Virus record (IMG/VR): IMGVR_UViG_3300049215_000323
Span: 1 to 40,582 of that record
Source: a virus
Reading direction: 5' to 3' (one strand)
Length of the DNA: 40,582 nt
Shown here in pieces: positions 1 through 40,582 of this stretch (position 1 is its first letter; every line of letters starts with the position of its first letter). The translations under genes were made by a program, and so were the position numbers. Under the pieces are notes generated by a model. That model saw nothing but the letters and a program-made list of their open reading frames with translations. It had not been told where the DNA came from and did no database searches.

Positions 1-268
1 CACGAGCCGGCCTTGATCCCCGAGCCGGCCTTGATCCCCGAGCCGGCCTTGATCCCCGAGCCGGCCTTGATCCACGAGCCGGCCTTGATCCACGAGCCGG
101 CCTCGATCCCCGAGCCGGCCTTGATCCACAAGCCGGCCTTGATCCCCGAGCCGGCCTTGATCCCCGAGCCGGCCTTGATCCCCGAGCCGGCCTCGATCCC
201 CCAGCCGGCCTCGATCCCCCAGCCGGCCTTGATCCACAAGCCGGCCTTGATCCCCGAGCCGGCCTTGC
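1..268. repeat. 18-bp tandem repeat array, left part
   Basis: Fifteen consecutive 18-bp units of the type GAGCCGGCCTTGATCCCC, without any indel. Variation is confined to a few bases: TTG/TCG before ATC, CCC/CAC after it, and GAG/CAG/AAG before CCGGCC. Each unit carries GATC and GCCGGC. The array is coding on the minus strand and continues at the right end of the window, so it is the point where the circular map was opened. Confidence 0.97.
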
Positions 269-428
269 AATGAATGGCCCCTTTGGCGACGACGGAGCCT
301 TTGAACACGACCCAGCCCATCTCGGCCTCTATCGTGATGTTTCCTTCATAGGCCGAAAGATTAGGACCGATATACTGGCCGTCTTTGACCTGTTCGGCGG
401 TCACAACGTGAGTTGGAATTTTATCCAT
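1..428 (-). CDS. AG-x-x-I-x hexapeptide repeat protein, N-terminal part (gene continues across the contig end)
   Basis: ATG at 428 is preceded by GAGGACATCGCG, a good ribosome site, 15 bases after the terminase small subunit stop. About 55 non-repetitive residues (starting MDKIPTHVVTAEQVKDGQYI) lead into 15 copies of a six-residue unit of the form (S/W/L)(G/W)I(K/E)AG, encoded by an exact 18-bp tandem repeat. The frame stays open to base 1 and is continued by the right end of the window (40113-40582). If the ends share one base, the whole gene is 897 bases (298 residues). The regular Ile every six residues suggests a left-handed beta-helix or similar solenoid; this is inference from periodicity. 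Its role is unknown. It sits between terminase small subunit and a run of small leftward genes. Two other frames also stay open over the array but lack a proper start and non-repeat flanks. Confidence 0.85.
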   Translation of the reverse strand, partial: MDKIPTHVVTAEQVKDGQYIGPNLSAYEGNITIEAEMGWVVFKGSVVAKGAIHCKAGSGIKAGLWIKAGWGIEAGWGIEAGSGIKAGSGIKAGSGIKAGLWIKAGSGIEAGSWIKAGSWIKAGSGIKAGSGIKAGSGIKAGS

Positions 429-442
429 CGCGATGTCCTCGG

Positions 443-1003
443 TTAATCGTCGGAGAGTTCCAATAAGGCCCGCCGGGTGATCACGTTGATATCCAGCGTC
501 ACGTCCTGCTTTTTGCGCCATTGATCGGGCGCTCGGTTGGTCAGAATCAACTCGATAGCGGCCACGTTCGGCGGATAATGCTTGGTGTAGTACTGCTCGT
601 GAACGTAGTCCTGGCCGGTTGTGGGGTCCTTCATCTTCGTGAAATGCACCGCCTCGTGGCTGTAGCCGAGGCCCGCCGCATGCAGCGCCTTGACCTGTTC
701 CGCCGTGAAGCTCTCACCGCCTCTCGTCCTTGCCTCTCGCATCGACGGATTCGCTTCCATCCAGCGATAGAAGGTCGCGCTGCTGATTCCGAGGCGCTTC
801 CACATTTGCTCATCGGTGAAGCTGAGCCACGCCATCGTCTCGACCTGCTGATCCGTGATCGCGCCCTGATACCGGGTCTGTTTGCGCCGGGCCTCGGTGG
901 CGAGCGCCAGGGACTGCGCCTTGGACATGGGCTTGCGCTTAGGGTGACGGGTCTTTGAGGTCCGCTTGGCCTTCGGGGGCGCATTGGAGGAGCGGCTAGG
1001 CAT
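443..1003 (-). CDS. Terminase small subunit-like DNA-binding protein
   Basis: This 186-residue protein has a basic N-terminus (about residues 1-45). A helix-turn-helix stretch follows at about 50-85 (FTDEQMWKRLGISSATFYRW). The C-terminal part has a motif common in phage small terminases, a KHYPPNVAAIELILTNRAPDQWRKKQDV-like segment at roughly 143-170. Such proteins recognise the phage packaging site and load the large subunit. The ATG is preceded by GAGGTGCGCCAAG and overlaps the upstream gene by 8 bases. On the circular map the large subunit lies about 4 kb downstream on the same strand, with other genes between. The assignment rests on the HTH plus the C-terminal motif; another HTH DNA-binding role is less likely. 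Confidence 0.75.
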   Translation of the reverse strand: MPSRSSNAPPKAKRTSKTRHPKRKPMSKAQSLALATEARRKQTRYQGAITDQQVETMAWLSFTDEQMWKRLGISSATFYRWMEANPSMREARTRGGESFTAEQVKALHAAGLGYSHEAVHFTKMKDPTTGQDYVHEQYYTKHYPPNVAAIELILTNRAPDQWRKKQDVTLDINVITRRALLELSDD

Positions 1004-1313
1004 CTTGGCGCACCTCGAACCCGCTGGGACCGCCGCGCTTCGGCTTGCCCTTGAACGGAGACAGCAAGATCACCGATTCCAGGCCATCCGCCGGCAACGC
1101 CCCCAGGAGCATCATCTCAATGGCCATGGACGCCGGGCCGGGCATGCCCGTCTTGTTCTCCAGCCAATTGCGCACCGTCCCGCCAGGATCGCCCGGTCCC
1201 AGGCGCAGGGCGCGCCCCAGCTCGGCCGGGCGCACATTGCGGCGAAGGCCCCAAAGATAACCCAGCTCCCGCATCGCCATCTTCAGCCGAGCGCCTTGTT
1301 CGGGATCAATCAT
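996..1313 (-). CDS. Small phage HTH-type DNA-binding protein
   Basis: This is a 105-residue protein. The start at 1313 is chosen because its ATG overlaps the upstream stop in an ATGA junction; the longer reading frame upstream is a shadow. The central part (LRRNVRPAELGRALRL, then a Gly/Pro-rich turn, then GGTVRNWLENKTGMPGPASM) resembles small phage regulators in which an HTH is followed by a W(E/L)-type helix and a 'GPASMAIEMML' segment. The C-terminus is basic and flexible. It lies immediately before terminase small subunit. The precise target is unknown. Confidence 0.65.
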   Translation of the reverse strand: MIDPEQGARLKMAMRELGYLWGLRRNVRPAELGRALRLGPGDPGGTVRNWLENKTGMPGPASMAIEMMLLGALPADGLESVILLSPFKGKPKRGGPSGFEVRQDA

Positions 1314-1585
1314 CGCAACATGCTCTCCAGAAGGCCGAATGCGCGCCCAGTCATCCGTGAATCCCCTCGGCTCAACGACGCCAAACCCCTTTTGTCGGAC
1401 AAGGTGTAGCCGCACATGTCCAACACCTTCAGGGTGTTCGCGATCCCGTCCTTGGCCCATTCCAGATAGGTCATGAGCTTAGGGCCGTCCCCGGTGATCT
1501 GAATCACGTGCTGCTTGGGGTCGAGCTTGTAGAAATCGCATATGGCGCGGGCGATTCGCTCGCTCTGGCGGTCGGTCAATTGCAT
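1310..1585 (-). CDS. Hypothetical protein, 91 residues
   Basis: ATG at 1585 is preceded by GAAGGGGCTGATCCG. The sequence (MQLTDRQSERIARAICDFYK at the start) is predicted mostly helical, with no motif I recognise. It is the first of a tight cluster leading into the terminase small subunit, ending in an ATGA overlap with the HTH gene downstream. A tiny 12-codon open frame (ATGATCATGGACTTGAAGGG...) overlaps its start and could act as a leader for coupling; that is only a suggestion. Confidence 0.65.
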   Translation of the reverse strand: MQLTDRQSERIARAICDFYKLDPKQHVIQITGDGPKLMTYLEWAKDGIANTLKVLDMCGYTLSDKRGLASLSRGDSRMTGRAFGLLESMLR

Positions 1586-1653
1586 CGGATCAGCCCCTTC
1601 AAGTCCATGATCATGCCTGCCTTGCGGTCTGGCGTCGAGTCAAAATCGGAAGT

Positions 1654-1911
1654 CTACCGACTGTCGGGGCGGTCAGGATGGCCGAAGGGGAGCGGCTGGA
1701 CCAGCTCGATCTCCAACGCCCTGAAAACCATCATCGCCCGAGGTGTGGCCTTCAGCCTGGTCCAGGCCGCCACCGTTCGGGGCGTGAGGCGGCGGTTGAA
1801 GATCATCGCCCCGCTCAGGTAGCTATCGGCGAAGGCGGTCCCACAATCCTCGGCCATGGCCTGCCAAAGCTCATCGGTCACCGTCATCGGCAATTTGGGT
1901 TGAAGCGCCAT
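1654..1911 (-). CDS. Hypothetical protein, 85 residues
   Basis: Starts at ATG 1911, inside the end of the replication-type gene (41-base overlap); an internal ATG at 1887 would reduce the overlap to 17 bases. It contains a helical stretch (TVTDELWQAMAEDCG) followed by AMIFNRRLTPRTVAAWTRLK and a C-terminus ending PFGHPDRPDSR. No family recognised. It is co-directional with its neighbours and fills the gap in the operon, which supports its being real. A 68-base gap without a gene follows. Confidence 0.5.
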   Translation of the reverse strand: MALQPKLPMTVTDELWQAMAEDCGTAFADSYLSGAMIFNRRLTPRTVAAWTRLKATPRAMMVFRALEIELVQPLPFGHPDRPDSR

Positions 1912-2545
1912 TCTCTCGGTCCCGTTTTTCCAATAATTCGTGATACTTGCGCCAACGATCAGCCTCTTCGGCCTTCTCCTCCGGCGTTATCGGCGGTCCC
2001 TGCGCCACGGCCTGGACCGGCTCGCCGTCCAGCCATCGCTCCTGGTTCAGCCAGGTTGCCGGATTGCACCAGGGCCGATCCACCGGCTTGCGCTCCCGGT
2101 AGCGCTGCAACGCCGGCAGGATCACGAAATCCAGCGGATCGAAGCTCGAAATCTTCGCCATGGCCAGGGGGAAGGCCTTGCGGGCAGCGCCCTTGCCGGT
2201 CTTTTCGGGGTAGGCTTCCCAAAATCGATCGAACCCGGCGAGCTTGGGGGAAGAGGTCCCTTTAGGGACCGAAGGGGGACTTGGGGAAGGGGTTATTTCT
2301 GAAGGGGGTTTGGGGGAAACGTCTTTAGGGGAAACCCCTTCGGCCGATTCTGCCGATTCTGCCGATTTCGGCCGATTTCGGTTGGCTCGATATTCACGAT
2401 CACGCGAACGGCGGCGCTCTGCGGTCTCATCTTTCAGGATCACCGGAACGGGTTCTCGCGCCGCCAAGGCTTCGGCGACACGGCCCACCAGCTCCGGGTC
2501 CAGACCGGCGCGCACGAGGTCGGCAATGAGAAGGGAAACGGTCAC
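1871..2545 (-). CDS. Phage replication-type protein (DnaT/helix-loader-like C-terminal motif)
   Basis: This 224-residue protein starts at GTG 2545, with AAGGATGGGTGC upstream. Residues 1-35 are helical. Residues 45-100 are a low-complexity basic/Ser-Pro linker, and the DNA there has runs of near-repeated 'SAES' and 'SPK' codons. From about 105 comes the conserved segment FDRFWEAYPEKTGKGAARKAF, then a helix ending in a ...NPATWLNQERWL motif. These two motifs recur at the C-terminus of many phage and prophage replication-associated proteins. A role in replication initiation or helicase loading is inferred from that family and from the absence of any other replication gene. Confidence 0.6.
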   Translation of the reverse strand: MTVSLLIADLVRAGLDPELVGRVAEALAAREPVPVILKDETAERRRSRDREYRANRNRPKSAESAESAEGVSPKDVSPKPPSEITPSPSPPSVPKGTSSPKLAGFDRFWEAYPEKTGKGAARKAFPLAMAKISSFDPLDFVILPALQRYRERKPVDRPWCNPATWLNQERWLDGEPVQAVAQGPPITPEEKAEEADRWRKYHELLEKRDRENGASTQIADDGDR

Positions 2546-2610
2546 GCACCCATCCTTGGGGGTGACAGGCGCGCACGCGCGCTATAGGCTGATCCAGCCA
2601 TCGGTAATCT

Positions 2611-2632
2611 CCATCGGGTATCGATGGCTTTT
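2611..2632 (+). terminator. Small hairpin followed by CTTTTT
   Basis: CCATCG-loop-CGATGG (6-bp stem, 5-base loop) is followed directly by CTTTTT on the plus strand. It has the form of a weak intrinsic terminator, but no rightward gene ends here. The CCATCGG(G)TA-TC element also occurs once as a partial direct repeat just to its left (about 2598-2610). It could equally be a protein-binding site near the replication gene. Confidence 0.3.
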
Positions 2633-2654
2633 TGGGTTGCCCCTCCAGCCCTTC

Positions 2655-2685
2655 GAACCCCGCCGCTTCAGCCCCGGCGGGGTTC
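2655..2685. other. Perfect 11-bp stem-loop in gap before replication gene
   Basis: GAACCCCGCCG and CGGCGGGGTTC form an uninterrupted, very GC-rich stem around a 9-base loop. It lies in the 168-base non-coding gap between the VRR-NUC gene and the replication-type gene. No T-run follows on either strand, so it is not a classical intrinsic terminator. It could be an attenuating or Rho-assisted structure, a processing site, or part of an origin. Confidence 0.6.
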
Positions 2686-2713
2686 ACATTTATGGCTACG
2701 TCGGAGCGTTTGT

Positions 2714-3115
2714 CTAGGCGACGATGCGAGGGACGTGGAAGCGCGGCGCGGGATACCATTCGGCCAGGACCCAAGACGCCTTGACCAGGCTGTCCACCAT
2801 CACCCAGGACGCGCCCATGTCCGCCACCTCGCCCCGAAAGAGCGCCTGGGCGGCCGAGACGCGGCCTCTCTCGGCCTTGATCTCCATGAAGGCCACACCG
2901 CCTTGGGGAAGCACGAACACCAGGTCGGGCACGCCCGCGCGGACCCCCAGGCCCTTGAAGATCGCACCCTCGACCGCCGAACGCGCGCCGCCGTTCGGGA
3001 CATGGAAGAACGGGACGGCGGGGCGGATTTGGCTGGCCAGGGCCACCACCGCCCGGTGGAGCGCTTGCTCCGGTCGGGCGGTGGCCTTGCGGGACGGCTT
3101 AGCGCCGGGTTTCAT
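2714..3115 (-). CDS. VRR-NUC domain nuclease
   Basis: This 133-residue protein contains the VRR-NUC (PD-(D/E)XK) signature. It has HVPNGG at 38-43, a G-x-x-K-G-L-G-V-x-x-G-V-P-D segment with PD at 63-64, EIK at 78-80 (catalytic E and K), and a Gln at 90 in the following helix (Q-x-x-F). This is the compact phage form of the domain, made of little more than the nuclease fold. Family members cleave structured DNA such as Holliday junctions, so resolution of replication or packaging intermediates is plausible. It starts at ATG 3115, 17 bases inside the XRE gene upstream. Downstream comes a hairpin-bearing gap. Confidence 0.88.
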   Translation of the reverse strand: MKPGAKPSRKATARPEQALHRAVVALASQIRPAVPFFHVPNGGARSAVEGAIFKGLGVRAGVPDLVFVLPQGGVAFMEIKAERGRVSAAQALFRGEVADMGASWVMVDSLVKASWVLAEWYPAPRFHVPRIVA

Positions 3116-3497
3116 GCGCGGTCGCCATGGCCTTCAGCACGACGCGGAGCGCCTGCTGCTGGACGCGAGTCATATCGCTGATCAACTCGGCCTCCGGAAC
3201 AGCCTGGATGACGCTCAGGGCGCGTCCCACCTGCCTTGTGGCCAGGTTGCTCTCCAGAAGGTCGTAACCGCCCACGCTGGCCGTGAGGCCGGTGAAGAAG
3301 TAGCTCACTTCCGTCCCCAGGATCGCGGCGCAATCCCAAAGGGTTGACGCGCTCATACGATTGGAGCCGCTCTCATACTTCTGAACCTGCTGAAAGGTCA
3401 GCCCGAGCTTATCGGCCAGGGCCGTTTGCGACATGCCGAGCTGTTTTCGGCGCTGGCGCAGCATCTTGCCGACGTGTTCGTCCACTGGTTTTTTCAT
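3099..3497 (-). CDS. XRE-family helix-turn-helix transcriptional regulator
   Basis: This 132-residue protein is read from ATG 3497, which has GGAGACGGGG upstream; the ATG at 3515 has no ribosome site. Residues about 8-65 form an XRE/Cro-C1 domain: MLRQRRKQLGMSQTALADKLG, then LTFQQVQKYESGSNRMSAST. The LTFQQVQKYE recognition helix is typical of alphaproteobacterial XRE regulators. A C-terminal helical region (about 85-130) probably mediates dimerisation. It overlaps the winged-helix gene upstream by 89 bases and the nuclease gene downstream by 17. It is likely a repressor of phage transcription, but no cleavage or sensor domain is evident. Confidence 0.85.
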   Translation of the reverse strand: MKKPVDEHVGKMLRQRRKQLGMSQTALADKLGLTFQQVQKYESGSNRMSASTLWDCAAILGTEVSYFFTGLTASVGGYDLLESNLATRQVGRALSVIQAVPEAELISDMTRVQQQALRVVLKAMATAHETRR

Positions 3498-3888
3498 CGT
3501 CCCCGTCTCCTTCATACCGGGTGTTTTCGAGGGCCTGAGCGACCAGCGCCCGGCCCTCCTCGGACAGGCTGTAGCCGATGCCCGCATGGGCGATGAGCGG
3601 CGAGCCCCCAAGCTTCTTGCGAATCTTACTGACGTACACCGCCGCGAGATTCGAATTGACGGTCTTGGCGTGATCCGGGCGCACCGACACGGTCACCACG
3701 CGCTCACGGCTCACCGTGCGGCTATCGAAGAGCGCAAGGGCGATCCGGGCCTGGTTGGGCGTCAAGGCGAAGTGCATCATCAACGCGGCCAGGCGCTGGT
3801 CATGCCGCTCCGCGTAGACGATCTGGCGCAGGGCGAAACACTCGTCCTCCAGCTCCTCGCGCGTCATGGTGTGAAGGCTCTTAGGCAA
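3409..3888 (-). CDS. CtrA/OmpR-type winged-helix DNA-binding protein
   Basis: This 159-residue protein starts at TTG 3888, with GGAGGGTGG upstream. It begins with a short coiled helix (REELEDECFALRQIV). At about 40-115 comes a winged-helix domain: FALTPNQARIALALF, then a recognition region ending VYVSKIRKKLGG and a wing ending AGIGYSL. This matches the effector domain of OmpR/PhoB-class response regulators such as CtrA, without a receiver domain. The acidic/basic C-terminal tail (about 120-159) overlaps the start of the XRE gene by 89 bases. I infer a phage regulator that could bind sites resembling host cell-cycle promoters; no direct evidence shows this. Confidence 0.75.
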   Translation of the reverse strand: MPKSLHTMTREELEDECFALRQIVYAERHDQRLAALMMHFALTPNQARIALALFDSRTVSRERVVTVSVRPDHAKTVNSNLAAVYVSKIRKKLGGSPLIAHAGIGYSLSEEGRALVAQALENTRYEGDGDDEKTSGRTRRQDAAPAPKTARHVANGPGR

Positions 3889-4081
3889 GTGACCACCCTC
3901 CGTCCTGGCGCTTCCAAACCGAAACGCGCGTCCCAGCCAGCACAGGGGCCGGCGTGACGACCTGGGCGCGCTCCTGGCGGGTGACGCTCTTGCCGGTCCG
4001 GTCCAGCCGGATCAGCGCATGGTGTCGACCGTCACCCGTACGCCAGGCCTGAATCACCACCCCATCCAGAACCGTGCTCAT
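3881..4081 (-). CDS. Hypothetical small beta-rich protein, 66 residues
   Basis: ATG 4081 overlaps the previous stop (ATGA). The protein (starting MSTVLDGVVIQAW) has alternating hydrophobic residues suggesting a small beta barrel, with VTPAPVLAGTRVSVWK near the end. No family recognised. It is tightly coupled in the early leftward operon. Confidence 0.6.
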   Translation of the reverse strand: MSTVLDGVVIQAWRTGDGRHHALIRLDRTGKSVTRQERAQVVTPAPVLAGTRVSVWKRQDGGWSLA

Positions 4082-4305
4082 GCCTTCAATCTCCATTGGT
4101 AGGGCTGTCCTTCCAGGTCGAAGGCGATGGGTTCCAGGTCCACCGCGTAGGTTCGGAACATCCCGACATGGACCCGCTCGCCGGTCCCGGTGATGCAGGG
4201 CAGCGCCGTCCGATGCTTGGCCTCGCGCCCCTTGAACTCGATCATGAGGCAGACCGTCTCGCCGCGCTCCAGTTCTTCGATCAGCCGCGCCTTGCATTTA
4301 ATCAT
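4078..4305 (-). CDS. Hypothetical protein, 75 residues
   Basis: ATG 4305 lies 8 bases inside the zinc-ribbon gene upstream, with a weak CCGGGGTATATCG leader. The sequence (MIKCKARLIEELERGETVCL at the start) is predicted alpha then beta, with no membrane segment and no recognised motif. It is placed between two small regulators in a coupled operon. Confidence 0.6.
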   Translation of the reverse strand: MIKCKARLIEELERGETVCLMIEFKGREAKHRTALPCITGTGERVHVGMFRTYAVDLEPIAFDLEGQPYQWRLKA

Positions 4306-4510
4306 CGATATACCCCGGCCCGAGCGCGTCCAGCACGGCGTGCGCCAACTTGAAGGCGCTCGGACGCTCCTGGACGGCGATCATCTCATAAGTGGTGAAT
4401 TTGAAACCGCAGTGCCGACAGGTGCGCCTGCGACGAATGGCGTTTTGGGTCTTCACCGGGCGGCTGTCCTTCACGTCCAGCTCGGGCGAACCGCACTCGG
4501 GACACCTCAT
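4298..4510 (-). CDS. NrdR-type zinc ribbon protein lacking the ATP-cone
   Basis: This 70-residue protein begins MRCPECGSPELDVKDSRPV and continues with IRRRRTCRHCGFKFTTYE. That is the NrdR N-terminal zinc ribbon with CPEC and CRHC ligand pairs plus the DSR and FTTYE signatures. Cellular NrdR (about 150 residues) adds an ATP-cone that senses dATP/ATP. Here only about 25 unrelated residues follow, so nucleotide sensing is absent. It could bind NrdR-box-like DNA and interfere with host ribonucleotide reductase control, or be a phage-specific DNA binder. The ATG overlaps the HTH gene stop (ATGA). Confidence 0.85.
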   Translation of the reverse strand: MRCPECGSPELDVKDSRPVKTQNAIRRRRTCRHCGFKFTTYEMIAVQERPSAFKLAHAVLDALGPGYIDD

Positions 4511-4722
4511 GGCGACACGCGGCGATAGAAGGTTATCTCCTCCAGGCCCAGGGCGCGCAGGATGGATGGACCCGGCCGCTTCACGCCCCTCATCACCTCA
4601 CAGAGGTAGGGGTAATTCACGTCAAGCTTCATGGCCAGTTTCTGAATGTTTCCCGCGTCCGTCGCCATCCGTTCCAGAAGACTACGTACGCCGCTAGGGG
4701 TGAGGTCGATGGTCGTTTCCAT
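4507..4722 (-). CDS. Cro-like HTH protein, probably translated from a leaderless transcript
   Basis: This 71-residue protein is the first leftward gene after the control region. It carries a helix-turn-helix (NIQKLAMKLDVNYPYLCEVMRGVKRPG pattern at about 24-50, with PSILRALGL after it), similar to small Cro-type regulators. No Shine-Dalgarno sequence precedes ATG 4722. The best promoter places its start site at the ATG itself. It probably acts at the neighbouring operator region to set the balance between the two transcription directions. Confidence 0.75.
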   Translation of the reverse strand: METTIDLTPSGVRSLLERMATDAGNIQKLAMKLDVNYPYLCEVMRGVKRPGPSILRALGLEEITFYRRVSP

Positions 4723-4728
4723 GACGCG

Positions 4729-4756
4729 ATTATGCGTAATAGCATTTGACGTGCAA
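4729..4756 (-). promoter_or_regulatory. Leftward promoter with operator-like palindrome
   Basis: On the minus strand, TTGCAC (4756-4751) and CATAAT (4734-4729) are separated by 16 bases. Transcription would begin at about 4722, the A of the first ATG. The -10 box is inside the near-palindrome ATTATGCGTAAT (4729-4740), beside an ATGC-N6-GCAT inverted pair (4732-4745). These are natural candidates for an operator. Confidence 0.5.
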
Positions 4757-4774
4757 GCGAAATCTGTCCATGAT
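4746..4774 (+). promoter_or_regulatory. Rightward early promoter candidate
   Basis: TTGACG (4746-4751) and CATGAT (4769-4774) are separated by 17 bases, upstream of the first rightward gene. Its -35 box abuts and slightly overlaps that of the leftward promoter, so the two are arranged back to back and probably compete. Confidence 0.45.
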
Positions 4775-4778
4775 CGGA

Positions 4779-4797
4779 TTGTCTTTTGAAGGAGGAC
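4779..4797 (+). promoter_or_regulatory. Shared 19-base leader with Shine-Dalgarno, copy 1
   Basis: TTGTCTTTTGAAGGAGGAC, ending in a strong AAGGAGG ribosome site, lies 5 bases before ATG 4803. The identical 19 bases precede two other rightward genes (11092-11110 and 11977-11995). Similarity to the second copy extends upstream (TGTCCAT-ATCGG). Confidence 0.9.
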
Positions 4798-4802
4798 AAC
4801 TC

Positions 4803-5219
4803 ATGGACCCGACCGCCGGATACATCGGAGCCAACTGCTCCTACTGCGACCAGCGCTTTGATATCGAGGCCCTGGACCACGAGGACCATTGCCCGGCTTG
4901 CCGCGAAGCGGTGGCCGCGATCCGCGCCGCCGACGCGGCGGAGGCGATGGACTATCCGACACCCGCGCCCATACAGCATTTCCCAGACCGCCCCTTGGCG
5001 CGTCGAAACTTCCCGATCTACAAGGGCGGCGTCGCTCACATCATCGGCGAGACGGCATGGATCGAAAGCCGGGACGAGGCGCGGGCGCGCTTGGCCCATA
5101 CCTTGAGCCTGCTGGCGATGGCCGAGGATGGACACCCGCTCCAGGCCCCCAATCTTAGCGGCCACACGCTGAACGCCTGGGACCTGGCCTTGGCGCTCGC
5201 TCACCCCTACAACGCATAA
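4803..5219 (+). CDS. Zinc-ribbon-containing hypothetical protein, first rightward early gene
   Basis: This 138-residue protein is read from ATG 4803, fixed by the AAGGAGGAC leader; the open frame further upstream is excluded. Near the N-terminus two CxxC pairs (CSYC at 12-15 and CPAC at about 32-35) form a probable zinc ribbon. An alanine-rich helix follows, then a mixed region (YKGGVAHIIGETAWIESRDEARARLAHTLSLLA) and a C-terminus ending ALAHPYNA. No family recognised. As the first gene of the recombination operon it may be an early regulatory or host-interacting protein; this is inferred from position only. Confidence 0.75.
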   Translation: MDPTAGYIGANCSYCDQRFDIEALDHEDHCPACREAVAAIRAADAAEAMDYPTPAPIQHFPDRPLARRNFPIYKGGVAHIIGETAWIESRDEARARLAHTLSLLAMAEDGHPLQAPNLSGHTLNAWDLALALAHPYNA

Positions 5220-5229
5220 GGCGTTCGTT

Positions 5230-5964
5230 ATGACCCTGAACGACGTTCTCAGTCCTGAGGAAAAGGCCCGCGCCGTCATCGGGCACAACCGCGCCAGCGC
5301 CTATGAGGCCGATCTCCGCAAGCTGGAGGCTCAACTGGCCGAACTGACGCCCTGCACCACCGAGGGCGCGCCCAAGCTTCGCGACGTGATGAAGCTGGCG
5401 GGCGAGGCGTTCTCCGGGATGGAGGTCGACCGCAAGGAGGCCCAGGACCCTCACCAGGAGAAGATCGACGACATCCGCGCGGCCTATCGCCCGCTGACGG
5501 AGCGCGCCTCCACGGTGAAGGAGAATGCCCGCAAGGCCTTGAACATCTGGAGCGAGGCCGAGCGCCTTCGCCTGGAGCACGAGGCGGCCGAGGCCAACCG
5601 TATCGCCCAGGAGGCCTCAGCGGAGGCCGCCAGGCGCGCCCAGGAGGCGAACCCGTTCGAGGTGGAAGAAACCCTTGACGCGGCCAAGAACGCCGCTGAG
5701 GCGGCTCTGGAGGCCGAATACGTCGGCAAGGTCGCGGCCAGCGGCCCGCGCGTCGGCTCGGCCAGCGGGATCGCCAAGGCCGGTGGACAGCGGATCACCT
5801 GGTCCGCCAAGGTGACCGACACCAAGAAGGCCGCCGCCTACTTCCACAAGCATCCGGACGTTGTGGCGGTCCTCACCAAGCTCGCCAGCGCCCAGATGCG
5901 GGCTTCCAAGGGTGCTGGCGCGATTCCGGGATGTGAGCCGGTGGAAACGAGGAATTTCGTATGA
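5230..5964 (+). CDS. Coiled-coil protein of the recombination module
   Basis: This 244-residue protein is dominated by Ala/Glu/Arg-rich helices from about 25 to 165, including a long coiled coil around 95-140 (RLRLEHEAAEANRIAQEASA). The C-terminal domain has TWSAKVTDTKKAAAYFHKHPDVVAVL and a short IPGCEPVET motif. Similar proteins with a 'W-x-A-x-V-T-D' segment and an 'IPG' tail are common beside phage annealing proteins, and their function is not established. It starts 10 bases after the previous gene with only TAAGGCG as a ribosome site, and it ends in an ATGA overlap with the next gene. Confidence 0.75.
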   Translation: MTLNDVLSPEEKARAVIGHNRASAYEADLRKLEAQLAELTPCTTEGAPKLRDVMKLAGEAFSGMEVDRKEAQDPHQEKIDDIRAAYRPLTERASTVKENARKALNIWSEAERLRLEHEAAEANRIAQEASAEAARRAQEANPFEVEETLDAAKNAAEAALEAEYVGKVAASGPRVGSASGIAKAGGQRITWSAKVTDTKKAAAYFHKHPDVVAVLTKLASAQMRASKGAGAIPGCEPVETRNFV

Positions 5965-6692
5965 TCAGTGACCCTCCCAAGCACTTCATGCCGAAGGCGA
6001 TGCAGGACAAGCTTCGCCCGCCCTTCGATCTCTTGCAAATGCCGGCGGGGATCGCCCAACTCCCCAAGGATGGGCGCGGCTATCCCATCCCCTGGTTCGT
6101 CGACATGCGCGCGCCGCAGATCAAGGGAAACCCGGATTTCCGGGTGATGGACGGCCACCGCCTGGTGGAGGCGGTGAAGGGCCATCTCTGCTGGATTTGC
6201 GGCCAGAAAATCCAATCGCCCTTGGCGACCTTCGTCGCCGGCCCGATGTGTGGGATCAACCGCACCAGCCAGGAGCCGCCCTCGCACCATTCTTGCGCCG
6301 TCTGGGCGGCCAGGGCCTGCCCCTTCCTGAACACCCCGAAGCGGGTGCGCGACGATCAGGACCTACCCGAGGGCCATGTTGTGAGCGGCGAGATGATCGC
6401 GCGCAACCCCGGCGTGACCATGCTTTGGGTGTGCGAGACATTCCGGCCCTTCCCGGTCAAGCGATCGGACGGCACGGGCGGCGGGGTGCTGTTCCAGATG
6501 GGCGAGCCGTCGCTGGTGGTCTGGTACGCCGAAGGCCGCGCCGCCACGCACGAGGAGGTGATGGAGAGCGTGGAGAGCGGGTTGCCGCTCCTCCTGAGGG
6601 CAGCGGCCGAGGACGGCGCGCTGGCATGTTTTGAGCTAGGCCGGGCGGCGGAGCGTTTCCACCGCTTCGTTCCGGCACAGGAGCCCCTATGA
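5961..6692 (+). CDS. Cys/His-rich hypothetical phage protein
   Basis: This 243-residue protein starts at ATG 5961 with GAGGAATTTCGT upstream. The middle contains CWICGQ (about 77-82), then AGPMCG, SHHSC and ACPFL, suggesting one or two bound zinc ions. The remainder is a globular domain with FRPFPVKRSDGTGGGVLFQM. I recall similar proteins in phage early regions but no assigned activity. It lies directly before the ERF gene (ATGA overlap), so a helper role in recombination is possible but unproven. Confidence 0.7.
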   Translation: MISDPPKHFMPKAMQDKLRPPFDLLQMPAGIAQLPKDGRGYPIPWFVDMRAPQIKGNPDFRVMDGHRLVEAVKGHLCWICGQKIQSPLATFVAGPMCGINRTSQEPPSHHSCAVWAARACPFLNTPKRVRDDQDLPEGHVVSGEMIARNPGVTMLWVCETFRPFPVKRSDGTGGGVLFQMGEPSLVVWYAEGRAATHEEVMESVESGLPLLLRAAAEDGALACFELGRAAERFHRFVPAQEPL

Positions 6693-7720
6693 GCGACGAC
6701 ATCCCCGACTACATCGCGCGTGAAGAGCCAGGGCCTCGGCCGCGCCCCAAGATGCCGGCGGAGATCGCCCAAGCGATCGTGGAGGTGATGAGCGGCGTGG
6801 TGCGGCTGCACAACTCCGAAACCAACACGCACGCCAATTACCGGTTCGTCAGCGTGGACCAGTATTACGAGCTGCTGCGCACCCTCATGGCCAACGCCGG
6901 CCTGGTGATCTTCCCGGAGGAGGTTTCGACCGCTTTCCAGACCACCGGCAACGGCGACAAGGTGCGGACCTGGCTGAAGATCAGGTACGAGTTCACCCTC
7001 ATCCACGCGCCCAGCGGCCAGGAGTGGGAGCACCGTCCCCAGAAGACGGCCATGGTCGACGCCAGCATGGGCGCTCAAGCCTTCGGCGCGGCGCAGTCCT
7101 ACGCGGAGAAGTTCTATCTCCGCTCCCTGTTCAAGATGGCCACGGGCGAGCCGGATGGCGACGCGGAGGCTGCTGGCAATATCGCGCCGCAGGTGGCCAA
7201 GCGCCCACCCACCAGCCGCCAGGCGCAGGGCATGGGCGCGGACCATGGACACTCCCCGCCGCATGACGACTTCCCCGGCGACCGGCCCCCGCCCGGTGGC
7301 CGCAAGTCCAGCCAGCAGGCCAAGAAGGACGGCGAGTGGGACTACATCACCAAGGGAATGGGTCTCCAGCGCAGCGAGGAGGAGCTTCGCGCGTGGGCCA
7401 AGGCCAATGAGCCGCGAATCAACAAGCTCCCCAAGGCCTGGGTGGCCGAGGCGAAGGAACTGTACGGCAAGGAGCTGATCCGCGTGCGCGAGGCCGACCA
7501 GCGCCGCGTGGACCGCATGGACACCTCCAGGGGCTTCGACGAACAGACCGGCGAGGTTTTCGAGGGTGATCAGGAGGAGCCTGATCCGGAAGCGCGAGCG
7601 CGCCGCGATCGGGAGATCTTGGGGGCTATGCGAACCGGCGCGGATTTGCCGCTTCGTGAAGGCCAGCAAGACACCGGCCATCTGAGCGAGCCCTTCGACG
7701 ACGAGATACCCTTTGGCTGA
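6689..7720 (+). CDS. erf: ERF-family single-strand annealing protein
   Basis: This 343-residue protein, with ATG 6689, has CAGGAG upstream. The N-terminal half (about 20-160) has the ERF-type pattern: an N-terminal helical segment, then ANYRFVSVDQYYELLRTLM, a beta-rich middle (KVRTWLKIRYEFTLIHAPSG), GAAQSYAEKFYLRSLFKMATG and an acidic EPDGDAEA. This resembles P22 Erf and other annealing proteins that promote strand annealing and circularisation of terminally redundant phage DNA. The C-terminal half is a flexible Pro/Lys-rich and acidic region, with a DDEIPFG-like tail (residues 337-343) reminiscent of SSB-interaction tips. It overlaps the next gene by 8 bases. Confidence 0.85.
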   Translation: MSDDIPDYIAREEPGPRPRPKMPAEIAQAIVEVMSGVVRLHNSETNTHANYRFVSVDQYYELLRTLMANAGLVIFPEEVSTAFQTTGNGDKVRTWLKIRYEFTLIHAPSGQEWEHRPQKTAMVDASMGAQAFGAAQSYAEKFYLRSLFKMATGEPDGDAEAAGNIAPQVAKRPPTSRQAQGMGADHGHSPPHDDFPGDRPPPGGRKSSQQAKKDGEWDYITKGMGLQRSEEELRAWAKANEPRINKLPKAWVAEAKELYGKELIRVREADQRRVDRMDTSRGFDEQTGEVFEGDQEEPDPEARARRDREILGAMRTGADLPLREGQQDTGHLSEPFDDEIPFG

Positions 7721-8153
7721 GACCGTCTATGTCCGCGTTGAGAGGGGCCACCTGGTCGCCACCAACGCGGCCGACGCGGAGCTTTTGGATGGCCTGGAGG
7801 GTGAGGTGTTCAAGGCCGTCCTCACCCAGCCCAAGGGGCGCAGCGTCCCCCAGCTCAATCTCTATTGGAAAATGTGTACGCTGATCGCGGAGAACCTGGA
7901 GAGCGACCCGCCGATCTCCAAGGAGATGATCGATTACGTGATCAAGATCGAGGCGGGCCACTGCTTTGCGATCCGCATGAACGATGGGACCTACCGGCTT
8001 TTCCCCAAGTCCATAGCCTTCAACCGCTTGACGCCAGAGCGCTTTTCCAAGTTCATGGACAGGGCCTTCAATGTGGCGGCGATCAAGTTCGGGCCGGCGC
8101 TGGTGGAGGCCGTGAGGCTGAAACTCTACAAGCTGATGGATGGCCCGACTTGA
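7713..8153 (+). CDS. DUF1367/NinB-like recombination-associated protein
   Basis: This 146-residue protein starts at TTG 7713 in the end of the ERF gene. GEVFKAVLTQPKGRSVPQLNLYWKM is followed by a helical domain with KIEAGHCFAIRMNDGTYRLFPKSIAFNRLTPERFSKFMDRAFNV. It resembles DUF1367 phage proteins, which likewise carry a Gly-His pair, an 'S(I)xF' segment and a C-terminal helix. These proteins usually sit beside recombination genes, as here. No in-frame ATG gives a complete domain, so the TTG is favoured although its ribosome site is poor. Confidence 0.7.
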   Translation: MAETVYVRVERGHLVATNAADAELLDGLEGEVFKAVLTQPKGRSVPQLNLYWKMCTLIAENLESDPPISKEMIDYVIKIEAGHCFAIRMNDGTYRLFPKSIAFNRLTPERFSKFMDRAFNVAAIKFGPALVEAVRLKLYKLMDGPT

Positions 8154-8222
8154 CCGCAGGCCTTGGATCATGGACATTCATGCCTACGTCACCCTGTCCA
8201 TTGTCCATTCACCTGGTGAACC

Positions 8223-8468
8223 ATGACCGAGCGCGAAGCTGATATCCTGACCGCCATGCTTCCCGGCGGATGGAAACGGCCGATGGACTTCGGCGGCCAC
8301 GACGGCAGTCACCATGCGATCACGGCGCAGCGGATGGCGGCCAAGGGTTGGGTGGAAAAGCGCCGTTTCAGGGTGATGTCTGGTTCGAGAGGCCATTGGC
8401 GCTATCAGATCAGCGACAAGGGCCGGCAGGCCCTGCACAATCACAATTTCATCCGCCTGCCGGCTTGA
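8223..8468 (+). CDS. Small winged-helix-like protein, last gene of the rightward cluster
   Basis: This 81-residue protein has an N-terminal helical pair (MTEREADILTAMLPGGWKRP), a second helix (SHHAITAQRMAAKGWVEKR) and a probable beta wing with WRYQISDKGRQAL. That layout suits a MarR-like or PadR-like winged helix. A 69-base gap with TCCATTGTCCATT direct repeats precedes it, and its own ribosome site is weak. Its last 20 bases overlap the end of the oppositely oriented membrane protein gene. Confidence 0.65.
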   Translation: MTEREADILTAMLPGGWKRPMDFGGHDGSHHAITAQRMAAKGWVEKRRFRVMSGSRGHWRYQISDKGRQALHNHNFIRLPA

Positions 8469-8796
8469 AGCTCCGGTCCTCGCTCCACCGGTCGAGCTTG
8501 TTTTCCACGCGGCCCAGCGTGGCCTCGATCGTGTTCATGCGGGCATTGACCAGCCGATCAAGGCCCTTCACCCGCTCATCCATCGCGGGAATCAGGTCGA
8601 CCTTGTTCTTCACGTCGGCCAATTGGGTGTCCATGGCGTCGGCCCGTTGTTCGAGCGCCTTCACCCGGTTTTCAAGCTTGCCGAGTTCAGACGCGTCATC
8701 ACGCGCCCCTTGGAAAAAGCCCCGGAAAAGCGCGACGCCGCTGATGACCACGGCCAGGACCGAAGCGAGTCCGGGCAGGCCGGTGAGATCAGACAA
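8449..8796 (-). CDS. Membrane-anchored coiled-coil protein (DUF2730-like)
   Basis: This 115-residue protein starts at TTG 8796, with AGAGGGG upstream. One hydrophobic segment at about 6-28 (LPGLASVLAVVISGVALFRG) is followed by a long coiled coil (about 38-105; LENRVKALEQRADAMDTQL) and a charged tail. This topology is shared by DUF2730-type phage proteins and by inner-membrane spanins. As the last gene after the lysozyme it may be an i-spanin, but no outer-membrane partner is recognisable. Confidence 0.65.
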   Translation of the reverse strand: MSDLTGLPGLASVLAVVISGVALFRGFFQGARDDASELGKLENRVKALEQRADAMDTQLADVKNKVDLIPAMDERVKGLDRLVNARMNTIEATLGRVENKLDRWSEDRSFKPAGG

Positions 8797-8822
8797 CGCG
8801 CGCCCCTCTGGTTTAAGCCTAC

Positions 8823-9119
8823 TTACGCGATGGCCGTTGGGCCGGTTCCACTCTTTTTCGCGCTGGCCGACGCAATCAGCGCGTCAAGCGCCACATCCGC
8901 CAGCTCGGCCCCAAGCGGGCCGATGGTGGTCTGTAGATAGCCGTTCACTGCCGTTTCGGCCGCCTGGGTCACAGTCTGACCGATCGTCGCACCCGCCGCG
9001 TTCACCTGGTTCAGCGCATCCACGAGCGGTTGCTGGTTGGGGTGCGAGGGCGTGGGAACCGCCGCGCCGCCGGAAAGCCCGCTAACGAACGAGCCCACGA
9101 AACCGGATAGCCAAGACAT
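8823..9119 (-). CDS. Small Ala/Gly-rich protein of the lysis cassette
   Basis: This 98-residue protein is read from ATG 9119, which has GAGGAGGACGAC upstream; the open frame further upstream is the shadow of the lysozyme gene. The N-terminus MSWLSGFVGSFVSGLSGG is amphipathic and weakly hydrophobic. The rest (ATIGQTVTQAAETAVNGYLQ) is helical, Ala/Thr-rich and not a clear membrane span. Its location between the endolysin and a membrane coiled-coil protein makes a lysis role conceivable, but a structural role is equally possible. Confidence 0.65.
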   Translation of the reverse strand: MSWLSGFVGSFVSGLSGGAAVPTPSHPNQQPLVDALNQVNAAGATIGQTVTQAAETAVNGYLQTTIGPLGAELADVALDALIASASAKKSGTGPTAIA

Positions 9120-9132
9120 GTCGTCCTCCTCA

Positions 9133-10011
9133 TCATGCCGCCCGTTGCGGCCCAAAGAGCTTATAGGCGGGGTCCTGGCCAAGCCAGAGGGCCACGTCGG
9201 ACTTTCGCCTTGCCACCAGGCCGGCGATGATCTTGCCGTCGCTGTAGACGAAGCGCGCCATCTGCGTGGGGACATCGGCCAGGTTGCCGTTGCGCAGGTC
9301 CACCCAGATTTCCCAGGTCGACACCTCGCCCACGTTGAACACGAACGAGAGGAGGGCGGCATACTGGTAGTCGGTCAGCGCCTGGATTCGCGCCGCGCCG
9401 ATCGCGCTTTCCAGGCGGCGCGCGGCGGTCTCGCAATCGGCGGTGCAGGCCCTGAAGATCATGGCGGGGGTCCACACCAATCCAGGACCAACGTCGGGTC
9501 CGGTGTGTCCAACCCCAATCGTCCAGCGACCACGGGAGTCCTGATACGAACGGGTCTTATAGCCCTCCTCCTTCTCCAGGTAGGGCACAACATAGGCCGG
9601 GATCGCGCGCACTAGGGCCGGCGAGGCCACCACTTGGGCGAGGATCTGGGACGGCGGGGCGGGCGTCACCGCCTTCGGGGCCGCAGCGATGGCGGGAAGC
9701 ATCTTGGCCGGGGGCGGCGCGCCCCTGGTGGTTGCCTGCGCATCGGGAAGCTCGCTCGCCATCACCGAAGCCTTGCCCGCCAGACTGAGGATGTGGAGCT
9801 GGCCGGCCGCCGCCGTCGCCAGGGCGGCTAAGGTGGTCACGACGGTCACGAAGGGCGAGATGAGGTCCGCCAGGCGCGTCAGGAGGCCGGAATACTTGGC
9901 CAGGCCGAAGGCCGCCAGGATGACCGCGAGGGCCAAAAGGGCTTGCCGTCCCATGGTTTCAAGCTGGTCGCGGCGCGGGTCCGCGTTGACCACGATCGGT
10001 GGTGTCGTCAT
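9133..10011 (-). CDS. Membrane-anchored GH24 (T4-type) lysozyme
   Basis: This 292-residue protein starts at ATG 10011, with AAGGG upstream. Two hydrophobic segments (about 22-44 and 48-75) are followed by an Ala/Pro-rich linker (90-125). A phage lysozyme domain then runs to the C-terminus. The catalytic triad is visible: E149, D158 and T164 in EGYKTRSYQDSRGRWTIGVGH. Its spacing of 9 and 6 residues exactly matches E11, D20 and T26 of T4 lysozyme. It should cleave peptidoglycan glycan strands at host lysis. The double membrane span is unusual for the family and suggests a membrane-tethered or holin-fused enzyme. Confidence 0.9.
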   Translation of the reverse strand: MTTPPIVVNADPRRDQLETMGRQALLALAVILAAFGLAKYSGLLTRLADLISPFVTVVTTLAALATAAAGQLHILSLAGKASVMASELPDAQATTRGAPPPAKMLPAIAAAPKAVTPAPPSQILAQVVASPALVRAIPAYVVPYLEKEEGYKTRSYQDSRGRWTIGVGHTGPDVGPGLVWTPAMIFRACTADCETAARRLESAIGAARIQALTDYQYAALLSFVFNVGEVSTWEIWVDLRNGNLADVPTQMARFVYSDGKIIAGLVARRKSDVALWLGQDPAYKLFGPQRAA

Positions 10012-10022
10012 GTTCAGCCCTT

Positions 10023-10946
10023 TCAGGTTTTGATGCAGAGCACCATCGTCAGATTGACCGGGCGCGTCTCGTTCCCCACGGCCACGGGCCCGTTCGTGCC
10101 ATCGCCGGCCGCCAGGGGCGTGGAGGTGCTGCCCGAGGCCGCCGCGCCCGTGGAATTGACCTGGTTCTGATAGACCGTGTTGTCGCCGCCCGAGGCGAAG
10201 TTGGTCACCACCCCGCCCGTGCCCGAGGAGGTGCGCACGCCCCATTGGTGGAGGTGGCCCTGGAGCTGCTGCCCCTGGAGCGTCCCCAGCGCCGCCGCCG
10301 CGCCGCCGCCCGCCCGTAGGAACGCGCCGTTGTTCGCCGCCGGGGGCAGGTTAAAGGTGGTCGACCCGTCCCCCGCGCCATAGGTGGTCCCGATCTGGCC
10401 GAAGAGCGCGGCATAGGTGGAGCGCGAGACGGCCGACCCGTCGCAAAGCAGCCAGCCGCTCGGGATGCTCGTCATGGCGAACATGCCGTATAGGCCCGGC
10501 GGCAGGATCGAGGCCGAGGCCAGGGCGGCGGCGACGAATTGGGTGGTGGCGATCTTCGAACTGGCATCGTTCGCCGCCGGGGTGGGGGCGGTCGGAACAC
10601 CCGTGAAGTTCGGCGAGTTGATCGGCGCGAAGCCGCTGATGCTCTCGGGCGCGCCCAGCAGATAGATATTCTCGTATGAGAACATCTCCCCATTCGGGAG
10701 CTGGAGCACGCAATCATAGGCCACGCTGGCATCCGCCCAAATCACCGTGGTCTGATCATAAAAGCGCCCGGCGGCGTTGGAGACCTGGGGATTGCTGATG
10801 GGGGTGGCGAGCCCCACGTCCGCGAACAACCCGGCCAGGGTGTCAGTGCCGGTCAGGAATACCGTCAGCGTCGCGCCGACCTGGGGAACGGCGCTGGCGC
10901 TGAGCGTGGGTTCAGAAAGGGGAAGGATGAGGCGACCGCTGGCCAT
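10023..10946 (-). CDS. Tail fibre protein with phage tail collar domain
   Basis: This 307-residue protein starts at ATG 10946, with AAGGGG upstream. The N-terminal half has a beta-rich fibre segment (LPLSEPTLSASAVPQVGATL) and PTPAANDASSKIATTQFVAAALA, a linker common in phage fibres. From about 150 comes the tail collar domain: MFAMTSIPSGWLLCDGSAVS, then RSTYAALFGQIGTTYGAGDG, FNLP, and a terminal NETRPVNLTMVLCIKT. This domain typically caps receptor-binding fibres. It is separated from the other tail genes by an inserted rightward cluster and transcribed towards the lysis genes. Confidence 0.9.
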   Translation of the reverse strand: MASGRLILPLSEPTLSASAVPQVGATLTVFLTGTDTLAGLFADVGLATPISNPQVSNAAGRFYDQTTVIWADASVAYDCVLQLPNGEMFSYENIYLLGAPESISGFAPINSPNFTGVPTAPTPAANDASSKIATTQFVAAALASASILPPGLYGMFAMTSIPSGWLLCDGSAVSRSTYAALFGQIGTTYGAGDGSTTFNLPPAANNGAFLRAGGGAAAALGTLQGQQLQGHLHQWGVRTSSGTGGVVTNFASGGDNTVYQNQVNSTGAAASGSTSTPLAAGDGTNGPVAVGNETRPVNLTMVLCIKT

Positions 10947-11091
10947 TAGAACCCCTTATCAGCTTGAAGGAGGACGAGGGGGCTACCCCAACGGCCAACG
11001 GTCTAGGCAGAGGGTAGCGTCGCCGTCACCCGCTGACAACGGGGCGCAACATCGGCGCTTTACGTCGTGTCCCTTATTGTCCATTATCGGG

Positions 11092-11110
11092 TTGTCTTTT
11101 GAAGGAGGAC
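11092..11110 (+). promoter_or_regulatory. Shared 19-base leader with Shine-Dalgarno, copy 2
   Basis: Identical to the element at 4779-4797 and 3 bases before ATG 11114. Upstream TTGTCCATTATCGG also resembles the sequence upstream of copy 1. It sits in the 167-base divergent region between the tail fibre gene and the second rightward cluster. A partial match (TGAAGGAGGAC, 10965-10975) lies earlier in the same gap but has no start codon after it. Confidence 0.9.
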
Positions 11111-11113
11111 ACC

Positions 11114-11296
11114 ATGAACGCCACCGCCGAAACAGAACGCTCTTGGCTTATCCGGGGAATCACCCGGAACGGCAACCCCACGCACTTCCACGTTCAGGCC
11201 TTCGATCATGCTGACGCTCATCGCAAGGCGATCAAGTCCAAGGCGCTCGCGGGTGGTCAGGTGCTGGACATCATCCTTTGGAAGCGCCGCGCGTGA
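11114..11296 (+). CDS. Small hypothetical protein, 60 residues
   Basis: The start is set by the shared AAGGAGGAC leader. The sequence (MNATAETERSWLIRGITRNG, then HFHVQAFDHADAHRKAIKSKALAGGQVLDIILWKRRA) suggests a beta-alpha-beta mini-domain. No family recognised. It is the first gene of the second rightward cluster and overlaps the next by four bases (GTGA). Confidence 0.7.
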   Translation: MNATAETERSWLIRGITRNGNPTHFHVQAFDHADAHRKAIKSKALAGGQVLDIILWKRRA

Positions 11297-11628
11297 AGGT
11301 CATTGCCCCGCACCGCATCTGCGCCGAGTGTGGCCAGGCGTTCAAGGCCACGCATGGTCGCCAGACCTTCTGCACACCCCAGGAGAAGGAGCGGTACTAC
11401 AACCGCCAGAGCAAGCGCGGCAAGGTGATCATGGACCTTCTCCAGGTCTGGCGGGGCGCGAAGAGCCGGCGCGGTGACCAGGACGGCAAGTGGGCGTTCG
11501 GCGAGCTATGCCGGCTCCTGGACGCCTGGAACCTGGAGGACCGGAAGGCCGGTCGCCGGCCGGATGTGAACGTGAGGCGAAAGCGCACGTCGCTCTGGAG
11601 CGCGTCGGATATCGAGACGGCGGCATGA
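11293..11628 (+). CDS. Incomplete zinc-finger-like phage protein
   Basis: This 111-residue protein is read from GTG 11293, which overlaps the previous stop (GTGA). The N-terminus holds CAECGQAF then RQTFC at about 11-28. In related phage proteins a second CxxC pair follows, but here the sequence reads FCTPQEKERYYNR with the fourth ligand absent. An Arg-rich middle (NRQSKRGKVIMDLLQVWRG) and a helical part end in a basic tail. The family probably binds nucleic acid. The missing cysteine may mean a degenerate or His-completed site. Confidence 0.65.
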   Translation: MKVIAPHRICAECGQAFKATHGRQTFCTPQEKERYYNRQSKRGKVIMDLLQVWRGAKSRRGDQDGKWAFGELCRLLDAWNLEDRKAGRRPDVNVRRKRTSLWSASDIETAA

Positions 11629-11680
11629 GGCTTGCACCGCTGATCTAATCACGAATTAACTTTGGAGGGAGAGCCGAAAG

Positions 11681-11944
11681 ATGAGCGAACCCATCACCCA
11701 CTTCGACCACCGCGAAAAGGGGCGCGTCGAGATCGCCTCCATGTTCGGCGAGCACGCGTACAACACCGCCGACAAGATGGAGCGCGAGGGCTCGCACCCC
11801 CAGGAGGTCATCGACGCGGTGCGCGAGCACGCCCACAAGGCCTATGACGCCTGGGCGGCCGAGAACCCGGAGAAGGCCGAGGAGGCCAAGGCCAAGCGGG
11901 CCGCGAAAGGTCTGCCGCCCCGCGGACGGCCGGCGGCGGATTAA
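11681..11944 (+). CDS. Highly charged helical protein, 87 residues
   Basis: ATG 11681 follows GGAGGGAGAGCC. The protein is rich in Glu, Lys, His and Ala (KMEREGSHPQEVIDAVREHA, NPEKAEEAKAKRAAKG) and predicted entirely helical, ending in a basic RGRPAAD tail. No domain recognised. It lies in the rightward cluster, 52 bases after the previous gene. Confidence 0.65.
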   Translation: MSEPITHFDHREKGRVEIASMFGEHAYNTADKMEREGSHPQEVIDAVREHAHKAYDAWAAENPEKAEEAKAKRAAKGLPPRGRPAAD

Positions 11945-11976
11945 CCTGTCGTCAACACCTTCCCGCTAAGGTCCGA

Positions 11977-11995
11977 TTGTCTTTTGAAGGAGGAC
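11977..11995 (+). promoter_or_regulatory. Shared 19-base leader with Shine-Dalgarno, copy 3
   Basis: The third identical TTGTCTTTTGAAGGAGGAC, 3 bases before ATG 11999. Upstream similarity to the other copies is limited to TCCGA/TCGGA, which argues that the 19-base core is the conserved unit. Confidence 0.9.
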
Positions 11996-11998
11996 GCC

Positions 11999-12340
11999 AT
12001 GATCCATTTTCTGATCTTCTACGCCTCAGCGGCGATGTTCACGTTCGCGCTGATCGCCCTGGATGCGATTTGGGACGCCAGGAAGCCCGTGGGCGGGCGT
12101 TTCGGGTCGCGGGCCCCTACCCTACCGCGCCGGATCGGCGCGCTGGCCGTGTGGCTCGCCCTGGCGGCCTTTTGGCCCCTCACGCTGGCGCGCGTCGTTT
12201 GGCTGATGATTTTCCCGGTTCCCGAGGATGATGACCAACCGATGGAGTTCAAGCGCGGTCCTGGCCGCAAGTTGGACGCTCATGAACGGCCTATGCGTCC
12301 AGGCGATATCCTCGACCGTCGTTCGGGGAGGAAATCATGA
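11999..12340 (+). CDS. Two-span membrane protein, 113 residues
   Basis: ATG 11999 is positioned by the shared leader. There are hydrophobic spans at about 2-23 (IHFLIFYASAAMFTFALIAL) and 45-72 (IGALAVWLALAAFWPLTLAR, then VVWLMIF). A cytoplasmic-type charged tail ends RPMRPGDILDRRSGRKS. No family recognised. It is coupled by ATGA to another membrane protein. The pair could modify the host envelope, for example in superinfection exclusion or holin-like activity, but nothing in the sequence decides this. Confidence 0.7.
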   Translation: MIHFLIFYASAAMFTFALIALDAIWDARKPVGGRFGSRAPTLPRRIGALAVWLALAAFWPLTLARVVWLMIFPVPEDDDQPMEFKRGPGRKLDAHERPMRPGDILDRRSGRKS

Positions 12341-12753
12341 TCGCCCTGGGTCTGTGGATCATCGGGTTTTGCGGCCTTCTTGTCATCCTATGGCTGACGT
12401 GGATCGCGATGGTGGTAGCCGCGCACGTGCTCGCCTGGACAGTGCTTTTCATCGTCCGCCTGCCGATCGCGATCCTGACGGGCGCGGGGCGTGCGGTGAT
12501 CACGGGTGGCGACTTTCTTGCTGGGTTAGCGCGCCCGCGCCTTGCTGACCGGCGAACCCGGCAAGCGCATTGGGATTCAGCCCCCCAGCGGATGGCGCTG
12601 GCCTTACGCTCGCCCCAAACGTCGCGGCCCGGATGGTCGAGTTCGCCCCCGCATCCTTTGCCGCCTGAAGAAGAGGCCCCACACCCGGAATCTTTACGAG
12701 CGCAGCTAGAACGGATGGTGCGGCTTTATGAGCCATCTGAGCCAGACCAGTGA
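12337..12753 (+). CDS. Membrane protein whose 3' part overlaps the ejection protein gene antisense
   Basis: This 138-residue protein starts at ATG 12337 in an ATGA junction. Hydrophobic spans lie at about 2-24 (IALGLWIIGFCGLLVILWLT) and 26-50 (VAAHVLAWTVLFIVRLPIAI). A Pro/Arg-rich soluble tail contains a charged helix near the end (ESLRAQLERMVRLYEPSEPDQ). The last 254 bases are antisense to the end of the large leftward gene. The membrane part lies outside the overlap and is the better supported portion; the tail might be partly non-functional read-through. Confidence 0.6.
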   Translation: MIALGLWIIGFCGLLVILWLTWIAMVVAAHVLAWTVLFIVRLPIAILTGAGRAVITGGDFLAGLARPRLADRRTRQAHWDSAPQRMALALRSPQTSRPGWSSSPPHPLPPEEEAPHPESLRAQLERMVRLYEPSEPDQ

Positions 12754-15115
12754 ACGTGTCGGATCGGTTGATGCCGCCAGGCAGTGGTTCGGTGGCCACG
12801 TGGGCGGTCGTGACGAAACGGGAAATCAGGTCGCGCTCAGAGGGCGTCAACAGCTCATCCATGACACCGCCGTATTTTCGCTGAGCCGCGTTCCATACCG
12901 TGGCGAGCTTGGCCCCCGAAATCTCGGTGCCGCCGCCTGGCGCGGTCTTTAGGCCCTGCTGAAAGATACGGTCCACGAAATCGCCCTTCAGGCCCTGCCA
13001 CTCCGTTCCCGTGCGCCCGAGCACGTCCCCCAAGCGCCCGATGTCCCGGCGCGCATTGATGCCGCCAAGGCTCCCCAGACCCTCGCGGCCCATGATGTAG
13101 TTTAGCGCCTGGTCTGGCGGGACCTTGAGCGCGCCTCGCACACCGCCCCGGTCAATCCTGTCGGTGAGGGTGTCGATGAGGTCGTTTCCCTCGAACAGGC
13201 GGCCGAACGCGCGGCGCGCGCCGATCGCATCTTTCCAGGCCTGCACGCCGGCCGGGTTGCCCTGGAAAAGGTCGCCCTTTACCGCGCCGTCTATGGCCGC
13301 GTCGAGCTGCTGCACCACCGCGCGCGCGGCGGAGCTTTCCACCGTGGGGGGATAGGGCGCGGCCAATTTGGTCAGTCGGGCGCGGGCGTCGAACAGGTCC
13401 CGCACGGCGTTGCCGGTCGGTTGTATGCCCGGCGTTTTCGCAAGCGTTCCCCCAGTGCTGGCGACGATCCTGGCCTGCACCTCCGGGGAGAATTTGGATA
13501 GATCAGCGCCCATCACCGATGCTGGCGCGCCAGGCGCGGCAACGGGCGCGGCCTTGGGCGCGAGCGCGGCTTCTATGTTTTGCAGCTCGCGGGCCACCTT
13601 TGGAATATTGCGGGGGTCATAGTCCTTGATGCCGGCCGCGAGCGCCTGGCGAATGGTCGACGCACCCCCTGGCGTAAGGGCCGCTCCGGGCGCGGCGCGC
13701 GCACGATCGTATGCCGCGTCAACAGCGGACTTGAGCTGATCCCTGCCTTCGTTGAGTCGGCTGGAGACATTGGCCGCGCCTTCCCCCGGTTCCAACTCCT
13801 GGCCGCCCGAGACGATCTGGCGGATTTGCTGGGTGTTCGCCTGGAGAGCGCCCTGCTGGGCCTGACGGAAGTTGGCCGCCGTCTGTTGAGCCGGCGTCCC
13901 CTTCGCGCCCTTGAGCGCCAGGCTCTCCTCCATCTGGAGCGCGGGATCACGCGCGGCCTGCCCCGCGCTGAGCGGGACGGGCGTCGGGAGCGTCTCGGCC
14001 ACGCCGCGAAACGCCGAGTCGACCGGATGCCCCCCGGCGGCGATGGACTGGCCGATAGCCCCCGTCGTCTCGGGCGGAAGGGTTCCAAGGCGCTCGGCCG
14101 CAAGGGCGTCGTTGGCCGCGCTGGTGTTCTGGGCGATCCTGGCGGCCGAGGTGGGGATAGCGTTGGCGATCATCCGGCCGCCGCCACCCAGGACACCGCC
14201 CGCCAAGGCCCCCGTGACCGCGCCGCCCTCCGCGCCCTTCAGGCGGTTTTCCAGATCCCCGCCCGCCTCGCCAGCGCCCGTCACCGCGCCCGTGCCAGCG
14301 CCCACGAGCGCGCCACGTCCAACGGCTCCCAAGACGGTCGGGGCCGCGCCAATGAAGTCCCCGCTCGCCGCGTTGATCGGGTTGGCGACCGATCCGGCAA
14401 TGCCTAGCGCGAGGTTTTCCTTCGGGTGAGCTTTTTGGAAATCCTCATGCATCGCCCTGTCGGCGTCGGTGACCGCCTGATAGGCCTCGCCTGGACTATA
14501 GGTCGTGGGCTTTTGGCCCTGCATCTGGGCGAGGGCGTTATTGATGGCCGTTCCGACATAGGCCTCAGCGCCATGCACTTCCGGCAGGAAGCCCATGGTG
14601 GTTCCTTCCGCGACAGCCTGACCCTCGGGGCTGAGGGTGGACTGGAGAGCCTTCGCGGCCTTTTGGATATCGGTCTGCGCCGGGGCGCTCGCCGGAAACA
14701 GGTCCGCATCGCTCAGCCCCTTGGCGGCCTCAGGCGCTGGAGCAGGAGCTTCAGCGGCGGTCACGGCGGCAGCGGGCGCGTTCGGATCATTCTGGCTGAT
14801 CCCGCCTTGGGGCGCGAAATGAGCCCCCCCGGCCGGGGCGCGCTTGATCAGCCCATTGTTGTCCACATAGAACGCGCCCTCGGGAACATCACCCCCGGCG
14901 GCGGACACCCCCATGGGGTGACGCGGCGAGCCAGCGGGAGCGTTCGGATCGATGCCGCCGGCCGCCGCGAGTTGCCTGTAGGTCGCCGCCTGTTGGCCCG
15001 TGGGATCGCCAAGGCTCGGGTCGGCGCCAGAGCCTTGAAACACCACGGCGGCCGGCTGAGCCGGCGTGCCCGTGAACAGGTCCGCGTCAGATTGGCCGCC
15101 GCCGTCTAGTGCCAT
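12500..15115 (-). CDS. Large internal virion/ejection-type protein
   Basis: This 871-residue protein starts at ATG 15115, overlapping the M15 peptidase protein by ten bases. It has a Gln/Gly/Pro-rich N-terminus (about 1-150), then a small-residue-rich amphipathic region (about 200-320; GALVGAGTGAVTGAGEAGG). Long helical stretches follow (RIVASTGGTL, ARAVVQQLDAAIDGAVKGDL). This composition, its size and its place at the end of the structural operon match podovirus internal proteins ejected with DNA, such as P22 gp16/gp20-type. No enzymatic motif seen. The identification is by context and composition. The last 254 bases are antisense to a membrane protein gene. Confidence 0.65.
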   Translation of the reverse strand: MALDGGGQSDADLFTGTPAQPAAVVFQGSGADPSLGDPTGQQAATYRQLAAAGGIDPNAPAGSPRHPMGVSAAGGDVPEGAFYVDNNGLIKRAPAGGAHFAPQGGISQNDPNAPAAAVTAAEAPAPAPEAAKGLSDADLFPASAPAQTDIQKAAKALQSTLSPEGQAVAEGTTMGFLPEVHGAEAYVGTAINNALAQMQGQKPTTYSPGEAYQAVTDADRAMHEDFQKAHPKENLALGIAGSVANPINAASGDFIGAAPTVLGAVGRGALVGAGTGAVTGAGEAGGDLENRLKGAEGGAVTGALAGGVLGGGGRMIANAIPTSAARIAQNTSAANDALAAERLGTLPPETTGAIGQSIAAGGHPVDSAFRGVAETLPTPVPLSAGQAARDPALQMEESLALKGAKGTPAQQTAANFRQAQQGALQANTQQIRQIVSGGQELEPGEGAANVSSRLNEGRDQLKSAVDAAYDRARAAPGAALTPGGASTIRQALAAGIKDYDPRNIPKVARELQNIEAALAPKAAPVAAPGAPASVMGADLSKFSPEVQARIVASTGGTLAKTPGIQPTGNAVRDLFDARARLTKLAAPYPPTVESSAARAVVQQLDAAIDGAVKGDLFQGNPAGVQAWKDAIGARRAFGRLFEGNDLIDTLTDRIDRGGVRGALKVPPDQALNYIMGREGLGSLGGINARRDIGRLGDVLGRTGTEWQGLKGDFVDRIFQQGLKTAPGGGTEISGAKLATVWNAAQRKYGGVMDELLTPSERDLISRFVTTAHVATEPLPGGINRSDTFTGLAQMAHKAAPSVLAALVKIPGVGPLLQAAKDAGANSTIRAATFGASVRPAPSAGGLNPNALAGFAGQQGAGALTQQESRHP

Positions 15116-17190
15116 TTCCCGTCAGCGCCCCAAATCTTGACGCCCACGGGGGTGTCAATGGTCGTTTGACCCGGTACGCGCTGATTCATCGGCGGAAGGC
15201 CCGAGGCGTCAACAACAAATCGATGCGGCGCGGCGGGCAACGCGGCCTGCATGCTGCCCGGCGTATAGCCGCCCTGCGCCTCCAGGCGCGCGCGCTGGCC
15301 ATTGAACATAGCCGCCTGGCCATAGGTGGCCTGGACCTGGGAATAGCCCGCGTCCGCGATCTGCTGGCGCATTTGCTTGGTGATCGGGCTGGAGCCGCCG
15401 AAGCCCTGGAACTTGCCAAGCCATTCCTGCGGCAGTCCGAAGGATTTGATGATATCGCCCGGAGATGCGCCCGTGTTTCCGCTCATGGCCCCTAGGATCG
15501 CGACCGCCGCCGGCCCTGTCATGGTGGGGAGGTTTTCGCGCATGGAATTATAGGCCGTGATGGCGCGCTGGGCGGACTGCACCTGAGGATTGGCCGCCGC
15601 GCCGGCCTGAACGCCCGCCAGGTCAGCCGCTCCCGCCACGGTTCCGGGAATCGCGACCAGGCTTCCGTCCGGATTGCGCTGAAACATGGCCCCTGGCGGG
15701 GTGCCGGCGGGGTGGAAGGGCGCGCTCACGTACTGACCGCTGTGGAGAAGGGTCGCGCCGCCGGGAACGGCCGCGCCGGTTGGCGCTGGTGCGGCGGCCG
15801 ATTGTGCCGAATGCGTGCGATCAAGGACTTGGCCGCGTTGGGCTCCGTTTCCCCAGCCGATGTGCGCCGAACCGTTGGCCTCGAAAATGAGCTGATCAAA
15901 CGGAATGCCCGAAGCGATGACCTTCTGGGCGATCTGGTCATGCGTCATGCCGGCGGGGGGCATGAAGTCCACCGCCGTGCCGTTTCCAGGGATGTGCTCC
16001 GATCCTGGCGCACCGCCCACGGCGGCGTTGTGGGCCGGGCTGCGTACGGTGCTCGTGACCTGTACCGGAGTCCCCAGCAGGCCCGACAGATACTGGGCCG
16101 GATGCGCCGAAACGGCGGCGATGACGGGCGCGGCCGGGAGGGCCGGCTTATAGGCCGGGTGAGGCGGGGAGGCCGCTCCGTTGCCACCAGCGGCGGGCGC
16201 ACCCCCCGTGGGTGACGCGCCGCCCTCCACTGGGTTGACGTTGACGTTGAGGAGATCAACCCCCTTGGGGACGGCGGTGGGCTGAAGAAGGGCCGGATTT
16301 TCGGCGATGGTCGCGCCGGTATCGAGGCTCTGAATCTTCTGACTCGGCCCGGTGACTTGGGGGCCATAGGTGGGCGCGATCGTCTCCTCGCCGTTCTGCA
16401 CGACGCGCTGACCAGGGGCGACCGGTCCCTGATAGCCCATGGCCGTCTTAAGCGCCTCCTGAATGCCCGAGGTGTCGCCGCCGTGGCTGGCGATCCGCAA
16501 CACCGCCGCCATGATGGCCGGATTCGTCAGGCTCTCCGGATGGTTGATCGCCGCCACCGTGTTCTGGTGCAGCGGCAGAGGGCCGGCCTGGTCACCACCA
16601 AATTCCGGGTGCTGGAGGCTGGCGGTGATGTTCTGATCCATTTGGGCGAGGTGATCATCCGAGAGATCACCCAACGCCGCATCGACGAACTTCGGGTCAA
16701 CGCCCAGCTCCAGGGCATGCTCGCGGATCGCGGCGGCCGAGGTGGCGCGCGCATCCGGATCGGTGATCGCCTGGAGGTGGTCGAGGCTGTCCTTAGCGAA
16801 CCCCATGACGGCTTGCTGGTGTGCCTGCTGAGCCGGCGTCAATGGCTGGGCGGACGCACCAGCAGGGGCTGGCGCGTCAGATTGAGACGGGATGCCCGAG
16901 GAAGGCTGACCGCCGGCCTGGGCAGCGTCATGGAGTTCCGACGCGCCTTGCTCCTGGCCGGCGATCTTGAAGCGTTCGAAGGCGAGGTTTTGCACCGCCT
17001 TGGCCTGGTCAATCGCCCCGGCGCGGATCAGCCCCGAAAGGGCCGAGTCCACCGAGGACGGGCTGGACAGGTCCATACCCTCAAAGGCATTCACCGCCTG
17101 GAGACCCTGGCTTGCCTGCGCCTGGGGAAGGACCGCCGCCGGGCCGCTCTGAAGCGCCGCCGGCTGATAGGGGGTGATCGAATCAGCCAT
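15106..17190 (-). CDS. Internal virion protein with embedded M15-type peptidase domain
   Basis: In this 694-residue protein, residues 1-340 are helical and Ala/Gln-rich, typical of ejection proteins. At about 355-460 there is a peptidase M15 (D-Ala-D-Ala carboxypeptidase-like) domain. STVRSPAHNAAVGGAPGSEH supplies the first zinc histidine (H399), TAVDF gives D408, and SAHIGW gives H443. The rest (about 480-694) is helical and mixed. Such a domain would cut peptide cross-links and open a local hole in the cell wall during DNA injection. The ATG overlaps the upstream stop by one base (TGATG). It is probably part of a trans-envelope conduit with its two neighbours. Confidence 0.85.
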   Translation of the reverse strand: MADSITPYQPAALQSGPAAVLPQAQASQGLQAVNAFEGMDLSSPSSVDSALSGLIRAGAIDQAKAVQNLAFERFKIAGQEQGASELHDAAQAGGQPSSGIPSQSDAPAPAGASAQPLTPAQQAHQQAVMGFAKDSLDHLQAITDPDARATSAAAIREHALELGVDPKFVDAALGDLSDDHLAQMDQNITASLQHPEFGGDQAGPLPLHQNTVAAINHPESLTNPAIMAAVLRIASHGGDTSGIQEALKTAMGYQGPVAPGQRVVQNGEETIAPTYGPQVTGPSQKIQSLDTGATIAENPALLQPTAVPKGVDLLNVNVNPVEGGASPTGGAPAAGGNGAASPPHPAYKPALPAAPVIAAVSAHPAQYLSGLLGTPVQVTSTVRSPAHNAAVGGAPGSEHIPGNGTAVDFMPPAGMTHDQIAQKVIASGIPFDQLIFEANGSAHIGWGNGAQRGQVLDRTHSAQSAAAPAPTGAAVPGGATLLHSGQYVSAPFHPAGTPPGAMFQRNPDGSLVAIPGTVAGAADLAGVQAGAAANPQVQSAQRAITAYNSMRENLPTMTGPAAVAILGAMSGNTGASPGDIIKSFGLPQEWLGKFQGFGGSSPITKQMRQQIADAGYSQVQATYGQAAMFNGQRARLEAQGGYTPGSMQAALPAAPHRFVVDASGLPPMNQRVPGQTTIDTPVGVKIWGADGKWH

Positions 17191-17894
17191 CAGGTGAGCC
17201 TGGCCAGGTCAGGGGGCATATAGGCGCTGACATTGATGGGCGGGAACGAGGACGAGCCCAAGCCGGAAAACGCCCCACTGATCGCCGGAATGGAGGTGGT
17301 GGCGGCCCCGGCGATACCGTTGAACGCGTTGTTGAGATTGTTCGCGTTGTAGTAGTCGGCCCCGATCTGGATACCGGCGGCGTTGTTGTTGTTGCTGGCG
17401 GTCTGGGCGGCGTATTGCGTCCCTAGCGTGCCAAGATTGCTCGCCGCGCCGACGCCCTGCGATCCGAGGCCCGTGAGGAGACCTTCGTAGCCCTGGAGCG
17501 CCGAACCCGCCTGGCCTTGAGCATAGTTGTTCAGGGCCTTGGCGGTCGCGCCCGACTCCAGCGCCGGGGCGTTGGCGGTCTTGACCGCGTTCTCGCCCTG
17601 CTGGAGCTGGAAATTGTAGTTGGTCGAATTGAGGTAGTCGTTGAACGCGCCGGTCTGGGCGGCGGTCCCGGCCGCGCCGTTCAGGCCAAGGAGGTTGCCG
17701 AGCGCGCCCGTGGCGCTCTGGCCGGTGTTGACGAAGGGTTGAAGGTTGCCGGTGTTGGTGTTGTAGACGGAGGTTGCAACCTGGTTGTTGGCCTTTTGAG
17801 CGGCCTTCGCGGCGGCGGTCGCCTGACCCGCCGCGTTGTTCCCCAGGATCGCTCCACCGATAGAACTTGCCGCCCCGATCGCGCCCGCCGGCAT
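17190..17894 (-). CDS. DNA-transfer/ejection-type protein
   Basis: This 234-residue protein has a hydrophobic Ala/Gly-rich N-terminus (MPAGAIGAASSIGGAILGNN, about 1-25) and an Ala/Gln helix. LQPFVNTGQSATGALGNLLG and DYLNSTNYNFQLQQGENAV follow. The pattern 'F-x-x-x-G-x-x-A ... L-x-G ... Y-x-F-x-L-x-x-G' is widespread in podovirus proteins annotated as DNA transfer proteins. The C-terminus is Asn/Ala-rich. It is the first of three adjacent genes that probably encode the ejected complex. Confidence 0.75.
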   Translation of the reverse strand: MPAGAIGAASSIGGAILGNNAAGQATAAAKAAQKANNQVATSVYNTNTGNLQPFVNTGQSATGALGNLLGLNGAAGTAAQTGAFNDYLNSTNYNFQLQQGENAVKTANAPALESGATAKALNNYAQGQAGSALQGYEGLLTGLGSQGVGAASNLGTLGTQYAAQTASNNNNAAGIQIGADYYNANNLNNAFNGIAGAATTSIPAISGAFSGLGSSSFPPINVSAYMPPDLARLT

Positions 17895-17909
17895 GACCCA
17901 ACCTTTTTC

Positions 17910-18671
17910 CTAATGGGTTGCGGCGGCGCTTCTGGCCTCCAGCACGTCAAGCGCGCTATGCGAAAGCTGAACAATCGCATCCCCTATGTCCACCAAAACC
18001 GGGTGGCGATCAAGGATCACCGCGCGCTGATAGCCGGCCAGGGTCGCCCAGCGGTTATAGAGGCCGATCCCCTTGTCCAGGTTGCCCTCCATCACGGCGG
18101 AAAGGGTGAAGCCCACCCAGCGGTCATGCAGGGGGTCCTCGCCGTGCGACGCATGGCCGCGAAAGGCCTCAAGCTTGGTGTGGAAAACCTGCCCCAACTC
18201 GGGCAGGTGCGGGTCTCGCATGACCCAATCCTCCAGGCGCAGGCTCATCCACTGAACCCCGACGCGCTCGCCCATGAGCGGATGCACGCCCTCGCGGCGG
18301 AAGGTCGGGCGAAAGCCGGCCAACTCCGCCCACGCCCCGGCGTTCTCGTTGCCGTCCGCCACGCTGGTGGTGATCTCGATCGCGTCGGTGGCCGTGAACA
18401 TGTGGAAGAAGCCGTCACGCATCAGCCGCGCCATCGGCCGGCCCCGCGCCGCCGGCAGCGCCAGGGTGTGGGCCGTGTAGAGGCCAGGGTCCTGTTTCAC
18501 CAGGATATAGCCGCCCTCCTTTTGGGAGGTGAGGAAACAGACGTTGGCCAGGTTGCGCACCGTCGTGGTGAGGTCGGGTTCGGCCGTGGGGTCCTCGAAC
18601 CCCAGCCAGGGATGCACCTCCGGGTGCGCGGCGATGGCGTTGAACGGGGCCGGATCGAGGGTGCGAAGCAT
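17910..18671 (-). CDS. GNAT-like virion-associated protein
   Basis: This 253-residue protein is read from ATG 18671, with GAAGGAG upstream. The first about 140 residues resemble an acetyltransferase fold: GGYILVKQDPGLYTAHTLAL, an acceptor-binding-like ARGRPMARLMRDGFFHMF, and NENAGAWAELAGFRPTFRRE, which matches the late GNAT 'N-x-x-A-x-x-x-x-x-x-x-G-F' element. The C-terminal part (about 150-253) is helical. Similar proteins lie beside ejection genes in many podoviruses, and their substrate is not known. Confidence 0.65.
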   Translation of the reverse strand: MLRTLDPAPFNAIAAHPEVHPWLGFEDPTAEPDLTTTVRNLANVCFLTSQKEGGYILVKQDPGLYTAHTLALPAARGRPMARLMRDGFFHMFTATDAIEITTSVADGNENAGAWAELAGFRPTFRREGVHPLMGERVGVQWMSLRLEDWVMRDPHLPELGQVFHTKLEAFRGHASHGEDPLHDRWVGFTLSAVMEGNLDKGIGLYNRWATLAGYQRAVILDRHPVLVDIGDAIVQLSHSALDVLEARSAAATH

Positions 18672-18705
18672 GGGGTTCTCCTTCAAGGAAGGAGAGCCTA
18701 GCGCG

Positions 18706-19041
18706 TCAGGTCGACGTGGCCAAGCTGATCGAGAAGTTGACCATGTTGTCCACATCGGTGGCGGCATAGACCGATTGCTCGTCGATGAGGGTCTGGCCGC
18801 TGATCGGAATGACGATGGTCGCGCCGGGGCCGATGGCTTGCTTGTCCGCGCCCATGATCGTGGCGTCGGTGGGCGAGCCGCCGTTGCCGACCCGCCAGAC
18901 CGTCACCCAATGCGCCACCGTGTCGATGTTGGTGGCGGTGGCCTTCAGGATGGTCGACTGGCTGAGGGTGGGGGCCTGAAAGACCTGCTGCGACGCGGCG
19001 GTCAGCGAGATATCGGCGTTCCCAAGGGTGAGCGTGCTCAT
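18706..19041 (-). CDS. Small beta-rich virion-type protein, 111 residues
   Basis: ATG 19041 abuts the previous stop. The protein is Ala/Thr/Val-rich with alternating hydrophobicity (SLTAASQQVFQAPTLSQSTI, QAIGPGATIVIPISGQTL), suggesting a beta-sandwich. It sits among tail and fibre genes and is probably a structural component. No family recognised. Confidence 0.65.
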   Translation of the reverse strand: MSTLTLGNADISLTAASQQVFQAPTLSQSTILKATATNIDTVAHWVTVWRVGNGGSPTDATIMGADKQAIGPGATIVIPISGQTLIDEQSVYAATDVDNMVNFSISLATST

Positions 19042-19485
19042 CTAGTCCGCCCCGGAGCCATCGGGCATGTTGATCACCCAGGAGGTGATGTCGAGGGTAT
19101 CGCCGGCATTGATGGAGGTTGTGGAGAGCACCAGGCCCGCTGACGACGTGCCAACCGTGTCCTGGTCGATGGCGTTGGTGGTGGTGGGCGTGTGGGGATA
19201 GGCGCGGAAATAGCCCGCCGTCCCGGTCCCGCTGGCCGTCACCGAGGCGATGGTGTTGGCCGTGGCCACGGCCAGGCCCGTCCCGCTATCGGTGGCCGAG
19301 GCGAAGGCGGTGGCGTTGAGGTTGAAGGTGGCCAGGAGGCTCCCGGTGTCCGCCGTCTCGCACGTGGCCGGCGGCGAGCCGGTGAAGATTTTGAGCACCC
19401 CCGCGCCGCCCACGTTGAACAGCGCCGTGAGGGCGTTGAGCATGGCCTGAGCGGCGGCCATGGAAATGATGGGACTGGCGGCCAT
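19042..19485 (-). CDS. Virion-type structural protein, 147 residues
   Basis: ATG 19485 with GGAGGAG upstream; the upstream extension is rejected. MAAAQAMLNALTALFNVGGA and LKIFTGSPPATCETADTGSL are followed by a Thr/Ser/Gly-rich beta region (NTIASVTASGTGTAGYFRAY) and DTLDITSWVINMPDGSGAD. Small proteins of this type, with a 'KIFTGSPP' segment, are found among phage tail genes, but I know no assigned function. Confidence 0.7.
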   Translation of the reverse strand: MAASPIISMAAAQAMLNALTALFNVGGAGVLKIFTGSPPATCETADTGSLLATFNLNATAFASATDSGTGLAVATANTIASVTASGTGTAGYFRAYPHTPTTTNAIDQDTVGTSSAGLVLSTTSINAGDTLDITSWVINMPDGSGAD

Positions 19486-19501
19486 GAACTCCTCCGAAAG
19501 G

Positions 19502-20899
19502 TTAGAACGCCCACAACTGGCGAAGCTTCGCAAGGGCCGACAGGTCCGCGCCGTTGGCCTGCTGGGTGACGCGGCCGAGGGTCTGGGTGACGGTTCCGAC
19601 TATGCCGAGGCCCGCGCCGTTGGCCTGCTGGGTGACGCGGCCGAGGGTCTGGCTGATGGTTCCCGGCGGAATGGAGATCGTCGCGGCGGCGGCCTGGGTG
19701 ATGCCCCCCAGGGTCTGGGCGATGGCTCCGAAATTGGTGACGGCGGCCGGCGTGTATTCCATGAGGAACGGCACGCGCTTTTGGAAGGTCGAAGGGCTCG
19801 CCGTGGACCAATTGGCGGGGGGCGAAGCAAAGGTGATAGACGCATCCGTCGTGCCGACGATCGAGCCGAGGGTCTGGTTGTTGATGGCGTAGTAGGTCGA
19901 CGGGTTGGAGCCATCGGTGGAGATGCCGATCCAATAGGTCTGGCCGCCCGTGAGGCCGAGCGCGGGCGAGAAGGTGTAGACGTTCTCGCCCAGCGCGATG
20001 GTGGTGTTGACCTGGCTCTTGCCGACCAGCGCCCCGGCCGCCCCGCCTGTCCCGGAGCTGTCATAGACCAGGATTTGGGTCGAATTGGTCCCGCTACCGG
20101 CGATCATCGCCGGCCCGATCACGGTATTCAGGCTGCAATTGACCGGACAGACCCAGGGGCCGAGCTGGGCGGTGTAGCCGCCGGCCGGAAGCTGGCCATT
20201 GGCCTGCACCTCGTCGGTCCATAGCGAGCCGAAGACGTTCGGGCTGGCGAGGGTCCAGCCGCCATATCCGGAGGGCACGCTCTCAGCGAAGGAGGTCGCG
20301 CCGAAATTGGCGGTGACCTGCGCCGTGGTGTCGACAAGCTGCACGGCCGGATAGATGCGCCCCACATTGAGGCTCGCGCTGATGTCGAAACCCTGGACGT
20401 TCGTCACCGGGTCCGCCACGCCGTTGGGGCCGGATGTGCCGCACCAGTTGCCGTTGTTCTTGCGACACCAGCACTTCTTGTTGGTGGTGTCGACGGCGAT
20501 CGAGATCACGTCGCCCTGGCCGTAGGTGCTCCCCAGGCTGGCGTAGCCGGTCCCCTCCGCGAATATCGTCCCGTTAGAGGGGAAGTAGCCGAAACCGCTG
20601 GGGTTGGAGCCGCCAACGCCATTGTTCACGCCGAACCCCAGGCCCTGATAAAGCCCGGTGCAGGGGGCAAGGCCCACGCCACCGACGTTGTTGAACGTGG
20701 CGTTGTCGATGTGGACTTCGAAATACCATAGGCCCGAGCTGGCCTGTTTTCCCTCCGTCGCCATGGCCAGGACGGGGTTGGTGTTGCTGTAGACGGGGGA
20801 CTGACCCGAGCGGCCGGCGAAAGTCAGATTGCCGTTGGAGAAGACGCCCCGGCTTTGGACGATCGCGTCGCCAGGGTCCCACGTGACATAGGTGGTCAT
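19502..20899 (-). CDS. SPRY-domain tail spike/fibre-like protein
   Basis: This 465-residue protein carries a SPRY/concanavalin-like domain at about 20-200. Supporting segments are SSGLWYFEVHIDNATFNN, FGYFPSNGTI, YGQGDVISIAVDTTNKK and YPAVQLVDTTAQVTANFG. A second beta-rich domain (about 230-370; QILVYDSSGTGGAAGALVGK, YWIGISTDGSNPSTYY) resembles a carbohydrate-binding or exposed fibre module. The C-terminus contains a 22-residue duplication (QTLGRVTQQANGAGLG and QTLGRVTQQANGADLS). Host-surface binding is inferred. The ATG overlaps the previous gene by ATGA. Confidence 0.75.
   Translation of the reverse strand: MTTYVTWDPGDAIVQSRGVFSNGNLTFAGRSGQSPVYSNTNPVLAMATEGKQASSGLWYFEVHIDNATFNNVGGVGLAPCTGLYQGLGFGVNNGVGGSNPSGFGYFPSNGTIFAEGTGYASLGSTYGQGDVISIAVDTTNKKCWCRKNNGNWCGTSGPNGVADPVTNVQGFDISASLNVGRIYPAVQLVDTTAQVTANFGATSFAESVPSGYGGWTLASPNVFGSLWTDEVQANGQLPAGGYTAQLGPWVCPVNCSLNTVIGPAMIAGSGTNSTQILVYDSSGTGGAAGALVGKSQVNTTIALGENVYTFSPALGLTGGQTYWIGISTDGSNPSTYYAINNQTLGSIVGTTDASITFASPPANWSTASPSTFQKRVPFLMEYTPAAVTNFGAIAQTLGGITQAAAATISIPPGTISQTLGRVTQQANGAGLGIVGTVTQTLGRVTQQANGADLSALAKLRQLWAF
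19546..19652. repeat. 41-bp direct repeat within the SPRY gene
   Basis: Bases 19546-19586 and 19612-19652 are identical and offset by 66 bases. They encode a duplicated 22-residue C-terminal unit. The offset is a multiple of three, so unit gain or loss keeps the frame. A more diverged third unit (QTLGGITQ) precedes them in the protein. Confidence 0.9.
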
Positions 20900-21627
20900 G
20901 CGGCGCTCCCGTTGATGGAGGCCCGCACGTTGGCCAGGGTGGCGTCCGCCGGGTTGGGCGCGATCACCTGGAGGCCGACCCCTTCAGCAATCGTCACGCT
21001 CGCGCTGAAGGCCACCACGCCCGAAAGGGAGCCGGCGGCGAAGGTGATGGTCCCCACGGCTGTCGGAACGCCACTGACCAGCGTCACCAGCTTCAGCACG
21101 GCCGAGGCGGTGGCGGGATAGTCGCAGGCCGCGACACTGGCGGTGTCGGGTGACTGAAAGGTGATCGAAAAGCCCCACACCGCCTCGCCCAGCAGTTCGC
21201 CCGCGCTCAAGAGGCCGCCCGCGAAAAGGCCGAATCCGGACCTGGCGGGCGCGCCGCCGCCGGCCTGGTCGCCGCCGGCCAAGGCGAGGAGGAGGAGCTG
21301 TTCCATTCCCGCCAGGTCAACGGTGTTGGCGTCGCCGTCCCCCACGCCGATAATCGCGAGCTGTTCGGCGAGGTTGGCCTCCGACAGCGCCGTCTCCGCC
21401 GCGTTCAGCGCCGTCGCCGTGTCGGCCGCGATGGTGGTCAACTCGGCCTCGATCGCGGCCAGCTCCTGGAGTATGGCGTTGATGATCGCCTGGTTGCCGC
21501 CGCCGGCCTGAACCAGGGCCTGGAGGCAGCGCCGCCAGGGATCGGTAAGGGTACCGTCTGGCTGGAGGACCGTGACGCGGGCGTTCGGCAGGCTGATCGC
21601 CACCGCCTGAACCGGAGGCAGCGCCAC
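20896..21627 (-). CDS. Tail-fibre-type protein with coiled coil and C-terminal beta module
   Basis: This 243-residue protein starts MALPPVQAVAISLPNARVTV with a DPWRRCLQALVQAGG segment typical of proteins attached near the portal or tail. A helical coiled region follows (about 45-95; QELAAIEAELTTIAADTATA). From about 165 to the end is a beta module: VLKLVTLVSGVPTAVGTITF, AAGSLSGVVAFSASVTIAEG, ANVRASINGSAA. It also occurs in the protein at 27877-28329, so it looks like a shared surface domain. It ends in an ATGA overlap with the SPRY gene. Confidence 0.7.
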   Translation of the reverse strand: MALPPVQAVAISLPNARVTVLQPDGTLTDPWRRCLQALVQAGGGNQAIINAILQELAAIEAELTTIAADTATALNAAETALSEANLAEQLAIIGVGDGDANTVDLAGMEQLLLLALAGGDQAGGGAPARSGFGLFAGGLLSAGELLGEAVWGFSITFQSPDTASVAACDYPATASAVLKLVTLVSGVPTAVGTITFAAGSLSGVVAFSASVTIAEGVGLQVIAPNPADATLANVRASINGSAA

Positions 21628-21628
21628 C

Positions 21629-23050
21629 TTAAGGCCTCGCTTCGTTGTAGCTCGCGCTCTCCACGATGAAGTTCACCGGATCGGCGCACTTGAACTCGAA
21701 CTCGCGCCCCGGCTGTTCCATGAGGCCCAGACCCCACCAGGTGGCCTTGAAGCGATAGCCGCCGATCGGACCCAGCGTGGCCGCGTCCCAGGAGGACCAG
21801 GCGTTTCCCCCGTCGTCGCTGTAGCGCATTTGCACCACGGGATTAGGGGTCGAAGAGGTTCCCACGCCGCGCACGCACTGGAGCGACACATTGTTGCAGC
21901 GCTGGACACCGCCCTGCATCCAGATCGCCCCGGCGACCACCCTTTGAATGGCGGTTCCGTCGTCGGTGGGATTGGCCGGATCAGGTTGCCAGACCGTCCC
22001 GTCCAGGCGCGAGCCGATATAGATCGAGCCGCCCTGACCGGTGCAGGTGTTGCCGATGAAGACGCCGGGATCGGTGCGGGTCCCGTAGAGCGTCCCCCAG
22101 GAGGCCCACTCCTTGCTCTGCACGTCGTAGACGTAAGTTTCGCCCTGGTCCCCGAGGCTCGGCAGGTTGATCCCGATGAAGACGTGGCCCTCCATCCCGA
22201 AGGTGAACATCGTCGCCTGGTCCAAGCCGCTATTGGCCGAGGCGACCTTGATCCGGTCCTCCTCATAAGGCTCGCTCACCCGCGTGGGAACAGTCCCGGT
22301 GCGATAGACGGTGAAGTCGTCGCCCACCCAGAAGATCGCGTTATCCGCCTGCACCCAGAGGTCCTGAGCCGCCAGGCCTCGGGCATAGGTGCGCCCCTGC
22401 GACTCGGCGAACGGCGCGGTCAGGTTGCCGGTGAAATCCCAGATTTCCACGCCATTGGCGGCCTTGAAGAAATACAGCTCCTCGCCCAGCACGGCCGAGT
22501 CGACGATGGGCGTCGGCGAGGTCTGGGCGGCCGAGACGTTGGCCGCGTTGATGGTGGTCCCATCCCCGGTGTTCGAAAAGTAGAACTGATTCGAGCCCAC
22601 GACGGGATAGATGAAGATGTTGTAGAGCACGCTCACGCCCGAGAGCGGCGGCAGGGCGGAATAGCCGTCGTCAAAGGTGGTGATCGGCGTGAGCGCGCCG
22701 TTCTGGTAGCAGTAGAGGCCCCCGCCGCTCACGAGCATGAGCTGCTGCTGCGCCGACGCCATGCGCGGGTGCTGGCTATAGGCCACGTCCCCCAGCAGGT
22801 CCGAGCCCTTGTAGAGCGCACCGCCCGAGACGTGGAACGGATCGCCGTTGAACGCGCCGGGCTGCTGATAGCCGCGCAAGATCGGCCCGGTCCCAATGCT
22901 CAGTGTCGCGGTGAGGCCGGGCCTCGTGGTGCGTACGCGCCTGGAAGGACCACCCTTGCTGTCCTCCGCATAGGCGTTCAGGAGTCGGATGGGCGGCAGG
23001 TCCAGCCGTGGGCGGCCATAGAGACCGCTGGTGAGCGGAAGATCGGGCAT
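21629..23050 (-). CDS. P22 gp10-like head-to-tail stabilisation protein
   Basis: This 473-residue protein begins LPLTSGLYGRPRLDLPPIRL, then NAYAEDSKG and RTTRPGLTATLSIGTG, the characteristic N-terminus of the P22 gp10 'packaged DNA stabilisation' family. It continues with repeated beta segments (LYNIFIYPVVGSNQFYFSNT, GVEIWDFTGNLTAPF) and a C-terminal WWGLGLMEQPGREFEFKCAD. In P22 this protein plugs the portal after packaging and anchors the tail needle and tailspikes. Length agrees with P22 gp10 (about 470). It supports a P22-like connector. Confidence 0.85.
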   Translation of the reverse strand: MPDLPLTSGLYGRPRLDLPPIRLLNAYAEDSKGGPSRRVRTTRPGLTATLSIGTGPILRGYQQPGAFNGDPFHVSGGALYKGSDLLGDVAYSQHPRMASAQQQLMLVSGGGLYCYQNGALTPITTFDDGYSALPPLSGVSVLYNIFIYPVVGSNQFYFSNTGDGTTINAANVSAAQTSPTPIVDSAVLGEELYFFKAANGVEIWDFTGNLTAPFAESQGRTYARGLAAQDLWVQADNAIFWVGDDFTVYRTGTVPTRVSEPYEEDRIKVASANSGLDQATMFTFGMEGHVFIGINLPSLGDQGETYVYDVQSKEWASWGTLYGTRTDPGVFIGNTCTGQGGSIYIGSRLDGTVWQPDPANPTDDGTAIQRVVAGAIWMQGGVQRCNNVSLQCVRGVGTSSTPNPVVQMRYSDDGGNAWSSWDAATLGPIGGYRFKATWWGLGLMEQPGREFEFKCADPVNFIVESASYNEARP

Positions 23051-23051
23051 C

Positions 23052-23804
23052 TCAAAGCGCTCGCCAGTCGCGCAAAGCCCTCACCAGGCCGTCGCCGTGA
23101 AGGGTCACGTCATAGTGAGGGAGAATGTCCCGCACGGCGGTTTGCGCCTCCATCGCCCAGCCGGGGCGCGTGATGAACTCCCGCTCGCCCACCATGAGGC
23201 TGATCACCCCTGGCGAGACGCCCGGTATCCGCGCGAGCCCATCTTCGCCCCAATGCACCTCGCCGCCGCCATAGCAGCAGTCCCAGCCCCACACACCATA
23301 GGCCGCGAAGCCCATCCGCGCCATCAGGTCGAAGGCGGCGGAGGTGATGCTCTCGCCGCACCGCACCGGAAGGCGGTCCTGAACCAGCTCAAAGGTCTCC
23401 GGTTCGGCGACGTGCCAAAGCACCACCTGGCGATCTTCAAGCATCTCGAACACCAGCGGGTCGCATTTGGAGGCCACCAGGAAGACCGTCTCCTCCGGGG
23501 GCTCCAGGAGGAAGTCCGTCACCAGCGCCTGGGGATCGCAGGCCGCCCAGAATGTAGGAGGAACACCGAGGGCGACACGGCTCGCCAGAGCGCCGTTGAC
23601 GGCCAGGGTTGGCAACGCCCTATCGCGGGGAGCCAAGGCCGCCGTGGGGCCATTGGCGACGATCCTGACGCATCCCTCGCGCCTGGACGGCCATTCCAGC
23701 TCCGGAAGTCCGAGCGAAAGGGCGTGGCGGACGTTGGCGCGAAGGTCGACCGGAACGACGGCCTTGAAGGTGACGGGCCTTAGGCCGACCGGAGACTCCG
23801 CCAA
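23052..23804 (-). CDS. DUF115/MptE-like (6-hydroxymethylpterin pyrophosphokinase-like) protein
   Basis: This 250-residue protein starts at TTG 23804, with AGAGGATAGCACCCA upstream. VRIVANGPTAALAP is the glycine-rich signature of the DUF115 (MAF_flag10/MptE-like) fold. It is followed by LAVNGAL, an Asp-containing DPQALVTDFL, VASKCDPLVFEML and VVLWHVAE. Late Cys and His residues (WGWDCCYGGGEVHWGEDG) complete the domain. Family members act in sugar or pterin metabolism. In phages the role is unclear; modification of virion or host glycans is only a guess. It lies between a damaged gene and the gp10-like gene. Confidence 0.7.
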   Translation of the reverse strand: MAESPVGLRPVTFKAVVPVDLRANVRHALSLGLPELEWPSRREGCVRIVANGPTAALAPRDRALPTLAVNGALASRVALGVPPTFWAACDPQALVTDFLLEPPEETVFLVASKCDPLVFEMLEDRQVVLWHVAEPETFELVQDRLPVRCGESITSAAFDLMARMGFAAYGVWGWDCCYGGGEVHWGEDGLARIPGVSPGVISLMVGEREFITRPGWAMEAQTAVRDILPHYDVTLHGDGLVRALRDWRAL

Positions 23805-24233
23805 TGGGTGCTATCCTCTGCGACGAAGAACGCGCTCTTGGCGGCGGCCAGGCTGATCGCCACGTTTGAAGCCTAGGCATCGATGGTGGAATGAAGCGGC
23901 GGATAGACCTTGATGCCGTGCGCGGTGGGGACGAAAATCCAGAGTCCCAGGCCCGTCACGTTCGCCGGCAGCTCCAGGGCCCTCCAGTGAGGTGGTCGTG
24001 GACGCGAAATACATCCCATTGCCGGTCAGCTTGGTCGCGTTCCCCTGGCTCGCGCCGGCCGCCACCACCAGCGTGGGGGCGATGGAGGGCTGTCCGGAGA
24101 TACCGGAGGGGAAGGACGCCGGCTTGTGGGTCAGGTTGCCCGCGCTGGCCGGGTTGACGCCGGGGATGGGCGCGCCGCGAAAGCCGTCGCCGTCGACATA
24201 GCCGGTTCCGGCCGCGTTGGTGAAATCGGTCAT
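23780..24233 (-). pseudogene. Virion protein gene interrupted by a +1 frameshift and an amber codon
   Basis: ATG 24233 (AGGACCAGG upstream) opens MTDFTNAAGTGYVDGDGFRG and stays coherent up to MYFASTTTSLE. There the original frame turns into nonsense (GAAGERDGPG...). The +1 frame continues naturally: ALELPANVTGLGLWIFVPTA, GIKVYPPLHSTIDA, then TAG at 23873-23875, then ASNVAISLAAAKSAFFVAED and STHWRSLRSA, ending at TAA 23780-23782. The whole span is 454 bases, 151 codons plus one, consistent with one extra G in the GGG run at 23980-23982. 'GIKVYPP...TID...ASNVA...AAAKSAFFVA' resembles a phage virion module. It is either a decayed gene or a recoded one (frameshift plus amber read-through). Confidence 0.75.
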
Positions 24234-24242
24234 GGCCTGGTC

Positions 24243-24464
24243 CTAGCGGCGCTTGTGGCCGCCCTTGTGCGTGAGACCGGGGACGCTGACGCTTCCCGTT
24301 TCGCTCTCACGCTGGTTGGTCTTGGTCATGCGCTTGGTCGGGGCGGCTTCATAGCCCTCCGCGATAGCCTTGCGCTGGGTGATCGCACGCGTGGAGCCCG
24401 GCTTGGGTCCCGGCGTGTTGAAATCGTTGGCGGTCAGGCCGCCTCGGCTGGAGCCGCCGGCCAT
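24243..24464 (-). CDS. Small basic hypothetical protein, 73 residues
   Basis: ATG 24464 with GGGAGGAG upstream, the ribosome site lying in the last codons of the preceding gene. The protein is basic and disordered-looking (GGLTANDFNTPGPKPGSTRA, AITQRKAIAEGYEAAPTKRM), ending THKGGHKRR. No family recognised. It is one of several small basic or His-rich proteins between the two head-completion genes, possibly minor virion or DNA-binding proteins. Confidence 0.65.
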   Translation of the reverse strand: MAGGSSRGGLTANDFNTPGPKPGSTRAITQRKAIAEGYEAAPTKRMTKTNQRESETGSVSVPGLTHKGGHKRR

Positions 24465-24469
24465 GGGCC

Positions 24470-24883
24470 TTACTCCTCCCGGCCGTGGTGGTGATGGTGG
24501 TGATGAATGTGCACGTGCTTTTCGTGCCGCTTCATCCCCTCGCTCTCATGCTCGCGGTCCATCTTCTCCCGCGCCATATGGCGCTCCTCGCCCTTCCGCT
24601 CGTGCTCGCGCGCGACCTTCTTGGACTCGCGATGCTCCTTGGGCTTGGCCCCCACGGTCATCTCGCGACCCTCGGGCTTGTGCTCGTGCTTGCCTTCGGG
24701 ACGCTCCTTCTCATGGCGGGCGTCGACATGAGCGCGCTTCGGCTCCTCGCCCTCCATCTTCGGCTTGGGATGCTCGCCGTGCATCCGCTCGTGGCGCATG
24801 CCCTCGGCCTTGTGATGGACGGCGGGCTCAGCGGCCTTGCGGCCCTTGGCTTCGCGTTCCTTGGCGCTCTGAATCGGGAGCAT
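24470..24883 (-). CDS. Charged protein with a natural poly-histidine C-terminus
   Basis: This 137-residue protein is read from ATG 24883, which has GAGGAG upstream; a TTG at 24919 gives a longer but unsupported form. Nearly every residue is Lys, Arg, Glu, His or Met (EREAKGRKAAEPAVHHKAEG, HERKGEERHMAREKMDREHE). It ends HVHIHHHHHHHGREE, with seven consecutive histidines encoded by mixed CAT/CAC codons. Metal binding or a disordered charged scaffold is plausible. No homologous family known to me. Confidence 0.7.
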   Translation of the reverse strand: MLPIQSAKEREAKGRKAAEPAVHHKAEGMRHERMHGEHPKPKMEGEEPKRAHVDARHEKERPEGKHEHKPEGREMTVGAKPKEHRESKKVAREHERKGEERHMAREKMDREHESEGMKRHEKHVHIHHHHHHHGREE

Positions 24884-24932
24884 GGCCCCGCTCTCCTCGA
24901 AATTCCCGCTCGCCCCCAATGGGCCTCGGGCT

Positions 24933-25163
24933 TCAGCGAGCGTTCCGCCCGCGCGACTGTCCCAAAACCTTGTTGGCCTTGGCGTCGATTTCCGACTCTT
25001 GGGCCTTCGAAATGTGACCCTTATGCTCCTCCTCGGACGCCCGCGCCTTGGCGTTGGCGGCGTGGGACCGATCGTTCACTGGATACTTGCGCTCGCCGGG
25101 CAAGCCGAACTTCGAAGCCCGAAGCTTCGAACGTCGCTCAGCCGACATGCGATCAGCGCCCAT
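24933..25163 (-). CDS. DUF6582-like small protein
   Basis: This 76-residue protein contains RRSKLRASKFGLPGERKYPV then NDRSHAANAKARASEE, a pattern (RSKL-x-x-x-x-F-x-x-P-x-x-RKYP-x-x-D-x-S-H-x-x-N-A) that I recognise from small phage and bacterial proteins related to DUF6582. A helical, Lys-rich C-terminus follows (HISKAQESEIDAKANKVLGQ). The start could be ATG 25163 or 25148; neither has a good ribosome site. Such proteins often lie next to head genes or minor capsid proteins. Confidence 0.65.
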   Translation of the reverse strand: MGADRMSAERRSKLRASKFGLPGERKYPVNDRSHAANAKARASEEEHKGHISKAQESEIDAKANKVLGQSRGRNAR

Positions 25164-25191
25164 GGGGTCACGCTATGGCCGTTTCCCGTGT

Positions 25192-25491
25192 TTAGCAAGC
25201 CACCCAGGCCGCGCCGGTGCTGAGCACCAGACAAAAGACCGCGCCGCCGCCCGTGACCGCGACGCCAAGGGCGGGCGTCAGCGCATCGGAAACCGCCCTC
25301 ACCGCGCCCTGGCCCGCCGTGGCGGCGGCCGGAAGGGCGCTGACGATGGAGACGGGGACCTTCAGGATAAAGGCCTGGAGATCAGCCGGCGTGGTGCTGT
25401 CATTCGCGCCGCCGGCCGCCGGGGTCTTGGGAATGATGTCGGTCCCCACCAGGGCGGTTTTCGGCATGGCCGAGATTTTCTGGTCAGCCAC
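25192..25491 (-). CDS. Fibre/virion-type protein, 99 residues
   Basis: GTG 25491 follows GGAGACCTGAAC. MADQKISAMPKTALVGTDII followed by a short polar segment and STTPADLQAF is the typical N-terminus of phage fibre-associated or tail-attachment proteins. The C-terminal half (SALPAAATAGQGAVRAVSDA, GVAVTGGGAVFCLVLSTGAA) is beta-rich. It is probably a short structural protein. Confidence 0.7.
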   Translation of the reverse strand: MADQKISAMPKTALVGTDIIPKTPAAGGANDSTTPADLQAFILKVPVSIVSALPAAATAGQGAVRAVSDALTPALGVAVTGGGAVFCLVLSTGAAWVAC

Positions 25492-25493
25492 GT

Positions 25494-25649
25494 TCAGGTC
25501 TCCAATTGCACGAGGCCAGCATCGCTCTCCAGGAGCATGCGGCCGGATTGATCCTCCAGCTCGATCGCGTCCTCATCGGCCGGCGCGCTTTCGGCAATGA
25601 CGAGCTGGTTAATCGGAAGGCTGAGCCCGATGGCGAGGTTGAGGGTCAC
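25494..25649 (-). CDS. Small acidic protein, 51 residues, coupled to its neighbours
   Basis: GTG 25649 overlaps the upstream stop (GTGA), and the stop at 25494-25496 lies two bases before the next GTG. The protein (VTLNLAIGLSLPINQLVIAE, then SAPADEDAIELEDQSGRMLL, ending AGLVQLET) is strongly acidic in its second half and reads as ordinary protein. It fills exactly the gap between two flanking genes, which supports its being real. Function unknown. Confidence 0.75.
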   Translation of the reverse strand: MTLNLAIGLSLPINQLVIAESAPADEDAIELEDQSGRMLLESDAGLVQLET

Positions 25650-25906
25650 GTCGGGCCAAAAATCACGATGTCGGTAGCCGTGGTGTCGGTCTCCATCAGG
25701 CGCGAGATCACCAAGGGGATGATCTGGCCGGCAGGGACCGCCGTGAACACAACGGGAGTGGGGGTGCCCTTGCTCTCCTGGTAGGAGGGCATGACCGCCA
25801 CGTCGCCGGTCACCCCGACATAGAAGCCGAAGCCGCTGATCCTGGCGGTGTCGCTGGGGACGCCAGCGAACGCATTGATGGGAACCAGACTCGCATCATA
25901 GGCCAT
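25646..25906 (-). CDS. Small beta-rich virion-type protein, 86 residues
   Basis: ATG 25906 overlaps the gp4-like stop by one base (TGATG). The sequence (MAYDASLVPINAFAGVPSDT, GFYVGVTGDVAVMPSYQESK, VVFTAVPAGQIIPLVISRLM) suggests a compact beta-sandwich. Its form (a 'tryptic' GDVAV-loop-G(T)PVVF-AVPAGQIIPL pattern) is common in small phage structural proteins near the head completion genes. Confidence 0.7.
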   Translation of the reverse strand: MAYDASLVPINAFAGVPSDTARISGFGFYVGVTGDVAVMPSYQESKGTPTPVVFTAVPAGQIIPLVISRLMETDTTATDIVIFGPT

Positions 25907-26655
25907 CAGCCCCTCCAGATTTTTCCGCGACCCTTGCGGCCAAAAGGCCTCATCATGATAGACGCCGGCCGGTCGAAATTCTCAAGCCTTTGAGTGAAGG
26001 CCTGCGCCCGCTCGGTGATGCGCTGCGCCGTCGCGGGGTCCGCCGCCGCCACGCCGTAGTTCTCCATCAACCGGTCGGCCAGGCTGTAAATCCCGTTCTC
26101 GGTCCACTCGATCGGCAGGTCCACCGGATCGGTGACTTCGGAGCTGATATTGGCCGGCCGTGCGACGGTCGCGTTGATCGTGCCGCTCTGGGCCGGGACC
26201 GGGAACAGATAGAGGTTCGAGGCTCCGATCTGGCGATCAAACATGATCACGCTTGGCCCAGAACTGGCGGAGGAGCCCTTGTTCGGCAGGGACATATAAT
26301 CCCCGTAGGTGAATATCCCCAGCGGGCGCTCAAAGAGGTTCGGGGCCGGGCTCACCACCCAGCGCGCCTCCTCCAGGCCAAGGATCACCAGATTGCCGCC
26401 CTCGGCCGCGTCGGGAATGGTCAGGATGTTGGACGGCTGACCCTGAAAAGCCCCGGCGATGATGGCGAGTTGTTCCTGGCGGAAGAGGTTGATCCCGTCC
26501 GCCTGCCAGCCGGTGATCATGCCGGCCAGGGCGTCGATGCCCTCCTGATATTGCGCGTCGGTGGGCGAGTTGCCAGCTCTCACGACGCCCAGCCGCCGAT
26601 AGGCCGCCTGGACCCATTGGCCCGTGTTCAGGCCCCATTTGGTGGTGACGGTCAT
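25906..26655 (-). CDS. P22 gp4-like head completion / portal-tail adaptor protein
   Basis: This 249-residue protein opens TTKWGLNTGQWVQAAYRRLG, then GIDALAGMITGWQADGINLF. This matches the P22 gp4 family (tail accessory factor) with its N-terminal helices and 'W-Q-x-D-G' turn. It continues with PDAAEGGNLVILGLEEARWV, SNLYLFPVPAQSGTINATVA and a C-terminal helix ending FGRKGRGKIWRG. In P22 gp4 binds beneath the portal after packaging and leads into gp10. Here the gp10-like gene lies further downstream on the same strand. Confidence 0.8.
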   Translation of the reverse strand: MTVTTKWGLNTGQWVQAAYRRLGVVRAGNSPTDAQYQEGIDALAGMITGWQADGINLFRQEQLAIIAGAFQGQPSNILTIPDAAEGGNLVILGLEEARWVVSPAPNLFERPLGIFTYGDYMSLPNKGSSASSGPSVIMFDRQIGASNLYLFPVPAQSGTINATVARPANISSEVTDPVDLPIEWTENGIYSLADRLMENYGVAAADPATAQRITERAQAFTQRLENFDRPASIMMRPFGRKGRGKIWRG

Positions 26656-26843
26656 GGCATCACGCTAACCCAGCCGGCGACGCGGTTCTGCACCGTGCAT
26701 AGCACTTCCGCCATGGTCAGCGAGACGCGAATCTCCGATGGGCTGGTGGCCACGACCTCGGCCTGCACCAGGGGCACGCGCGCGTTCGAGGCCTCATTGG
26801 CCAACACCTCGGCCATGGTCAGGGAGGTGCGGTCCTGCGCCAC
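26652..26843 (-). CDS. Small repeat-containing protein, 63 residues
   Basis: GTG 26843 shares its first G with the preceding TAG stop (TAGTG), and the gene ends in an ATGA overlap. Two copies of SLTMAEVL (about 7-14 and 41-48) separated by a similar VPLVQAEVVAT segment show an internal duplication. This pattern resembles short Val-rich repeats ('RVSQVAVEVL') at the ends of some phage tail proteins. It may be a detached C-terminal element of the preceding gene product. Confidence 0.65.
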   Translation of the reverse strand: MAQDRTSLTMAEVLANEASNARVPLVQAEVVATSPSEIRVSLTMAEVLCTVQNRVAGWVSVMP

Positions 26844-27880
26844 TAGCTGATCACCTTCTGGCCGATCTGGGCGGCGTTGACCCCGGCCTGGAGCCAGGCG
26901 GCCGAGGTGTGTGGGTCGGTCGGATAGATGTCCCGCTGATACTGGTAGGACCCGGAGACCGCGAAGGTGGTTCCATGGACCAGCGTGCCGCCGCTGGAGA
27001 GCGAGGTGGCCATGGTGCGCGTCGCGCTGTCATCCTTGCGCGCCGCGACACGCACCTGAACGGCGAAGATGCTGACCGGGGTGAAGGGGAGGCCCGCGGT
27101 CCCGTAGAGGTCTTCCTGGTTGGCGGTGTTGGAGAAGACATAGGCCGCGTCCCCGTCGCACGGCAGGGTGTCGACCATGGGGTAATTGGTGCTGCCGGTA
27201 AGGGGCGTCCACTGCTTTTGCTGGTCGCTGTTGGGGACCAGCGGGACCACCTGGCACTCGCCCACGCGGGTGGCGACGTTCACCGCGTAGATATCGCCAT
27301 AATCCTGGGTGAAGACGGAGCTGACGAAATTGCCATTAAGGCCGAAGGAAATATAGGTGCAGGCGGTCGCGCTCACCACGCCCGTGAAGGTGGCGACCTC
27401 GATCCCGTCCAGATAGAGGTTCAGGACGCCCCCGCTGGCCAGGATGTCGGCCTCCATCTCCACGTAATGCCACCCCCCCGGCGGCAGGGGCGTGGCGAAG
27501 GTGGCGACCGCGTTGGTCTCCGCGCCGACCCATAGAAAGAGCTGCTGGTTGGAGTTTATTCCCCAGCCGCAAAGCTTGGTTCCGTTCAGGGCGCTCCAGA
27601 AGGTCGCGCCGGCCGAGACGCCGGGCGGCGAGTTGGGACCAACGAAGCGGTAGGCGCAGCCGATGGCGAAGGTGGACCCGGAGGCCACGGCCTGGCCGAA
27701 ATAGCCCGAGGTCCCAACGCTGGCGTCCGCCACCCGCACGGCCTGTCCGCCGAAGCGCCCGGAGATGAGAGTGAGGTTGCCGCTGAAATTCGAGCCGAAC
27801 TGCCAGCAGGATTGCAAGCCCTGAGCGGTGCTCTGAATGTCGGGATAGGCGGAAAAGCCGTCGATGAAGAGGAAGCTCAT
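26843..27880 (-). CDS. LamG/concanavalin-like tail or fibre protein
   Basis: This 345-residue protein opens MSFLFIDGFSAYPDIQSTAQ and has a lectin-like fold indicated by ISGRFGGQAVRVADAS, AIGCAYRFVGPNSPPGV, WHYVEMEADILASGGVLNLY and LDGIEVATFTG. These are the strand and turn features of a LamG/concanavalin A-like domain. The C-terminal part (about 210-330) includes ATNQEDLYGTAG-like and VSIFAVQVRVAARKDDS strands and ends in a helix. Phage proteins with this domain are usually exposed structural or receptor-binding parts. Confidence 0.7.
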   Translation of the reverse strand: MSFLFIDGFSAYPDIQSTAQGLQSCWQFGSNFSGNLTLISGRFGGQAVRVADASVGTSGYFGQAVASGSTFAIGCAYRFVGPNSPPGVSAGATFWSALNGTKLCGWGINSNQQLFLWVGAETNAVATFATPLPPGGWHYVEMEADILASGGVLNLYLDGIEVATFTGVVSATACTYISFGLNGNFVSSVFTQDYGDIYAVNVATRVGECQVVPLVPNSDQQKQWTPLTGSTNYPMVDTLPCDGDAAYVFSNTANQEDLYGTAGLPFTPVSIFAVQVRVAARKDDSATRTMATSLSSGGTLVHGTTFAVSGSYQYQRDIYPTDPHTSAAWLQAGVNAAQIGQKVIS

Positions 27881-28329
27881 ACCAGCCCCGCGAGCGTGAT
27901 GGCGATGTTTGCAAGGCCGTAGGTCGAAAGACCGGTGGTGACGCTCACCACGTCCCCGGGGGCCAGGGTAACCGGCGCGGTGAAGGCCACCACCCCGACA
28001 TTGGAGCCGCTGGCGAAGGTGATGGTGGCGATGGGCGTGCCGTTCTGGTTCAGCGTCAGCACCGACGCCCCGCCGGATGGGGCCGTGATGGCGGCGGCGC
28101 GGCTCTGCACCTCGGGGGCGATGGACCCCAGGATGACCGGCCGCACCGCCACGAAGGCCAGGATCGTGGCGCTCGGCAGCGGCGGGCTCGGATAGCCCAT
28201 GGCGATGTCATAGACCGCCACCAGGTCATCCGCCGTGATGTACATCGTCCCGATCCCCAGCCGGTCGATGACGAACGCGTCAGAGGGCAGGAGCGAGGTG
28301 GCCTGGGGGTACTGGCGGATGTCAGGCAT
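27877..28329 (-). CDS. Virion protein with the shared C-terminal beta module
   Basis: This 150-residue protein is read from ATG 28329 (TGATG junction); a TTG one codon earlier is less likely. The N-terminal half contains LLPSDAFVIDRLGIGTMYIT and a turn 'ADDLVAVY', common in short phage fibre-attachment proteins. The second half (SVLTLNQNGTPIATITFASG, VGVVAFTAPVTLAPGDVVSV, LANIAITLAGLV) parallels the C-terminus of the protein at 20896-21627. It is probably an exposed structural protein. Confidence 0.7.
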   Translation of the reverse strand: MPDIRQYPQATSLLPSDAFVIDRLGIGTMYITADDLVAVYDIAMGYPSPPLPSATILAFVAVRPVILGSIAPEVQSRAAAITAPSGGASVLTLNQNGTPIATITFASGSNVGVVAFTAPVTLAPGDVVSVTTGLSTYGLANIAITLAGLV

Positions 28330-28781
28330 CAATCGCTCCCCGGCGCGCTGGGCGGGAAGACCGGCCCGGTGCGGATGATGATATCATCCTCCAGCACATT
28401 CGGCCCCGGCGGCGGCAATGGCGTCTCCACGATGTTTTGAGGCGACTTGGCCCCGATCGGCGAGCCCTGTCCGGACGGATAGACATATGGCCCCTGGCCA
28501 TTGGTGATCGCCACCTCATTGTTGGCGGCAATCAGATAGGTCCCGTCCGTCAGCGCGTCTGGCAGGTCGTTCGGCGGCCGGGCATCCACGAAGGGAAGAC
28601 CCTCGGGATAGATGTCGGGCGGCGTCATCTGTGGCGGCCGGGGGTCCACGCAAGGCGGGCAGACCTTGAGGTTGTCCCACTCGGTGATCATGGACGAGCG
28701 CCGCCACCGCTGCGAACAGCGGTCGCACACGAACCAGGCGTTGCCGAGCCGGAAGGTGGAGGCTGTAGCTACCCCTTCCAT
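28329..28781 (-). CDS. Zinc-finger structural-type protein (CDRC...CPPC)
   Basis: This 150-residue protein is read from ATG 28781, chosen because the family-like sequence begins there. AWFVCDRCSQRWRRSSMITE, WDNLKVCPPCVDPRPPQMTP and DIYPEGLPFVDARPP form a zinc ribbon followed by a proline-rich stretch. That organisation is frequent in small proteins downstream of phage capsid genes. The C-terminal half is Pro/Asp-rich (VETPLPPPGPNVLEDDIIIR). It overlaps the upstream small gene by 13 bases and the downstream gene by one. Confidence 0.75.
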   Translation of the reverse strand: MEGVATASTFRLGNAWFVCDRCSQRWRRSSMITEWDNLKVCPPCVDPRPPQMTPPDIYPEGLPFVDARPPNDLPDALTDGTYLIAANNEVAITNGQGPYVYPSGQGSPIGAKSPQNIVETPLPPPGPNVLEDDIIIRTGPVFPPSAPGSD

Positions 28782-29002
28782 CCCTGAAACCCAGGATGAC
28801 GACTGAGTCTCGCCTTGGCGGACTCCACGGACTGATGGACCTTGGGCTTCATCCCAGGCTCCTTCATTGTTACGGGCGAGGTCCACCCAAGCGCCGCGCC
28901 AACTTCGGCCTTGCTGGGTGAGATTTTTACCTCATGCACTTGGCCTTGATGGTGAACGAGCCCCACAGTATTTCGACCGTGGCCGCCTGAGTCTTTCGCC
29001 AT
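28769..29002 (-). CDS. Hypothetical protein, 77 residues
   Basis: ATG 29002 is 18 bases after the capsid gene stop, with no strong ribosome site (GGTTTCGCG). The protein (HGRNTVGLVHHQGQVHEVKI, SPVTMKEPGMKPKVHQSVES) is basic and has a RLSRHPGFQGWKG C-terminus. No family recognised. It is probably real because it fills the space between two structural genes in the same direction. Confidence 0.55.
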   Translation of the reverse strand: MAKDSGGHGRNTVGLVHHQGQVHEVKISPSKAEVGAALGWTSPVTMKEPGMKPKVHQSVESAKARLSRHPGFQGWKG

Positions 29003-29020
29003 CGCGAAACCGCCCCGTAT

Positions 29021-29953
29021 TTAGAACCCCGGAGTCCCGAACAGCGCACGCCAGTCGCCCACAGAGGGGATGAAGCGGGCAGTACTTTTGGCCTTGAGGT
29101 TCTCTGTGTCAAAGTCGTTGTCCTTCTCCAGTTCAGGATAACGACGCCAGATCGAAACGAGGCCCTTGTCCCGCTCGATCGAGGTTTGCAGCCACCAAGC
29201 CTGGGTGGCCTCGACGCCCAGATAGGGGTTGACCAGCGCGCCCTCGGGGATGAGGCCCATTTGCTTCACGGCGTTGATGTCGTTGTTCGCCGTCGAGGTG
29301 CGGAGCTGCGATTCCAGCACGCGGGTGGTGTTGAACATGTCGGCGGCGGACACGATGATCTTGCGCGGGCGCAGCGAGATTTGCAGGCCGCGCGAGTTCT
29401 GGGCGAGATAGACCCGCTTGATCATGTCCTCCAGCGACGCCTCGGAAAAGTCGGCGTTGACGGTCGGCAGGTTCGATTGCGTGCCGTTCTTGGTCGGGTG
29501 GCTGGCCGAGCAAAGGGGTTGGCCGTCACCATAGACGTAGAGCGGGTTGGAGCTGGAGAAGGCGTTGATCAGGAGATTCGCGTGAACCATCTCGATTGTG
29601 GTGTGCATCGAAAAGGCCAGCGAGGCCGCGCGACGCTCGGAGACCTCGGCATAGAGGTTGTCTTCAAGCTCCTCGCGGGTGACCTGGTAGCCCAGCGCGA
29701 TCACGTTGGGCGTCGCCAGGGTGGCGTAGCCTTCGGCGTCCGCGTCATAGGTGATCGGCGAGGATTCCGATTTCGTCCGCGCCAGGCCGAAGCCGGTGGA
29801 TTCAATCAGGCGCTCGGTGGCCAGTTCGCCGTCCACCTCATCGAAAATCTGCGAATAGATGTCCGGAAACTCATCATAGTTGAGACCGAACGTCATCAGC
29901 ACGCCCGGCCACAGGAAGTCGGGATGCGAAGAGCGGGTGATAACTGCGGCCAT
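29021..29953 (-). CDS. Major capsid protein
   Basis: This 310-residue protein starts at ATG 29953, with AGGAG upstream. Features of a HK97-fold coat protein are present. There is an N-terminal helix, then IESTGFGLARTKSESSPITY. A helix follows (QVTREELEDNLYAEVSERRA with SLAFSMHTTIEMVHANLLIN). LCSASHPTKNGTQSNLPTVN is typical of Mu gpT-like and related capsid subunits. RPRKIIVSAADMFNTTRVLE and NPYLGVEATQAWWLQTSIER complete the core. It lies downstream of portal, co-chaperonin and scaffold, the expected order. The assignment is by sequence pattern and context. Confidence 0.88.
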   Translation of the reverse strand: MAAVITRSSHPDFLWPGVLMTFGLNYDEFPDIYSQIFDEVDGELATERLIESTGFGLARTKSESSPITYDADAEGYATLATPNVIALGYQVTREELEDNLYAEVSERRAASLAFSMHTTIEMVHANLLINAFSSSNPLYVYGDGQPLCSASHPTKNGTQSNLPTVNADFSEASLEDMIKRVYLAQNSRGLQISLRPRKIIVSAADMFNTTRVLESQLRTSTANNDINAVKQMGLIPEGALVNPYLGVEATQAWWLQTSIERDKGLVSIWRRYPELEKDNDFDTENLKAKSTARFIPSVGDWRALFGTPGF

Positions 29954-29994
29954 CGCCGAAATTCTCCTGAGTTGGGTTGAGGCGGGACGGGCGC

Positions 29995-30630
29995 TTAGAT
30001 GCCCGCCGCGCCGTTGACTTCGGTCGAGACGTTGATCCGGCCAATGAATTTGCAGTTGGCCAGGCCCACCACGTTATCGATCTCCTGGAGGACCCCGGTG
30101 ATGTTGAACTGGTGCGTGGCGGTGGTGGCGGCGCTGTTGGGATCGAACTGCCAGCCCGAGAGGCCGGTATATTGCGAGCCCGCGCCGCTCACCAGGTCGA
30201 CGTTCTTGCCGACGATCGTGGCGGCGGGAATGCCCCCGTTGTCGTTGGACTGGATGGCGAACTCCACCTCCGGGTCATCCACCACCAGGACGTAATAATC
30301 CAAGGTCGTGGAGGCTGGGCGGTAGTAGGGACCCGGCTGACCGGACGAGCCGAAGAAACCGGGATTGGCCGCCCCGGCGGCGCAGGAGCCGACGAAGCCC
30401 ACCACCACGCCAGTGATCTTGTCGCCGTCGCCAGCCGCCGCCAGGTCGACGCCGTTGACGCCCTGGCTGTCGGCCGAGCCGGCGACCTTGATCACCGGGT
30501 CACCGACGAAGAGCGCGTGCGTGTTGGCGGCGGGGACGAAGTATTTCCGCGCGCTGTCGTTCCACTTCGCGCCGTCGATGCGGCGCAGCGGAACCAGACC
30601 TTGCGGGGTGTTCGGATTGACGGCGGCCAT
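29995..30630 (-). CDS. Capsid decoration / structural cement-like protein
   Basis: This 211-residue protein has ATG 30630 with CAGGGAATAATC upstream. MAAVNPNTPQGLVPLRRIDG is a typical opening for proteins found just before the major capsid gene in podoviruses. The body is beta-rich (KITGVVVGFVGSCAAGAANP, TLDYYVLVVDDPEVEFAIQS, ATHQFNITGVLQEIDNVVGL). Position and composition suit a head decoration or stabilising protein. I do not recognise a named family with certainty. Confidence 0.7.
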   Translation of the reverse strand: MAAVNPNTPQGLVPLRRIDGAKWNDSARKYFVPAANTHALFVGDPVIKVAGSADSQGVNGVDLAAAGDGDKITGVVVGFVGSCAAGAANPGFFGSSGQPGPYYRPASTTLDYYVLVVDDPEVEFAIQSNDNGGIPAATIVGKNVDLVSGAGSQYTGLSGWQFDPNSAATTATHQFNITGVLQEIDNVVGLANCKFIGRINVSTEVNGAAGI

Positions 30631-30632
30631 GA

Positions 30633-31262
30633 TTATTCCCTGTTAGGCGTGACGGGGCCGCGCCGACGCCCCGAGGGGCCGCCGAGCTTGTTCCCCTTGG
30701 GGACGTAGAAAGCGCTCTGTTCGGTCTCCGCGCCCTCCAGCGCGCCGCTCAGGCGCTGGCGGGTCTCATCGTCCTCGGCCCCGAAGAAGCCGGCGTCCAT
30801 GCCGTCCTCGGTCCCCTGATAGACGCGCTGATCCATGACGGTCTGACGGAGGTCCACCATGTCCTCCATATCGTCCTCGAAAAACTCCTTCGGCTTGCGA
30901 AGGAGGTACGTGTAGGTCGGGTTGCCGTGCTTGTCGGTCCCCGACAGCATGCGAATGCGGGCGGAGGACTCGCTGTCGGTCGACTCCGGATCGAAACCCT
31001 CGATCTCGCCCACCTCCACATAGTCGTAGTCGTCGCCCTTGGTGGCCATGCGCAGCCGCGCGCCCTGGTCATCCACCCAGCGATAGACGTAGTTGGGATC
31101 GAGCTGCGACGGATCGAAGATGTCCAAGGTGAACTGCGCCATGCGGTTCAGCGTCCCCGCCCGGCGGCGGCGGCGCTCGCGCCTCTTCACATCGATCCGG
31201 GGCGCACGGCCACGCGCGGGATTGGCCTCCGGGGCGTTCTCGTGCGTCTGGGCGTCGGTCAT
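30633..31262 (-). CDS. Acidic head-morphogenesis-associated protein
   Basis: This 209-residue protein has a basic Arg-rich N-terminus (KRRERRRRRAGTLN at about 26-39). It continues with YRWVDDQGARLRMATKGDDY then DYVEVGEIEGFD, a pattern common in phage proteins located between scaffold and capsid. The C-terminal half is acidic and helical (KPKEFFEDDMEDMVDLRQTV) and ends PSGRRRGPVTPNRE. A chaperone or assembly role is inferred from position. A hairpin directly abuts its ATG (31265-31288). Confidence 0.65.
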   Translation of the reverse strand: MTDAQTHENAPEANPARGRAPRIDVKRRERRRRRAGTLNRMAQFTLDIFDPSQLDPNYVYRWVDDQGARLRMATKGDDYDYVEVGEIEGFDPESTDSESSARIRMLSGTDKHGNPTYTYLLRKPKEFFEDDMEDMVDLRQTVMDQRVYQGTEDGMDAGFFGAEDDETRQRLSGALEGAETEQSAFYVPKGNKLGGPSGRRRGPVTPNRE

Positions 31263-31264
31263 TC

Positions 31265-31288
31265 AGGGCTCCCCAGCAGAGGAGCCCT
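31265..31288 (-). promoter_or_regulatory. Hairpin sequestering the ribosome site of the 31262 gene
   Basis: On the minus strand, AGGGCTCC and GGAGCCCT form a perfect 8-bp stem around an 8-base loop, ending two bases before ATG 31262. The only Shine-Dalgarno-like sequence (GGGGAG) lies in the loop and 3' arm, so the structure would hide it. No T-run follows, so it is unlikely to be a terminator. Confidence 0.55.
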
Positions 31289-31295
31289 CAAAGGG

Positions 31296-32306
31296 CTACC
31301 CCGCCTTGTTTCTCCAGTAGTTCCCGGCGAGTTGCTTGCGCATCTCATCGGCCGTCTTGCCGAAGCGGCGGGAGAGCTTGGTCACCTGGCGTTCCATGTG
31401 CTCGCGCTCGTCCGCCGGAATTTCATTCCAGCCCGGCTCTCGCCTGTTCCGGCCCTGTCCCCGGTCCCGCGCGCTGTTGCCGCCCTGGGAGTGAGGGGCC
31501 TCGGTGGTCCGAAGCTCTGAAAGCCGCACTTCGCCGCGCTCCTGGTAGCGTTCCGCCCGATCGCCGCCGCGTTCGTCGCGGTCGATAGGGGCCTGGAAAT
31601 GCTCAGGGAAACGCTTGCGGACCTCCGCCTCGGCTGCCTCTAGCTGGTCCTCGGTGGAAAACCCCTGAGCCGCCAGGCGATTGGTCTCCGCCACCGCTAC
31701 CGCCTTGGCCACCGGGTCCTCGTTGAACCAGGTGTTTCGGGCAATCCACGCGGCGGTCTGGGGTTTGGGGCCGGATGCCGAAGCGACTTTCGCCGCCGCC
31801 GCAACCGCCGCATCCGGATCGCCCGCCGTGGCAGCGGCGCGCACTTCGGAGAGACCTTGCTCACGTTGCTGACGACGGGCCTCCTCGGCCGCCTGGTCCG
31901 CAACAGCCCCAGTTCGGCGCAGCCGATCCTTGAGCCTCCTGTTCTCTTCCGCTTGGCGCTTGATCCAGGTTTCGCTATCGCACCAGTTTTCGGGGCGACC
32001 GCGCCACTCGGACCTTGGCGTCCACCCGGTGCTCCTCGCGACCGGATCGAAGGGGGATTCGCCTTCCGCGTCGCCCGCCTGATCCGAGGATTGCCCGCGA
32101 TCGTCCCGATCGTCAAGGTCCGACGCGTAAGGGTCCACCACCTCGGCCGCGCGCGCGGGGGCTAGAGAGGCGGCGGCCGGGGGCGGAGGGGGCGAGACGA
32201 GCTGGGTGCGGCGCTCCTGCCCGGCCGGCCTCTTACCGTCCCCCTCGGCCTCGGGCGCGACCAGGCCGCCGGCCTCCCGAATCTTGTAGCGGTCAGGCCT
32301 GGCCAT
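31296..32306 (-). CDS. Scaffolding protein
   Basis: This 336-residue protein is read from ATG 32306, which overlaps the co-chaperonin stop (TGATG). It is highly charged and helical. After a Pro-rich N-terminus it has FDPVARSTGWTPRSEWRGRP, then ENWCDSETWIKRQAEENRRL, a signature of P22-like and related phage scaffolds. A coiled-coil Gln/Arg-rich stretch follows. AAWIARNTWFNEDPVAKAVA and RKRFPEHFQAP come next, and a basic C-terminal helix (ERQVTKLSRRFGKTADEMRK) likely contacts coat protein. It should guide procapsid assembly. Confidence 0.78.
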   Translation of the reverse strand: MARPDRYKIREAGGLVAPEAEGDGKRPAGQERRTQLVSPPPPPAAASLAPARAAEVVDPYASDLDDRDDRGQSSDQAGDAEGESPFDPVARSTGWTPRSEWRGRPENWCDSETWIKRQAEENRRLKDRLRRTGAVADQAAEEARRQQREQGLSEVRAAATAGDPDAAVAAAAKVASASGPKPQTAAWIARNTWFNEDPVAKAVAVAETNRLAAQGFSTEDQLEAAEAEVRKRFPEHFQAPIDRDERGGDRAERYQERGEVRLSELRTTEAPHSQGGNSARDRGQGRNRREPGWNEIPADEREHMERQVTKLSRRFGKTADEMRKQLAGNYWRNKAG

Positions 32307-32806
32307 CAGTGTTGCTCCACGCGCGGGTCGCGGCCGAAGCGGGTGAAGCCCTCGGGATAAGGACCCTCCCACCGACGCACGATGCCGCCAATGTCCTTGT
32401 CCTTCACCATGCGGTAGGGCTTGCCGTCCTCGCCGTCCAGGACCCCACCGGCATAGCGGGCGAACCAGACGATATCGCCCACCTTGGGCGGCCCTCGGCC
32501 ATCCTCCGGCCAGGCGTCATAGTTGAAGGCGATCTCGCTGGCCGCGACGATGCGGCCCACCTGGCGCGCCAACTCCAGGCTCTCGCGACTCTCGTCCGGA
32601 ATGAAGATCGAGCCCACCTTGTCGCGCTGGCGCGCGGGGGCGATGATCAGGTTGTATTCCACCGGCTCGACGCCCACGTCCGTATCCGCAAGGGCGGGCA
32701 CGTCCATCAGCTCGACATCGCCAACCTTGCCGAGGTTGACGGGATCGCTCTCCCTACGCGCCCCGCGCGCCTGGGCCTGCTCCGCCCTCAGTGATGCCGT
32801 TGACAT
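32306..32806 (-). CDS. GroES-like co-chaperonin
   Basis: This 166-residue protein is read from ATG 32806, with GGAGAGAAT upstream; the longer upstream frame is excluded. From about 50 to 145 it follows the Cpn10 pattern: EPVEYNLIIAPARQRDKVGS, IFIPDESRESLE (a mobile-loop-like region), RQVGRIVAASEI, PPKVGDIVWFARYAGGVLDG, and KPYRMVKDKDIGGIVRRW. Cellular GroES is about 97 residues; here an extra N-terminal tail and C-terminal segment are added. By analogy with T4 gp31 it would pair with host GroEL to fold the coat protein. Its place beside portal, scaffold and capsid supports this. Confidence 0.8.
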   Translation of the reverse strand: MSTASLRAEQAQARGARRESDPVNLGKVGDVELMDVPALADTDVGVEPVEYNLIIAPARQRDKVGSIFIPDESRESLELARQVGRIVAASEIAFNYDAWPEDGRGPPKVGDIVWFARYAGGVLDGEDGKPYRMVKDKDIGGIVRRWEGPYPEGFTRFGRDPRVEQH

Positions 32807-33128
32807 ATTCTCTCCATCCACTTTGATAAAACGCTTCGTACGCATCGGCTCGCGTGCGGTATTCCACCAGCTTGAGCGGATCGGCGTGACCCTGAACCCA
32901 GGCCAGCTCTCGCCAAGCAGCCTCATTCGCCTTCGCTCCAACCAGATAGGCGGTCGCGACAAAGCGCGTCACCGGGTCCTGACACCAGGCCTCGAACTCT
33001 TCTCGCGTGGGGAGGGGCGCGCCCGGTTGGGGCCTCGGATAGATGTCCGCCGCGCCCGGAGCCTTAAGCGCCGCCGCCCGCGCCAGGCGGGCTCGGCTCG
33101 GCAGGGGGGCTGATGGGCTCGACGGCAT
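32754..33128 (-). CDS. Small protein downstream of portal, 124 residues
   Basis: ATG 33128 lies 65 bases inside the end of the portal gene. No later start is available, because the family-like part begins right after the portal stop: PLPTREEFEAWCQDPVTRFV, NEAAWRELAWVQGHADPLKL and TRADAYEAFYQSGWREYVNG. Small proteins with this 'EFEAW-x-x-DPVT-R-(W/F)V' and 'TRADAY' pattern are frequent directly downstream of phage portal genes, function unknown. It overlaps the co-chaperonin by 53 bases. Confidence 0.65.
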   Translation of the reverse strand: MPSSPSAPLPSRARLARAAALKAPGAADIYPRPQPGAPLPTREEFEAWCQDPVTRFVATAYLVGAKANEAAWRELAWVQGHADPLKLVEYRTRADAYEAFYQSGWREYVNGITEGGAGPGARGA

Positions 33129-35382
33129 TTAGTCCTCCTTCTGGGGACGGGGGCTCAAGGCCCTGGTGTTTCACGCGGTGGCCTTCCTGGTGAAGGCGAT
33201 GCGTCTGCTCATGCACCTCGCCCAGCGTGTGCAGGGCGTCGACTCTGAACTGGTTGGCCCTGGCGTCCGCCTCGCTGGCGCGCGCGACATCCAGATCCCC
33301 AGTGGCCCCGTAGTGCTGGGCCTGCGCCAGCTTCAGCTTCGTGGCCGCCTGTAGCTCCTGCGTCTTGGCCACCAGCTCCGGGTTCGGCGGCACCTGCGCC
33401 ACGAAGCGCTCGGGGCGGTCGAATTGCAGGATGTCCAGGCCCTCCTTGATGATCTCCTGCGCCGGCCCCGGCTGGGTCATGCCGGCGGCCATCCCCACCG
33501 GGCTCTCCGCGATCTGGGTCAGGGTCTGGAATCGCGAGGTCTTCTGCATCTTCGTGACCACGGCCGGGTCGGCCACCGGCTGGATGTCCGTGCCGTCGCC
33601 CGCGAAATCCTGGTCCAGGTCGCCGTTGGTCAGCTCCTTGTACTTTGTCCGCATGTTGGCGTTGGCGAAGCGGCGGATGAAGTGGAAGAGGATGCGAAAC
33701 TCATCCCTGAAACCGCGATAGATACGCCGATAGATCGAGGAATAGACCTCCAGCGCCTGGTTCTGGAGCGCCATGGTGGTCCCGACCGGCGCGGTAGACG
33801 GGGCGTCTCCGGTGATCACGTCCTTCACGCTGGCCACATCCTTGGCCGCCGCCAGCAGCAGCTCCAAAAGCTTGAAGGTCACCTCCGAAGGGTGAGGGAC
33901 CGTCCGCTCGAAGATCGCCTCGCGAAGGTCCGCGCCCGGCGCGTTCAGGGTCTTGTACTCGCCCGGCTGGAAATAGAGCGAGCCCGACTGACCCGAGCCC
34001 TGGATGCGCACGTTGCCGCCCACGAAGCCGCCGCCCGCGATCTCCGCCGTGCCGGCGTCCATGAGCTGGTTGATCGAGGTGTCCACCGCGTCGGTGATCT
34101 GGGCGAGGAGCTTGGCCAGGCCCAGCGCGTAGAAGCGGCCCTTGGGGTCGGGGAGGAAGCGGAAGGAGGCGTACTGATCCCACCGATCGATGCGCACCAC
34201 CTTGCCGGCTTCGGTGTCGACCACCACGTCCTCGGCCGTATAGGCCGACTGGATGGCCATGCAGGTCTGTTGGTCCACATCCACCGTGACGATGTAGGGC
34301 TCGACCATCCCGTCATCGTCCAGGTCTTCGAAGCGCACCTGCTCGATCCACAGGCGCGCGCTTTCCGGGTCCGAGCTGTCCTTGAGCGGCAGGCTCACAT
34401 CGGCATAGATGCCCGCGCGCTGGCCTCGCTCGATCTCGTAAGGATAGATATCGAAATCGTGGGTGATGCGCGGAGCCTTTTGCAAGGACTTGGTCTTGTT
34501 GTTCACCGTCAGGCGCGTGGCGCTGACGTATTCGCTCATCAGGCCCGATGAGGACATGAGGATTTTCTTGAAGCCGCACCCGGTGATGCTGGTCTCCAGG
34601 AGGAGAACGTCCGTCTCATCTTCCCAATCAGGCATCTGATAGAAGACCAGCCAATTGAGGTAATGGGCCACGCGCTGGCCACGGGCATTCTTGGCCGCGT
34701 CCGCCGCATCGGCCTGCGCCTCGGCCTGCTGCTGGGCTTGCTGCGCCGCCTGCTGCTGCGCCTGCGCCGCCTGGAGGTCTAGGGGCGGCCCGCCAATGTG
34801 GCCCATCTGGAGCTGCTGGGGCTTCTGGGCGGGCGGGGAAGGCGCTTCGAACACCTTGACGCCCACCACCTTGTCGCCCCGGATGATTTCGCTGGCGGCC
34901 CTGGCCTGGAATTGAAGGGAGGCGGTGGTGAGGATCGGATAATGCAGATCGGACGCCCCTTCATAAGGGAAGTCCTTGACGCGTCCTTCATCCCCGTCCT
35001 CCGCCTCCTGGCAGGCCAGGCGAAGCCCGTCCTCCGCCAGGTCCAGCCAGCTTTGCCGAGAGGTCTGATCCAGCCGCCATTCGCGGATGGCGTCGACCGC
35101 GATCCGCCCACACTGCCCCGGCGTCAGCAGGTGCATGATGTTGCCGCGCGTGGTGGCGAACATCTCCAGGCGCTTCAGCGATTCCGGGGTGGCCTTGAAG
35201 CGCTCGGGCTCGGGGCGCTCCGCATCTTCGAAGGCCGACCCTTTGCGGGGCTTCGGCGCGCCGCCGCCGGCCTGGTAGTACTGCGCCTGCTCCTCACGGG
35301 ACTGGTCGCGGGTGTCGATGCGGGCGCGCGGCGTCGGGGCGTTCACCACCTGCCGCTCGCGAAACGCACCACCACGCGCCAT
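33064..35382 (-). CDS. Portal protein (P22-type)
   Basis: This 772-residue protein has ATG 35382 with AAGGGGGATTTC upstream. The order of features suits large P22-like portals: an N-terminal helical region (LKRLEMFATTRGNIMHLLTP), PYEGASDLHYPILTTASLQF with QARAASEIIRGDKVVGVKVF, and an inserted Gln/Ala-rich coiled coil (about 200-235). GCGFKKILMSSSGLMSEYVS, SATRLTVNNKTKSLQKAPRI and THDFDIYPYEIERGQR come next. The stem and crown region contains GAELREAIFERTVPHPSEVT-like and ALQNQALEVYSSIYRRIYRG segments. It forms the dodecameric channel for DNA. It follows terminase on the same strand. Confidence 0.9.
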   Translation of the reverse strand: MARGGAFRERQVVNAPTPRARIDTRDQSREEQAQYYQAGGGAPKPRKGSAFEDAERPEPERFKATPESLKRLEMFATTRGNIMHLLTPGQCGRIAVDAIREWRLDQTSRQSWLDLAEDGLRLACQEAEDGDEGRVKDFPYEGASDLHYPILTTASLQFQARAASEIIRGDKVVGVKVFEAPSPPAQKPQQLQMGHIGGPPLDLQAAQAQQQAAQQAQQQAEAQADAADAAKNARGQRVAHYLNWLVFYQMPDWEDETDVLLLETSITGCGFKKILMSSSGLMSEYVSATRLTVNNKTKSLQKAPRITHDFDIYPYEIERGQRAGIYADVSLPLKDSSDPESARLWIEQVRFEDLDDDGMVEPYIVTVDVDQQTCMAIQSAYTAEDVVVDTEAGKVVRIDRWDQYASFRFLPDPKGRFYALGLAKLLAQITDAVDTSINQLMDAGTAEIAGGGFVGGNVRIQGSGQSGSLYFQPGEYKTLNAPGADLREAIFERTVPHPSEVTFKLLELLLAAAKDVASVKDVITGDAPSTAPVGTTMALQNQALEVYSSIYRRIYRGFRDEFRILFHFIRRFANANMRTKYKELTNGDLDQDFAGDGTDIQPVADPAVVTKMQKTSRFQTLTQIAESPVGMAAGMTQPGPAQEIIKEGLDILQFDRPERFVAQVPPNPELVAKTQELQAATKLKLAQAQHYGATGDLDVARASEADARANQFRVDALHTLGEVHEQTHRLHQEGHRVKHQGLEPPSPEGGLNAVEPISPPAEPSPPGAGGGA

Positions 35383-35413
35383 GAAATCCCCCTTCGAAGA
35401 CGTTCAGCTTAGG

Positions 35414-35641
35414 CTATGCGCCGTCCTTTTGTCGAGCGCGCCAGCCACGAAGGGCCGCCATCGCCTTGCCGAGGCCCTGGCTGAGCGCCTGCGCCTGGCC
35501 GTGGGTCATCTTCAGCTTGACGATGCGGTCGCCGCCAAAGGCTTCGCTAACATAGCCGAACTTCATGAGGATAAGGCCGTCTGGCGTGATTTCGTGGGTG
35601 ATCGTGTCCGCGGCGGCTTCGGCGTCAGTCTGGTCGGTCAA
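35414..35641 (-). CDS. Small hypothetical protein, 75 residues, coupled to terminase
   Basis: TTG 35641 overlaps the terminase stop (TTGA). The protein (MTDQTDAEAAADTITHEITP, LILMKFGYVSEAFGGDRIVK, HGQAQALSQGLGKAMAALRG) has a beta-hairpin and a C-terminal helix with a basic end. No family recognised. The longer frame that begins at 35851 is antisense-like shadow of the terminase gene and is rejected. Confidence 0.65.
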   Translation of the reverse strand: MTDQTDAEAAADTITHEITPDGLILMKFGYVSEAFGGDRIVKLKMTHGQAQALSQGLGKAMAALRGWRARQKDGA

Positions 35642-37233
35642 TATCCCGTCCTCCGGTTCTTCACGCGCGGTGCGCGGGGTTGGCCGCCGGCCGTGGCGGA
35701 TGGCCAATACGGCATGGCGAAGGTGAGCGCGGCGGCGTCGCCCAGATCTGGCGAGGCCCCGATCCGCTTCTTGATCGAGTCCTTCTCCTCCAGCACCAGC
35801 TCGTTCGAGGTGTTGAACCGCGTTTTGCCCGGACCCCACTCGGCCGCGCATATGTCGGCCTGAAAGCTGTCGTCATCGGGGACCTGCACCGGGAGTTCAT
35901 CGTCCGCCAGCCATCGGCGGAGAAGATCGTACATCTCCGCGCGCCGATTGAAATAGGCGTCGTCGCCGGTTTGGGACGTGGTGACAGGCGAAGCCCCGAA
36001 GTTCACCGCGATGAGGTTCGTATAGCCCATGTCGGTGAGGATATCGAATATCGGCCCCCCGAGCCCCCCGACATCGACACAGACCCAATCGGGGCGGATG
36101 CGGTTGATGCGAGCGGCGATCTGAGCGGCGACGTAGGTTCCCGAGCCTCCAGGATCCATGCGCTCCGCGATGCGCTCACCCATACGGCGTCCGCATCGAT
36201 CGATGATTCCAACGCGGTCTTGTACGCGGGAGGGGTCGACCCCAAGGATGACAGGGCCATGGCCGATAACCTTCGCCTTGCGTGCGCGCAGCACGTGGAG
36301 GGGGGGGATGAAGCTGTTGCCCGACGACTGGAACGCTTCGTCGAAGGTGGCGGGAAACTCCTGGCGAAACAGCCAGCAGGGCTCATCGAAGGACGCACTG
36401 ATGACGAGGGCCAACTCGCGGTTCTTCAGATAGGCCCAATAGAGCTGTTCCCAGGTGAGCCGGTGAACACGGGCGTATTCGTACCAGGCCTCCGCCGGCT
36501 CCCACTGGTCGGGACAGTCGGCCACATAGTCCTCACCCCAGAACCAGGGGATGAATATGGCTTCGAACTCGCTCTCGCCCCGGATCGCGGCCTGAGCCTG
36601 GCGATAGAACATGTTGCCGACGCCGTTGGCCGTCGACTCCAGGATGATCTCCGATCCCTCCGCGTTGCCGACCGTCTGAAAGGCCCCCGTCACGTGCTCG
36701 GTGGCGTTTTCCCAAAAGGCCACCTCCGATCCGTGGAAGAGCTGGAACGTCGAGCCGCGCCCCGTGGCCACCGATCCGGCGGTAGAGACGGCATAGCCGC
36801 AATCGTTGTCCTCGAACAACAGCTCCTTGGCGTTGCCCCGCAGGAGGGGCGGCTGGGCGAGGCCCGGCGCATGGAGGGCGTGGAAGCGCTGCGCCATGCC
36901 GAACAGGTTGTTGGTGGCGTCCTGGTTGTGGGTGAGGATGAAGGCCCGAAGCGCCCGCCGCGAGCGCCAGAGGCGGTGATAGTAGCGGCCCTGGACATAG
37001 GTGGACGAGCCGAGCTGCCGCCCCTTGACGATGATGGCCCTGACGCGGCCGAGCGTCTGGCGCTGCTGTTCAAGGCGGTGGTGGAGGTATTGCTGCGCCT
37101 TGTTCAGCGTGAACGGCAGGATGACGCCGCTCTTGGTGCGGATCTTCAGGACCTCCTTGGAAAAATAAGGATAGTCCTTCATCAGCCTTTGCAGGCGGTC
37201 GACCTCACGCGGCTCCAGGTCTCCAACGCTCAA
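35638..37233 (-). CDS. terL: Terminase large subunit
   Basis: In this 531-residue protein the ATPase part has an atypical Walker A-like KGRQLGSST (70-78), then FQLFHGSEVAF (163-173) with E170 in the Walker B position, and SEIILESTANG as motif III (194-204). The C-terminal nuclease has D333 (ILGVDPSR), D387 (CVDVGG) and D496/D499 (SPDLGDAAALTFA), the expected RNase-H-like acidic residues. Start TTG 37233 has GGAGG 8 bases upstream, inside the preceding small gene, and an in-frame TAA lies further up. The protein pumps and cuts DNA during packaging, probably by a headful mechanism given the circular map. Confidence 0.93.
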   Translation of the reverse strand: MSVGDLEPREVDRLQRLMKDYPYFSKEVLKIRTKSGVILPFTLNKAQQYLHHRLEQQRQTLGRVRAIIVKGRQLGSSTYVQGRYYHRLWRSRRALRAFILTHNQDATNNLFGMAQRFHALHAPGLAQPPLLRGNAKELLFEDNDCGYAVSTAGSVATGRGSTFQLFHGSEVAFWENATEHVTGAFQTVGNAEGSEIILESTANGVGNMFYRQAQAAIRGESEFEAIFIPWFWGEDYVADCPDQWEPAEAWYEYARVHRLTWEQLYWAYLKNRELALVISASFDEPCWLFRQEFPATFDEAFQSSGNSFIPPLHVLRARKAKVIGHGPVILGVDPSRVQDRVGIIDRCGRRMGERIAERMDPGGSGTYVAAQIAARINRIRPDWVCVDVGGLGGPIFDILTDMGYTNLIAVNFGASPVTTSQTGDDAYFNRRAEMYDLLRRWLADDELPVQVPDDDSFQADICAAEWGPGKTRFNTSNELVLEEKDSIKKRIGASPDLGDAAALTFAMPYWPSATAGGQPRAPRVKNRRTGY

Positions 37234-37384
37234 GGCTTTCCGCCTCCATCGGCCCGTCAGCTCGCCTGGCGCGCCGCCTTTTTATCCGGGCCTGGAGCCA
37301 GGTCCACACGGGCAGGTGAGTCCAGGCGTCATCTTCATCTATCGTGTCCCCGGTAGTGTTGCCAGGGAGGGGTTTGGCTTCCAT
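37205..37384 (-). CDS. Small hypothetical protein upstream of terminase, 59 residues
   Basis: ATG 37384 is preceded by GGGGAGGGGTGCGAG, a strong ribosome site, and the frame runs to TGA 37205-37207, overlapping the terminase start by 29 bases. The protein (MEAKPLPGNTTGDTIDEDDA, WTHLPVWTWLQARIKRRRAR) has an acidic first half and an amphipathic basic helix. It explains the space between two genes and its ribosome site is better than that of terminase. Function unknown. Confidence 0.65.
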   Translation of the reverse strand: MEAKPLPGNTTGDTIDEDDAWTHLPVWTWLQARIKRRRARRADGPMEAESLERWRPGAA

Positions 37385-37438
37385 CTCGCACCCCTCCCCA
37401 GCGATCGGCCCGGCGCATCACGCCACCGGGACGAAACC

Positions 37439-38005
37439 CTAGGACGTGGGCGCGGGGTTGAGAACCAGCGTCGCGGAGAAGGCGGCCGATTGGGGCGGCG
37501 CGCCGCTGTCCGCCACCGTGCCGCTGACCGTGAAGGTCCCCGGCGTGTCGGTGGGCGTGCCGCTCACCAGGCCCGTGGGGTCGCAGGAGAGCCCCGCCGG
37601 CAGGCCGACGACATTGGTGACGCTGTAGGGCGCGACCCCGCCCGTGACGCTCAGCGGCGCGGAATAGGCGACGCTGAGGGTGCAGGGGGTGAGCGGCGAG
37701 GCGACGGCGAGTTCTTCGCCGGATGCGGATGCCGCCGCCTTCAGGTTGGCGCTCGCCGCCTGGATTTTGGCGGTGAGGGCCTGAAGGGCGCTGTCGGGGT
37801 TGGAGCTGGACTGAGCCGCCGCGATCTCGGCCGGGATTTCGTCCAGCAGAGCGATGGCTTGGGTTTCGAGGGCGATTTCGTCATTCACCGCTTGGGTGAG
37901 AGCGTCTAGGGCCGTGCCCATCTGGTCTATCCTTGTGTTGAGGTGGCGAGCGAAGAGCCAGAGAACGAAGGCGGTCAGACCAAGGCACGCGAGGGTGTCG
38001 AGCAC
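37439..38005 (-). CDS. Membrane-anchored coiled-coil protein with Ig-like C-terminal domain
   Basis: This 188-residue protein starts at GTG 38005, with GAAGGAGGACCACC upstream. It has a membrane segment at 3-20 (DTLACLGLTAFVLWLFAR) and a helical coiled region at about 24-95. From about 108 comes an Ig-like He_PIG-type domain: SVAYSAPLSVTGGVAPYSVT, GLPAGLSCDPTGLVSGTPTD, GTFTVSGTVADSGAP. He_PIG domains are common in exported adhesins and phage virion proteins. The membrane anchor plus coiled coil is spanin-like, but the Ig domain is not typical of spanins. A surface or virion role is equally possible. Confidence 0.7.
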   Translation of the reverse strand: MLDTLACLGLTAFVLWLFARHLNTRIDQMGTALDALTQAVNDEIALETQAIALLDEIPAEIAAAQSSSNPDSALQALTAKIQAASANLKAAASASGEELAVASPLTPCTLSVAYSAPLSVTGGVAPYSVTNVVGLPAGLSCDPTGLVSGTPTDTPGTFTVSGTVADSGAPPQSAAFSATLVLNPAPTS

Positions 38006-38053
38006 GGTGGTCCTCCTTCACGGCTCCGAGCGGGGCTCAGGATGACAGGTCCG

Positions 38054-38467
38054 TCAGCGGGCCTCAAGGCCCGGATCACCCTCCATCGGCGGGATCGCGG
38101 TAAGGCGCACGCGTACGTGATCGCCGTCCGTAATATACTTCCCATCGCGTTTCGACACGACACCCTCGGTCACCACCTCAGGGAATTGCCGCCAGGCCAG
38201 CGTTTGCCTGGGATGGTTGGGGAAGAGACGGCGAACTTCGGCGCAGGTGTGCGTCACCATCATGAGCAGGCTCGTTTTCCGGATATCCCACCGCTGAACA
38301 GGGTCCAGCTCACGCTTAAGCGCCCCATTGTAAATCACGACATAGGGCGCGACCCACGCCGTCGCTCCGTCCTCCTCCGCCGTGATATACGCCTGTGGCG
38401 GCCCCATGATCGCGTCCTTGAACAGCGCCTCGATCGCGGCCTTTACCGCGCGCTCATCTTCGGTCAA
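38054..38467 (-). CDS. Hypothetical protein, 137 residues
   Basis: TTG 38467 overlaps the preceding stop (TTGA). The protein has a helical N-terminus (TEDERAVKAAIEALFKDAIM), a central beta region (ATAWVAPYVVIYNGALKREL) and VRVRLTAIPPMEGDPGLEAR at the end. No motif recognised. It belongs to the small-gene cluster between the terminase subunits. Confidence 0.6.
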   Translation of the reverse strand: MTEDERAVKAAIEALFKDAIMGPPQAYITAEEDGATAWVAPYVVIYNGALKRELDPVQRWDIRKTSLLMMVTHTCAEVRRLFPNHPRQTLAWRQFPEVVTEGVVSKRDGKYITDGDHVRVRLTAIPPMEGDPGLEAR

Positions 38468-38841
38468 TGCACCGTCCTCCCTGCCGATCGCGCCTGGACC
38501 TGCGCGATGAGTTGGCGCAGGCCGCTCACCACGCTATGCAGCGGATCGCCCGTGCGACGCGCGCCGTTATGGGTGATGACGGCCTCGTTCGTCCCCAACT
38601 TGATCCGGCCGAGGATGAAGGCGGTCACCACCGCGTGCGCGGCCCTGGGGGTCAGCGCCCACGCGTGATCGTCGATGCGAAGGTAAACCAGCACCACGCC
38701 GTCGCCCGCGATCAGACCCATCCAGATATCCTTGGGCTCGCCGTCGCCCACCTCGTCCAGCAGCTCGCGGAAGGTCTCCTCGCTATCGACGAAGCCGGTC
38801 TCCACCAGATCCCCGTTGATCTCCAACCTGACCCGATCCAT
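38464..38841 (-). CDS. Hypothetical protein, 125 residues
   Basis: ATG 38841 is 3 bases after the preceding gene. MDRVRLEINGDLVETGFVDS suggests a beta-hairpin; ALTPRAAHAVVTAFILGRIK a buried helix; the C-terminal part (HSVVSGLRQLIAQVQARSAG) is an amphipathic helix. No family recognised. It is tightly linked to both neighbours. Confidence 0.6.
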   Translation of the reverse strand: MDRVRLEINGDLVETGFVDSEETFRELLDEVGDGEPKDIWMGLIAGDGVVLVYLRIDDHAWALTPRAAHAVVTAFILGRIKLGTNEAVITHNGARRTGDPLHSVVSGLRQLIAQVQARSAGRTVH

Positions 38842-38844
38842 GGG

Positions 38845-39210
38845 TCAAGCGAGGTGGCCAGGCGTGGCGAGGGTCACATTCGCGAGCGCGGCAATCAGGG
38901 TTTCCACGGCCCGCTGGGCGGTCGGGCTGAAGAGGAAACTTTCACTGATCGATTTACGCAGAAAGTCGGCGGCCTCTATAGGGCTACCGCGCTCGCTGAT
39001 CGGCCCTTCCTCCTGAGCCTCGGTGGTTGTGTGACTGAACGGCTGGCCGACCGGCAACAGGTTGTTGGCCCGGTTGCGGAAGTCGTTGCAGCAGGCGATC
39101 CACCCCGAGACGAAGGGCACCTCCAGGCGTGGGCTGTCGGCCTCGTGGCCGTAAATCCGGCGCTGGCCAGCCATGAAGCTGCGACGGGCATCGTTCAGGG
39201 ATTCGCTCAT
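38845..39210 (-). CDS. Hypothetical protein, 121 residues
   Basis: The start is fixed by an ATGA overlap with the DUF1643 gene. The protein (MSESLNDARRSFMAGQRRIY, GWIACCNDFRNRANNLLPVG, SFLFSPTAQRAVETLIAALA) is mostly helical with a CC pair at about 40. No family recognised. Confidence 0.6.
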   Translation of the reverse strand: MSESLNDARRSFMAGQRRIYGHEADSPRLEVPFVSGWIACCNDFRNRANNLLPVGQPFSHTTTEAQEEGPISERGSPIEAADFLRKSISESFLFSPTAQRAVETLIAALANVTLATPGHLA

Positions 39211-39824
39211 GAGGTCAGTTCTCCAAAGGGCATCGGCAATTGCGTGTACGGCACATAGAGCGGATGGCGCGGTGAGCCGTCCTGGGTGGTCCCAAGGCAT
39301 GCGAGCTTTATCCGCGACCCCTTGAACCACTTCACCACCTCGGCCGCGCGCCCGGTCTTACCGAGCCAAGGCTGAGAGCCCCATGCGCAGAGGACAATCG
39401 GATTCCCCACCAAGGCGCCGTGATCGCCCATGCGGCGAATGAAGCGGTCATTCATGGGGCCGACGACATCGGTCGAAGAGCCGAAGAACTGAACCGCGAC
39501 GATCTTCGGATCGGTCGCGCGCCAGGCGAAGAGGTTGCAGACCTGAATGCCCCCGAAGCCCCACCGCCCGGCGAAGCCCATGCACTTGCGGATGGTCGGA
39601 TCATCTTCCTGCCCGTCCGCCGTGGAGGGGTTGAGCATGATGATGGCCAGCTTCGTGTTCATGCGAAGCGCCTGGAGCGAGCTGTCAATGCGCTCGTCCC
39701 ACGCCACCTCGATATCCTTCACCGGGCCGAAGCGGTCGATGAACGGCTGCATGGTCAGGGGCGACCAGTCTCGGATCAGCCAGTAGCGATAGAGGCCGTC
39801 CTGGCTGATCCCCGCGTCGGCCAT
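39207..39824 (-). CDS. DUF1643 protein
   Basis: This 205-residue protein is read from ATG 39824. RYWLIRDWS opens the domain, followed by KLAIIMLNPSTADGQEDDPT, IRKCMGFAGRWGFGGIQVCN, LFAWRATDP and VGPMNDRFIRR, then VLCAWGSQPWLGKTGRAAEV. This matches DUF1643 with its LNPSTAD and AWG signatures. DUF1643 is found in bacteria and phages and its activity is not known to me. The reading frame stays open and protein-like for about 20 residues above the ATG (KPVDQSDNIARIKARGY), so an unrecognised upstream start is possible. There is no clear ribosome site. Confidence 0.85.
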   Translation of the reverse strand: MADAGISQDGLYRYWLIRDWSPLTMQPFIDRFGPVKDIEVAWDERIDSSLQALRMNTKLAIIMLNPSTADGQEDDPTIRKCMGFAGRWGFGGIQVCNLFAWRATDPKIVAVQFFGSSTDVVGPMNDRFIRRMGDHGALVGNPIVLCAWGSQPWLGKTGRAAEVVKWFKGSRIKLACLGTTQDGSPRHPLYVPYTQLPMPFGELTS

Positions 39825-39855
39825 GTAGCCCCGCGCCTTGATCCGCGCGATGTTG

Positions 39856-40116
39856 TCAGATTGGTCTACCGGTTTTCCTCGTGATCCACCCCGCGCTCTC
39901 GCGGAGCTGTGAGGCCTGCTGGTGCAATTTCTGGGCCGAGGCGCGTAGCTCCTTGCAAGAACGCTCGTGCTCATCGGCCTGGCGAAACAGCGATGTCGCC
40001 TCGGCCTCCAGGAGACGCGCCTCCCAAAGCAGGGTGGCGTTCGTGTCATCCCAATTCGTGGCGTTGGATGGGCGAGACTCGGTGTGCACGTCCTCAATCG
40101 GATCATCGGCCATCAT
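39856..40116 (-). CDS. Coiled-coil hypothetical protein, 86 residues
   Basis: ATG 40116 forms an ATGA junction with the end of the repeat protein gene. The protein begins with an acidic disordered segment and continues as a coiled coil (WEARLLEAEATSLFRQADEH, LRASAQKLHQQASQLRESAG) to a basic end (GWITRKTGRPI). It is coupled to the repeat protein, so the two may act together. Function unknown. Confidence 0.65.
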   Translation of the reverse strand: MMADDPIEDVHTESRPSNATNWDDTNATLLWEARLLEAEATSLFRQADEHERSCKELRASAQKLHQQASQLRESAGWITRKTGRPI

Positions 40117-40582
40117 ACGGTCTCCGTCTCAACCTTCGGAGGGACGTGTTCGCCGAAGGCCAATACCCCTCCCCTTATTTCCGCCCGGAGTTGAGCGTCC
40201 TCTGGCGCGGGCACTCTCCATATGCATAGCCCAACCATAATGCGCAGTCGAACCTGAACCCATTTGGCGGAGACAGAAAGGCCGGCCTCGATCCCCCAGC
40301 CGGCCTTGATCCCCGAGCCGGCCTCGATCCCCCAGCCGGCCTTGATCCCCGAGCCGGCCTCGATCCCCGAGCCGGCCTTGATCCCCCAGCCGGCCTTGAT
40401 CCCCGAGCCGGCCTCGATCCCCGAGCCGGCCTTGATCCCCCAGCCGGCCTTGATCCACGAGCCGGCCTTGATCCCCGAGCCGGCCTTGATCCCCGAGCCG
40501 GCCTTGATCCCCGAGCCGGCCTTGATCCACGAGCCGGCCTTGATCCACGAGCCGGCCTCGATCCCCGAGCCGGCCTTGATCC
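40113..40582 (-). CDS. AG-x-x-I-x hexapeptide repeat protein, C-terminal part (gene enters from the other contig end)
   Basis: This is the continuation of the gene that starts at 428. About 17 further 18-bp units, (S/W/L)(G/W)I(K/E)AG, are in the same frame as the stop TGA at 40113-40115. The array is followed by a non-repeat cap of about 57 residues: [40 protein letters not shown], then [15 protein letters not shown]. From memory this cap, with its '(V/A)GLC(I/T)WR' segment, resembles caps of bacterial and phage proteins with similar AG-x-G-I-x repeats. Two other frames in the array also stay open but start and end without biological features. The stop overlaps the next ATG (ATGA), which supports this frame. 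Confidence 0.85.
40277..40582. repeat. 18-bp tandem repeat array, right part
   Basis: About 17 units of the same 18-bp repeat as at 1-268, again without indels, bringing the visible total to about 32. Base variation is limited to the same positions as in the left part. The two arrays do not share a terminal overlap longer than one base, so the true number of units is not fixed by this sequence. Confidence 0.97.

Follow-up and report, generated by a model that had tools for sequence, protein, structure and literature searches.

Phage proteins built on a variable 18-bp repeat array and predicted to form capped beta-solenoids

A tandem array across the ends of a phage contig best read as circular

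The window, a stretch of 40582 bases that makes up a complete IMG/VR virus record, starts and ends within one 18-bp tandem array. Its first 127 bases are an exact direct repeat of its last (1-127 and 40456-40582, both inside the array), and because these ends are equal the window is best read as a circular genome of 40455 bp. TRF reported the array as two pieces, 40281-40582 (score 520) and 3-267 (score 453). Pasting the contig ends together directly broke the reading frame on account of the 127-bp overlap. With the overlap removed, the joined array consists of 24 intact 18-bp units plus one degenerate unit, within a joined ORF of 256 residues on the minus strand that runs from a likely start at 428 to a stop at 40113. 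The features of the locus are as follows.

1..127, no strand: left copy of the terminal direct repeat, a circular assembly overlap
40456..40582, no strand: right copy of the terminal direct repeat, exact match to 1-127
443..1003, minus: upstream gene, terminase small subunit (PHROG 309, E 4e-24)
437..440, minus: GAGG resembling a Shine-Dalgarno site, after the TerS stop codon and before the ATG at 428 (from sequence)
267..428, minus: N-terminal cap, 54 residues, MDKIPTHVVTAEQ...AIHC, conserved and aligned with 31 relatives
1..266, minus: array part one, units 1 to about 15 (TRF and joined unit table)
40290..40582, minus: array part two, units about 15 to 24 (TRF and joined unit table)
40113..40289, minus: C-terminal cap (ends VETETV) and stop, cap conserved in relatives
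39856..40116, minus: next ORF downstream, 86 residues, translationally coupled, weak matches only

The GAGG lies 8 nt upstream of the ATG at 428, and the stop codon of the solenoid gene overlaps the start codon of the next ORF (ATGA). Every one of the six frames is open across the array, so openness could not prove the coding frame, which had to come from relatives; by this comparison the minus-strand frame is the coding one, the same frame being encoded in 130 viral stretches. The gene sits between terS and terL, an unusual place, and not in an obvious early operon. Its adjacency to the small terminase gene, which an earlier note on this DNA had called unusual for such a protein, is a peculiarity of the window phage. 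A gene for a DUF1643 protein (39207-40106, Pfam E 2e-32) likewise lies between the two terminase genes, downstream of that for the solenoid.

The repeat unit AAG GCC GGC TCG GGG ATC encodes K-A-G-S-G-I. The window array varies only at unit positions 1 (A/G, giving K/E), 11 (C/G/T), and 13 (G/T), in each case in the first or second base of a codon, and every difference is a replacement, with zero synonymous differences and zero indels. The variable residue pairs are SG (13), WG (6), SW (3), and LW (2), with K in 18 units versus E in 6. A DGR origin, for which the variable positions should be template adenines, was rejected, as unit positions 11 and 13 are without A. The earlier note had described about 32 units in a 298-residue protein, with the same restricted substitutions and no indels. 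The array is real and its substitution alphabet was borne out; the unit and residue counts were too high because bases 1-127 and 40456-40582 had been counted twice, and freedom from indels holds for the window array but is not general, as one relative (L017) has four 7-residue units.

The longest exact repeat within the window array as assembled is 77 bp, so a k-mer of 127, the usual largest of metaSPAdes, should traverse it. The chance that a contig would start and end inside the array is about 1%, and we suspect that population variants or lost or merged units caused the break. Because the contig breaks there despite the modest length of its exact repeats, 24 units is an estimate only. Contigs that end inside such arrays mis-state copy number, a warning that extends to the relatives, 17 of whose 80 viral contigs terminate inside the gene.

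A family of capped hexad-repeat proteins and its predicted fold

Searches with the joined protein found 130 related viral stretches, of which 80 were kept (L009-L088). A profile search of one-per-species prokaryote genomes added 51 stretches from many phyla (49 loci, of which a few are probably chance matches). Weak genome matches in GC-rich or low-complexity sequence (L133-L137) resembled chance and were left out of the count, and TerS used as a query returned no relatives. Members have common end caps around 10-36 hexads of the form I-[K/E]-A-G-x-G. The N-cap consensus is MxTLKITKxDxxxxxxYxGxxDxxxFDGxIEIExxLGWVxF and the C-cap consensus LSIxCK...LRIFAGLCxWR. The window protein belongs to type 1, with the N-cap, an I-[KE]-A-G-x-G array, and the C-cap LSISCK..LRIFAGLCIWR, while type 2 proteins have a helical N-domain, ACxxGxxWFxxxFPxGxEYQxVLD, and a different C-cap.

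No Pfam, PHROG, or NCBIfam family matched above its cut-off. The best family match for the window was LpxD (E 4e-7, 29 bits versus a cut-off of 207), and L055 gave a sub-threshold match to the FapA beta-solenoid (E 3e-6). Sequence matches to PDB entries 9e5c, 5vj4, and 8uut were low-complexity or weak and were discarded. In open-access papers, which exclude most subscription journals, we found neither the motif nor the family described, nor hypervariable phage repeats of this sort. This is apparently a large and undescribed phage protein family; the beta-solenoid tandem repeat is known as a kind, and its form, place, and manner of variation here appear new.

Several loci depart from the typical organization. 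In a Manatee Spring podovirus (L138:5004-5327, MW202524), the N-cap and C-cap matches are nearly adjacent around a very short array with a possible frame break, which could be a contracted or decayed copy. In Pigmentiphaga humi (L127:5791-6672) and the viral locus L194, the hexad rhythm is kept by units that have diverged and are not homogenized, possibly an older state of the family. Because these two loci retain rhythm without homogeneity, the rhythm looks like a constraint of the fold and unit homogeneity like a recent state. In an archaeal virus, Methanosarcina virus MetMV (L141:3971-4642), a weak N-domain match is fused to an alanine- and aspartate-rich repeat.

AlphaFold2 (32 family members) predicted a capped beta-solenoid with a strand every six residues, at pLDDT 94.8 for L036 and 90.4 for the type 2 protein L105, these models being of relatives and not of the joined window protein. 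In structural comparisons with VIA-align, the left-handed beta-helix (LbH) acyltransferases LpxD, LpxA, and GlmU ranked first, with the best DALI-scale Z (about 15-19) but an rmsd of 11-12. They resemble the models in their six-residue period, three strands per turn, and triangular prism. Because the distance-based score is blind to hand, a high Z at such an rmsd suggests a right-handed helix, the mirror hand of LpxA and LpxD, with handedness read here from the contrast in superposition rmsd and not from coordinates. The sequence agrees with a right-handed reading, because the buried pair is Ile-x-Ala, the reverse of the acyltransferase order of small-x-aliphatic, and the classical motif [LIV]-[GAED]-x2-[STAV]-x was found in only 183 of 1596 hexads (11%). 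Unlike these enzymes, the phage proteins have no acyltransferase domain, and the LpxD models scored below their own cut-off.

The best low-rmsd match was to tapirin C-terminal domains (4wa0, 6n2b; Z 14.4, rmsd 3.1 over 166 residues in VIA-align), and tapirin adhesins were among the low-rmsd matches of both Foldseek and VIA-align. Tapirin differs in being a cellulose-binding protein of Caldicellulosiruptor, at 14-15% identity, and we know of no repeat array in its C-terminal domain. Pentapeptide repeat proteins such as Qnr and MfpA are right-handed solenoids, likewise encoded by tandem repeats. They differ in having a five-residue period versus six (18 bp) here, in their A(D/N)LxX repeat, which these arrays do not have, and in acting as acidic DNA mimics, whereas the arrays here are charge-mixed; no pentapeptide Pfam family matched.

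Charge order along the arrays supplied independent information on the number of hexads per turn. Across 74 viral arrays, K and E at hexad position 2 were anticorrelated at lag 3 (z -4.1, 0/2000 shuffles), with lag 1 also low (z -2.7). The lag-3 signal was replicated in 36 separate arrays from prokaryote genomes (z -4.8, 0/3000), where lag 1 was not low, and in a pooled set of 99 arrays lag 3 stood out alone at z -5.5, all other lags staying within 1.4. The signal is a property of the family, as the K-rich window array taken alone carries none, and position 5 has no lag-3 pattern. Anticorrelation three hexads apart therefore indicates three hexads per turn, an arrangement that would give opposite charges stacked in neighboring turns. 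We hold the fold and the family with high confidence.

The same geometry raised the possibility of a bactofilin- or FapA-like polymerizing scaffold, with rods stacked end to end in the infected cell. Bactofilins are right-handed, three-sided beta-helices of triangular geometry (PMC12448750), as the models here suggest for the phage proteins, and the sub-threshold FapA match of L055 points the same way. However, the bactofilin family PF04519 did not match the window protein or eight relatives at E up to 10, and caps at both ends would be expected to block end-to-end stacking. Bactofilins were also absent from the fold-search matches listed, an absence to which the search tool itself gives no weight. 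The phage genes also differ from bactofilins in that their hexads are near-identical in DNA and variable in number, and in being mostly early genes. We consider a scaffold very unlikely indeed.

Variation within and between arrays

Among 1585 units, G occupies hexad position 4 in 97% and E or K occupies position 2 in 96%, while position 5 takes W, E, S, L, D, or other residues. Positions 1 (I) and 3 (A) showed pN 0 and pS about 0.05-0.055 within arrays; because units were selected with a search pattern that itself partly fixes these two residues, the informative contrast is that between synonymous and replacement changes. Position 5 had pN 0.46, and overall pN/pS within arrays was 1.8.

Copy number and order also differed among relatives. 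Two viral contigs from different metagenomes, L012 and L056, are 99.85% identical over flanks of 5.4 and 3.7 kb and have 23 versus 13 units, a difference of exactly 10. The pairs L062/L079 and L020/L029 have common C-caps and largely different array order. Copy number ranged from 10 to 36, although most loci come from short-read metagenome assemblies and single values may be collapsed or chimeric. Copy numbers of 0, 1, and 2 modulo 3 were about equally common, and a rule of multiples of three, corresponding to whole turns, was tested and not found. Unit order was near random apart from lag 3. Balance of K and E within each array was also tried and rejected, as the dispersion was above binomial. 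Rapid change of the arrays is strongly indicated. Compared across the family, the sequences combine a fixed predicted core with variable, apparently exposed positions, with hypervariable copy number and order. The earlier note had proposed just such a hypervariable solenoid, its fold kept and its surface variable, a reading that the models and the position-specific pN/pS uphold; the two outcomes it had named as counting against it, a constant array and a non-solenoid prediction, were both tested and neither occurred.

Rapid turnover could also reflect a selfish or neutral minisatellite in a dispensable gene, with no selection on the surface. Fast expansion and contraction, the frequent breaks of contigs in the array (17/80), and the patchy distribution of the gene would all fit such an element. 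The Ile and Ala residues are nevertheless never altered even though the same codons change synonymously, pN/pS exceeds 1 at the remaining positions, K and E follow the lag-3 pattern, and the caps are conserved across many phyla. This evidence is already strongly against a minisatellite, which we regard as highly improbable.

The main rival holds that folding alone explains the variation: mixed residues at positions 2 and 5 would fix the register and prevent misfolding or aggregation in a protein that serves as an inert spacer or scaffold and whose length is of little consequence. Anticorrelation of K and E at exactly one turn, 10-36 copies without a multiple-of-three rule, and an order close to random except at lag 3 are all as expected on this account. 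It accounts for position 2 but not for the stronger variation at position 5, which is the most variable position (pN 0.46) yet lacks a lag-3 pattern. Moreover, fewer residue types would suffice to set the register, and the caps and gene are retained in very different phages. We consider folding alone a serious but rather unlikely explanation.

Genomic context and a possible role early in infection

The PHROG families recurrently flanking the relatives were exonuclease, DNA methyltransferase, primase, helicase, integrase, repressor, and antirepressor; the 25 commonest families on either side include none of head or tail. In a prophage of Ruminiclostridium cellobioparum DSM 1351 (L105), the solenoid gene follows genes for an integrase, a metalloprotease, a repressor, a Cro-like regulator, and one small gene, and precedes a small gene and those for an exonuclease, a single-stranded DNA-binding protein, PAPS reductase, and DNA polymerase. 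The PAPS-reductase-like gene of this early operon is at L105:8999-10342. Paenibacillus senegalimassiliensis (L097) is another carrier, and further genomes have Erf, RecT, antirepressors, and repressors near the solenoid gene. The downstream gene on the same strand overlaps or lies within 5 nt in 29 of 53 loci, and a search among the loci for a recurrent partner gene or binding partner found none.

The solenoid gene was present in none of 23 close capsid relatives of the window phage, some of whose records are fragments (a positive control was run), and TerL was detectably like that of the window in only 6 of 25 carriers. Because capsid relatives are without the gene and few carriers have a similar terminase, its distribution is that of a mobile accessory gene, apparently moving between unrelated phages. 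The earlier note had suggested a virion part or length ruler, and a tail or head rod, ruler, or receptor-binding solenoid would suit the adjacency to terminase in the window and the low-rmsd matches to tapirin adhesins; beta-solenoids are common in phage fibers. Against this, the annotated neighbors in relatives are mostly early genes, close capsid relatives do not carry the gene, and copy number shifts freely between phages with near-identical flanks. We regard a virion component as improbable and the suggestion as not sustained. From the neighboring genes we infer early expression, and an early, non-virion role is likely; the protein is probably cytoplasmic.

Type 2 N-domains are also found with other repeats. 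ORF55 of Edwardsiella phage GF-2 (BAP28926; L139:5001-6047), annotated as a 'putative collagen-like protein', carries a type 2 N-domain and lies directly after the gene for anti-terminator N. Its nine-residue repeats, IGSSG(DR/ND/YY/DS)A(R/Q), have variable positions. In Komagataeibacter phage phiKX1, PhiKX1_180 joins a type 2 N-domain to nine-residue AGFSGxxAR repeats and adjoins an antirepressor gene. These proteins are like the type 2 relatives in their N-domain, their neighbors, and their variable repeat positions, but they differ in the length of their repeats, which are not homologous to those of the window, and in their C-terminal part. The record of phiKX2 (L202, L203), a phage with a named host whose genome was deposited as linear, both starts and ends inside the sister array. 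It is 99.96-100% identical to phiKX1 across the compared flanks. Within the first 2.5 kb the two differ once, by an N-to-D replacement at one of the variable positions of the repeat. Searches of E. coli genomes found no DNA matching GF-2 ORF55 or L193, which masking of simple repeats by BLAST may explain. Pairing of one N-domain with either six-residue IKAGWG or nine-residue IGSSGxxAR repeats would tentatively extend the principle beyond one repeat.

We propose that the array would form the main part of a beta-solenoid that is capped, three-sided, and probably right-handed, with three hexads per turn and about eight turns in the window protein. The Ile and Ala of each Ile-[K/E]-Ala-Gly-x-Gly hexad would fill the core. 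The three flat faces would carry position 2, with K tending to stack over E of the next turn, and the three edges would carry position 5 (W, S, L, E, D, or others). The gene would be an accessory one that moves among phages, temperate ones included, and usually sits in the early operon close to genes for repressors, antirepressors, and recombination. Its 18-bp units would be gained, lost, and reordered by unequal recombination with frame and fold intact, and selection would maintain the mixture at positions 2 and 5. The changing surface of this early cytoplasmic protein might bind, or evade binding by, a fast-evolving host component, either a defense or a takeover target. We judge this explanation as a whole, which names no target, to be evenly balanced between right and wrong; the part that has the protein face host or defense is a tentative proposal.

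Our more general reading, put forward as a possibility that we ourselves doubt somewhat, is that these early phage proteins pair conserved caps with a solenoid surface reshuffled by hexad recombination, a device independent of reverse transcriptase for making new binding surfaces or escaping defense. If this is true, a large and apparently unannotated phage family would keep fold and surface cleanly apart in its DNA, at a place in the operon that phages often give to anti-defense genes. It would also offer a case in which diversification by repeat shuffling can be tested, as well as a solenoid that is nearly designable.
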